DNA from: a virus
Direction: 5' to 3' (one strand)
DNA length: 36,038 bases
Virus record (IMG/VR): IMGVR_UViG_3300022698_000153
Location: 1 to 36,038 of that record
Made by a program: the position numbers and the translations under genes
Notes under the pieces: generated by a model
Told to the model about the DNA's origin: nothing
Seen by the model: the letters and a program-made list of their open reading frames with translations, nothing else
Databases searched by the model: none
Shown here: piece after piece, positions 1 through 36,038 of the stretch
Layout: each line of letters starts with the position of its first letter
How positions within the stretch are numbered: the stretch's first letter is position 1

Positions 1-300
1 TCATCAAACCGAGGCGTACTTTTTAATCTCGTGCGATCGGGTACGGATATTTTTAGGGGTGATGCGGCGGGTTCGCAGCTTCGCGCAACGTTTGGTACCG
101 TGCCTAATCAATATGTCGCGCAGTCAGCCGGAACAACCTTTCTCGATTCTCCGTCGACGACATCATCACGAACTTATAGTCTAGAGTGGTGTACCCCTGG
201 AGGCGGTACGGCGTACCTTAATCGAGCGGTCGATGATTCAAGCAGCGCGTTATTTGGACGGACGGCATCAAGCATTATCTGTCGAGAGGTATTGCAGTGA
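1..300 (+). CDS. Tail fibre protein, C-terminal part (continues from 35232-36038)
   Basis: Base 1 is the first base of a codon in the frame that leaves the right edge of the window, and that frame is open to the TGA at 298-300, so these 99 residues are the C-terminus of a 368-residue protein beginning at 35232. The last 45 residues (TYSLEWCTPGGGTAYLNR, then ALFGRTASSIICREVLQ) resemble the tip domain found at the C-terminus of many phage tail fibres, a general pattern TYSLxW...GxxYLNR...FGRxAS. The likely role is host-surface binding at the fibre tip. The joining of the two ends is inferred from frame and content. The alternative is a linear fragment whose two ends carry parts of different genes. 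Confidence 0.8.
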   Translation, partial: SSNRGVLFNLVRSGTDIFRGDAAGSQLRATFGTVPNQYVAQSAGTTFLDSPSTTSSRTYSLEWCTPGGGTAYLNRAVDDSSSALFGRTASSIICREVLQ

Positions 301-671
301 TAGACGAAGAAAAAGTTAATTGTTTTTTGGAAACGCGACTCAATGTTGCAAGCATCTTAGACTACGCGGAATTCACCGCGCGAACAGGGAGACAGTACAG
401 CACAACAAACGACGAAATGACTGGCGTCACGCATCACGACGAGTTGACGCCGCTCAAGCGTGATGATGTTATTTGCATGATTCCCACCGCACTCAAACGG
501 AAAGAAATTGTCGAGCTGGATAACAGCGACGAACTGAAATTTGCAACGCTTGAAGAACGTGACGTGCTTATGAAAAAGCGAAAAATGCTAATGGAAGAAG
601 TCCACAAAGAATGGGAAGCATTTTTGCAAACGTATAAAGCGCGACACAAAAAGGAACTTGAAACGAAGTGA
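297..671 (+). CDS. Hypothetical protein, coiled-coil C-terminus
   Basis: This 124-residue soluble protein starts with GTG, which overlaps the fibre stop codon (GTGA), so it is probably translationally coupled to the fibre gene; GAGAGG lies just upstream. The N-terminal half is mixed. The C-terminal third is highly charged and helical (KKRKMLMEEVHKEWEAFL), consistent with a coiled coil. I do not recognise the family. Its place between the fibre gene and the lysis genes suggests a small late protein, perhaps a fibre chaperone or virion component, but no motif supports a specific role. Confidence 0.8.
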   Translation: MIDEEKVNCFLETRLNVASILDYAEFTARTGRQYSTTNDEMTGVTHHDELTPLKRDDVICMIPTALKRKEIVELDNSDELKFATLEERDVLMKKRKMLMEEVHKEWEAFLQTYKARHKKELETK

Positions 672-1165
672 AACCAAGCGTTTTCATGAAAGAAATTATC
701 CAGCCAACCCTTGATAAAATGGGTTGGTCGGGCAGTCCGATTGCTATCAACAGTCGCGCAGCGGCACAACTGTTACTCGGCACTGCGCTAGTAGAATCTC
801 GCCTGGTATTTTTGCGCCAGCTTAACGGTCCGGCGCTTGGGTTTTATCAAATGGAACCCAAGACATACAAGGATATCTGCCGGTGGCTTGATACAAAAAT
901 TGGCTTGAAAGAAATATTGCAAACGACAAACTATTGCGAGATTTTACCGCCCGTCGAGGCGCTCCAGTGGAACCTAAGACTAGCCACGCAGTTTGCGCGA
1001 TTGCATTATTTTAGAATTCCCGCACGACTGCCGGATTATGACGATATTTGGGCGCAAGCGGCGTATTGGAAAAAATACTATAATACGAGTAAAGGAAAGG
1101 GAACGGTTGAAAAGTATTTGACTATTTGGGATCGGTATGTGGGTAAGAGTAAAGAAAACAGATGA
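668..1165 (+). CDS. Candidate lytic transglycosylase-like endolysin
   Basis: The protein has 165 residues, with a GTG start overlapping the upstream stop (GTGA); an in-frame ATG lies at 686. Residues about 38-63 (LGTALVESRL, then GPALGFYQMEPKTYKDI) match a pattern seen in phage-encoded muralytic candidates: a Glu in ALVES in the position of the catalytic Glu of lytic transglycosylases, followed by a G-x-Y/W-Q-M-E-P segment like the conserved GLMQ stretch. There is no signal peptide or transmembrane helix, so release would need a holin. It sits beside a single-helix membrane protein (1434-1667), which fits a lysis cassette. The assignment comes from motif resemblance only; a structural role such as a virion-associated murein hydrolase is also possible. 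Confidence 0.5.
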   Translation: MKPSVFMKEIIQPTLDKMGWSGSPIAINSRAAAQLLLGTALVESRLVFLRQLNGPALGFYQMEPKTYKDICRWLDTKIGLKEILQTTNYCEILPPVEALQWNLRLATQFARLHYFRIPARLPDYDDIWAQAAYWKKYYNTSKGKGTVEKYLTIWDRYVGKSKENR

Positions 1166-1434
1166 AATTTAGAAAAAAACCCATCGAGATCGAAGCCCAC
1201 CGAATGAATCAACGCTGGGTGCAAAACCGGCCGGACTGGTTAGAGGCTGCTCAGCAGCGTGGGGAACTCCATGCACATTATACGCCTGATGGTAAGTTCA
1301 AAAAATTTTACCTTTACACGCAGCATGGCGTCGAGCAAGGTGAAGCGGGCGACTGGATTATTAAAGGGGTTGAGGGCGAGCTTTACCCTTGTAGGGATTC
1401 AATTTTTCAACAGACATACACAAGGATTAAGTGA
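1162..1434 (+). CDS. Small conserved phage protein of the KFRKKP...GDWIIKG type
   Basis: This 90-residue protein starts at ATG 1162, overlapping the previous stop (ATGA). It opens with MKFRKKPIEIEAHRM and ends with GDWIIKGVEGELYPCRDSIF. This arrangement recurs in small phage proteins (MKFRKKPVxxEA at the N-terminus, GDWIIRGxxGExYPCxxxIF near the C-terminus) that are encoded in many unrelated phages and have no established function to my knowledge. The fold is probably small and beta-rich. Its position inside the lysis region is typical of an accessory gene that moves freely between phages. Confidence 0.85.
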   Translation: MKFRKKPIEIEAHRMNQRWVQNRPDWLEAAQQRGELHAHYTPDGKFKKFYLYTQHGVEQGEAGDWIIKGVEGELYPCRDSIFQQTYTRIK

Positions 1435-1667
1435 TGATTTGTCGCGAATTAATTAGCTTATTAGCTGTGATACTGATTGCGCTAAGCGTAGGCTACGGCG
1501 CTTTACTCTATACCGGCGAGTCAGATAGCGCCGCCGAGGAAGCCGCAGAAAATGTGCTGAACGAGCAGATAGAAAATTATCTCGGATTGCCTGACGATAG
1601 TCTTGATATAGATCTATCGCCAGGGTCCGAAGAACAACAAGCAAGAATGGATAAGGTCGATCAGTGA
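1434..1667 (+). CDS. Single-helix membrane protein, lysis-cassette candidate
   Basis: The ATG at 1434 overlaps the preceding stop (TGATG). The 77-residue product has one strong hydrophobic segment (residues about 7-28, LISLLAVILIALSVGYGALL) followed by an acidic tail rich in Glu, Asp and Gln (EEAAENVLNEQIENYLG). This N-in, single-pass topology with a charged periplasmic tail fits a small spanin-like or holin-like lysis protein, and the candidate endolysin is two genes upstream. There is no lipobox and no second helix. The hydrophobic segment is clear; the lysis role is inferred from context. Confidence 0.65.
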   Translation: MICRELISLLAVILIALSVGYGALLYTGESDSAAEEAAENVLNEQIENYLGLPDDSLDIDLSPGSEEQQARMDKVDQ

Positions 1668-1716
1668 AAGCGATTTTATTACATCGCTAACACCCTAAGT
1701 CGTTCAACCGGCATGG

Positions 1717-1842
1717 TCACACGTCATAGCATGCGCTATACGGCGCTCCCTTGGCGTCGTAGCCGTATTCACACCAATGAAGCGCATGGGCGCTTTGTGA
1801 TGCGGTCGCAAGTAATAATGTTGCGAAGATTAACTTTTTCAT
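1717..1842 (-). CDS. Small secreted peptide with signal sequence (moron gene)
   Basis: This is a 41-residue leftward gene inside a rightward region. The start is ATG 1842, preceded by AGAGGT at good spacing. Residues 1-20 form a textbook Sec signal peptide (MKKLIFATLLLATASQSAHA) with an AHA cleavage site. The predicted mature product is about 21 residues and contains two cysteines (LHWCEYGYDAKGAPYSACYD), which could form a disulfide in the periplasm. It lies directly downstream of the leftward membrane-protein gene at 1856-2164. Function is unknown; the orientation, independent promoter and export signal suggest a gene that alters the host envelope. Confidence 0.7.
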   Translation of the reverse strand: MKKLIFATLLLATASQSAHALHWCEYGYDAKGAPYSACYDV

Positions 1843-1855
1843 TTTTTTACCTCTA

Positions 1856-2164
1856 TTATCGATGAAACACGTCAACGGCTTTCGTGTTTGCCATATCTTG
1901 TAGAATTTTTTGGGTTTCGGGATTGATTCCTGGAGGGCAATCATTCTTGTGGAAATAATATTTATTAGCTTCATGGATCATATACGGTGTTGCATACACG
2001 GTTGCAGCCGTTCCTACTATCGTGCCAGCAACTAAAACTGGGTTTGCGTGGGCTTTGTGGATTGCCCACGGCGCGATATACAAAAAAACCAAAAACACCC
2101 CTATTGCTATACCCTTAAAAAAATCCGTGACAAGATTTCGCTTGCCTCCTGCTTTAAATAACAT
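1856..2164 (-). CDS. Small membrane protein (moron gene)
   Basis: ATG 2164 has a near-perfect Shine-Dalgarno (AGGAGGACAT), so it is preferred over an in-frame upstream start at 2200. The 102-residue product has a hydrophobic helix at residues about 11-34 (FFKGIAIGVFLVFLYIAPWA), then a second Gly/Ala/Val-rich segment (PVLVAGTIVGTAATVYATPY) and a polar C-terminal tail (NDCPPGINPETQ). Two membrane passes, or a signal anchor plus one pass, are plausible. It is transcribed opposite to the surrounding late genes, with the secreted-peptide gene 13 bases downstream. A role in superinfection exclusion or envelope modification is possible but unproven. Confidence 0.75.
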   Translation of the reverse strand: MLFKAGGKRNLVTDFFKGIAIGVFLVFLYIAPWAIHKAHANPVLVAGTIVGTAATVYATPYMIHEANKYYFHKNDCPPGINPETQKILQDMANTKAVDVFHR

Positions 2165-2187
2165 TGTATGTCCTCCTATTTTGAAAA

Positions 2188-2216
2188 GTGACAAGCTCAC
2201 GAAAATTAGCTATTCT
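2188..2216 (+). promoter_or_regulatory. Candidate rightward promoter for 2268-3521
   Basis: GTGACA (2188-2193), 17 bases, then TATTCT (2211-2216). It lies 52 bases upstream of the ATG at 2268. Match to the sigma-70 consensus is moderate (5/6 and 4/6). It overlaps a leftward candidate on the opposite strand. Confidence 0.35.
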
Positions 2217-2233
2217 TTTCACACGCGATTCAA
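2205..2233 (-). promoter_or_regulatory. Candidate leftward promoter for the moron pair
   Basis: On the minus strand, TTGAAT (2233-2228), 17 bases, then GCTAAT (2210-2205), about 40 bases upstream of the ATG at 2164. Match is moderate (4/6 and 4/6). Since the neighbouring genes run the other way, a leftward promoter must exist in this gap. Confidence 0.4.
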
Positions 2234-2267
2234 GCAAAAGTTGTGTAATTAAGCAAGGAGCTGACAC

Positions 2268-2930
2268 ATGTCTATTACTGAGATTAAACGAGATTGGGGC
2301 GTTAATCCCGCAATCGTCCGAATCACCACCACAGACGGTCTAGGTACTGCGCTTGGCTCAACTTATCTAGCAGATCAAGCCGACGCCATTGCAGAATTGA
2401 ATCAAGGCGCTTTTGAATGGAAGGCCGGCGATACCATCCTGTTGAATCACTCCGGTGGTATTGCGCTACTGTCTTATGATGACACTAACGTAAAAATTAC
2501 CAACAGTAATTTTGCTATTCCGCAGATTGCAACGGTGCAAATTACCTCAGCCGAAATTCTGGCACTTGCTGCCGCAAATAAATCCTTGGTAGCGGCTCCT
2601 GGTGCTGGACTGGTGAATAAATTTGTGCGAATTGATATGTACGAAGACTTCAACACGACTGCTTACACCATCACCAACGCAGGCGATGACTTGGCCGTAC
2701 GTCACGGTGTTGGGGGTCCTATCTGCTCTGAAACCATCCAAGCACAAGGCTTCCTCGATGAAACGGAAGACGCCTACGCGACTGGTAACGCGATTACCAT
2801 TAGTGCTGAGCTGTCAGACATCGCTAACACCGCATTAGTGCTAGACAATATCGGCGCTGCTGAATATACGCTTGGTAATTCGCCAGTGACTGCGCTTGTT
2901 GAATATCGCACTGTTGTTGTACCTTTCTAA
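2268..2930 (+). CDS. Probable virion structural protein
   Basis: The 220-residue protein is preceded by CAAGGAGCTGACAC, a strong ribosome site. It has no membrane segment and is rich in Thr, Ala, Asn and beta-strand-like stretches. Residues about 90-140 (VQITSAEILALAAANKSLVAAPGAG, given here in outline, then a Tyr-rich stretch and GDDLAVRHG) match a pattern I associate with phage structural proteins in which 'TSAE(I/V)LAL...LVxAPGAGK' precedes a beta domain. It is probably a head-decoration or tail-associated protein made late. The family link is by remembered pattern, and no specific position in the virion can be given. Confidence 0.65.
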   Translation: MSITEIKRDWGVNPAIVRITTTDGLGTALGSTYLADQADAIAELNQGAFEWKAGDTILLNHSGGIALLSYDDTNVKITNSNFAIPQIATVQITSAEILALAAANKSLVAAPGAGLVNKFVRIDMYEDFNTTAYTITNAGDDLAVRHGVGGPICSETIQAQGFLDETEDAYATGNAITISAELSDIANTALVLDNIGAAEYTLGNSPVTALVEYRTVVVPF

Positions 2931-2933
2931 TCG

Positions 2934-3074
2934 ATGATACGAAAGGAAAAAGGAAAATATGTTGTACGTTCCGAGACCGGTAAAAATCTTGGAACGTACA
3001 CGACCAAAGCGGCTGCGCAGAAGCGCCTAGGCCAGGTAGAATATTTCAAGCGCGTGGACAAGAAAAAAAAGTAA
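2934..3074 (+). CDS. Small conserved phage protein (VVRSETGKNLGTY type), 46 aa
   Basis: The ATG at 2934 lies three bases after the preceding stop. The product (MIRKEKGKYVVRSETGKN, then LGTYTTKAAAQKRLGQVEYFK and a Lys tail) matches a small basic phage protein seen in many genomes with the pattern 'GKYVVRSExGKNLGxYxTKxxAxKRLxQVEYFK'. It probably folds as a short beta hairpin followed by a helix. The strongly basic composition suggests nucleic-acid or virion association, but no role has been established to my knowledge. Its spacing is operon-like with both neighbours. Confidence 0.8.
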   Translation: MIRKEKGKYVVRSETGKNLGTYTTKAAAQKRLGQVEYFKRVDKKKK

Positions 3075-3083
3075 GGGATTACG

Positions 3084-3521
3084 ATGCCTACTCTGGTGAC
3101 ACTTAGCAGTAACATCAATAACGTTACGGGTAACGGAACAGATTATCCGATTGCATTTGATACCGAGGTGCTCGGCGGTAGCTTCTGGGATACCAATAAG
3201 CTGGTGTATCAAGGCTCATCGACACTATATATGGATATCGGGGGCACGGTGTCGCTATCAGGATACATACTGACAAGCACTAACACGGAGATTAAGTTAG
3301 GGATTACGGATAGTACCGGCAGTTTTGAGGTGCCTATTATCCTTGAGGGTAATGGCGTACTTGCGAGCGCCTCAAACCTGACGAAAAATTTCTATATCCC
3401 TCTTATCTCGGTGACGCCTGATGCGGAAACCGACGCCGAGATCCAATTGATTGTATCGGTTGGCGGCATCACACAAGGCGTTGATGTGCTCGCTGGGAGT
3501 CGTTTGTATTCGTCCTATTGA
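3084..3521 (+). CDS. Jelly-roll (C1q/TNF-like) virion protein candidate
   Basis: The 145-residue protein starts at ATG 3084 after AAGGGATT. The motif NINNVTGNGTDYPIAFDTEV near the N-terminus resembles the opening strand of C1q/TNF-like trimeric beta-sandwich domains in phage fibres and capsid spikes ('NVTGDGTxYxVxFDTE'). The rest alternates short hydrophobic strands with Gly/Ser/Thr turns (SGYILTSTN, IILEGNGVLAS, EIQLIVSVGG). It is probably a trimeric, externally exposed adhesion or decoration protein. It is the last gene of the rightward block, followed by convergent hairpins. Confidence 0.6.
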   Translation: MPTLVTLSSNINNVTGNGTDYPIAFDTEVLGGSFWDTNKLVYQGSSTLYMDIGGTVSLSGYILTSTNTEIKLGITDSTGSFEVPIILEGNGVLASASNLTKNFYIPLISVTPDAETDAEIQLIVSVGGITQGVDVLAGSRLYSSY

Positions 3522-3523
3522 TA

Positions 3524-3573
3524 AGGCCGCTACATGATGCGTAACGGCCCATTCGGGGGCGCTAAGGCGCTCC
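3524..3573. terminator. Hairpins between convergent operons
   Basis: There are two dyads between the rightward late genes and the leftward early genes. The first is GGCCG/CGGCC (3524-3528 with 3545-3549). The second is GGGGCGC-TAAG-GCGCTCC (3556-3573) with one G-U pair, followed on the plus strand by a T-rich stretch (TATTGGCTTTTC). They probably limit read-through in both directions; the U-tract is weak. Confidence 0.5.
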
Positions 3574-4040
3574 TATTGGCTTTTCGCTCTCTCGATTTCC
3601 AATGCCTGATCGATATTTTCTTTGATTACGGCTGTAAACTGTTCAACTTTTTTCATCGCTTCCCTAATCGCCGCAGCTTTTTTGTCATCACTCTCAGGCG
3701 ATAGGTTCACTATGGACGTAAAGCATAGAAGATACTCATTTAGGATACCGGTCAGGGATGTCATTTGTGAAAAAACGATAAATTCTTTTAGCTGATTGGA
3801 TAAATCGTTCAGATTTTCTGTTTTCGCTAATTTTTCGTTAACAGAGGCCGCCAATTTATATCGAGTTGGTAATTCATTAACTATCGTCCCGAGACTAAAG
3901 GCAAGCACTATTTTGTTGTTGTCTGAAAGTGATTCCATGTCTATTTTTTTTGCGTGTTTTCTCACATTTTCAGTAAAAAACATTAAGAGTTCATGTGGGT
4001 CAACCGTCGCTAATTCTGGGCTGCCTTTGGGTGCGTTCAT
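3573..4040 (-). CDS. Hypothetical early protein, helical
   Basis: This 155-residue protein starts at ATG 4040 after AAGGAAAAAA. The composition is helical and charged: a hydrophobic patch near residues 45-54 (KIVLAFSLGTIVNELP), a central amphipathic region and a Lys/Glu-rich C-terminus (KKVEQFTAVIKENIDQALEIERAK). There is no transmembrane helix, Cys cluster or known catalytic motif. It is the last gene of the long leftward early operon and ends in the convergent terminator region. I do not recognise the family; such distal early genes often encode host-takeover or anti-defence proteins, but nothing here shows that. Confidence 0.8.
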   Translation of the reverse strand: MNAPKGSPELATVDPHELLMFFTENVRKHAKKIDMESLSDNNKIVLAFSLGTIVNELPTRYKLAASVNEKLAKTENLNDLSNQLKEFIVFSQMTSLTGILNEYLLCFTSIVNLSPESDDKKAAAIREAMKKVEQFTAVIKENIDQALEIERAKSQ

Positions 4041-4051
4041 GGTTTTTTTCC

Positions 4052-4270
4052 TTATATATTGTCTTGAATAATGTCGATTACTTCACCCTTCGCAACGTGA
4101 TAACCCTCTTTTAGTGCGCCTGTAATTATTTCAATTATTCTATTGGTGTCAGTGCATCGCGGAATATCGGCGCTAAATATTGGACGGTCTTTGTATGTCC
4201 ACGTTACGTTTGTTTCGTTATCTAAAGCGTTCACAGGTTCAATATTTATTTTTAAATCACAATTATTCAT
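4052..4270 (-). CDS. Hypothetical early protein, 72 aa
   Basis: The start at ATG 4270 overlaps the end of the upstream gene by eight bases; an earlier in-frame ATG at 4279 is less likely. The small product (MNNCDLKINIEPVNALDN, then VTWTYKDRPIFSADIPRC) begins with beta-strand-like alternation and ends with a helix and an acidic tail. There is no membrane segment or known motif. It is part of the tightly overlapping leftward operon. Confidence 0.75.
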   Translation of the reverse strand: MNNCDLKINIEPVNALDNETNVTWTYKDRPIFSADIPRCTDTNRIIEIITGALKEGYHVAKGEVIDIIQDNI

Positions 4271-4652
4271 GGTCAACACCGTTTAACCTTTGATAAGCTA
4301 GAATTCTAGTGACGATGATTTCACTCCAATCGCCAAACGGCCTTTGTGCGCAGCCATCAAACAACCAGCGGTAATATTCTTGCATGCACTCGCCATCTGG
4401 GATGGGCATAAAAAGACGGTCGCAAAAGTATCGTAGATATTCTGCATCAGTCAGTATTTCAAGCGCGGCCGGCTCGCGAAACGTATAGAATCCTTTTCGA
4501 TCGATTCCCACGCTAATGCAATCAGAAGAGTATACCGTCGTTTGTACTTGCCAGCCTGTACCGCTCGATAGGTTTGCTTGTTGCAAAATAGTCAGCGGCG
4601 ACGTGACGGGTGCGCGGTTAAACCACCGCGTGTAAAATTGCGTATGTTTCAT
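4263..4652 (-). CDS. Hypothetical early protein, 129 aa
   Basis: The start is ATG 4652, overlapping the upstream stop (ATGA), so translation is probably coupled. The sequence is rich in aromatic residues and Cys (WFNRAPV, EYYRWLFDGCAQRPFGDW) and appears globular: strands around VQTTVYSSDCISVGIDRKG followed by a helix-rich C-terminal half that includes YLRYFCDRLFMPIPDGECM. There is no transmembrane segment. Function is unknown. Its immediate partner upstream is one copy of the duplicated two-helix membrane protein. Confidence 0.8.
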   Translation of the reverse strand: MKHTQFYTRWFNRAPVTSPLTILQQANLSSGTGWQVQTTVYSSDCISVGIDRKGFYTFREPAALEILTDAEYLRYFCDRLFMPIPDGECMQEYYRWLFDGCAQRPFGDWSEIIVTRILAYQRLNGVDHE

Positions 4653-4891
4653 GGTTGATTCTCTTGTTCCTCTAGAATTTCGGGAAACGTCACATTCTTT
4701 AGGCGCTTTCGCTCTTTTCTTTCTACGACTATCCAAATAGACAAAAACATGGCTGTCATTACAAGCGCAAAAAGCATGACTTGTTGTGGGGTTGCCCATT
4801 CTTTTTGAATAATCAAGGCCGTCAAGTAAATACAGAAAAGTTGCCAAAATTTATCCCTTAAAAACCTAATAATCCTGAGATACTTACTCAT
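4649..4891 (-). CDS. Two-helix membrane protein, paralogue of 5727-5966
   Basis: The 80-residue protein has two hydrophobic segments, at residues about 15-28 (FWQLFCIYLTALII) and 38-56 (VMLFALVMTAMFLSIWIVV), with a short polar loop KEWATPQQ between them and a charged cytoplasmic tail ending PEILEEQENQP. It shares its layout and several motifs with the protein at 5727-5966: IIxKEWxTP in the loop, then ExKRLxxxTxxEILEEQEN at the tail. The two must be duplicates within the same operon. The conserved acidic tail suggests a binding partner. Function is unknown. Confidence 0.85.
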   Translation of the reverse strand: MSKYLRIIRFLRDKFWQLFCIYLTALIIQKEWATPQQVMLFALVMTAMFLSIWIVVERKERKRLKNVTFPEILEEQENQP

Positions 4892-5102
4892 CCTCTATCA
4901 TCCCCACCCACATTTTACCGACTTCAACCTCACCGATAGCCTGCAACACTTGTCGTCTTTCAGCGTCAAGCGTCTCGAAAGCGCTTAGCATCTCACTCAA
5001 TGGTTTTCCTATATAATCGATAAAAACTTGCTTGATATCCTCGTCAAGGCGGGTGTGTCTATCTATAAGCGATTGTTTATAGGCTCTAGTGGCGTCGTTC
5101 AT
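4884..5102 (-). CDS. Hypothetical early protein, coiled-coil, 72 aa
   Basis: The start is ATG 5102, overlapping the upstream stop (ATGA); two earlier in-frame ATGs (5111 and 5123) lie inside the upstream gene. The product (MNDATRAYKQSLIDRHTR ... AFETLDAERRQVLQAIGEVEVG) is mostly amphipathic helix with heptad-like spacing. Its 3' end overlaps the membrane-protein gene by eight bases. I do not recognise the family. Confidence 0.8.
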   Translation of the reverse strand: MNDATRAYKQSLIDRHTRLDEDIKQVFIDYIGKPLSEMLSAFETLDAERRQVLQAIGEVEVGKMWVGMIEDE

Positions 5103-5494
5103 TTTTTCCATAGCGTGCTCCACGAGTCTTTCTCTTTGCCGACTAACGACCTAACAGCACAAAAAAGGTGACACTTTTGACCGTTGACTTTTATCATTTC
5201 GCCTGCGGGGAAAACCTCCGCTAGAAAGTATTCCAGCGATTCTGCCGCGAACCTAAGTAGCTGCATGTAAGATTGACGGGTATAATAGATGCCATGCTTA
5301 TTTTCCGGCGAAAATTTTTTTCGTGCAACGTCCATGATTACTTGCGCCTTTGTCAGGGCGCCCACAGCGGCATTCGCTCGATTGAGCGCATGGAATTTTG
5401 GCCCCCCTAAATCTTTTTCACTAAGCCACTTTTCGAGCGAATGTGCCGCGATGGCCTCTAGGGTTTCCTGGAAAGTGCCGATGTCGTCGTTCAT
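5099..5494 (-). CDS. Hypothetical early protein, 131 aa
   Basis: ATG 5494 follows AGAGGACGAAAA and overlaps the upstream stop (ATGA); a longer reading frame to 5560 would run deep into the upstream gene. The product is helical, with an Ala-rich central region (NRANAAVGALTKAQVIMDVA), a stretch of aromatic residues (YYTRQSYMQLLRFAAESLEYFL) and a Cys/His-containing segment near the end (GQKCHLFCAVRSL). It has no recognised motif and is part of a chain of overlapping early genes. Confidence 0.8.
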   Translation of the reverse strand: MNDDIGTFQETLEAIAAHSLEKWLSEKDLGGPKFHALNRANAAVGALTKAQVIMDVARKKFSPENKHGIYYTRQSYMQLLRFAAESLEYFLAEVFPAGEMIKVNGQKCHLFCAVRSLVGKEKDSWSTLWKK

Positions 5495-5730
5495 TTTTCG
5501 TCCTCTACTTTTTCCATCAACCTCTTTAGATGCACCTTGAAAATCTCGCAAGCAATACAAGCATCATCCCTCGTGGTTTTTCGTATCGTCTTAAAAATTT
5601 GGCTGTTGGGTTCTTCTTGCTGAAACACTAAGTTACCGATGGTGCTTTCAACGTCGCGCCATGCTTCCAGGGTTGTTAGCCTGTTTGCGATGTTTATTAT
5701 CTCGTCGTGGTCGTGTGCGTCTGTATTCAT
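5491..5730 (-). CDS. Hypothetical early protein, 79 aa
   Basis: The start is ATG 5730, overlapping the stop of the upstream membrane protein (ATGA). The product opens with an acidic His-rich stretch (MNTDAHDHDEIINIANRL), then helices with a CIACEIF motif near residue 60 (DDACIACEIFKVHLKRLM). The CxxC pair could bind a metal or form a disulfide, but one pair alone is weak evidence. No family is recognised. Confidence 0.8.
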   Translation of the reverse strand: MNTDAHDHDEIINIANRLTTLEAWRDVESTIGNLVFQQEEPNSQIFKTIRKTTRDDACIACEIFKVHLKRLMEKVEDEK

Positions 5731-5966
5731 CTCTCGTTTTCCTGTTCCTCAAGAATTTCCTCAAGTGTCATTTTGCTTAGCCTTTTTGACTCTTTGTGCG
5801 AGGCCACGATAGCCACCAGGGAAATTATCGTATGTATGCTCAGGGCGATAACAAGCGTCGGTATTGGCGTTACCCACTCTTTGCCGATAATAAACGCAGT
5901 TGCGTAAACTGCGAAAGTGGGAAACGTCGTAGCGCGGCAGATTTTTATGATGGTTTTATACCGCAT
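5727..5966 (-). CDS. Two-helix membrane protein, paralogue of 4649-4891
   Basis: The 79-residue product has helices at residues about 14-28 (FPTFAVYATAFIIG) and 36-54 (TLVIALSIHTIISLVAIVA) and a charged tail SKMTLEEILEEQENER. Loop and tail match the protein at 4649-4891 (IIGKEWVTP versus IIQKEWATP; EILEEQEN shared exactly). The start at ATG 5966 has CCAGGA upstream. It probably sits in the inner membrane with both termini in the cytoplasm. Retention of two diverged copies suggests hetero-oligomerisation or different targets. Confidence 0.85.
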   Translation of the reverse strand: MRYKTIIKICRATTFPTFAVYATAFIIGKEWVTPIPTLVIALSIHTIISLVAIVASHKESKRLSKMTLEEILEEQENER

Positions 5967-5983
5967 GCTCGAATCCTGGATAA

Positions 5984-6229
5984 TTACGTGTCATTTTTTC
6001 GCAACTCCCCGCTCTCCCACAGTGCATCCGCTTGCTTTGCTAACTGTTCCACCAGTGAGCTAAAGTCATCGAAATGTTGCGAAAATTCTTCCAGGCTTTC
6101 ACAGTTTTCCAAAAGATTACACTTTAGCCCCTCCCAGAATCCGCAGATAAAATACGCTATCCTTTTTAGCTTGTGCAATTCTTCACTTGAAACGATCTCA
6201 GTCGTATCTATTGAAAATTTATCCGTCAT
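5984..6229 (-). CDS. Hypothetical early protein, 81 aa
   Basis: ATG 6229 is preceded by AGGTGG and overlaps the end of the 43-residue gene upstream. The acidic, helical product (KLKRIAYFICGFWEGLKCNL, then NCESLEEFSQHFDDFSSLVEQLAKQADALWES) has no membrane segment and no recognised motif. The long run of helix-forming residues in the C-terminal half suggests a small helical bundle or dimerisation domain. Confidence 0.8.
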   Translation of the reverse strand: MTDKFSIDTTEIVSSEELHKLKRIAYFICGFWEGLKCNLLENCESLEEFSQHFDDFSSLVEQLAKQADALWESGELRKNDT

Positions 6230-6350
6230 TATTTAGCCCACCTGGATAAAAAATAAGATAAGCCAAAAATGCCATAACGATTGCACCCTGACTTAGGCCG
6301 GTAATTTTGCAAATGATCAAGCCGCCTAGAATGCTTAATAATAGTTTCAT
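6219..6350 (-). CDS. Small membrane protein, 43 aa
   Basis: ATG 6350 has GAGGGAAACT just upstream. The product is almost entirely hydrophobic: MKLLLSILGGLIICKITG, a short polar turn (LSQG) and AIVMAFLAYLIFYPGG, giving one kinked or two short membrane helices. It overlaps the start of the next gene by 11 bases in another frame, as expected for the densely packed early operon. Function is unknown. Confidence 0.65.
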   Translation of the reverse strand: MKLLLSILGGLIICKITGLSQGAIVMAFLAYLIFYPGGLNNDG

Positions 6351-6358
6351 AGTTTCCC

Positions 6359-6838
6359 TCAGTGTATTTTTTTGCCGTTTGGATTTGCCTTGTTCATCAT
6401 AGCTTTTAGATTTTCGTCAAATTCTCGGAAAATTTGTAAGATTTCCCCGACAAAAGCGTCTTTTTCATTATCTGCCAGGGGTAATTGAGACACGCCGAGC
6501 GCAGCCGCTATCCCGACACTCATCAGAAGCAATTCGATGCCGGTCCGCTGATACACCGCGATCATTTTTTTTGTTGCTGGTGCTGCGGTTTCTAGGGCGC
6601 CCGATTTGAGATAGTGACTGGTCGCATCGCATTGTTCGTCAAACACGTGTTTGGCCATATCGTTAATCGCAGAATGTGAAAGCCTCATCATACGTGCGGT
6701 GAATCCTTCAAATGATTTTGTGCCAGACGCCGCAATCGCTGCTTTTAGCACTTGTTTTATATCCTCAACGGCATCGGGTAAGTCAATAGGGACATTAGCT
6801 AGCCATGTTTCGTCGTCGTATTTTTCACTTTTTTTCAT
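6359..6838 (-). CDS. Hypothetical early protein, 159 aa
   Basis: The start is ATG 6838, with AGGAG rather far upstream (about 12 bases). The N-terminal half is soluble (KKSEKYDDETWLANVPIDLPDAVEDIKQ). A hydrophobic segment at residues about 100-118 (TGIELLLMSVGIAAALGVSQL) may be a membrane helix or a buried core helix. It ends with a charged amphipathic helix (DAFVGEILQIFREFDENLKAMM). It has the same general size and helical C-terminus as the gene at 3573-4040, but similarity is too weak to call them related. Function is unknown. Confidence 0.8.
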   Translation of the reverse strand: MKKSEKYDDETWLANVPIDLPDAVEDIKQVLKAAIAASGTKSFEGFTARMMRLSHSAINDMAKHVFDEQCDATSHYLKSGALETAAPATKKMIAVYQRTGIELLLMSVGIAAALGVSQLPLADNEKDAFVGEILQIFREFDENLKAMMNKANPNGKKIH

Positions 6839-6853
6839 CGCGGGGGTTCTCTC

Positions 6854-6904
6854 CTAATGCATGTCGTTACTATGTTTTACAAGTTTTGCGATGTCATTCT
6901 TCAT
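6854..6904 (-). CDS. Possible 16-residue leader peptide
   Basis: A short frame fills the gap between two genes: MKNDIAKLVKHSNDMH, with ATG at 6904-6902 four bases after the preceding stop, an AAGGGC sequence about nine bases upstream, and its stop just before the AGGAG of the next gene. It could be a leader that couples translation across the gap. It may equally be chance; nothing else supports it. Confidence 0.25.
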   Translation of the reverse strand: MKNDIAKLVKHSNDMH

Positions 6905-6908
6905 GGTC

Positions 6909-7139
6909 TTAGCCCTTAGCTGCATGTTCCCTTTGTTTTGCGGCTAGATAGTCTCGATAACGGTCAAACGCTCCCAAAGTGCCTGGGTCAAGCGCGATTG
7001 TTTCCACTCCAGAGTCTCGCTGTGTTTCTAAAACGATGTGTACCCCATCCCAACAGATATACACGCCATCGCCGATATAATCGGGGAAAAACTTTTTGTT
7101 TCCGCTGAATACGATGGTGTCTTTGTTAATTTCGTTCAT
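6909..7139 (-). CDS. Small conserved phage protein (GDGVYICWDG type)
   Basis: ATG 7139 is preceded by GTGGGGAAAAA; a longer frame to 7172 lies inside the upstream gene. The segment FPDYIGDGVYICWDGVHIVL, followed by ETIALDPGTLGAF, matches a pattern common in small phage proteins ('YLGDGVYaxxDGxxIxL...I.LdxxvlxaLxxY'), which occur in many tailed phages and have no assigned activity to my knowledge. A beta-sheet core with a C-terminal helix (YRDYLAAKQREH) is likely. Confidence 0.8.
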   Translation of the reverse strand: MNEINKDTIVFSGNKKFFPDYIGDGVYICWDGVHIVLETQRDSGVETIALDPGTLGAFDRYRDYLAAKQREHAAKG

Positions 7140-7317
7140 TTTTTCCCCACTCATAAACTTTTTTGATTGCAAACTCTATATGGTCCTTGAATTCCTCAAA
7201 TCGCATCGCTGGATCGAATGGAACTAAAACGCTGTCTAAATTGTCCGGTGACTTAATCAGCACTTGGGGTGGCGTTTTAATTCCCGTCGTGCGCATGCTG
7301 CCGAATTTTAAACCCAT
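7126..7317 (-). CDS. Hypothetical early protein, 63 aa
   Basis: The start is ATG 7317 after AAGGGAAAAA. The product (GLKFGSMRTTGIKTPPQVLI ... FEEFKDHIEFAIKKVYEWGK) has a basic N-terminus with two prolines and a C-terminal amphipathic helix. It overlaps the next gene by 14 bases. No motif is recognised. Confidence 0.75.
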   Translation of the reverse strand: MGLKFGSMRTTGIKTPPQVLIKSPDNLDSVLVPFDPAMRFEEFKDHIEFAIKKVYEWGKNERN

Positions 7318-7325
7318 TTTTTCCC

Positions 7326-7715
7326 TTACTTGTTTAGTTCTTTAAATCGGATTTCGTCAAAGCCCACATAATCATCTACCTTTTTTGCTTCAATCATGCT
7401 TTTTAGCAATAGCGGAAGCTGGACGGCCGCTAAAATCCTAACGCTTCCTGGCGTCTCTATTAGATTTCGAGTCGCGGCGATTTTGTCCTTGTGGAAGTAG
7501 ACAATCCGTTTTTTTCTGATGTCCCAGCGGATCATATTACCTTGGCCTATGGGGATTGGTAGCGATGACGTCGTTCCAAACCGACTGAGATATGCTTCTA
7601 GTGTTTTTATATCCTCGCAAATTTTGTTTAGCTGCTCTATGTCCGCCTCGAATTCTTGCCGTATCCTATAGTAGGTTTCTTGAAGCTCTTTATCGTGAAA
7701 AGAGTATTGGCTCAT
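7326..7715 (-). CDS. Hypothetical early protein, 129 aa
   Basis: ATG 7715 has a near-perfect ribosome site (GGAGGTATAAATC), suggesting strong translation. Residues 1-45 form a long charged helix (KELQETYYRIRQEFEADIEQ, then LNKICEDIKTLEAYLSRF). The rest has short strands (MIRWDIRKKRIVYF) and a second helix (AVQLPLLLKSMIEAKK). There is no membrane helix. Function is unknown. Confidence 0.8.
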   Translation of the reverse strand: MSQYSFHDKELQETYYRIRQEFEADIEQLNKICEDIKTLEAYLSRFGTTSSLPIPIGQGNMIRWDIRKKRIVYFHKDKIAATRNLIETPGSVRILAAVQLPLLLKSMIEAKKVDDYVGFDEIRFKELNK

Positions 7716-7718
7716 GAT

Positions 7719-8195
7719 TTATACCTCCACAAACCTTCCTCTAGTCCAAGTCACTAGGTCTCTCTCCCTATCCGGTATAAACTCTTTAAGCTTCCCAGTG
7801 AGCAAGTTGACACCTCTAAAATGTCCGCTTCCTGGTTCATCATCTGTCCGGATAAAAATATGTAATCTGTTGTCGTCATCAGGATCTGACCAATAAAAAG
7901 GGTTTCCCATTTCTATTTGTGAAACTTTCACCAAGTTTTGTTGAAATTTTAAAAGACATTTCATTATCTCACCTCCATATAATTGACCTGTAAATTTTTC
8001 AACTAGCACGTATTCCATCATAGCCAGTACGCCACCGTCACTTAAATCCATAGCTGTCTTGGGAAAGCTTCCGGTTGCATCAAGCGTGTAAATCTTCATC
8101 CCAAGTATTTTTGTAGACCCTGTTGTTAAAAAAAGGTCACCCGGTTTCAGCTCTCCGAATTTAATATTTTTTACCGCTTTTCGTGAAATGTTCAT
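7719..8195 (-). CDS. GELKPGD-domain protein, probably two tandem copies
   Basis: The protein has 158 residues, with its start at ATG 8195. The segment IKFGELKPGDLFL near the N-terminus matches the opening of the rightward proteins at 15454-15684 (YGDLKPGDTYI) and 15681-15902 (VGDLEPGETFL). The second half (HIFIRTDDEPGSGHFRGVNL, then LTGKLKEFIPDREVD in outline) resembles the C-terminal part of the 15454 protein (YFAVNMITGEIHHVAPEDEV). It therefore appears to hold two related small beta-barrel units. Proteins with an 'FGDLKPGDxF' opening are frequent in tailed phages; I know of no assigned function. Confidence 0.75.
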   Translation of the reverse strand: MNISRKAVKNIKFGELKPGDLFLTTGSTKILGMKIYTLDATGSFPKTAMDLSDGGVLAMMEYVLVEKFTGQLYGGEIMKCLLKFQQNLVKVSQIEMGNPFYWSDPDDDNRLHIFIRTDDEPGSGHFRGVNLLTGKLKEFIPDRERDLVTWTRGRFVEV

Positions 8196-8215
8196 GATAA
8201 TAACCCTCGAACTGA

Positions 8216-8413
8216 TCAGAACGTTTTAAGCAGATGCGTAATCGCAAAAATACCGATGCCGGCGATAACACTTGCCGCTAGTGAAAACATAAATGCCGCC
8301 AATAAAATAACGTGTATTTTTTCTTGTTCCTTTTCTGGCTCAAAAATGCTAATACCTATCGTTACAGCAAAAAACAGCAAAAATAAATAAATCTCTCTTT
8401 CTAGAAAAATCAT
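8216..8413 (-). CDS. Two-helix membrane protein, 65 aa
   Basis: ATG 8413 has AGGTGAG upstream. Hydrophobic segments lie at residues about 9-24 (LFLLFFAVTIGISIF) and 35-60 (VILLAAFMFSLAASVIAGIG), separated by a charged loop (EPEKEQEKIH). It differs from the paralogous membrane pair at 4649 and 5727, lacking the KEWxTP loop and the EILEEQEN tail. It lies directly downstream of recT, separated by a GC hairpin. Function is unknown; early phage membrane proteins of this size include inhibitors of host or competing-phage functions. Confidence 0.75.
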   Translation of the reverse strand: MIFLEREIYLFLLFFAVTIGISIFEPEKEQEKIHVILLAAFMFSLAASVIAGIGIFAITHLLKTF

Positions 8414-8435
8414 GGCTCACCTATGCTTAAGGTAA

Positions 8436-8456
8436 GCGCCGCCCGCCGAGCGGCGC
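8436..8456. other. GC hairpin downstream of recT
   Basis: A perfect 7-bp dyad GCGCCGC-CCGCCGA-GCGGCGC lies in the 55-base gap between the recT stop (8469) and the next gene start (8413). There is no U-tract on either strand, so it more likely stabilises the recT message or causes a pause than terminates transcription. Confidence 0.55.
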
Positions 8457-8468
8457 AATTCAACATCC

Positions 8469-9326
8469 CTAAAACTCATATTCGCCGGTTTCTTTGTTCA
8501 GCTTCGTTCCTTCGTCTTTTCCTTCAATCTTATCCGCAATCGAATCTGCTTGTGATTTGGCTTCTTTTTCTTTTCCTGGCTCGATGACCTCACCCGTTTC
8601 CAAGTCAACATCAATGAAATCCGGTAAATCAACGTGGTCGGTTTGTGTGCCCACATCGGCGGCCTCATCGAATGTCACCGCTTTTTGGATTTCGATCGAT
8701 ACCGGTAAATACTTAAATAGCTTTCGTATAACCGTTTTCTTTGCCATCTCGGTGAAGTGGCTTTTCCAAGGCCCTGAGTTGCCCGCTTTGGATTGTTTTT
8801 GCACCCCGTAGATATCTTCAAGGCTCATTACCTCAAACTGATGGCCGCCCCCTACAAGCTTGGCTACGGCGTAAACGTGCGTCAGCTTTCCACGCTCGCC
8901 GAGTGTTGGCTTATGCTTCAGCGACTCGTCAAGGCCGTATTCATAGGAAAAGTCATCGTTGGACATGACTTCATGCGCTGTCAGGCTGATGATTTGCCCC
9001 GAGCGCCTTGCAAGGTCGATCATGCCGCGATAGCCAATAATCGCGTTAACGGTCTTGCCGTAGGGCACAAGGTACAGATGGCCTAGTGCGCCGCCTGGCT
9101 CTAAGCCCAATTGGGCTGAAATCATAATCGCGCCTATAAAGCTCATCGGGTCGCATTCGTTGATAAGCTTCGGCGTTTTGCGAAATTCTGTTAGCGCAAT
9201 GCGCGCTAGTCTATCCGGCGTTAAGTGCTTCGGTAGGGCCGCAGCAAAAGAGCCTTTCATTTTTTCGAGCAACTCGTGTACGTGGTTAATTTTTTCTTTT
9301 TTCGTTTTAGCAATAGCGGTTGTCAT
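8469..9326 (-). CDS. recT: RecT-family single-strand annealing protein
   Basis: The 285-residue protein is of typical length for RecT. The core at residues about 38-120 carries the family hallmarks: LTPDRLARIALTEFRKTP, then DPMSFIGAIMISAQLGLEPG, LGHLYLVPYG and AIIGYRGMIDLARRSG. The C-terminal 70 residues are acidic and likely disordered (DLETGEVIEPGKEKEAKS), as in relatives. RecT-type proteins anneal single strands exposed by a partner 5'-3' exonuclease, here the YqaJ-type nuclease encoded immediately upstream. ATG 9326 has AAAGGAGA upstream. The pair should repair and concatenate phage genomes for packaging. The assignment is firm by motif. Confidence 0.95.
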   Translation of the reverse strand: MTTAIAKTKKEKINHVHELLEKMKGSFAAALPKHLTPDRLARIALTEFRKTPKLINECDPMSFIGAIMISAQLGLEPGGALGHLYLVPYGKTVNAIIGYRGMIDLARRSGQIISLTAHEVMSNDDFSYEYGLDESLKHKPTLGERGKLTHVYAVAKLVGGGHQFEVMSLEDIYGVQKQSKAGNSGPWKSHFTEMAKKTVIRKLFKYLPVSIEIQKAVTFDEAADVGTQTDHVDLPDFIDVDLETGEVIEPGKEKEAKSQADSIADKIEGKDEGTKLNKETGEYEF

Positions 9327-9327
9327 G

Positions 9328-10350
9328 TCATTCTCCTTTCAGCTTTAATAAAAATCGTCGAGTTGGTTTGCTAATTTTAACGTATTGGTCGTAGATGTCC
9401 GGTTTTTCTTTTTTTAGTTTTTGACTATCTACTGTTGACCGTCCTTGCTTATCCATCTTCCATGTTGCTAGCGGCTTCCCGTCTACACCGCAAAGTGACT
9501 CAGAGTCACTCATGAATATTTTTATGGTCTCCTCAGATGCGCCTATTTGATCGTCTATTTCTTTTCGCTCTTGCTTCAACCTTACAAGTTCCTCGGCGAC
9601 CATATGTGTGGCCGCGTCTGCTAGCTTAGGCGTCGTGTTCGTGAGCGCCCCGTAATAATGCAACACGTCATCACTTGTACGCGGCAGCGGCGAATTTTCG
9701 TTTGTAAATGCGTTGTAGAATTCTTTTTCTTTCTCTATGAGGATCTGTTCAAAACGCGGGTTGCGCTCATACATATACCACCGAAAGTCTGAGCCACCGA
9801 TTAACACCGCAATATAAAACCGGTCTACATCAAGCGTGATGGCGTAGTGTGCGACTTGGCACAAATAGTAAGCGGGTATTTCGTTGTCTTCGTGCTCATA
9901 ACCCTTACCCCATCCGGCCGATGTCCACGCGGTTTTAATTTCAAGTCCGGCGTTTTCGTCTACGAGCAGCCCATCAACGTTAGCGGCCATCCAAGGGTAT
10001 TGGGGGCTAATGATGAGCTGATCGCTTTGAAAATCCATATTAGGATTTGCCCAGAGTTGTTCCAAGTCGTCTTGTGAGAACGCGCCGGTATTCATCGCGA
10101 AAGACGCTTGTTCACCGCTTATCGTTCGCTTGCCTGTCTCATCCTCGAACCACTGCCTTATGACAGGCTCCAAATAATTACCGGCTTTTATCCATGGCTT
10201 ATCGCTAATATCCTCCTGTTCAATATATCCGGTCTTTTCTTGATACAGTTGGACAATACCTTTCCAAGGGCTAAGGCCGAGGATAACGGCGGCGTCTGAG
10301 CCTGTGACGTATTTAAGGCGATCGGCCAGTTGTTGTTCAGTCAGTGCCAT
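9328..10350 (-). CDS. YqaJ-type recombination exonuclease
   Basis: This 340-residue enzyme belongs to the PD-(D/E)XK family that partners RecT. Visible motifs are GSDAAVILGLSPWKG (residues 17-31), the catalytic Asp in ANVDGLL (D126), GLEIKTAW (E137 and K139) and CQVAHYAI (Q165). The C-terminal 120 residues are helical and contain a coiled-coil stretch (VRLKQERKEIDDQIGASEET). The expected activity is 5'-3' resection of double-stranded DNA ends, producing single strands for RecT. It ends two bases before the recT start, so the two are co-expressed. No recE-like fusion or Gam homologue is seen nearby. Confidence 0.92.
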   Translation of the reverse strand: MALTEQQLADRLKYVTGSDAAVILGLSPWKGIVQLYQEKTGYIEQEDISDKPWIKAGNYLEPVIRQWFEDETGKRTISGEQASFAMNTGAFSQDDLEQLWANPNMDFQSDQLIISPQYPWMAANVDGLLVDENAGLEIKTAWTSAGWGKGYEHEDNEIPAYYLCQVAHYAITLDVDRFYIAVLIGGSDFRWYMYERNPRFEQILIEKEKEFYNAFTNENSPLPRTSDDVLHYYGALTNTTPKLADAATHMVAEELVRLKQERKEIDDQIGASEETIKIFMSDSESLCGVDGKPLATWKMDKQGRSTVDSQKLKKEKPDIYDQYVKISKPTRRFLLKLKGE

Positions 10351-10540
10351 TGAAGTCTACCCATAGTTTTTGAAGTTTTTTGTTATCTTCTTTTAATTGT
10401 TTTTCTGTTTCTCTTTCAATATCTTTGATCATAAGTGAAAGCCTTCCGAAGAGTTCCAGAACCCCCTGGGCAAATCCTCTTGCCTCGTAGGCTTCGCATA
10501 GCTTTGAAAGGACTATTTCTTGTTTGTTAGTGAGTGACAT
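10337..10540 (-). CDS. Hypothetical early protein, 67 aa, helical
   Basis: ATG 10540 is preceded by AGAGGGGTAAAG. The product (TNKQEIVLSKLCEAYEARGF ... LMIKDIERETEKQLKEDNKKLQKLW) is almost entirely helical, with a coiled-coil-like, highly charged C-terminal half. It overlaps the YqaJ-type nuclease gene by 14 bases and is probably translationally coupled to it, which makes an accessory role in recombination conceivable but unproven. Confidence 0.8.
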   Translation of the reverse strand: MSLTNKQEIVLSKLCEAYEARGFAQGVLELFGRLSLMIKDIERETEKQLKEDNKKLQKLWVDFNGTD

Positions 10541-10709
10541 CTTTACCCCTCTTTAATACCGCGCAATAAGTATCCCAGTTTTCAAATCCATGTATTTTTG
10601 ACAAAAGTTCATAACAGTGGCCAAGCTTCATTTCGATCTCTTTTTCTGCCAAAAACGATTTGATGATTTTCGCTTGCAGTTTTGGATCTCCTGGACAAGT
10701 TCTACTCAT
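10527..10709 (-). CDS. Small protein with HGFENWDTY motif
   Basis: The protein has 60 residues, with ATG 10709 overlapping the upstream stop (ATGA). The segment LGHCYELLSKIHGFENWDTYCAVL resembles the short 'H..ALELxAxxxGFxxWNTxxA' motif found in small proteins annotated as glyoxalase-superfamily related and in some toxin-system-like proteins. The motif usually marks a compact helical module; no catalytic residue can be assigned. The match rests on this motif alone. Confidence 0.7.
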   Translation of the reverse strand: MSRTCPGDPKLQAKIIKSFLAEKEIEMKLGHCYELLSKIHGFENWDTYCAVLKRGKDVTH

Positions 10710-10891
10710 TCCAGCACCCCCGCATTTTTTAGCGCCCTCAAAAGCTCTTTTTCTGCGTCGTAACTTTCAATTAGCAAGTCTTCTGGCGGCTCTCGGTCGC
10801 TCAGGTCGTTTGCCTCTATCAGCCCGTCAAAGCGGCCTACCGCCCTCGCTAGCGTTACGATTGCCTTAACCGTATTTGGATCAATTTCCAC
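10706..10891 (-). CDS. Hypothetical early protein, 61 aa
   Basis: The start is GTG 10891, with GAGAGG seven bases upstream; its stop overlaps the next ATG. The acidic helical product (NTVKAIVTLARAVGRFDGLI, then a charged second half ending ELLRALKNAGVLE) has no recognised motif. It is the second gene after the main leftward promoter. Confidence 0.75.
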   Translation of the reverse strand: MEIDPNTVKAIVTLARAVGRFDGLIEANDLSDREPPEDLLIESYDAEKELLRALKNAGVLE

Positions 10892-10892
10892 G

Positions 10893-11249
10893 TCAAAACC
10901 TCTCAGCGTTCATGTCTCGCGCTCTGTCGAGTCGGTCTTGCTGCTCGACGTCATCCACCTGTACCCGCTCACGCAACTCAAAACTTTTGGGTTCGCCAAA
11001 ATAGATTTCGCGTAGATGATCGTAAATTTTAAAAAAAGCTTCCTCGTAAAATTTCCGGCTAATCGCCTCGTGTAACATGCCGTGCTCATCGTCGCTAAGC
11101 GGCGATTCTGTGACATATTTTGTCGCTTTCTTCGCAAAGTGCCGCACCACCATAGGTGTCGGAATTTTGTCATCGCGGCGAAGGTCTATGTACACGAATA
11201 ATGCAATGTTCGTTAGTTCATGGAAGCGTGTTTCACTTCTGTTTTCCAT
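10893..11249 (-). CDS. Hypothetical early protein, first gene of the leftward operon
   Basis: The protein has 118 residues, with ATG 11249 after AAAAGGAT. It is the first gene after the strong promoter at 11279-11307, so it should be the earliest and most abundant early product. The product is charged and helical (HFAKKATKYVTESPLSDDEH, FYEEAFFKIYDHLREIYF) with a very basic and acidic C-terminus (RVQVDDVEQQDRLDRARDM). Its position is that of lambda N-type antiterminators, but the sequence lacks an obvious Arg-rich RNA-binding N-terminus, so I do not call it one. Confidence 0.8.
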   Translation of the reverse strand: MENRSETRFHELTNIALFVYIDLRRDDKIPTPMVVRHFAKKATKYVTESPLSDDEHGMLHEAISRKFYEEAFFKIYDHLREIYFGEPKSFELRERVQVDDVEQQDRLDRARDMNAERF

Positions 11250-11278
11250 GTTTTTATCCTTTTGTGTAATGCCTGAAC

Positions 11279-11307
11279 AGTATAGCTTCGGTATAGGTAC
11301 AAGTCAA
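11279..11307 (-). promoter_or_regulatory. Strong leftward early promoter
   Basis: On the minus strand, TTGACT (11307-11302), exactly 17 bases, then TATACT (11284-11279). Both hexamers match sigma-70 consensus at 5/6. It lies about 30 bases upstream of ATG 11249 and downstream of the helix-turn-helix gene. Its -35 region extends to TTGACTTG, shared with two other leftward promoters at 12477-12505 and 19109-19137. Confidence 0.8.
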
Positions 11308-11309
11308 CA

Positions 11310-11561
11310 CTAGGCGCGGTAATTTTTTGGGAAAAAGTCGGGTCGAAGGTCGTGAGGTGTGAAAGTATTATTTGTGAGCGCGCATAATTTCGTGACCAGA
11401 GTCGGGCTGATCTGATGGATGCCACGCGCCCAATTTTTGATAGTTGAGCCTGATACGCCAATTAGCTCCCCAAGTTCGGTGTAGTTTTTTTCTGTTAGTG
11501 CCGTTGCCAGCAGGATTGCTCGCCGTTGGTTTGCGTACTTTGGATCGATTTGTCTACCCAT
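11310..11561 (-). CDS. YdaS/Cro-like helix-turn-helix regulator
   Basis: ATG 11561 is chosen because GTGGAG lies at good spacing upstream; a GTG at 11576 is in frame. The 83-residue product has a helix-turn-helix at residues about 23-42 (YTELGELIGVSGSTIKNWAR) and ends with TFTPHDLRPDFFPKNYR, the 'xxTPxxLRPDxF' ending typical of the YdaS/Cro-like family. Such proteins are single-domain DNA-binding repressors found beside early phage promoters. The gene ends three bases before the strong leftward promoter, so it could bind operators there or near 11614-11630. No YdaT-like partner is seen. Confidence 0.85.
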   Translation of the reverse strand: MGRQIDPKYANQRRAILLATALTEKNYTELGELIGVSGSTIKNWARGIHQISPTLVTKLCALTNNTFTPHDLRPDFFPKNYRA

Positions 11562-11613
11562 ATTGGTTATCTCCACGGTAAAACCATAGGATACACCAAT
11601 GGATAGATGAAGT

Positions 11614-11630
11614 ACAGGTAGGGGACAGGT
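11614..11630. repeat. Direct repeat ACAGGT upstream of the regulator gene
   Basis: ACAGGT occurs twice, at 11614-11619 and 11625-11630, 11 bases apart (about one helical turn), in the leader upstream of the regulator gene. The phase would place two proteins on the same face of the DNA, suggesting an autoregulatory operator. Two short copies could be chance. Confidence 0.3.
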
Positions 11631-11659
11631 GTTTTTATGGGGGGCGGTAAAAAAAAGTT

Positions 11660-12088
11660 CTAGGTGGAGTAAATCTTGTTAAAGTCCTCGTTAAATGCTT
11701 CGATCGCTTTTTTAATCGTAGATAGTATTAGACCGGCATTTTCTACATCCGACTTATCAGCATCTAAACTTAGCATATAATAGTCGTGGGATACGGGGTG
11801 CCTATAGCGTTCACACTCATCGTCGTTCGTTCGGACTCTCACGCGAAGCGGAAAGAGTGCCCCTTTAAACGCGGCTGCTTCAATATAGATACCCATGAAA
11901 AATTTTGAGCCTTCGAACATGCGCTTTAAAAAATCGAAAGTTGTTAAGGTTAAATTATAAATTCCTGCGTCCGGTGAAATCCTAATTATCTCGCTTTTCG
12001 ATTGTTCGCCATCAATCGCTAGTCGCGTTTGAAGGTCAAGAAAGTGATCGGTTAAATAAATTTCATAGCTAAAATCTATTGGACTCAT
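11660..12088 (-). CDS. Hypothetical protein, 142 aa
   Basis: ATG 12088 follows AGGGGAAAAA. The product is globular and beta-rich in the N-terminal two thirds (FSYEIYLTDHFLDLQTRLAI, FMGIYIEAAAFKGALFPLRV) with a helical C-terminus (LILSTIKKAIEAFNEDFNKI). There is no helix-turn-helix, membrane helix or catalytic motif. It lies between the regulator gene and the non-coding control region, where a lysogenic phage would carry a repressor, but its sequence does not look like one. A hairpin plus U8 tract precedes its start. Confidence 0.75.
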   Translation of the reverse strand: MSPIDFSYEIYLTDHFLDLQTRLAIDGEQSKSEIIRISPDAGIYNLTLTTFDFLKRMFEGSKFFMGIYIEAAAFKGALFPLRVRVRTNDDECERYRHPVSHDYYMLSLDADKSDVENAGLILSTIKKAIEAFNEDFNKIYST

Positions 12089-12098
12089 TTTTTCCCCT

Positions 12099-12148
12099 AA
12101 AAAAAACCGCGCACCCCCTCGACCTTTCGGTTTTCGGCAGCCACGCGG
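12099..12148 (-). terminator. Possible attenuator ahead of the 11660-12088 gene
   Basis: On the minus strand, CCGCG (12148-12144) can pair with CGCGG (12111-12107), followed at once by eight U (12106-12099) and then the AGGGG ribosome site of the next gene. An alternative AACCG/CGGTT pairing shares the same 3' arm. The long loop makes this uncertain. Confidence 0.35.
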
Positions 12149-12301
12149 CCTGATAAGTGACTGTTTACGACCAGTGGTAAGCTGCTTGTCTCTGTGTACC
12201 TTAGCCGACCAGTCTAGTATTGATGATCAGAGTCGCGTCGAACCGTCGCTCTCTGCTGTCTGAATTTCGCCACACACGGCCTATCACCGCAAATTCAAAA
12301 A

Positions 12302-12325
12302 CAAAAAAGCCCACCGAAGTGGGCT
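12302..12325 (-). terminator. Leftward intrinsic terminator with UUCG loop
   Basis: On the minus strand, AGCCCAC-UUCG-GUGGGCU is followed by UUUUUGU: a perfect 7-bp stem closed by a C(UUCG)G tetraloop and a U-tract. It stops transcription coming from the right, where the only upstream sequence before the early rightward genes is 12326-12505. It implies a short leftward transcript. Confidence 0.8.
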
Positions 12326-12353
12326 ATCTTGCGATTCAGGGAACGAATCTATT

Positions 12354-12391
12354 GCAATCTTGATCAATCATGGATACTTGATTAAGATTGC
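12354..12391. repeat. 14-bp imperfect inverted repeat
   Basis: GCAATCTTGATCAA (12354-12367) and TTGATTAAGATTGC (12378-12391) pair at 13 of 14 positions, with a 10-base loop. In plus-strand RNA the odd pair is G-U, giving a continuous stem. No U-tract follows, so an operator or a structural element of an RNA is more likely than a terminator. Confidence 0.7.
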
Positions 12392-12476
12392 TCGAAACTA
12401 AATTGTGTTAACGATTGCTTGTTTGCCTGCCAGCGCGATCAATCGGAAACACAGGAACCTTTAAGGAACGAGAGAA

Positions 12477-12505
12477 ATGTTAAATAAGCCGCCCTTCCAA
12501 GTCAA
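12477..12505 (-). promoter_or_regulatory. Leftward promoter for a short transcript
   Basis: On the minus strand, TTGACT (12505-12500), 17 bases, then TAACAT (12482-12477). The -35 extends to TTGACTTG as in the two stronger leftward promoters. The predicted start near 12470 would give an RNA of roughly 170 bases ending at the terminator at 12302-12325. The -10 falls exactly on the ATG of the weak rightward frame at 12477. Confidence 0.55.
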
Positions 12506-12758
12506 CCCATCCAGCGTATTTTTTTATTCGTGCGCCAATTGCGCGTCGCATCTGACCCCCCACACATTTTGTCATCTACGTGACCCAGACACCTCAAACG
12601 AGGGTTGCAACTTGTCTAGTGGGTTATGCACGGGGGGGAGATTTGATACTAAGCATTGTAGAGGGGCGCGATCTTGGGGGCAACATGGGTTCCATTTCGG
12701 AACGCAAGGTGGTCGGAATTACCGACGTACTGAACTTGACGAAAGCACAACGCGCTGA
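12477..12758 (+). CDS. Doubtful rightward frame, 93 aa
   Basis: A good ribosome site (AAGGAACGAG) precedes ATG 12477, and the stop overlaps the next ATG as TGATG, both normal signs of a gene here. Against it, the product (YSCANCASHLTPHTFCHLRD ... GARSWGQHGFHFGTQGG) has a composition unlike its neighbours (Cys, His, Gly and Arg rich, with no hydrophobic core pattern), the start codon coincides with a leftward -10 element, and the frame covers two DNA dyads (12689-12726) and a G7 run. I list it as possible; the stretch may be mainly regulatory DNA. Confidence 0.35.
   Translation: MLNKPPFQVNPSSVFFYSCANCASHLTPHTFCHLRDPDTSNEGCNLSSGLCTGGRFDTKHCRGARSWGQHGFHFGTQGGRNYRRTELDESTTR
12689..12726. promoter_or_regulatory. 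Two equal 15-bp dyads, operator candidates
   Basis: GTTCC-ATTTC-GGAAC (12689-12703) and GTCGG-AATTA-CCGAC (12712-12726) each have 5-bp arms and a 5-base spacer, and their starts are 23 bases apart. They lie just upstream of the 12758 frame. Such paired dyads are typical of repressor-binding sites, though the arm sequences differ. Confidence 0.45.
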
Positions 12759-12949
12759 TGATTCAAAAAATTTATCCAAATGGTGCTGATAGTGAAGAAA
12801 CTTCAGTATCGAAGGTAAACAAACTTCAGGTTGATACTGAAGAAACTGCGGTATCGATGCCTAACAAACTTCAGGTTGATACTGAAGAAACTCAAGCTTC
12901 CTTATATATAGAAGAGAATACAACAGAGATTACAACAGAGGAACGGTAA
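12758..12949 (+). CDS. Repeat-containing acidic protein, 63 aa
   Basis: The start at ATG 12758 overlaps the upstream stop (TGATG); no separate ribosome site is evident. The product consists of a short N-terminus, 15-residue repeats (DSEETSVSKVNKLQV, DTEETAVSMPNKLQV, DTEETQAS) and an ending NTTEITTEER. Short variable repeats followed by TTEITTE endings are familiar from the linker and tail of winged-helix phage replication proteins, so this may be the remnant of such a gene whose DNA-binding domain is gone. The underlying DNA repeats contain perfect palindromes and may matter more than the peptide. Confidence 0.5.
   Translation: MIQKIYPNGADSEETSVSKVNKLQVDTEETAVSMPNKLQVDTEETQASLYIEENTTEITTEER
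12788..12892. repeat. 45-bp tandem repeats carrying 19-bp palindromes
   Basis: Units start at 12788, 12833 and 12878 (the last is partial). Each junction contains CTTCAGGTTGATACTGAAG, a dyad with 6-bp arms CTTCAG and CTGAAG and a 7-base spacer (12824-12842 and 12869-12887). A related TGAAG-AAA-CTTCA lies at 12793-12805. The period is a multiple of three, so peptide and DNA are both conserved. Confidence 0.8.
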
Positions 12950-12950
12950 A

Positions 12951-13415
12951 ATGTATGAGCCAACTATATTTGACCCTCAGAAAGCCGCCGACGCGCTAAT
13001 GTTTTTTCGCTCAAAGCGGCGCTTTTTAGTGTGTCTTAGCACGTTCGATAGATTATTTCCGCATATGTCGTGTTATTCATGTGGTCGATTTCACAGTGAT
13101 TTCACCCGCGTTTCACCGAGAGAGCTGGCGAGTTTGGCGAAGATAAAAGAGCCTACCTACATTGCGTACGTACACGAGCTTATTTTGGGCGGCTACCTAC
13201 TGCATTATTGGTCAGGTGGAAAATCCTACTTTTCGATTACGGAGAAAGCATTGTGGGCCATGAAATTCGAAGAATTTTTGATATTGAGCTTCCCCGGTCG
13301 AGTTGAGAAGCTTGGGCCGATGTGTGAAAAGCTTTTGCGGATAGAGTCAGAGGTATTAGATGCAATTGCTAGGGGTGAGGACAATTTATATGCGATTCAC
13401 AAGCTAATCAGGTAA
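12951..13415 (+). CDS. Winged-helix candidate protein with CxxC
   Basis: The 154-residue protein starts at ATG 12951 after GAGGAACGG. Residues about 46-95 look like a winged helix: a helix-turn-helix (VSPRELASLAKIKEPTYIAY, then VHELILGGYLLHYW) followed by a short beta wing (GGKSYFSITEKALWAM). A CYSCGRFH segment precedes it and could hold a zinc ion with nearby residues. The C-terminal part is helical. It is the first convincing gene of the rightward early block, so a role in replication control or gene regulation is plausible, but no named family is recognised. Confidence 0.75.
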   Translation: MYEPTIFDPQKAADALMFFRSKRRFLVCLSTFDRLFPHMSCYSCGRFHSDFTRVSPRELASLAKIKEPTYIAYVHELILGGYLLHYWSGGKSYFSITEKALWAMKFEEFLILSFPGRVEKLGPMCEKLLRIESEVLDAIARGEDNLYAIHKLIR

Positions 13416-13500
13416 GCGAAACGTATTACTTGTAGTTACACTGGAAAACTCACGGCGCATGGAGTTTAGCGCCTCAATTAACTAAATTAAGGAAAAAATC

Positions 13501-14382
13501 ATGAAAGCATTAGCTACTATCGTCGAAGGACTAGACGTATCAACAGCCAAGGAAATTGCGGGCAAAAAAAATCCCGCCAGCACGCGGGATTTTCAAAGTA
13601 CTAAACAAAGCTTGCTAAAACTAAGTTCAGTAACGAAGCTTACAGACTTGTTTAATGTAATGCAAGATATTTTGCGTACAGAACAGCGTGAAATGAAATC
13701 GGACTTTCGATCAGCGGAAAAAGCCGCGACATGTCCCTACGTCACCAAGTCCGCCCAACAAATAAAGCGGTATCGAATTTGGATGCTGAGCGATGAAGTT
13801 AAGTTACTTACAGCACGTAAACACAATTACGGTGGCAGAAAAGGTAATCGACTTTATCGGCAATCTACTGATGAGCTTCGTCACATCATGGAAAATAGCT
13901 GGGCATATGCACACCTACACAGGCGAGGACTAGAAGCTACGCAGCGCGTCATTGACTGGATAGAAGAACACCTACAAGACGAAATACAGCGATATAACGA
14001 CGGTCTCATAACGTTTGGAAAATTGGCCGGAATGGTGCCAAAACGCATACGGCCGCCTGTACAAAAAATAGACAGTGGCACGAAAATGACCCAAGCAAAA
14101 CCACGAAAACGACCCGAGCAAAACCACGAAAATGAACCGAGCAAAGCCACGAAAACGACCCAGTATCTTAGTACTATCCTTAAGCCATCAATAACACATC
14201 CTGTTGTTGGTTTTTTTGTGTGTGGAAAACAAGAAGACAACCCCCCCCAATACCACCGGACTTCCGAAAAGAAGATCGACAAAACGTTGGGCGAGGGATA
14301 TGAGATCTACAAGAAATCCATCAAGGGGCTTAAAAGACTAAATGGCGGTAAAAATGTTCAGTATTCACACCAAAACGCTTAA
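13501..14382 (+). CDS. Probable replication initiator containing iterons
   Basis: The 293-residue basic protein starts at ATG 13501 after TTAAGGAAAAAATC. No helicase, primase or polymerase motif is present, and I do not recognise the family by sequence. The N-terminal 190 residues are helical and basic (REMKSDFRSAEKAATCPYVT, HNYGGRKGNRLYRQSTDELR). Residues 193-221 are a Lys/Pro/Thr linker encoded by three and a half 23-bp DNA repeats that change reading frame at each copy, so they are conserved as DNA. Iterons inside the initiator gene are the arrangement of lambda O and its origin. A perfect terminator-like hairpin sits in codons 23-31. The initiator role is inferred from this layout. Confidence 0.7.
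   Translation: MKALATIVEGLDVSTAKEIAGKKNPASTRDFQSTKQSLLKLSSVTKLTDLFNVMQDILRTEQREMKSDFRSAEKAATCPYVTKSAQQIKRYRIWMLSDEVKLLTARKHNYGGRKGNRLYRQSTDELRHIMENSWAYAHLHRRGLEATQRVIDWIEEHLQDEIQRYNDGLITFGKLAGMVPKRIRPPVQKIDSGTKMTQAKPRKRPEQNHENEPSKATKTTQYLSTILKPSITHPVVGFFVCGKQEDNPPQYHRTSEKKIDKTLGEGYEIYKKSIKGLKRLNGGKNVQYSHQNA
13568..13593. terminator. Intrinsic terminator hairpin inside the initiator gene
   Basis: AAAATCCCGC (13568-13577), CAGCAC loop, GCGGGATTTT (13584-13593): a perfect 10-bp stem with A-tract and T-tract, preceded by further A residues, and so potentially active in both directions. It begins 67 bases after the start codon of the initiator gene, so most rightward transcripts could end there unless translation or antitermination prevents it. 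Confidence 0.75.
14079..14162. repeat. 23-bp iterons, candidate replication origin
   Basis: Units start at 14079, 14102 and 14125, with a partial fourth at 14148. The consensus is CACGAAAAyGAmCCrAGCAA followed by Ar C. The period is not a multiple of three, so each copy is read in a different frame and gives a different peptide (TKMTQAKP, RKRPEQNH, ENEPSKAT). Selection must act on the DNA. A T-rich stretch follows (14205-14220). Confidence 0.85.
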
Positions 14383-14758
14383 AAGCTTTGGTACTTTGCA
14401 AGACGAAGCGATACGCATCGCTGAAACGGCCGGATTGGACGCACAGCAGGCGATCGAAGCAAAGCGCATATATGACAACATGAAAAAAAACGGCAGTATA
14501 AAAAGCCCCCTAGGGGCCTGGAAATGGGCGTGTGAGAAAGCAGGAGCCAAACCGCTGCCGAGAGCAGAAAAAGTGGCTAATTCGCCCACCTTGCAGCGCG
14601 ACTATAGCGCCGTGAGGGGATGTGTCTATCACGAGACGCACTCCCCAAAACCGACGCTGCTAGAGCTTGCACGCGAGCAAATAGAGCAATACGGCTTTAC
14701 GGTCTACAATGGCAGACGAGTAACTAAGATTGAAGAATTAAAAATCAATCGCGATTGA
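14342..14758 (+). CDS. Hypothetical protein downstream of the initiator
   Basis: The protein has 138 residues, with a start at ATG 14342 that overlaps the initiator gene by 41 bases. ATG 14354, with GGCGG upstream, is an alternative start. The N-terminal third is helical (TLQDEAIRIAETAGLDAQQA, IEAKRIYDNMKKNGSIKSPL), followed by AWKWACEKAGAKP and a C-terminal segment EQYGFTVYNGRRVTKIEELK that looks like a strand-turn-helix. The position right after the initiator is that of helicase loaders in lambda-like phages, but there is no AAA+ motif and it is too short for one. Function is unknown. Confidence 0.75.
   Translation: MAVKMFSIHTKTLKSFGTLQDEAIRIAETAGLDAQQAIEAKRIYDNMKKNGSIKSPLGAWKWACEKAGAKPLPRAEKVANSPTLQRDYSAVRGCVYHETHSPKPTLLELAREQIEQYGFTVYNGRRVTKIEELKINRD
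14510..14529 (-). terminator. Antisense terminator-like hairpin
   Basis: On the minus strand, AGGCCCC-UAG-GGGGCUU is followed by UUUAUA: a 7-bp stem (one G-U pair) and U-tract inside the 14342-14758 gene. It would stop leftward antisense transcription. The three-base loop is tight. Confidence 0.35.
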
Positions 14759-14777
14759 TTAACACTAGAGGTAAAAA

Positions 14778-15044
14778 ATGCTGACTGACGAAGAAAAAAG
14801 AGCACTTAGCACTTGTTGCACCACACATGGATTTTCTAAGGGGTTCCGTAAGCACGCTAACATGTGTATGACGATGATCGAATATTTCGACCTGAAAGAC
14901 ATAATTGCTGTCAAGAAGCACAAGGAATGGGTCGAACACATGGAAAAAAGGTGTAAGGAACTTGAATGTGAGATTCGATTTTATTGCAATAAATTTGTAA
15001 GAGAGAACGTTGATAGCATTATGAGTGATTGCCCAGATGACTAA
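14778..15044 (+). CDS. Cys-rich hypothetical protein, 88 aa
   Basis: ATG 14778 follows AGAGGTAAAA. The product is helical and has eight cysteines in 88 residues (STCCTTHGFSKGFRKHANMC, then RCKELECEIRFYC). The Cys and His spacing (CC near the N-terminus, then C, C, C, C) could hold zinc but does not match a named finger. The middle is charged (LKDIIAVKKHKEWVEHMEK). Its last codons overlap the start of the next gene. Confidence 0.8.
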   Translation: MLTDEEKRALSTCCTTHGFSKGFRKHANMCMTMIEYFDLKDIIAVKKHKEWVEHMEKRCKELECEIRFYCNKFVRENVDSIMSDCPDD

Positions 15045-15186
15045 CTTTTTTGAAAAAATCAGCGACTTTTTGTGGGTCGTAAAAGTGATCGTGTTTCATC
15101 CTCGGCTGATGATTGCCACGGCACGCTACAAAGACGACGAAGAAAAGTTACGCGAGTTTTTGGATGAGTATTTTAAAGACTACTAA
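15037..15186 (+). CDS. Small protein, 49 aa
   Basis: ATG 15037 overlaps the end of the preceding gene by eight bases. The product is MTNFFEKISDFLWVVKVIVF, then HPRLMIATARYKDDEEKLRE and FLDEYFKDY. Residues 11-28 are a hydrophobic or amphipathic helix that could lie on the membrane. The rest is charged. The position between well-placed genes and the overlapping start support it being real. Confidence 0.65.
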   Translation: MTNFFEKISDFLWVVKVIVFHPRLMIATARYKDDEEKLREFLDEYFKDY

Positions 15187-15217
15187 CTTATACCATTGTC
15201 CAAGGGGAGGCTGCACA

Positions 15218-15424
15218 TTGACAAGGTGCTTAAATTTAAAAATACCAGAAAGCCTAAAGATGGATGACAGGATGCTCGGGTTAAATTATGTCTGTCTTAT
15301 TCGCGTTGGTATAGCAAAAGACAGCTGGGAGCTGAACGACGAATTTAAAGATTATACCCGTCAGCAAGTTATCGATGAACTAGTCAAGCGCGTCGAGCAA
15401 TTGCCGCATGATTGTAGGGGTTGA
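15218..15424 (+). CDS. Small hypothetical protein with TTG start, 68 aa
   Basis: A strong ribosome site (AAGGGGAGG, 15202-15210) lies seven bases before TTG 15218, which is why this start is preferred over a longer in-frame extension to 15113 that would lie wholly inside the preceding gene. The product (TRCLNLKIPESLKMDDRMLG ... DFKDYTRQQVIDELVKRVEQL in outline) is a mixed small domain with a C-terminal helix. No family is recognised. Confidence 0.7.
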   Translation: MTRCLNLKIPESLKMDDRMLGLNYVCLIRVGIAKDSWELNDEFKDYTRQQVIDELVKRVEQLPHDCRG

Positions 15425-15453
15425 CTTTGCAGCGTACTTTAAAAGGGAAACAA

Positions 15454-15684
15454 ATGACAACCTACGGAGACCTAAAACCTGGTGATACATACATTACCGA
15501 GATGGCCGGCTCAACTTTTCTTGTGACAGATTTAGCCGACGATGATTGGGGTCATTATTTCGCTGTGAATATGATTACTGGCGAGATACACCACGTTGCG
15601 CCAGAGGACGAAGTTATCAAAGTCCCTCACCCGCTCCATGACTTGCTGATGTCTGTTGAGCAGCTTGAGGAAGGCAACGAATGA
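15454..15684 (+). CDS. GDLKPGD-domain protein, 76 aa
   Basis: ATG 15454 follows AAAAGGGAAACAA; an upstream in-frame TTG (15421) lacks a good site. The opening TTYGDLKPGDTYITEMAGS, with YFAVNMITGEIHHVAPEDEV later, is shared with the protein at 7719-8195, and the first part with the next gene. A small beta-barrel is likely. Short proteins with this 'xFGDLKPGDxF' opening are widespread in tailed phages; I know of no assigned function. Its stop overlaps the next start (ATGA). Confidence 0.75.
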   Translation: MTTYGDLKPGDTYITEMAGSTFLVTDLADDDWGHYFAVNMITGEIHHVAPEDEVIKVPHPLHDLLMSVEQLEEGNE

Positions 15685-15902
15685 AATTTAAAAACACGAC
15701 CGATATACGCATGACGATCACGCTTACCGTTGGCGACTTAGAGCCTGGCGAAACGTTTTTAGGCATGGAATATAATCAGTCTGACGAAACAGCACACTTT
15801 CTAGTCGATACTGACATCGGCGAAGTAAGCCGCGAGGTTGACGGTACTTTATGTGTGAGCGCGGTGCTTGAAGATGAGCCAAAATTATGTTTGGTAAAAT
15901 AA
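15681..15902 (+). CDS. GDLEPGE-domain protein, 73 aa
   Basis: The start at ATG 15681 overlaps the previous stop (ATGA), with GGAA upstream in the preceding gene's end. The segment TLTVGDLEPGETFLGMEYN matches the opening of the previous protein, and HFLVDTDIGEVSREVDGT matches its second half (YFAVNMITGEIHHV), so the two are tandem duplicates that have diverged. It is a predicted small beta protein of unknown function. Confidence 0.75.
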   Translation: MKFKNTTDIRMTITLTVGDLEPGETFLGMEYNQSDETAHFLVDTDIGEVSREVDGTLCVSAVLEDEPKLCLVK

Positions 15903-16066
15903 ATTTTTATTTTTGGGATTGTGTTTTTTTCGCCGCACGAAGTCTTGTTGAGCCAGACGAAAAGTTAGTGGATTGGGGCTTGCATGATTATGGGGCCTTT
16001 ATCTATGCGACTGTTAAGAAAAAAGACGGTTCGCAAGAAAAACGCTTTTTACCTAACGATTATTGA
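15887..16066 (+). CDS. Small hypothetical protein, 59 aa
   Basis: ATG 15887 overlaps the previous gene by 16 bases. The product (MFGKINFYFWDCVFFAARSL, VEPDEKLVDWGLHDYGAFIY, ATVKKKDGSQEKRFLPNDY) is rich in aromatics, with strand-like alternation in its second half. There is no strong ribosome site, so translation may depend on the upstream gene. The frame is open across the whole interval between two supported genes, which is the main evidence. Confidence 0.55.
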   Translation: MFGKINFYFWDCVFFAARSLVEPDEKLVDWGLHDYGAFIYATVKKKDGSQEKRFLPNDY

Positions 16067-16079
16067 AGGACCAAAAAAC

Positions 16080-16289
16080 ATGGATGTTTTAACAGCTCTA
16101 CAAGAGGACGTCGAGCTTGAACTACGCAATGATCTACATTGGGGCGTGTGCCCTTTTTGCGCTCCTGACCGCGCTACACTGGTTGTATCGCCTATTTCGG
16201 ATTCTTGGCGCTGCTTCGGCTGCAACAAAGGTGGCGACTGGCTCGAATGGATGCGCTGGAAAAATGAGAAGTCGCAAGCCAAAAAGTGA
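16080..16289 (+). CDS. Stand-alone DnaG-type zinc-ribbon protein
   Basis: ATG 16080 follows GAAGGA at good spacing, so the longer in-frame extension to 15984 is rejected. The 69-residue product carries CPFC (C24, C27) and, 18 residues on, DSWRCFGCNKGGDWLEWM (C45, C48). This spacing and the 'W/Y-x-C-F-G-C-x-x-G-G/D-W' ending match the zinc-binding domain of DnaG-type primases (CHC2 type). No polymerase or Toprim domain follows. A free zinc domain could recruit host primase, bind single strands or act as an inhibitor. It overlaps the VRR-NUC gene by 26 bases. Confidence 0.8.
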   Translation: MDVLTALQEDVELELRNDLHWGVCPFCAPDRATLVVSPISDSWRCFGCNKGGDWLEWMRWKNEKSQAKK

Positions 16290-16623
16290 AGAAAGCGAAC
16301 AAATTACACTCGTAAAGTGGTTTCGTCTTGCTCATCCGAAGATAAAAAACCTACTTTTTCACGTGCCCAACGGCGCGGCTACCGCAGCCCGTGGCGCAAA
16401 GCTTAAAAAGATGGGTGTTGTTGCGGGCGTGCCGGACTTGATACTATGCGTCACTACCAAAAAATACCCCGGACTTTTTCTTGAGTTGAAAAAAGAAAAG
16501 ACGGGGGTAGTCAGTGAAGCACAGCATAGGATGCACAAGCTATTAAAAAAACAAGGCTACAAGTGCGTTGTGTGTTTTGGCTTTGACGAAGCCAAGCAAG
16601 CGATTGAAGACTATTTAGCGTAA
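16264..16623 (+). CDS. VRR-NUC domain nuclease
   Basis: ATG 16264 is chosen because the conserved domain starts shortly afterwards and an upstream extension to 16117 would lie inside the previous gene. The 119-residue product is a complete VRR-NUC fold: EESEQITLVKWFRLAHP (residues 9-25), LLFHVPNGAATAARGAKLKK, GVPDLIL (D58), LFLELKKEKTGVVSEAQ (E74, K76, Q87). These are the PD-(D/E)XK catalytic residues. Stand-alone phage VRR-NUC proteins are thought to cut branched or specific DNA structures, and could resolve replication or recombination intermediates before packaging. There is no other resolvase in the genome. Confidence 0.93.
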   Translation: MRSRKPKSEESEQITLVKWFRLAHPKIKNLLFHVPNGAATAARGAKLKKMGVVAGVPDLILCVTTKKYPGLFLELKKEKTGVVSEAQHRMHKLLKKQGYKCVVCFGFDEAKQAIEDYLA

Positions 16624-16635
16624 AAAAGAGGAAAA

Positions 16636-17001
16636 ATGGCAAAATTAACACCGGCGCAATCGTCAGAAAAATACGACATCACCATGGCCGCGCTGCAAGC
16701 ACATCGGAAAAAAGGCACAGGACCGAAATACACAAAAAATCGAGGACGCATCTACTACAGCGACTCGGCGATGCAGCAGTTTATTAAGGCTAAGACGCCG
16801 AAAAAAAAGCGGGCTCCAAAGCCAAAAGGCAATGAACCTTTAATTATGCACGGCACTACTCCTACTCGTGAGTCTATCGAGTATTGTGCAACAAATGCGC
16901 AGATTATTGACGTACTCGGAGAACTCGCAGAGCTGAAAGAACAAGAACTACGCGCAATACGCGAACGAATTAAAGAAATCCGCAATGGTGCACGTGTCTA
17001 A
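16636..17001 (+). CDS. Excisionase/AlpA-like DNA-binding protein
   Basis: The protein has 121 residues, with ATG 16636 after AAGAGGAAAA. Residues about 5-55 match the small winged-helix type seen in excisionases and AlpA-like regulators: SSEKYDITMAALQAHRKKGT, GPKYTKNRGRIYYSDSAMQQ, FIKA. A basic linker (KTPKKKRAPKPKG) leads to a C-terminal helix with coiled-coil character (LGELAELKEQELRAIRERIKE). No integrase is present, so an excision role is unlikely; it more probably regulates transcription or recruits other proteins to DNA. Confidence 0.8.
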   Translation: MAKLTPAQSSEKYDITMAALQAHRKKGTGPKYTKNRGRIYYSDSAMQQFIKAKTPKKKRAPKPKGNEPLIMHGTTPTRESIEYCATNAQIIDVLGELAELKEQELRAIRERIKEIRNGARV

Positions 17002-17146
17002 CTACTTCTATCGACCTGACAAAAAAAATCCCTATCGCCGACTTGCTGCTAATCCAGTGCTTGTTGGCGATCGGCAGTGGATATGCAAGCAATTGAAGAT
17101 TAAGACCAGAAAAAGGAATAAAAAATATGTCAATCAATGGCACTGA
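16985..17146 (+). CDS. Small basic protein, 53 aa
   Basis: ATG 16985 overlaps the end of the previous gene by 17 bases. The product is very basic (MVHVSNYFYRPDKKNPYRRL, AANPVLVGDRQWICKQLKIK, TRKRNKKYVNQWH), with a Tyr/Arg/Pro-rich N-terminus. Such small basic proteins often bind nucleic acid. Evidence is the open frame bridging two well-supported genes with an overlap at both ends; no family is recognised. Confidence 0.55.
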   Translation: MVHVSNYFYRPDKKNPYRRLAANPVLVGDRQWICKQLKIKTRKRNKKYVNQWH

Positions 17147-17384
17147 TATTATGCTTAGATACAACAAAAATATAACGGTTTCGTTCGCAAGCGCGGAGCA
17201 TGAGCAGCTAAAAATTGATATAAGGGCTAGATATGACGATCATTACGCCCAAGAAGTTATCTTAATTCCGATGGTGGCAAATATTAGAGAATTATTTAAT
17301 CAAATTAACAGTGGCGCACACTGCGCAGCTAGAAAATTAGGTATGCACATTGCTAATAAAGTATTAGAGCCTTACGAGCTTTAA
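17127..17384 (+). CDS. Hypothetical protein, 85 aa
   Basis: ATG 17127 is preceded by AAAAGGAATAAAAA. The product (SINGTDIMLRYNKNITVSFA, EHEQLKIDIRARYDDHYAQE, then a helical end CAARKLGMHIANKVLEPYEL) has strands in the N-terminal half and a C-terminal helix. No motif is recognised. It is the last gene of the rightward early block, followed directly by a convergent terminator. Confidence 0.8.
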   Translation: MSINGTDIMLRYNKNITVSFASAEHEQLKIDIRARYDDHYAQEVILIPMVANIRELFNQINSGAHCAARKLGMHIANKVLEPYEL

Positions 17385-17416
17385 AAAAAAGGGGGGGACA
17401 AATTGCCACCCCCTTT
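17383..17416. terminator. Bidirectional terminator between convergent genes
   Basis: AAAGGGGG (17388-17395) pairs with CCCCCTTT (17409-17416) across a 13-base loop. On the minus strand the stem is followed by a run of T derived from the A8 at 17383-17390, so it is strongest for the leftward operon; on the plus strand the tail is TTTATAAT. Confidence 0.75.
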
Positions 17417-17420
17417 ATAA

Positions 17421-17675
17421 TCAATAGAAATTTTGTTCAGCCACAACCGCGATTTGTCCTAGCGAATCTGAGCAAAAAGTAATCTGTCTATAGACTTGTG
17501 AGTTTTCTTGTTTCGCGCGCGACAGAAATTTATCTAATTTTTCAGCGTCTCCCTCGGTTCGGTCTCTATATACTCGCTGAAAAACATCAGGGATACTTCC
17601 GATTCCTGTATGATCTCGCCAGTCATCGCCGTAGTATCCCGCCATCAAGCTATTATATACGTCATCTAAATTCAT
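17421..17675 (-). CDS. Hypothetical protein, last gene of the second leftward operon
   Basis: The protein has 84 residues, with ATG 17675 after AAGGGGAACGAACAAA. The product (MNLDDVYNSLMAGYYGDDWR, DHTGIGSIPDVFQRVYRDRT, then EGDAEKLDKFLSRAKQENSQ) is soluble, with helical segments and a C-terminal strand region (VYRQITFCSDSLGQIAVVAE). No family is recognised. The leader shares GGAACGAA with three other genes of the operon. Confidence 0.8.
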   Translation of the reverse strand: MNLDDVYNSLMAGYYGDDWRDHTGIGSIPDVFQRVYRDRTEGDAEKLDKFLSRAKQENSQVYRQITFCSDSLGQIAVVAEQNFY

Positions 17676-17697
17676 TTTGTTCGTTCCCCTTTTCCCG

Positions 17698-17874
17698 TTA
17701 AAATTTGCAGCTATTGCGCTTGACAGATTTAATCCGCTTTTGTGTTTTTGACTCTCTTTTTTCGAGCTGCTTTGTTGCGATTGTTATTCTACTGTGCATG
17801 TACAATTTTCGATCAAACTTGTATTGTTGATAGGCGTCTGCGCCGATGATGCTTTTAAAAGTTAGTAGTTTCAT
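17698..17874 (-). CDS. Small basic protein, 58 aa
   Basis: The start at ATG 17874 overlaps the upstream stop (ATGA), which is why it is preferred over an in-frame start at 17889. The product is highly basic (MKLLTFKSIIGADAYQQYKF, DRKLYMHSRITIATKQLEKR, ESKTQKRIKSVKRNSCKF). The Lys/Arg-rich C-terminus suggests nucleic-acid binding. Function is unknown. Confidence 0.75.
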   Translation of the reverse strand: MKLLTFKSIIGADAYQQYKFDRKLYMHSRITIATKQLEKRESKTQKRIKSVKRNSCKF

Positions 17875-18053
17875 TTCTCGCACTCCCAAATAAAATCGTT
17901 AATTGCTTCACGTTGTCGCTCTAGTCGTCCGAGCTTTTCGCACGCATCCGCGTAGGGTTTTTTTAGTTCACGCACGAGCGGCCAGAGCTTGTTAATTTCT
18001 TGCAGGATTTCCTCTGCTTTTTCTCGTAGTATTGTTTTAACGCAAGTGTCCAT
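17871..18053 (-). CDS. Coiled-coil protein, 60 aa
   Basis: ATG 18053 follows AAGGGAACGAAAAAAA. The product (MDTCVKTILREKAEEILQEI, NKLWPLVRELKKPYADACEK, LGRLERQREAINDFIWECEK) has two amphipathic helices linked near the proline, forming a likely helical hairpin or coiled coil. It is coupled to the basic protein downstream by an ATGA overlap, so the two may act together. Confidence 0.78.
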   Translation of the reverse strand: MDTCVKTILREKAEEILQEINKLWPLVRELKKPYADACEKLGRLERQREAINDFIWECEK

Positions 18054-18067
18054 TTTTTTTCGTTCCC

Positions 18068-18340
18068 TTACTCGATTTCAGCATGTGTCATTTCTTCAAA
18101 TTTTTCATCCCATTTTCCTATCCAGATTTCCAGGTTTTCGAAATCCGGTGGCCACATTTTGTTTCTTGCATCTTCGAGTGCTGCTACCGCCTCGGCCAAA
18201 GTTTCAAAGCCACTTATGTTTTCTTCTGTGATGTCGGTAAGAACGGCTTCGCAATCGCAGTCAAGTAAGTAGTAGTGGCCGCTCGTCAAGTTATCCGCTA
18301 TTGATTTTTGAAATTCCCAGTATTCGAGTGCTAGATTCAT
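18068..18340 (-). CDS. Hypothetical acidic protein, 90 aa
   Basis: ATG 18340 has AGGTGGAACGAAAC upstream; a GTG at 18352 is in frame but would use part of the ribosome site as coding sequence. The product is acidic (NLALEYWEFQKSIADNLTSG, HYYLLDCDCEAVLTDITEEN, FETLAEAVAALEDARNKMWP), with strands around YYLLDCDCEAVL and helices on both sides. Acidic early proteins of this size include DNA-mimic inhibitors of host nucleases, but there is no direct evidence for that here. Confidence 0.78.
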   Translation of the reverse strand: MNLALEYWEFQKSIADNLTSGHYYLLDCDCEAVLTDITEENISGFETLAEAVAALEDARNKMWPPDFENLEIWIGKWDEKFEEMTHAEIE

Positions 18341-18352
18341 GTTTCGTTCCAC

Positions 18353-18721
18353 CTATGCCGCTTCTTTTTCTGTAATCTCAAGGCTTACCATGCTTTTGCA
18401 CTCAAACTGCTTTGATTGATTGTATTTTTCTAGCAGTATGTCAATTGACATTGCACAAACTTTGTGCAGCTCAAACAGTGATGCTTTTGGTGCTGATTGG
18501 TGAAAATCGTCTACCATTCTTATGAACTGGCGCATAAGCATGTAGCTTGTTATGAGAGATTGACGCTTAATCTCTTGCTTGCTGCACCACTCGCCGCTGC
18601 TTAATTTGTCTATGCTATCCTCAAGGGTTTCCATTTCAATTTCGAGTTGCGCGCGTCCTCTTGTCGCGTAGGTTTTGGCCGCAAAGGATAATAGTTGCAT
18701 TTCGATTGGTAGTGTTTTCAT
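18353..18721 (-). CDS. Hypothetical helical protein, 122 aa
   Basis: ATG 18721 follows AGAGGAAAGAAA. The product is almost entirely helical (MKTLPIEMQLLSFAAKTYAT, QLEIEMETLEDSIDKLSSGE, QSLITSYMLMRQFIRMVDDF), without a membrane helix, and has three Cys in the second half. No motif is recognised. The gene is spaced 12 bases from the one downstream. Confidence 0.8.
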   Translation of the reverse strand: MKTLPIEMQLLSFAAKTYATRGRAQLEIEMETLEDSIDKLSSGEWCSKQEIKRQSLITSYMLMRQFIRMVDDFHQSAPKASLFELHKVCAMSIDILLEKYNQSKQFECKSMVSLEITEKEAA

Positions 18722-18732
18722 TTTCTTTCCTC

Positions 18733-19062
18733 TTATTCAACATTTAGCGCCGTTTCTATCTCAGCATCGTAGTAGATTTCTTTTGCTAGATCGGAGAATC
18801 CGAAAAATCCAATAATATCGTCATGTTTTTCACAAACTTTTGCCTTGATTACGGTTCTCTCGCCAGACCATTGGCTGACACGCTGATGCTCAGCGACATA
18901 TTTTCCCGCTTGTGTCTTATATAGCTTAAGCACTTCATAACGACCTGTTGAGCCAGAAAAATCATCCATGCCAGAATTCGGGCTGTTTTGTGTTAATGCG
19001 ACTAGCTCGCCGAAAAATTTTAGGTCGCGCTCGTTGGTTGGGCACACTTTGATAAGTTTCAT
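18733..19062 (-). CDS. Hypothetical protein, first gene of the second leftward operon
   Basis: The protein has 109 residues. ATG 19062 has AAGGGGAACGAAAAA upstream; a longer in-frame extension to 19149 would start upstream of the promoter's -10 element and is rejected. The product (MKLIKVCPTNERDLKFFGEL, GRYEVLKLYKTQAGKYVAEH, SGERTVIKAKVCEKHDDIIG) has a beta-rich middle and a helical C-terminus (GFSDLAKEIYYDAEIETALN). No family is recognised. As the first gene after a strong promoter it should be expressed early and strongly. Confidence 0.8.
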   Translation of the reverse strand: MKLIKVCPTNERDLKFFGELVALTQNSPNSGMDDFSGSTGRYEVLKLYKTQAGKYVAEHQRVSQWSGERTVIKAKVCEKHDDIIGFFGFSDLAKEIYYDAEIETALNVE

Positions 19063-19108
19063 TTTTTCGTTCCCCTTGTTTCTTGCGTTATCTCTAAAAG
19101 ACAAGTGC

Positions 19109-19137
19109 AGTATAGACGCAGCACAGATGCAAGTCAA
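19109..19137 (-). promoter_or_regulatory. Strong leftward promoter for 17421-19062
   Basis: On the minus strand, TTGACT (19137-19132), 17 bases, then TATACT (19114-19109). It is identical in both hexamers and spacing to the promoter at 11279-11307, and both -35 regions extend to TTGACTTG. It lies about 45 bases upstream of ATG 19062. Confidence 0.8.
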
Positions 19138-19164
19138 GCATTTTGACAAAGTTTTTTTAAAAAA

Positions 19165-19193
19165 TTGATCGTTTTACGTCAACAAGCTAATCT
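19165..19193 (+). promoter_or_regulatory. Candidate rightward late promoter
   Basis: TTGATC (19165-19170), 17 bases, TAATCT (19188-19193), about 35 bases before ATG 19228. Consensus match is moderate. The late block must start in this gap because the genes on its left run the other way. A dyad overlaps the expected start site. Confidence 0.45.
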
Positions 19194-19216
19194 AATACGT
19201 GTAACATCACGTAAAA
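19172..19216. promoter_or_regulatory. Nested dyads at the late promoter, operator candidate
   Basis: TACGTG-TAACAT-CACGTA (19196-19213) is a perfect dyad with 6-bp arms located just after the -10 element. TTTTACGT (19172-19179), inside the promoter spacer, is the reverse complement of ACGTAAAA (19209-19216). Together they could bind a regulator of late transcription. Confidence 0.5.
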
Positions 19217-19227
19217 GGAGCTACGAA

Positions 19228-19386
19228 ATGAAAGATTACAAGCAGTCAAGCCCTCAGAATTCTCACTACAGCGCGCCTAGCATGTACGGAAAGCTAGTTA
19301 GAGAGCAATATAATCAGCAGCCAAAATATTGCGAACCCGGAAACGCTGGAAAAATGAGCAGCTCGAAAAGCAAGAAAGGAATGTAA
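19228..19386 (+). CDS. Small protein upstream of terminase, 52 aa
   Basis: ATG 19228 has a strong site AAAAGGAGCTACGAA; an upstream extension to 19165 would cover the promoter. The product is polar and basic (MKDYKQSSPQNSHYSAPSMY, GKLVREQYNQQPKYCEPGNA, GKMSSSKSKKGM), rich in Ser, Gln, Tyr and Lys, and likely disordered. Its stop overlaps the terminase small-subunit start (TAATG), so translation of the two is coupled. It may be an adaptor for packaging; nothing more can be said. Confidence 0.75.
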   Translation: MKDYKQSSPQNSHYSAPSMYGKLVREQYNQQPKYCEPGNAGKMSSSKSKKGM

Positions 19387-20051
19387 TGAATGATGCGCTA
19401 GTGAGAGCTAGCGCAACTTGCACGGAGAGCGAAAAAGTGGTAGCAAAAAAACCAGCAGCTGAAAAGAAAGCGAAGCCGAAAAAGACAGCGTCGAAAGCGA
19501 AAGCGAAAACGGTGAAGTGCGAAGTTAAGACGCCGAAAGCAACAAAGACTTACGCGACTGAGCGAGAACGCTACGAAAACCGCACGCATCCCAATGAAGG
19601 CCGGCCGACAATTTATAACGCTGAGATTTGTGACGAAATTTGTCAAGCCGTGTCATGCACAAGCTTGGGGTTGACAAAGCTTTGTGAAGCAAATCCTCAT
19701 TGGCCCGAGCGGGATACTATATATCGTTGGCGATGGCGCTATCCAGAGTTTTCTGACAAATTTGCGGAAGCAAAGCGTAAGCAAGCTGACTTTTTGGTCG
19801 AGGAATTGCTGGATATTTCAGACGATGGGCGTAATGACTGGATGGACGTTCAGGGCCATGATGGGAACCCAGGCTGGAAATATAACGGAGAACATGTAAA
19901 CAGGTCTCGACTGCGAATCGACACGAGAAAATGGATAGCATCTAAAGTGCTGCCAAAAGTGTACGGCACGAACAACGACGATCAAATAGCTGCCGCGCAA
20001 TCTCTCGCTGAGCAAGTGATTAAGATGGTCGCAGAAAATAGCAAAAAATGA
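19386..20051 (+). CDS. terS: Terminase small subunit (Sf6 gp1-like) with basic tail
   Basis: The protein has 221 residues, with ATG 19386 after AAAGGAATGTA. Residues about 70-150 match the Sf6-type small terminase: TIYNAEICDEICQAVSCTSL, then ANPHWPERDTIYRWRWRYPE, FSDKFAEAKRKQADFLVEEL. This gives the helix-turn-helix that recognises the packaging site and an oligomerisation helix. The C-terminus (WIASKVLPKVYG) is also typical. The N-terminal 60 residues are unusually Lys/Ala/Thr-rich (AEKKAKPKKTASKAKAK), resembling a histone H1 tail, and probably bind DNA non-specifically. It overlaps terL by four bases. Confidence 0.92.
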   Translation: MNDALVRASATCTESEKVVAKKPAAEKKAKPKKTASKAKAKTVKCEVKTPKATKTYATERERYENRTHPNEGRPTIYNAEICDEICQAVSCTSLGLTKLCEANPHWPERDTIYRWRWRYPEFSDKFAEAKRKQADFLVEELLDISDDGRNDWMDVQGHDGNPGWKYNGEHVNRSRLRIDTRKWIASKVLPKVYGTNNDDQIAAAQSLAEQVIKMVAENSKK

Positions 20052-21574
20052 TTGACAAACGCATCATTGAGATTTTCCAAAACTTTCCCATTTTCGCCAA
20101 AAATTTTTTGAAAATACGCACAAAATCTGGGCGTGTCGAAAATTTTAGGCTTAATCGTGCGCAAGAATATTTACACTCGCGACTTGAACAGCAGCTCGAA
20201 AAGACTGGAAAAGTCAGGGCAATAATACTTAAGGGCCGCCAGCAGGGTTGTAGCACCTACGTCCAAGCGCGTTTTTTTCACAAAGTTTCGACAACGTGCG
20301 GAAAAAAAGCATTTATTTTGACGCACGAGGCAGAAGCGACTAAAAACTTGTTTGATATGACGCGTAGATACTACGATGAGTTGCCAACAGGACTCGTTCC
20401 TAAACCCGACTCATCGAGCGCAAAAGAGCTGAATTTTAAAGTTTTGAATTCTGGCTACGCAGTCGGAACTGCGGGTAATAAATCTGTGGGTCGCTCGCAA
20501 ACAATCCAGCTGATGCACGCTAGCGAGGTTGCATACTGGCAACATGCAGAAGACCACGCAAAAGGGATTTTGCAAGCTGTGCCAGCGGAGCCAACGACTG
20601 AAATAATCTTGGAAAGCACAGCCAACGGGATCGGAAACTATTTTTATAATCAGTGGCAATTAGCGACGAGTGGTCAATCTGATTTTCAGGCGATTTTTAT
20701 TCCTTGGTTTTGGCAAGATGAATACACGGCGAAAATCCGCGAGGGTGAAACAACACTCACAGACGATGAGCGCGAGCTATTAGAGCAACACGCCGCCAAC
20801 GGGCTAACAGAAAAGCATCTCTATTGGCGCAGACGCAAGCTAACAGACTTTAGTAACGACTACGATACTGCGGTTGAGTTGTTTAACGTCGAGTATCCAC
20901 TAACCGCGCTCGATGCTTTTAGAAATCCCGTGGCCGACAGATTTATCAAAGCGCATCTTGTTACGCAAGCTCGGAAAAATATTGTCGATTCGCAAGCCCC
21001 GCTGGTGATCGGCGTTGACCCCGCAATCACAGACCATGATCGCACTGGCATCATCCGGCGGCGCGGACGCTTAGCGTATGACCTGGAGACGCACTACAAC
21101 CTCAACACGATGGAGCTAGTAGGACGCATACGGCGCATTATCGACGTCGAGCAACCGTCCAAGGTATGCGTTGATGTTATCGGCGTGGGCGCTGGCGTCT
21201 ACGATAGATTGCGCGAGCTTGGATATTTTCAAGTTGAGGGGGTCAATGTTGCACGTAGCGCCGACAACAAAGACAAGTTTAGAAATTTGCGCGCTGAGTT
21301 GTGGCACGAAATGCGCGAGTGGTTAGCACAAGAAACGCCGGTGCAAGTGCCGGACTCTGACGAATTGCAGGGTGATTTAACATCGCTCGGTTATAAGTTC
21401 GATAGCTCAGGACGTTTGCTCATCGAGTCAAAAGACGAGCTACGCAAGCGTGGGATGCCGTCGCCGGATACCGCCGATGCGCTTGCTTTAACGTTTTTTG
21501 TCGGCGAGTATCTCAACAATAACGAGTTTCAAATTAACGAAATACCGCAGCATCGCCAAGCAATGCTTTATTGA
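20048..21574 (+). CDS. terL: Terminase large subunit
   Basis: The 508-residue protein is close to P22 gp2 (499). The ATPase domain carries a Walker A-like LKGRQQGCST (residues 61-70), a Walker B-position segment IQLMHASEVAYW (153-164) and the coupling motif ILESTANGIGN (187-197). The RNase H-like nuclease domain shows VIGVDPAITDHDRTG (D324), KVCVDVIGVGAGV (D376) and SPDTADALALTF (D474, D477). It translocates DNA into the prohead and makes headful cuts. ATG 20048 overlaps the terS stop (ATGA). This sequence should be the best single marker for placing the phage. Confidence 0.97.
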   Translation: MIDKRIIEIFQNFPIFAKNFLKIRTKSGRVENFRLNRAQEYLHSRLEQQLEKTGKVRAIILKGRQQGCSTYVQARFFHKVSTTCGKKAFILTHEAEATKNLFDMTRRYYDELPTGLVPKPDSSSAKELNFKVLNSGYAVGTAGNKSVGRSQTIQLMHASEVAYWQHAEDHAKGILQAVPAEPTTEIILESTANGIGNYFYNQWQLATSGQSDFQAIFIPWFWQDEYTAKIREGETTLTDDERELLEQHAANGLTEKHLYWRRRKLTDFSNDYDTAVELFNVEYPLTALDAFRNPVADRFIKAHLVTQARKNIVDSQAPLVIGVDPAITDHDRTGIIRRRGRLAYDLETHYNLNTMELVGRIRRIIDVEQPSKVCVDVIGVGAGVYDRLRELGYFQVEGVNVARSADNKDKFRNLRAELWHEMREWLAQETPVQVPDSDELQGDLTSLGYKFDSSGRLLIESKDELRKRGMPSPDTADALALTFFVGEYLNNNEFQINEIPQHRQAMLY

Positions 21575-21585
21575 GGATTTAAAAA

Positions 21586-23892
21586 ATGGCACGGAAAGCA
21601 GAAGACAAAATTAAGAAAATCCGCGAAAAAATTGTGAAGTGGCGCACGTATTTTCGGCGTAACATCGAGCACTATCATGCGATGACTGAGTTTGTTCAGG
21701 GCGCGCAATGGACAGACAACGAGCGCGAAACGCTGACAAAAACGCTCGGTAAAACACCGATGCAGTTTAATATGCTCGGCGTATTGTCTCGTACATTGCT
21801 CGGCGAGCAGCAACAAAACACGCCGCAACTCGAAGTTGTGCCTACGGGCAATTGCGATGAAGGCACAGCACGAATTCGCGAAGTCGTCGTAAAAGATTTG
21901 ATGCTACGCGACGAAACGAAAAAAGTGTATCAAAAATCAGCGCGTCAAGGTGTCGATGGCGGATTTGGTGCGTTTTATCTCTACACCGAATACGCTCACA
22001 CAAAATCATTTGATCTTGACATTGTCTATCATTACTTGCATGACCCGACACTAGCGTATTGGGACGTTGGCGCTAAGGAAGATAACAAGATAGACGGTAT
22101 GCACGCTGGCTTTTGTGTGCGTGTTTCACGTGAGCAATTTCGCGCGGAGTATGGGCGAAAAGTTGAAAAAGATATTCTCAATGAGGGCGTAGGACAAAAA
22201 ACAGAAAACGTCATCAAGACAACCGTACCTGGCCAAAACTCCGAGGATTTTGTGTGGGCTGACGATGATGGAATAACAGTGTTGCATCATTTTCAGCGCA
22301 CGATGACCTCAGATACATTATATAAGTTGTCTAACGGTCAAGTCGTTGACCAAGCCGAACTTGACGAAATCATCGAACAGTCAAAAGAGCGCGTGCAGAA
22401 GCAGCAAATGCAACAGCTTGACGAGCTTGCAAGCATGATTCAAAACGAGATGACGCCACAAGGGGGCGTTGATGAATTTGGCGTAGCGCAAGACATGTCG
22501 CAAGAGTCTATGCAAGATATGTTGCCGGTCGAGACTGAAAACGAATACGACATGCCAGAAGATGAAGGCATGTTGACAGACGAAAGCGTTGACATTGATG
22601 ACGATTTTTTAACGCTCTATGTCGATAAAGAAGCCGTGAGAATCGAGGATAAGCGCGAAATTAAGCGATCAAAAATCACACACACGAAATGTGCGGGCTA
22701 TTACGTGCTCGATGAAGCGGAATTTCCATCCGAAGATTTGCCTGTTATTTTTCTTGATCACGACTCGTGGTATGACAAAGACGGTAAGCAAGTGTGTCGG
22801 TCGTTCGTGGAAGACGCGAAAGACGCGCAAATTTATCGTAACTATTTGGGCACGCAGGCGGCATATATTCTTAAAAATTCAAGATGGGATCAATGGATCG
22901 GATCGAAGAAAAACGTAGCATCAAACGACACGCAGAAAATTTGGAAAAACCCGCAGAACATGCAAGGCATGCTTGTCTACGATGAATCGCCAAATGGGAA
23001 CAAGCCCGAGCAAATACGGGCGGCTGAACTTCCGGCGAGCTTGATAAGCCAGTATCAACGCGCGACAGATGACATTTACACGACAACGGGCCTTTATCCA
23101 TCTCGCCTTGGCGATCAAGGAAACGAGGTATCAGGTAAGGCAATTGATGCACGCACGCAGCAAGGTAGCTACGCAACTTATTTGACGTTCAGCGCGATCA
23201 ACAACGCTATTGCAGCCGGCGGAAAAATACTCAATCAGATGATACCCCGCGTATACGATGCTGAGCGAATTATGACGCTGATGACACCCGACAAGGGGAG
23301 ACAAACAATCACAGTCAACACATATGACGAGTACGGCGCAAAAATCGAAAACGATTTGCGCAAGGGTGAATTCCAAGTCAAGTTGTTACCTGGACCTTCA
23401 TGGGAAGGCCAAAAGCAACAGGCGCTAGACTCTTTGACAATGATCGTGCAGGCCAACCCGTCGCTATTCCCGATGTTCGCGGATTTAATCGCCGAAAACT
23501 TGCCGCTTCCGAACACCATAGAAATCAAGAACCGGCTAAAAACTCTCGTACCAAAAGAAGTGCTACAGGCTGGCGAATCGGGAGAAATGCCGGAAAAAGC
23601 ACACCAGCCGAGCGCGCAAGACCAAGCAGCCGCAGCAGCAGCGGAAGCAAAGCGCGAAGAAATCCAAATCAAAAAACAAGAGCTAGCATTCAAGATGCAA
23701 GATGAGCAGTCGAAAAATGAAATTAAAAAAATGGAGATGGAATATCAACGCTTAGAAGCGGCTGAAAAACTTGAAGTTGAAAAGCTAAAATATCTTGCTG
23801 AAACGGACAGAACGCAAAGCGATAACGCAATAGCGCACGCGGACAATATTACTAAGATACTAACGTCAGGCTTAACAAAGAGGGAAGTATGA
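21586..23892 (+). CDS. Portal protein (P22-like)
   Basis: The protein has 768 residues (P22 gp1 has 725). The start at ATG 21586 follows GAGGATTTAAAA. Portal-like features include an N-terminal basic helix (KWRTYFRRNIEHYHAMTEFV, then GAQWTDNERETL), QFNMLGVLSRTLLGEQQQN, the central wing domain and a C-terminal long coiled coil (about 680-760, rich in KREE, IKKQELAFKMQ, EMEYQRLEAAEKLEVEKL) that would form the barrel reaching into the capsid, as in P22. An acidic Met/Gln-rich insertion (about residues 268-345) probably lies on the outside. Twelve copies form the DNA channel. Confidence 0.93.
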   Translation: MARKAEDKIKKIREKIVKWRTYFRRNIEHYHAMTEFVQGAQWTDNERETLTKTLGKTPMQFNMLGVLSRTLLGEQQQNTPQLEVVPTGNCDEGTARIREVVVKDLMLRDETKKVYQKSARQGVDGGFGAFYLYTEYAHTKSFDLDIVYHYLHDPTLAYWDVGAKEDNKIDGMHAGFCVRVSREQFRAEYGRKVEKDILNEGVGQKTENVIKTTVPGQNSEDFVWADDDGITVLHHFQRTMTSDTLYKLSNGQVVDQAELDEIIEQSKERVQKQQMQQLDELASMIQNEMTPQGGVDEFGVAQDMSQESMQDMLPVETENEYDMPEDEGMLTDESVDIDDDFLTLYVDKEAVRIEDKREIKRSKITHTKCAGYYVLDEAEFPSEDLPVIFLDHDSWYDKDGKQVCRSFVEDAKDAQIYRNYLGTQAAYILKNSRWDQWIGSKKNVASNDTQKIWKNPQNMQGMLVYDESPNGNKPEQIRAAELPASLISQYQRATDDIYTTTGLYPSRLGDQGNEVSGKAIDARTQQGSYATYLTFSAINNAIAAGGKILNQMIPRVYDAERIMTLMTPDKGRQTITVNTYDEYGAKIENDLRKGEFQVKLLPGPSWEGQKQQALDSLTMIVQANPSLFPMFADLIAENLPLPNTIEIKNRLKTLVPKEVLQAGESGEMPEKAHQPSAQDQAAAAAAEAKREEIQIKKQELAFKMQDEQSKNEIKKMEMEYQRLEAAEKLEVEKLKYLAETDRTQSDNAIAHADNITKILTSGLTKREV

Positions 23893-24785
23893 ACGAGCCA
23901 CATAACTTAGATGATGCTTTACTGAATCAAGGTGCAGCGCAAGCTACGCGACAAGCAAGTGATGAAACAGAGAGCCACGAAAACGGACCGAGCGCAGAAG
24001 ATGAGGCGGTCACCCAAGAAGATCACTATTCGCCTGAGGATAACGGCGATCAAGCGAGCGATGAAGAAACGCAAGAAAGCAACGACGAATCAGAAAGTGA
24101 GGAGCAACTCGACGATTACGGCAATGAACGCGGTCAAACGCAGTCAAAAACGTACACAGAGGATGAAGTAAAACAGCGCGTCAATGAAGCGGTGCGCGAC
24201 AGACTTGCACGACTTGAAAGAAATCAAGGTCAACAGCAATCAGGGCAACCGAAAAACCAGCAGCAGCAAGCGGAAGGGCAAGAGGATTGGCGGCAACAAC
24301 TTACACAGATTATTGAGCAAACAGTAAGCGGTATGGGTGAGCGTCAAGCACAGCAACAACGACAAGTCATGGAACAACAAGCGCAAGCGGAATATGAAAG
24401 CAAATTTTATTCTGGGGCTAAACGATTCAGCGATTTTGTTGAAGTGGTCGGTAATCAACCCATCACTGATGCAATGACCTATGCGACCCGCGGACTAAAA
24501 GACCCCGCAGCTTTTTTATATGCAGCAGCTAAGCGCGAGGCAAAAGAGCTTGAACGCATTTCAAGGATTCCCGATCAATACACACAAGCGTTAGAAATTG
24601 GACGACTAGAGGCACGCATGAGAACACAAAAACCCACAACTAAATCACCCAAGCCTGTACCGCAAACACGCGGTGATGTGACAGGCAAACCAAAACAAAA
24701 AAGTCCAGGTAAACGCGGCGATGATTTGCTTGCACAGTCCAACGCGCAGCGTATGCAAAACTTGCGAAATCGCCGAGGAAGATAG
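23889..24785 (+). CDS. Scaffold protein
   Basis: The protein has 298 residues (P22 gp8 has 303), lies between portal and coat genes as in P22, and overlaps the portal stop (ATGA). The composition is that of a scaffold: an acidic, disordered N-terminal third (ETESHENGPSAEDEAVTQED), a Gln-rich helical middle (GQQQSGQPKNQQQQAEGQED, ERQAQQQRQVMEQQAQAEY) and a basic C-terminal coat-binding tail (KPTTKSPKPVPQTRGDVTGK, QRMQNLRNRRGR). It directs coat assembly and leaves the prohead. There is no protease motif. Confidence 0.9.
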   Translation: MNEPHNLDDALLNQGAAQATRQASDETESHENGPSAEDEAVTQEDHYSPEDNGDQASDEETQESNDESESEEQLDDYGNERGQTQSKTYTEDEVKQRVNEAVRDRLARLERNQGQQQSGQPKNQQQQAEGQEDWRQQLTQIIEQTVSGMGERQAQQQRQVMEQQAQAEYESKFYSGAKRFSDFVEVVGNQPITDAMTYATRGLKDPAAFLYAAAKREAKELERISRIPDQYTQALEIGRLEARMRTQKPTTKSPKPVPQTRGDVTGKPKQKSPGKRGDDLLAQSNAQRMQNLRNRRGR

Positions 24786-24815
24786 TTGCAAGAAAAAATC
24801 AGTTAGGTAATACTA

Positions 24816-24868
24816 GTAGTAGACGTGTATATACAAAAGTCGTAGGACCGTCTACTACGCAATTTTTT
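24816..24868 (+). other. Hairpin and T-run between scaffold and coat genes
   Basis: GTAGTAGACG (24816-24825) and CGTCTACTAC (24849-24858) form a perfect 10-bp stem with a 23-base loop, followed by GCAATTTTTTGG. It may attenuate scaffold read-through or act as a processing site so that coat is made in excess. Confidence 0.55.
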
Positions 24869-24910
24869 GGCGTGTATAAGTCTCCCGCCGGACAAGCTTA
24901 GTAATCAATC

Positions 24911-24932
24911 CACCTCTTGTAGGTGTGTTTTT
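24911..24932 (+). terminator. Weak terminator-like hairpin before the coat gene
   Basis: CACCT-CTTGT-AGGTG (24911-24925) is followed by TGTTTTTC. The stem is only 5 bp. With the larger hairpin upstream it makes the coat leader highly structured. Confidence 0.35.
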
Positions 24933-24959
24933 CATTAACTTGTGCGCCGGAGAAAAATC

Positions 24960-26201
24960 ATGGCCAACACTTTTGATACCACTCAATATATCTTAGACGA
25001 TGTATTCGTCAGATTCTGGAATACCCTAGCCTTTGCACGCACTGCAAATCGCAACCTTGAAGGCGACTTCAAAGGTCTTAAATTCGCGACAGGGCAAACG
25101 ATTAACTATCGACTCGAAGAACGCTATCTGGCGGGTGAAGGTGCTACGGCTACTGCCGAATCTCGCGTTCAAATTAGCCGACCGCTGACCATCTCTAAGC
25201 AATTTCACACCATGGTGGACTACAACGGTTTTGAATTAACCTTCGACCGTGCAGAGGATGAACCCTATTTAGAAATGGCTAACGCGCCTCGCGCTAAGCG
25301 GCTCGGTAACAAAGTTGAAAAGTTCATCGCTTCGGATAATTTCCAAAAGCAAACGTATCAAGCGGTTGGTACTCCTGGCGTTGCTGTCGATTTCAACACA
25401 ATTTTGACTGCCGATGCGTATATGACAGAACTCGGTATTCCCGAAGATGGCAAGCGGTTTGTTGGTGCTCCGCCTCGTACTTGCGCGGCGTTATCAAATG
25501 ACCTGTTTTCAACATTCAACAGCGATATTAACACTGGCGCGTTAATTGATGGGTTTGTTGGCCATTTGTCAGGTTTCGACTTTTTCAAGACCAACTTTTT
25601 AACTCGCCAAATTTCGGGCGCTGGCGAGGCTGGTGGTGCGCCTCCTACGGGCTTTAAGAATGCGGGTACTGTTACTAACGGACCAATTTCTTCTGGTAGC
25701 ACCATTTCTGTAACAGGACTTGTGGCGTCCACGCTGGCCTTCCGAGAAGGCGACATTATCGAAGTTGCGGATGCCGGCGGCGTGTTTATGGTCAACCCAT
25801 TGACCTATGACGCCCTATCGACTCGTGCGCAGTTTGTCGTTACGGCTGATGTAATTTCAACCGCCGGTGGAACTGCTGACATTCCCGTATCACCGGAAAT
25901 CGTTGTAAGCGGGGCGCGTCAAAACATTTCCGGAGCAATTCCGAATGGCGCACAAATGATTTTGCGTAACGATCACAACGTGTCAATTGCGTATCACTCA
26001 CAAGCCATCGTATTTGCTGCGCCCCCGCTCGCAGAGCTTAAAGGCGGCGTAGATGCACGAACGGCGTATTCTGACCTTTACAAACTTGCGATGACCTACA
26101 GCTTAGGTGCTGATATTCGCAACTACCAACAACTTGATCGTATCGACGTCATTTGCGGCGTGGCGATCAATCCTGAGTTCGCGGTTAGGATTTGCTCCTA
26201 A
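24960..26201 (+). CDS. Major capsid (coat) protein, P22 gp5-like
   Basis: The protein has 413 residues (P22 coat 430). ATG 24960 is preferred over an in-frame start at 24942 because CCGGAG lies at good spacing. The HK97-fold coat pattern is visible: a helical N-arm (YILDDVFVRFWNTLAFARTA), the E-loop strand region (FATGQTINYRLEERYLAGEG), the spine helix region (APRAKRLGNKVEKFIASDNF) and a C-terminal end (HSQAIVFAAPPLAEL, then LDRIDVICGVAINPEFAVRI) closely resembling P22-type coats. Residues about 240-320 (GSTISVTGLVASTLAFREGD) correspond to the inserted I-domain. It builds the icosahedral shell. Confidence 0.93.
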   Translation: MANTFDTTQYILDDVFVRFWNTLAFARTANRNLEGDFKGLKFATGQTINYRLEERYLAGEGATATAESRVQISRPLTISKQFHTMVDYNGFELTFDRAEDEPYLEMANAPRAKRLGNKVEKFIASDNFQKQTYQAVGTPGVAVDFNTILTADAYMTELGIPEDGKRFVGAPPRTCAALSNDLFSTFNSDINTGALIDGFVGHLSGFDFFKTNFLTRQISGAGEAGGAPPTGFKNAGTVTNGPISSGSTISVTGLVASTLAFREGDIIEVADAGGVFMVNPLTYDALSTRAQFVVTADVISTAGGTADIPVSPEIVVSGARQNISGAIPNGAQMILRNDHNVSIAYHSQAIVFAAPPLAELKGGVDARTAYSDLYKLAMTYSLGADIRNYQQLDRIDVICGVAINPEFAVRICS

Positions 26202-26210
26202 ATCGCTTCT

Positions 26211-26241
26211 GATGCACGCGGTAGTCCTCGCCGCGTGCATC
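26211..26241. other. Perfect 11-bp hairpin after the coat gene
   Basis: GATGCACGCGG (26211-26221), TAGTCCTCG loop, CCGCGTGCATC (26231-26241), located 10 bases after the coat stop. No U-tract follows, so it probably stabilises the coat message against 3' decay or is a processing site, with the next gene's GGGGGG ribosome site just beyond. Confidence 0.8.
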
Positions 26242-26258
26242 GGCCCTACGGGGGGAAA

Positions 26259-26468
26259 ATGAAAGATACACAAAAAGTTATTTATCTCGGCAGAGCGGTA
26301 CCCCGTCAGCATTTTCGCGCCTATGTTTACAACGTGGATGGCGAGAAAAAACTAGCGGAAAGTTACGACGATTTTGAAAAATTGGTTTCATCAGGTCTTT
26401 GGTTTCCTGAGCCTGTCGAGCAAAAACCACAGAAAAAACGAGCGAAAAACGCAAAAAAGGATGAGTGA
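26259..26468 (+). CDS. Small protein between coat and gp4-like gene, 69 aa
   Basis: ATG 26259 follows ACGGGGGGAAA. The product (MKDTQKVIYLGRAVPRQHFR, AYVYNVDGEKKLAESYDDFE, KLVSSGLWFPEPVEQKPQKK) has an N-terminal strand-rich part and a basic tail (RAKNAKKDE). Short proteins of this layout, with a conserved xxLVxSGLWxxxP segment, are often encoded just after capsid genes, and may be head-completion or decoration factors. The stop overlaps the next ATG (TGATG). Confidence 0.8.
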   Translation: MKDTQKVIYLGRAVPRQHFRAYVYNVDGEKKLAESYDDFEKLVSSGLWFPEPVEQKPQKKRAKNAKKDE

Positions 26469-27187
26469 TGGCCAAGACCGTCAAAGAGTTTTTGACACGC
26501 GCTTACAAACTGATTTCGTCGTCAAGTCCGACAGTCCCGCTGCACGGTAGTGACCTATCAGAAGGCTTGAACATCCTTAATTCTTTGATCAAACAATATG
26601 CTGCCACAGGTTTGCTCACGCCAATTTCACGAACGGAAACGGTTGGTGTCATTGCGGGTCAATCGATTGTTACATGTGGTCCGTCAACCTATGTTCCCAC
26701 GCCAGATATAACCGCAGGTCGTTTAGGCACGCTCGAAAATGCGTGGCTGGAGCTTGATGGCACGGTTTACCCACTCGTTGATAAAGATAGAAACGTTTAT
26801 TTAGCTAGCTATCGCTATGAACCGCTTCAAGGTTTGCCGTTGTGGGCTTTGACATATTTTGGTACGCAAATCACCGAAATACAGCTATACCCCGCGCCAT
26901 CTCAAGCTTACACGTTTTATGTGCGTGGAAAATTTGAAAAAGATGCGTTGGTGGCCACTGATACGCTCATTGATTTGCCAGAATATTACGTGCAGTTTTT
27001 TTACTACGCCGTTGCGCGTGAGCTTTGCTTTTTTAAAGGTCGCTCGGCAGTTTGGGATCAAAAGCTCGAAGGCATGTACGAGGAAAAGCGAGCCGTTATT
27101 GAATCCGTTTCAGAGGTCAATTTATCTATTAGTGGTACCGATGATGTACAACTCAACGGGGCGCATCGTGTAAGGGCTGGAATCTAA
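26468..27187 (+). CDS. Head-to-tail adaptor, P22 gp4-like
   Basis: The protein has 239 residues (P22 gp4 has 166). ATG 26468 overlaps the previous stop (TGATG). The N-terminal helical segment (VKEFLTRAYKLISSSSPTVP, SEGLNILNSLIKQYAATGLL) and the following DRNVYLASYRYEPLQGLPLW region match the gp4/T7 gp11-type adaptor that binds beneath the portal and closes the filled head. The C-terminal half (FYVRGKFEKDALVATDTLID, LPEYYVQFFYYAVARELCFF) is also characteristic. It is longer than P22 gp4, with no muramidase-like motif visible. It works with the gp10-like protein encoded next. Confidence 0.85.
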   Translation: MAKTVKEFLTRAYKLISSSSPTVPLHGSDLSEGLNILNSLIKQYAATGLLTPISRTETVGVIAGQSIVTCGPSTYVPTPDITAGRLGTLENAWLELDGTVYPLVDKDRNVYLASYRYEPLQGLPLWALTYFGTQITEIQLYPAPSQAYTFYVRGKFEKDALVATDTLIDLPEYYVQFFYYAVARELCFFKGRSAVWDQKLEGMYEEKRAVIESVSEVNLSISGTDDVQLNGAHRVRAGI

Positions 27188-28953
27188 TGCCGACAGAACC
27201 GTTAGACATATTCGCTCACTATGACAAACAGCGTTTTACGCAGTTTGGGAGTCGTGACGCTGCGAATTGGTACAAAGTAGCTGTAGGCAGCGGTAAAAAA
27301 CAAACGGCGCTTTACCCTTCTATGGGGCGTTCACATATCAATTTTTTTGGGCAAAATCGTCTGATTTTTGAAGGTGAACCCAAGGCCATTTTTGCGAGCC
27401 TTGACTTTTTATATGTGATTGTTGGTACTACGGTTATACAAGTTGACAAATTTTGGAACGAAAAAAAAATAGGCACTGTACCGCTCGGCAGTGAAGTATG
27501 GTTTGCCTATTTGCCCGTGGGCACGATTACTTATTGCATCCTAACCGCCGAAACGGTGATGTATGCAATTACCGAGAATGGTAACACGGTCAGTTATGAT
27601 GAAATAACCGACCCCAACGCACCTACGCGCCCTCAATATGTAGCTGCTTTTGGTAATCGGTTTGTTGTATCGCAACAAGGTACACCGGATTATTACTTGT
27701 CACAGGTCAATCTAGGCGGCTCCGTGCTTAATGCTGCCACGGCATTTACGGTCAATAGTGCGCCCCTGTTTAACCGCGCATCGGGCGTGATTAAGCAATT
27801 CGCTGTGCTGCATAATCAGCTCTATATTTTTTCGGCATACACGATCGACCCTTGGTCCAATATTCCATCATTTTTTACGGTAGCGGGTGTAACCACGGAA
27901 TTTCCGTGGAAGCTGAACGCTTCGTATAACTTTGACTATGGCTTGGTAGACCCCAAATCCTTAGATGTCGCGTTTGGCATGATGGCGTGGCTAGGCCAAA
28001 ACCGAAAGGGTCAAGTCAGTGTGTTTGTATCTAATGGCGGCCAACCTTCTGAGATTTCAACAGACGCGGTGGACGTTATCATAGCAGATTCTGCGCAAGC
28101 CGAACCCAACGAATATTTCTTATCTGGCAATACGAATGGTTTTTTCTACGAGTATGAAAACACCATTTTTTATCGAATTTCGGCAGGTGATTACAAAAAC
28201 TTTGGCAATCTCGACAATACCGAGGATGCTAATTGTTTAGAATTTAACTTTGACACGCAAACCTGGTCACGCGCGATTGAGCTAAACGGCGAACGTAACC
28301 GTGCAGTAAAACACGCTTATTTCAACGATGTGCAATTGGTTACGGTGCAAGATGACCCCGTAGTTTATGAGTTTTCGGGTCATTTTTATTACAACGAGCT
28401 GCGCAATGAAAGCGCCGAATCTCAAGCCGCTGATGCTTTTTTGCGGTTTCCAATGCGTTATACGCTAGTAACCGATCACATCTATGAGCCGGATTATTCC
28501 GAGTTCATCACCGACTATGTAGAAATAGACTTTGTGTTTGGTAATCAGACGTTCTATAAAAATAACGCGCCATTTAATAACACAGAATTTTTAGTCGCCG
28601 AGGATGAGGTTAACGGCGAGCCGGTTTATTTGACTGCCGAGGATGAGATCAACGGGGAGCCGGTCTTTTTCACGGCCGAGGGAAGTAACACCCCACAATT
28701 CGATGACAATCACTATAACGCGCTTTTCAAGCCACACATTGAGCTTTACTGGTCGGATGATGGCGGCGTGAGCTTTCACACGGCCGATTTGCGCGAGTTT
28801 TCGCCGCTTGGACAGTATCGCTGGCGCATGAAATGGTGGGAACTGGGCGCATCACGTAACCGCGTTTATAAGCTCGTGGCGGTCAGCTCAGCGCCGATTG
28901 TGATATTGGGCGCTACGCAGATGCGCAGGCGTGCAAGCGGAGGGGCGAACTGA
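27187..28953 (+). CDS. Tail hub / DNA stabilisation protein, P22 gp10-like
   Basis: The protein has 588 residues (P22 gp10 has 472). The start at ATG 27187 overlaps the previous stop (TAATG). The beta-propeller-like pattern of gp10 is visible: ALYPSMGRSHINFFGQNRLI, ASLDFLYVIVGTTVIQVDKF, RPQYVAAFGNRFVVSQQGTP, DPKSLDVAFGMMAWLGQN. It forms the tail hub below the adaptor and carries the receptor-binding proteins. Residues 471-496 hold a 13-residue tandem repeat (AEDEVNGEPVYLT, AEDEINGEPVFFT), part of an insertion that may explain the extra length. Confidence 0.88.
   Translation: MPTEPLDIFAHYDKQRFTQFGSRDAANWYKVAVGSGKKQTALYPSMGRSHINFFGQNRLIFEGEPKAIFASLDFLYVIVGTTVIQVDKFWNEKKIGTVPLGSEVWFAYLPVGTITYCILTAETVMYAITENGNTVSYDEITDPNAPTRPQYVAAFGNRFVVSQQGTPDYYLSQVNLGGSVLNAATAFTVNSAPLFNRASGVIKQFAVLHNQLYIFSAYTIDPWSNIPSFFTVAGVTTEFPWKLNASYNFDYGLVDPKSLDVAFGMMAWLGQNRKGQVSVFVSNGGQPSEISTDAVDVIIADSAQAEPNEYFLSGNTNGFFYEYENTIFYRISAGDYKNFGNLDNTEDANCLEFNFDTQTWSRAIELNGERNRAVKHAYFNDVQLVTVQDDPVVYEFSGHFYYNELRNESAESQAADAFLRFPMRYTLVTDHIYEPDYSEFITDYVEIDFVFGNQTFYKNNAPFNNTEFLVAEDEVNGEPVYLTAEDEINGEPVFFTAEGSNTPQFDDNHYNALFKPHIELYWSDDGGVSFHTADLREFSPLGQYRWRMKWWELGASRNRVYKLVAVSSAPIVILGATQMRRRASGGAN
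28597..28674 (+). repeat. 39-bp tandem repeat in the tail-hub gene
   Basis: Two adjacent 39-base units (28597-28635, 28636-28674) encode AEDEVNGEPVYLT and AEDEINGEPVFFT, with a trace of a third unit (AEG) after them. The copies differ at synonymous and conservative positions, so the duplication is not recent and the peptide is under selection. Confidence 0.85.
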
Positions 28954-29246
28954 TGGCAATGCAGCTAGATAAGCTTGACCCTGTTCCGTTTGTGGGTGAT
29001 GAGGTCCCACGTTTTTTCTTTATGTGGCTCACGGTTGTCATTGATACGCTGAATAACGCGCTTATTGACCTTGAAAATTTCGTCAATTTGCCAGTGATAC
29101 CAAGCTACACGCAAGCCGAAATTGTGGCCGCTGGGCCTGATGCAGAAGACGGAACTATGTGGTACGCGAGCGATTCAGTGCCGCCTAACGTGGTGATAAA
29201 AATTGATGGGTCGTTGAGACAATTAACAACGGCGGCATTCCCGTAG
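28953..29246 (+). CDS. Small structural protein, 97 aa
   Basis: ATG 28953 overlaps the previous stop (TGATG). The N-terminal half has a helix (RFFFMWLTVVIDTLNNALID); the C-terminal half reads TQAEIVAAGPDAEDGTMWYA and NVVIKIDGSLRQLTTAAFP, an 'ADGTMWYxxDxxPPxVVxKIDGxLRxL' type of ending that occurs in small podovirus proteins encoded near tail-hub genes. It is probably a tail or virion component. No membrane topology is predicted with confidence. Confidence 0.75.
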   Translation: MAMQLDKLDPVPFVGDEVPRFFFMWLTVVIDTLNNALIDLENFVNLPVIPSYTQAEIVAAGPDAEDGTMWYASDSVPPNVVIKIDGSLRQLTTAAFP

Positions 29247-29257
29247 GAGCGAAAAAA

Positions 29258-29830
29258 ATGTCCTTATTTTCAGCAATGAAAGATTTCATCGATCCTGGCC
29301 GGAAGTATCGAAAAGCAGCCGATCGGATGGATCAGTATTACAAGCAAGGACAACAGTATTTAGAACCGTATGCGCAGCAGGGCCAGGACGCGTATCAAAA
29401 TTTAAATTCGGTTATGCAAAACTTGTTGAATCCATCGCAGTTTGATGACCAGTTGATGCAGGATTACGAGACAAGTGATTTTGCCAGACAGCAGCAGGAG
29501 GAAGCGCAAAACCTTGGCTTAGATGCAGCAAGTTCCATGGGTCTCATGGGGTCAACTCCCGCGCTACAGGGCATACAGCGCGGAACGGCGCAAATTGGTG
29601 CGGAAGACCGTTACCGAGCACTTGATCGCTTGATACAGCAGTATATGCAAGGCGCGAATACCGCGCAAAACATCTACCAGACGGGCGCACAAACGGCTGG
29701 TGCGATGAGCGGAAACGCGATGAATCAGGGGCAAAATGCCGCACAGTTAAAATACGGCGAATATGGCGCAGGCGTCGAACAGCAGATGCAGTTGCTTGGC
29801 ACGCTATTAGGCGCGATGAAAGGGAAATAG
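29258..29830 (+). CDS. Ejection protein candidate, P22 gp7-like
   Basis: The protein has 190 residues (P22 gp7 has 229), with ATG 29258 after GTAGGAGCGAAAAA. The composition fits a DNA-ejection protein: very Gln/Ala/Gly/Met-rich helical segments (YYKQGQQYLEPYAQQGQDAY, then DFARQQQEEAQNLGLDAASS, AGAMSGNAMNQGQNAAQLKY), with no stable-fold motifs. Three genes follow in the P22 order gp7, gp20, gp16, which supports the call. Such proteins sit in the head near the portal and enter the host with the DNA. Confidence 0.75.
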   Translation: MSLFSAMKDFIDPGRKYRKAADRMDQYYKQGQQYLEPYAQQGQDAYQNLNSVMQNLLNPSQFDDQLMQDYETSDFARQQQEEAQNLGLDAASSMGLMGSTPALQGIQRGTAQIGAEDRYRALDRLIQQYMQGANTAQNIYQTGAQTAGAMSGNAMNQGQNAAQLKYGEYGAGVEQQMQLLGTLLGAMKGK

Positions 29831-29833
29831 AAA

Positions 29834-30772
29834 ATGGCAATAAATATTCCAATGCCTGGCAGCCCTGGCGACGCTTTTTCGAAAGGAATTGAAAGCGGTC
29901 GCGGTCTATTCCAGGATATGCTGAAAAAGAAATTGCTGCCCTATCAGATTGCGCAATATGAACAAGCGGCGGCGCTTGCACCACTGCAACAGGAGTTAAC
30001 CCAAGCGCAAACCGAGCAGGCGTTAGGGTCTGCCGGGTTGAGTCGATATAAATCAGATCCGCAAGCACGAATACAATACATGCGCAGTCTTTTGCAGGCA
30101 TTTAATACGCCAGATAGCCAACCACAAATTAGCGGCATGATGGAGTCGCCAGCCGACGGATCCGTTCAGCCACAGCAATTACCTTTAACAGGTGGTGAAG
30201 GTGGACAAAGTTCTGAAATGGATCTTACCAGTCCACAAATGAACGCGCTTTCACAAATATTCAAAAGTGAGCTTGGGTTTGATCCGTATGAATCACAGCG
30301 GGAAATCCAGGAATTTAAAAAGAAGAAAGAATATGAGCAAGGGCTGACGACGACAAAAACACGCGGCGAAGATGAGCAAATTATCAATTCCGGTGAGGAT
30401 TTGATTAGAACGCTCAAGAAGTTGAAGGAAACCCCGATACCAAAAGTTTTGGGGGGTTGGGGCGAAAGTCTGGCAAATCCTAACGTTCGAGCAAATTTTG
30501 AAATGTTGCAATCTGGCGTTGTGGATCAATTAACAAAAGCTTATAACTATCTCGGCATAAAAGAATCGATCAAAAAAGCTTCAGACCAGGTTAAACGCCA
30601 TACCGGAGAATCCGACGAAAACTTTTACAACCGTCTGGAATATTTGATCAATGACGCAAATTTACGTGTAAAAAATGCGCAGCGTCGTAGACAACAAGGA
30701 ACCAGCCAACCACAACAACAACCGTCATCACGCCGAAAGCGTTATAACCCCGGCACTGGGAAACTTGAATAA
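29834..30772 (+). CDS. Ejection protein candidate (position of P22 gp20)
   Basis: The protein has 312 residues (P22 gp20 has 471), with ATG 29834 after AAAGGGAAATAGAAA. The N-terminus (PMPGSPGDAFSKGIESGRGL, FQDMLKKKLLPYQIAQYEQA) and Ala/Gln-rich helices (ALAPLQQELTQAQTEQALGS) resemble ejection proteins. The C-terminal third is charged (DNRVKNAQRRRQQGTSQPQQ in outline) and ends in a basic tail. Assignment is by position between the gp7-like and gp16-like genes and by composition, not by a diagnostic motif. Confidence 0.65.
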   Translation: MAINIPMPGSPGDAFSKGIESGRGLFQDMLKKKLLPYQIAQYEQAAALAPLQQELTQAQTEQALGSAGLSRYKSDPQARIQYMRSLLQAFNTPDSQPQISGMMESPADGSVQPQQLPLTGGEGGQSSEMDLTSPQMNALSQIFKSELGFDPYESQREIQEFKKKKEYEQGLTTTKTRGEDEQIINSGEDLIRTLKKLKETPIPKVLGGWGESLANPNVRANFEMLQSGVVDQLTKAYNYLGIKESIKKASDQVKRHTGESDENFYNRLEYLINDANLRVKNAQRRRQQGTSQPQQQPSSRRKRYNPGTGKLE

Positions 30773-32721
30773 TGGCTAAAGGATACAAGGAAATAGACAT
30801 GCCAAATGGGGAAGTCTGGGAGTTTCCCTCTGACATGTCTGATGCCCAAATATCGGCTGCTATCCAGAAAAGCTACGATCCACAGTCTGGCATGGGAGCG
30901 TCCAAACAAGCCGCAGAAGCGCCACAAGAAACCTTAATGGATAAGGTAATGCGTTATGGGTTAAAAGATCCCGCAGCAGGTGCTACAAAGCTTGTGCGCA
31001 ACGTTGAAGACACCGTTCCTTGGATAGGCAATAAGCTAGCAGATTTGCCACCTACCGTCATTAACGCGATATCACGCGCGTTTGGTGGCGAAGATGTAGC
31101 CAAGTATGTCGGTGCTAAGGCTGAAAAACCTGCATTTCCATCGACCGGCGTAAAAGATGAGCAAATTTATCAGATGTTTGGCTTGCCACCCGCTAACAAA
31201 CAAAACGCCGGTGATGTCGTTGCCCAATTTGTGCCTGATTTAGTCGGCGCTATCGCGATGCCTGAGACTAAGCTTCCGTATATTACCAAACTACTTTCAA
31301 AAGCGTCAGGGAAGGCCGGAAAGGTTCTACCCAGAACCGCAGAAACAGTGGCATCACAAGCCGCGTATGGCGCCGCAGCTGCCCCAGAAGGCGAGAAAGG
31401 AAAAAGCGCAACGATCCAAGGATTATTAACTGCGCCCTTCGCTGGTGCTAGTCAATATGCAAAAGCGACCACAAGCCCCCAAATGCGAAATCTAATGGCT
31501 ATGTTGCTTGGTACAGCAGGAGGCGGAGCCGGATGGGAACTTGGACAAGCGACGGGAGGCAATCCTTATATTTCGATGCTTCTAAGCCTTGGGGGTGGCG
31601 CTTTGGGGTATAGAAGTGCCGCGACGCCGGAAATGAAAATGCTTGAACAAGTAGAGGGCGTTAACCTTAACGATCCAGCCGTACAAGAGAAACTAGCCGC
31701 CTCTAACCGCATAGGAGTCAATATTACGCCAGCCGAGGCCGCAGAATCACCCTATTTAGGGGGTGTCCATGCACAATCCTCAAAATCGGCGCAAGGTTCA
31801 AAAGTTGGGTTTCAGAAAGGTAAACAGAGGATTGCCCAAGAAGAAAGCGCGGTTACGCGGCTGATGGATAATATTTATGACCCTGCTGAAATGGACGCGG
31901 AAATACAAAGGGGCTATGCGATTGCTGACCAACAAGAGGTTCCACCGACGATGCCATTGCAGTATCAGGACGAACCGATCGTAGAAATCGCATTTAACAA
32001 AATAGAAGACTCACCGGAACTTCTACACGACGCCAAAAAGAAAGGACTTGTTACCGAAGACGGAAAATTAGATAGAACAAAGCTTGGATCGTGGGATAAC
32101 GTTAAACGCTATTTAGACGAAAAAATAACCAAAATTGAAAAAGGCGAAGAAAAATCAACGATCGATATAATGAAATATCAAAGCCTAAAAGAATTTCGGG
32201 ATGCTATACGCGGACAATTAGAAAATATATCGGAGGATTACAGATATGCTAAAGGTCTCGCGGAACGAAGAAACGCACGTGAAACCGTCAACAAAGCTTT
32301 CAATAAGGCTGATATTGACAATGGAAACGCATTGTTTAAAAAGCTTCAAAGCCGAAAAGATTTTGCCGAGTTGATGGGTCACTTAAACGATGTACCCGAA
32401 GCACAACAAGCACTACGAGATATGCGCCTGATTTTCAAAAACTCTCGCCCCCCTGCAAAAATCAATACGACAGCGGGATTAGAAAGTACAAACATGAACA
32501 AGTCACGTAATCTTTTAGACGCAGCAAAAGAAAGGATGAAAGGCTGGGTTCATAACAACCGTTTTGATGAAAGGGTATTAGATTTCATTCACTCAGGGCG
32601 TTGGCAAGAAGAAATGGTAGAAATAAACAAAATCAGCGACCAGCAAAAGAAAATGGCTGCGTTCGTTGATTTGCTTGGAAAAGCCGCAGGAACCGCAGGA
32701 CGCGAGGCAGCAGAGGAATAA
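30772..32721 (+). CDS. Ejection protein candidate (position of P22 gp16)
   Basis: The protein has 649 residues (P22 gp16 has 609). ATG 30772 overlaps the previous stop (TAATG). The opening GYKEIDMPNGEVWEFPSDMS, DAQISAAIQKSY matches the short 'xxxLPDGxxxEFPxxMSDxxIxxAI' N-terminal signature of phage ejection proteins. Residues about 240-285 (MAMLLGTAGGGAGWELGQAT, MLLSLGGGALGYRS) are Gly/Ala-rich and hydrophobic, likely to insert into the host membrane. The C-terminal half is long charged helix. It is expected to form, with the two proteins upstream, the conduit for genome entry. Confidence 0.75.
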   Translation: MAKGYKEIDMPNGEVWEFPSDMSDAQISAAIQKSYDPQSGMGASKQAAEAPQETLMDKVMRYGLKDPAAGATKLVRNVEDTVPWIGNKLADLPPTVINAISRAFGGEDVAKYVGAKAEKPAFPSTGVKDEQIYQMFGLPPANKQNAGDVVAQFVPDLVGAIAMPETKLPYITKLLSKASGKAGKVLPRTAETVASQAAYGAAAAPEGEKGKSATIQGLLTAPFAGASQYAKATTSPQMRNLMAMLLGTAGGGAGWELGQATGGNPYISMLLSLGGGALGYRSAATPEMKMLEQVEGVNLNDPAVQEKLAASNRIGVNITPAEAAESPYLGGVHAQSSKSAQGSKVGFQKGKQRIAQEESAVTRLMDNIYDPAEMDAEIQRGYAIADQQEVPPTMPLQYQDEPIVEIAFNKIEDSPELLHDAKKKGLVTEDGKLDRTKLGSWDNVKRYLDEKITKIEKGEEKSTIDIMKYQSLKEFRDAIRGQLENISEDYRYAKGLAERRNARETVNKAFNKADIDNGNALFKKLQSRKDFAELMGHLNDVPEAQQALRDMRLIFKNSRPPAKINTTAGLESTNMNKSRNLLDAAKERMKGWVHNNRFDERVLDFIHSGRWQEEMVEINKISDQQKKMAAFVDLLGKAAGTAGREAAEE

Positions 32722-32723
32722 AC

Positions 32724-34859
32724 ATGGCAACATTCGTACGCGGAACAAACCCAAAATGGTACCTAGTCAATCTCACGGGCGACCAGTTCGACGACACCTA
32801 TTACCTATGGGTTTTAGAAAACGATATTCCCTATTCGCCCCAAGAGCCGTATCAGACGCCCACCGGAACCCAGTGGACAAATCCTATTCAGTGCGGGGCT
32901 AACGGCACGTTTCCGGACAACATGTATTTCAACGCAGACCTAACCTATCGTTTGGAGTTTCGCCAAAATGATGGGGTGAATCCACCATCACAATCTGACC
33001 CATTGGTTTACCTGATTGAAAACTACAACCCCAACGGCACGAATGCTACGCCTTCGACGACCGACGAGGCCACCGTTGATAACCAGGTAACGAATCCACA
33101 GTTTTCCGAGGTGAATTTCAACTCGCCTTATACGCTGTCAGGTGTAACGAATCCTGATCCAATAGAGATTGCACCAGGTTGGTTTCTCATTCTGGAGGGG
33201 TCTGGCACGGTAACCTTTGAGCTAGTACCGCTCGATAGCTCAATTCCTACGCCCACTAACGCCCCCTATGCGCTACGTTTAACGATTGGTGCAGGCTGGA
33301 CAACGTCGCCTATTTTGCGTCAGAGGCTTACGCAGAACGGTGTGCAATGGTCGGAACAATTCGTTGCATCGTCTTACACTGCACGCATTGAAGGCACTGC
33401 ACAGACGGTGACAACGCGCCTGATGGCTTCTGATGGAACGCCGCTATTAGCGCTTGGGTCTCCGACAATAGATAGCTTGTTTACAGAATATCTAGGTATT
33501 GGCGAAATGCCAGCCGCAACGAACCTAGACGTGCCACCAGACGCCTATATTGACTATGAAGTCGTATTGCCGCAAACCGTCGATATTTACCTAACGAGTT
33601 TTCAGCTGGTTACATCTAATTCGCTTGTTACCTCGAATTATCAGCAAACGACGATTGAGCGACAACGCGATCATCTATTTCATTATTATGAAAATGATCT
33701 AAAAATTAAACGACAGCCTAGCATTTTGATTGGCTGGGATTTTGCGCTTAATCCTCGACAATTTGCACCGACGACTACTGGCCCTGATGTCTGGGGGCCG
33801 TATGCGACGGGCGCGAATACCTCAAACTATGTGTGGGATCAGACCATTCTATTTCAGTCGTCTGACTCAGGTCCACAAGTTTCCGTGGGGGCGACAGAAT
33901 CACTCAATATCGAGGCCGCAGCGGCGACGCAATTTGCCCTGGTGCAATATCTCGATGGCGCGACGGTCAATCGACTGCTCAATAACCCGCTGTCGGTAAA
34001 TATTTCGGGGTATACGGACGTTAGCGGAGGCATTAGTGGTGTGGTATCACTGTGGTATACCGACGCCGCAGCACTGCCAGATATGACCGCTAATGACTCG
34101 ATTGTGGCGACATTGAATAGTGATGGCTCTGTAGCCACGACGAATTTTGTCACTGACGCATGGACAGAAATCACCCCAGGTGACTTAGGCGCTAACGAAT
34201 TTACCCTGGGTGAATCTGCAACGTTGCAATACAACGATATTCCCCTGTCAGGCTGGGATACGGCCGGCGTTGCCGCAATTGATGACGCAACCTTTTTTGC
34301 TGTGGTCGTGGGTTTTGAATCGCTTGCGATGGGTGACACGGTTTCGATTGGGTCTATTTCTCTGTGTGAAGGAAACCTTCCAACACGGCCAGCTGCCGAG
34401 TCTGTTACGGAAGTGTTACGTAACTGTGAACGTTACTACGAAAAGAGTTATTCGCCGGATGAATACCCAGGTGATATTAGTACCGATAACGAAGTTATTT
34501 TGTCACAAGACGCCTATTTTGATGGCACAAACTCAATGGTGTTTATGCCTGGTGATTTCACACTAGAGTTCAAAACTCAGAAACGTTCCAGCGCGCCCAC
34601 TGTTACGTTCTATGGTCCGACAAATGGCACAGCAGGTGATGTTAACTCTTACCTGTTTAATGGACAGGCAGCGACTCGTGTGGCAGCCGCAGCGACATTG
34701 ACAGATTATTGGCGCTTCAAGAATTTGAATGACAAGCGAACGACATGGGAAGCAGACACGAATGCAGGAACACCCACATTAACCGGCTCGACGCGCGTGC
34801 AAGGCAGCGGGTCAATGGGCTTTCAATATGACGTTGATGCACGATTAGGAGTCGTTTAA
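32724..34859 (+). CDS. Tailspike or tail fibre protein 1
   Basis: The protein has 711 residues, with ATG 32724 after AGAGGAATAAAC. The first 110 residues (GTNPKWYLVNLTGDQFDDTY, YLWVLENDIPYSPQEPY, PIQCGANGTFPDNMYF, LTYRLEFRQNDG) form a virion-binding head domain of a type recurrent at the N-terminus of podovirus receptor-binding proteins. The rest is beta-rich with Asn/Thr/Ser and no obvious parallel beta-helix repeats or catalytic triad. Two lectin-like beta regions are suggested (about 115-290 and 335-540). It should be trimeric and contact the cell surface; whether it has enzyme activity cannot be told. Confidence 0.75.
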   Translation: MATFVRGTNPKWYLVNLTGDQFDDTYYLWVLENDIPYSPQEPYQTPTGTQWTNPIQCGANGTFPDNMYFNADLTYRLEFRQNDGVNPPSQSDPLVYLIENYNPNGTNATPSTTDEATVDNQVTNPQFSEVNFNSPYTLSGVTNPDPIEIAPGWFLILEGSGTVTFELVPLDSSIPTPTNAPYALRLTIGAGWTTSPILRQRLTQNGVQWSEQFVASSYTARIEGTAQTVTTRLMASDGTPLLALGSPTIDSLFTEYLGIGEMPAATNLDVPPDAYIDYEVVLPQTVDIYLTSFQLVTSNSLVTSNYQQTTIERQRDHLFHYYENDLKIKRQPSILIGWDFALNPRQFAPTTTGPDVWGPYATGANTSNYVWDQTILFQSSDSGPQVSVGATESLNIEAAAATQFALVQYLDGATVNRLLNNPLSVNISGYTDVSGGISGVVSLWYTDAAALPDMTANDSIVATLNSDGSVATTNFVTDAWTEITPGDLGANEFTLGESATLQYNDIPLSGWDTAGVAAIDDATFFAVVVGFESLAMGDTVSIGSISLCEGNLPTRPAAESVTEVLRNCERYYEKSYSPDEYPGDISTDNEVILSQDAYFDGTNSMVFMPGDFTLEFKTQKRSSAPTVTFYGPTNGTAGDVNSYLFNGQAATRVAAAATLTDYWRFKNLNDKRTTWEADTNAGTPTLTGSTRVQGSGSMGFQYDVDARLGVV

Positions 34860-35203
34860 TGACACGTTACAACTCGAATTATGACCTGACACTTTTGCAG
34901 AGCGACATATGCGCGCAGTTTCACTTAACAACGGCGGGCGGTGTTGATACCTATACCGTCCCAGGAACAGCGGAACAAAAATATTCCGCAAGATTTTCCT
35001 ACGCGTCAAATTCAAACGTATTTGTGTGCCTTAATGCAGCGCCCACCATTCCGTCCGCGTCTGCGGTGGGGGTGCAGCCGTACAATGAGTTCAAGCCTGG
35101 CGCGGATGGAAGCCAAAGACAGGTGAAGGGCGGCGATGTCATCCAGCTATTAACGCCTGATACCACTGCATATTGCGGTGTTTCGCTGCGTGAAATAGAG
35201 TAA
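34859..35203 (+). CDS. Small tail-associated protein, 114 aa
   Basis: ATG 34859 overlaps the previous stop (TAATG). The product (LLQSDICAQFHLTTAGGVDT, FSYASNSNVFVCLNAAPTIP, ASAVGVQPYNEFKPGADGSQ, QVKGGDVIQLLTPDTTAYCG) is beta-rich, with the pattern 'NVFVCLNAAPTxPxxxxxxxQPYxEFxP...VKGGDVxxxxTPDTTAYxGVSLR' that I associate with small podovirus proteins encoded beside receptor-binding proteins. It is probably a tail component or fibre adaptor lying between the two fibre genes. Confidence 0.75.
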   Translation: MTRYNSNYDLTLLQSDICAQFHLTTAGGVDTYTVPGTAEQKYSARFSYASNSNVFVCLNAAPTIPSASAVGVQPYNEFKPGADGSQRQVKGGDVIQLLTPDTTAYCGVSLREIE

Positions 35204-35231
35204 AAAATAATCTTAGGGATTAAGGACGATC

Positions 35232-36038
35232 ATGGTTAACACCAGAAAATTTAGCGAGTTTCCGCTTACCAGCACGCTTGATCAGGAAGTCGGCATTGAG
35301 GGTAGCGGAAATGCTCGCGCACTTAATGAGTCCGAGGCTGGCGGCGCGGTCGTGGAGACCATTACCCAGGCGGCACATGGTTTTGTTGTCGGTGACTGGT
35401 TGTACCGGTCGGCAGGATCGTACGCTTTAGCGCAGGCGAACGCAGCCGCGACCAGCGCGGCGATTGGTGTGGTGATTCAGGTCGTAGATGTTAACACCTT
35501 TTTGCTCCAGCAGGCTGGCTATTCAGGTGCGGTTTTCTCTGGCTTGACCGACGGACAAATGTATTGGCTAAGCACCAGTAGTGCAGGAGCTGTTCAGTCA
35601 ACGGAACCAACGACGGCGGGTCAATATTCTAAGCCGGTCATGGTAGCTATTTCGACAACTGAGGCGTGGATTTTGTCGCATCGTTACCTCGATAATGCAG
35701 CGGCAGCCGGTAGCGCCGTGAAGCTTGACGTTAATCAGACGGCGCATGGATTTAGCATTGGCGACATTGTTCGGCGCGATGCGACAAACGTTTATTTAGC
35801 GGCACAAGCGGATAGCTTAGCGAATGCAGCGAGCCTGGGCATGGTCGTTGCTGTGTCGGATGCAAACAATTTTATTTTGCAGGAAATCGGCTACGTAACA
35901 GGGCTAGGAGGTCTGACAGACGGAACCGTTTACTACCTCGATCCGTCGATCGCAGGAGCAATGACTGCAACGCCACCGTCTACCGTTGGCCAGGTCGCTA
36001 AACAAGTGTTTGTAGCGGATAGCACCACATCCGGTTGG
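35232..36038 (+). CDS. Tail fibre protein 2, N-terminal part (continues at 1-300)
   Basis: ATG 35232 is preceded by AAGGACGATC. The frame is open to the right edge (269 codons) and continues in phase at base 1, giving 368 residues in all. Residues about 38-145 and 169-269 are two copies of one domain: TQAAHGFVVGDWLYRSAGSY / NQTAHGFSIGDIVRRDATNV, FLLQQAGYSGAVFSGLTDGQ / FILQEIGYVTGLGGLTDGT, MYWLSTSSAGAVQS / VYYLDPSIAGAMTA. Such AHGFxxGD domains recur in phage fibre shafts. A second receptor-binding protein, distinct from the 711-residue one, is likely. Confidence 0.85.
   Translation, partial: MVNTRKFSEFPLTSTLDQEVGIEGSGNARALNESEAGGAVVETITQAAHGFVVGDWLYRSAGSYALAQANAAATSAAIGVVIQVVDVNTFLLQQAGYSGAVFSGLTDGQMYWLSTSSAGAVQSTEPTTAGQYSKPVMVAISTTEAWILSHRYLDNAAAAGSAVKLDVNQTAHGFSIGDIVRRDATNVYLAAQADSLANAASLGMVVAVSDANNFILQEIGYVTGLGGLTDGTVYYLDPSIAGAMTATPPSTVGQVAKQVFVADSTTSGW

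Follow-up and report, generated by a model that had tools for sequence, protein, structure and literature searches.

A 23-bp repeat array within an orphan early gene of a putatively P22-like phage: a candidate embedded replication origin

Does a tandem array of 23-bp repeats, lying inside an early phage gene, mark a replication origin carried within the gene of its own initiator? The array occurs in a 36,038-bp stretch of DNA (IMG/VR virus record IMGVR_UViG_3300022698_000153, in full; hereafter the window), and the systems with which it invites comparison are the lambdoid origins, in which gene O carries at its middle initiator-binding iterons and an AT-rich region (PMC7466680). We give an even chance to the reading that a lambda-style origin of the window lies within its own candidate initiator gene, the ORF at 13501–14382. 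The repeats, the ORF, its map position and the phase slippage of the copies are observed; that the encoded protein binds the iterons and starts replication, and that the following gene has a part in this, we infer.

The phage and its early region

The virion genes (portal and coat proteins among them), the podoviruses that are its nearest annotated relatives and the gene order suggest that the phage is P22-like. The terminase is closest to those of IMG/VR contigs, at 71–75% identity, and is about 45% identical to those of Vibrio phage 1.182.O and Pseudoalteromonas phage H6/1. A repressor-like HTH gene with matches to the YdaS and phrog_35 families occupies the minus strand at 11310–11576, which puts the control region leftward, as in P22; RecE/RecT lie to its left, and the rightward early genes begin after it. 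P22 runs c2 repressor, cro, c1, the O-like gene 18 with its internal origin, and gene 12. ORF 13501–14382 matches P22 in lying between the repressor and the late genes and in overlapping the gene downstream. Two records related through their virion genes, L010 and L011, have an O-like/DnaD-like gene in the early region upstream of terminase. Because the early regions of P22 and of these two relatives hold initiator genes there, ORF 13501–14382 stands at the initiator's place. The initiator-like gene of L010 is on the opposite strand and contains 18-bp repeats, in frame; that of L011 has 23-bp repeats 72 bp apart. The L010 terminase large-subunit ORF (L010:8405–11053, 882 codons) has an insert that looks intein-like by eye, with a homing-endonuclease-like part.

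No initiator, helicase or loader family was recognised among the other scanned ORFs of the window. The sole primase piece among them is a lone DnaG-type CHC2 zinc finger of 101 codons at 15984–16289, which is without a primase body and overlaps a VRR-NUC nuclease gene at 16117–16623. Matches to DnaA boxes were loose and formed no cluster. The first-pass annotation had suggested looking for a GC-skew change at 14.1 kb; the turn is instead near 11–13 kb, at the same place as the change of coding strand, and skew, being confounded with gene direction, gave no clear origin signal.

The 23-bp array and the gene that contains it

The candidate initiator ORF (13501–14382, plus strand) has 293 codons, and AAGGAAAAAATCATG would plausibly serve as its ribosome site. 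Codon usage supports its frame throughout, across the array and on to the end of the ORF, with no hint of a frameshift into the ORF at 14342. The iterons, CACGAAAAYGAMCCRAGCAAARC, were recovered at 14079–14162 on the plus strand by TRF (period 23, 3.7 copies, 86% matches, score 126), by self-match and by a pattern scan, in agreement with the three complete repeats and partial fourth originally described. The copies begin at 14079, 14102, 14125 and 14148, the last being cut to 14 bases, and one unit spans roughly two turns of the helix, as iterons do. Periodic self-match within the ORF peaked at a score of 39; none of 200 codon shuffles went above 12. A degenerate pattern of the unit, allowing up to 3 mismatches, found three sites in the array and one at 23975–23996, where shuffles expect none. 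The latter, an iteron-like site that differs from the unit at 3 of 22 positions (0 expected in 100 shuffles), stands alone inside a virion gene at 23889–24785, beside the portal gene. At the same threshold there were no comparable copies at the early-region promoters, and the exact pattern had no match in viral contigs. The 14.1-kb units show no dyad symmetry, and single-strand folding of the array gave nothing beyond shuffles.

The array covers codons 193–221, a part of the gene that is probably linker-encoding. The codon phases of its four copies are 2, 1, 0 and 2, so the encoded peptides differ between copies, just as had been noted. Is the conservation, then, at the DNA level only, as the first-pass annotation held? 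For the identity of the unit this is a reasonable reading. It does not hold without qualification, however, since the unit must also stay stop-free whichever of the three frames is read. Copies 1 and 3 have T at base 9, where copy 2 has C; only in the frame of copy 2 would that T give TGA. Coding therefore still constrains the unit.

Nor are frame-breaking repeats as remarkable as they had been made out to be. The annotated iterons of lambda O are spaced by 20, 24 and 23 bp and lie in phases 0, 2, 2 and 1; spacings are 19 and 35 in D3 orf73, 20, 21 and 21 in phi80, and 32 and 28 bp in L032, an O-like IMG/VR relative. Iterons out of frame are ordinary in the O genes of lambda, D3 and L032. Because the iterons of these three break frame and lambdoid origins lie within O, DNA-level selection within coding sequence is the rule for embedded origins. 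In L032 three palindromic iterons (GGTGCATGTGGTGCACC) lie out of frame in the O-like gene, at L032:1622–1708, a clear lambda-type embedded origin. Elsewhere, phage ctHz2215 (L021) carries a 24/48-bp unit repeated in tandem about 21 times at L021:5464–5980, within a hypothetical gene (4968–6137, phrog_15773).

The protein is basic, as first described (53 K+R and 32 D+E, pI 9.9), and its separateness from O and from known initiators was borne out in every family tested. No match was found in Pfam, NCBIfam, the PDB, phage records or viral contigs; none to the O-like families (phrog_345, 186, 270 and 391) or to an HTH N-terminus; and none to DnaD-like or Rep families. A profile built from the N-termini of eight O-type phage initiators did not detect it, Pfam gave no Rep_3/RepA-type domain, and tblastn against plasmids gave chance-level matches only. 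Its sole match is to phrog_38057, of unknown function, and is weak (E 1e-4, residues 23–111). We found no relatives of the protein in 34 related records, and a portal search for nearer relatives gave none; an 18-residue match in Lederbergia, from one genome-collection scan, was taken as chance. Structure prediction, which had been proposed as a check, yielded two AlphaFold models of low confidence (pLDDT 40 and 54) whose secondary structures disagree. By eye, residues 76–120 (PYVTKSAQQIKRYRIWMLSDEVKLLTARKHNYGGRKGNRLYRQ) might form the latter half of a winged helix; the models disagree there.

The 14163–14222 stretch that follows the iterons is moderately AT-rich (65% AT, against 56% for the gene) and is a possible unwinding element. 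Its AT content of 0.65 is comparable to that of the post-iteron DNA of phi80, D3 and L032 and below that of lambda and P22, and it is no richer in AT than other parts of the region; no strong unwinding element was seen. A plus-strand ORF of 138 codons (14342–14758), recognised by its codon usage, overlaps the end of the candidate initiator gene by 41 bp and holds the position of gene P or a helicase gene. It is an orphan, with no relatives in family profiles, viral contigs, phage records or the 34 related records. In the proposed mechanism the 13501–14382 product, or an oligomer of it, would bind the 23-bp iterons in the linker-encoding part of its gene, the complex would open the adjacent AT-rich DNA, and host factors, or else the protein encoded by the overlapping 14342–14758 gene, would load the helicase.

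A second array and the rival explanations

A second array, which the first-pass annotation did not mention, lies about 1.2 kb upstream of the 14.1-kb iterons. No tandem repeat in the window is stronger than this one, which TRF places at 12787–12892 (a 45-bp unit in 2.4 copies, score 163). TRF also reads it as a weak 23-bp period, and it resolves into half-units of about 22–23 bp in alternating orientation (CTTCAG/CTGAAG), with near-perfect dyads within the units, GATAGTGAAGAAACTTCAGTATC. The dyads were reached in 19 of 300 and 28 of 300 codon shuffles, a tail of about 6–9%. The 12893–12952 tract right after the array is 67% AT. The array is carried in frame by a 63-codon ORF on the plus strand (12758–12949), which is supported by codon usage, has no match in viral contigs or phage records, and encodes after the array a peptide, SLYIEENTTEITTEER, that by eye resembles the post-iteron peptides of lambda and P22. 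By eye the ORF looks like an O-type linker piece without the HTH part, perhaps a remnant. Directly downstream is a 154-codon plus-strand ORF (12951–13415), winged-helix-like by eye, with no family match and no relatives in viral contigs; its product is an alternative DNA-binding protein for either array.

With its dyadic units and AT-rich tract, the second array looks at least as lambda-like as the one at 14.1 kb. It could represent the actual origin, one part of a two-part origin, or what is left of an O-type gene since replaced. It is unlikely, in our estimate, that the origin is or was at 12787–12892, with the array and the 63-codon ORF being the iteron and linker part of an O-type gene whose DNA-binding N-terminus is gone; on this view the repeats at 14.1 kb would be unrelated or a second site. 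The rank of the repeat in the window, dyads like those of lambda, P22, D3 and L032, the adjoining AT-rich tract with its lambda- and P22-like peptide, and a 45-bp unit that stays in frame as do the repeats of L010 and L025 all speak for it; the dyads, however, are just moderately unusual against codon shuffles, the ORF has no database match, and no HTH part was recognised nearby. We judge it equally improbable that the 14.1-kb repeats arose by slippage or duplication in a linker under little constraint and have no function as DNA. Linkers tolerate repeats, ORF 13501–14382 is an orphan gene, and a virion gene of this phage has an in-frame 39-bp repeat at 28597–28681 (a AEDEINGEPVYFT-type peptide repeat). 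Yet the 14.1-kb copies hold length and register while differing at 4 of 23 positions, and another array is close by in the presumed replication region.

Iteron arrays in plasmids are also used for copy control, and the 14.1-kb array does lie within an early gene. That it is a regulatory protein-binding site of operator or copy-control type, rather than a start site, is nonetheless the least probable of these explanations: the early promoters have no comparable copies, and the sole other site, at 23975, is in a virion gene.

The embedded origin in 13501–14382 is backed by a significant array, by map position and by the lack of a recognised initiator family among the other ORFs scanned. Against it stand the orphan protein, the location of the iterons at 66–75% of the gene, their non-dyadic units, the rival array at 12.8 kb, and the absence of a strong unwinding element and of a clear skew signal. 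More doubtful is the further proposal that the 13501–14382 product founds a new initiator family among phages, one whose sequence is related to none of O, DnaD and Rep; that it acts on the non-dyadic 23-bp iterons in the 3' third of the gene encoding it; and that it took the place of an O-type initiator whose iteron remnant is at 12.8 kb. We hold this to be only slightly less improbable than an origin at 12787–12892. The embedded origin, if real, would add an unrecognised initiator to the lambda-type plan of an origin within the initiator gene, would suggest that a swap of the protein leaves this plan in place or sees it re-invented, and would make 13501–14382 a small self-contained replicon.

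Comparison with known origins

The initiator gene contains the origin in lambda (O), P22 (gene 18, with an annotated rep_origin inside) and phi80 (gene 15, within which binding sites are annotated). How far does the resemblance to lambda go? It stands for map position and for embedded-iteron architecture: in both, iterons some 20–24 bp apart lie in the coding sequence of a gene at the initiator position, the copies are in different codon phases, and the downstream gene overlaps. It fails for the units themselves, which in lambda, P22, D3 and L032 are dyadic by inspection, and for their location, which is at 34–51% of the gene in the five O genes compared. The lambda iterons occupy 39–48% of the gene, and the tract that follows them reaches 80% AT; the 13501–14382 protein has no sequence similarity to O.

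P22 is alike in the order of genes around repressor and initiator, in the annotated origin within gene 18 and in virion class. It differs in that its units are dyadic (ACC..GGT), gene 18 is O-like and the DnaB-like gene 12 follows, for which no counterpart was recognised here. The units at 14.1 kb, strictly head-to-tail, non-dyadic and about two turns long, resemble those of iteron plasmids, in which direct repeats of about 20 bp are bound by Rep. Plasmid iterons, though, usually lie outside rep, and the 13501–14382 protein has no match to a Rep family. The layout is one already known; the initiator would be new.
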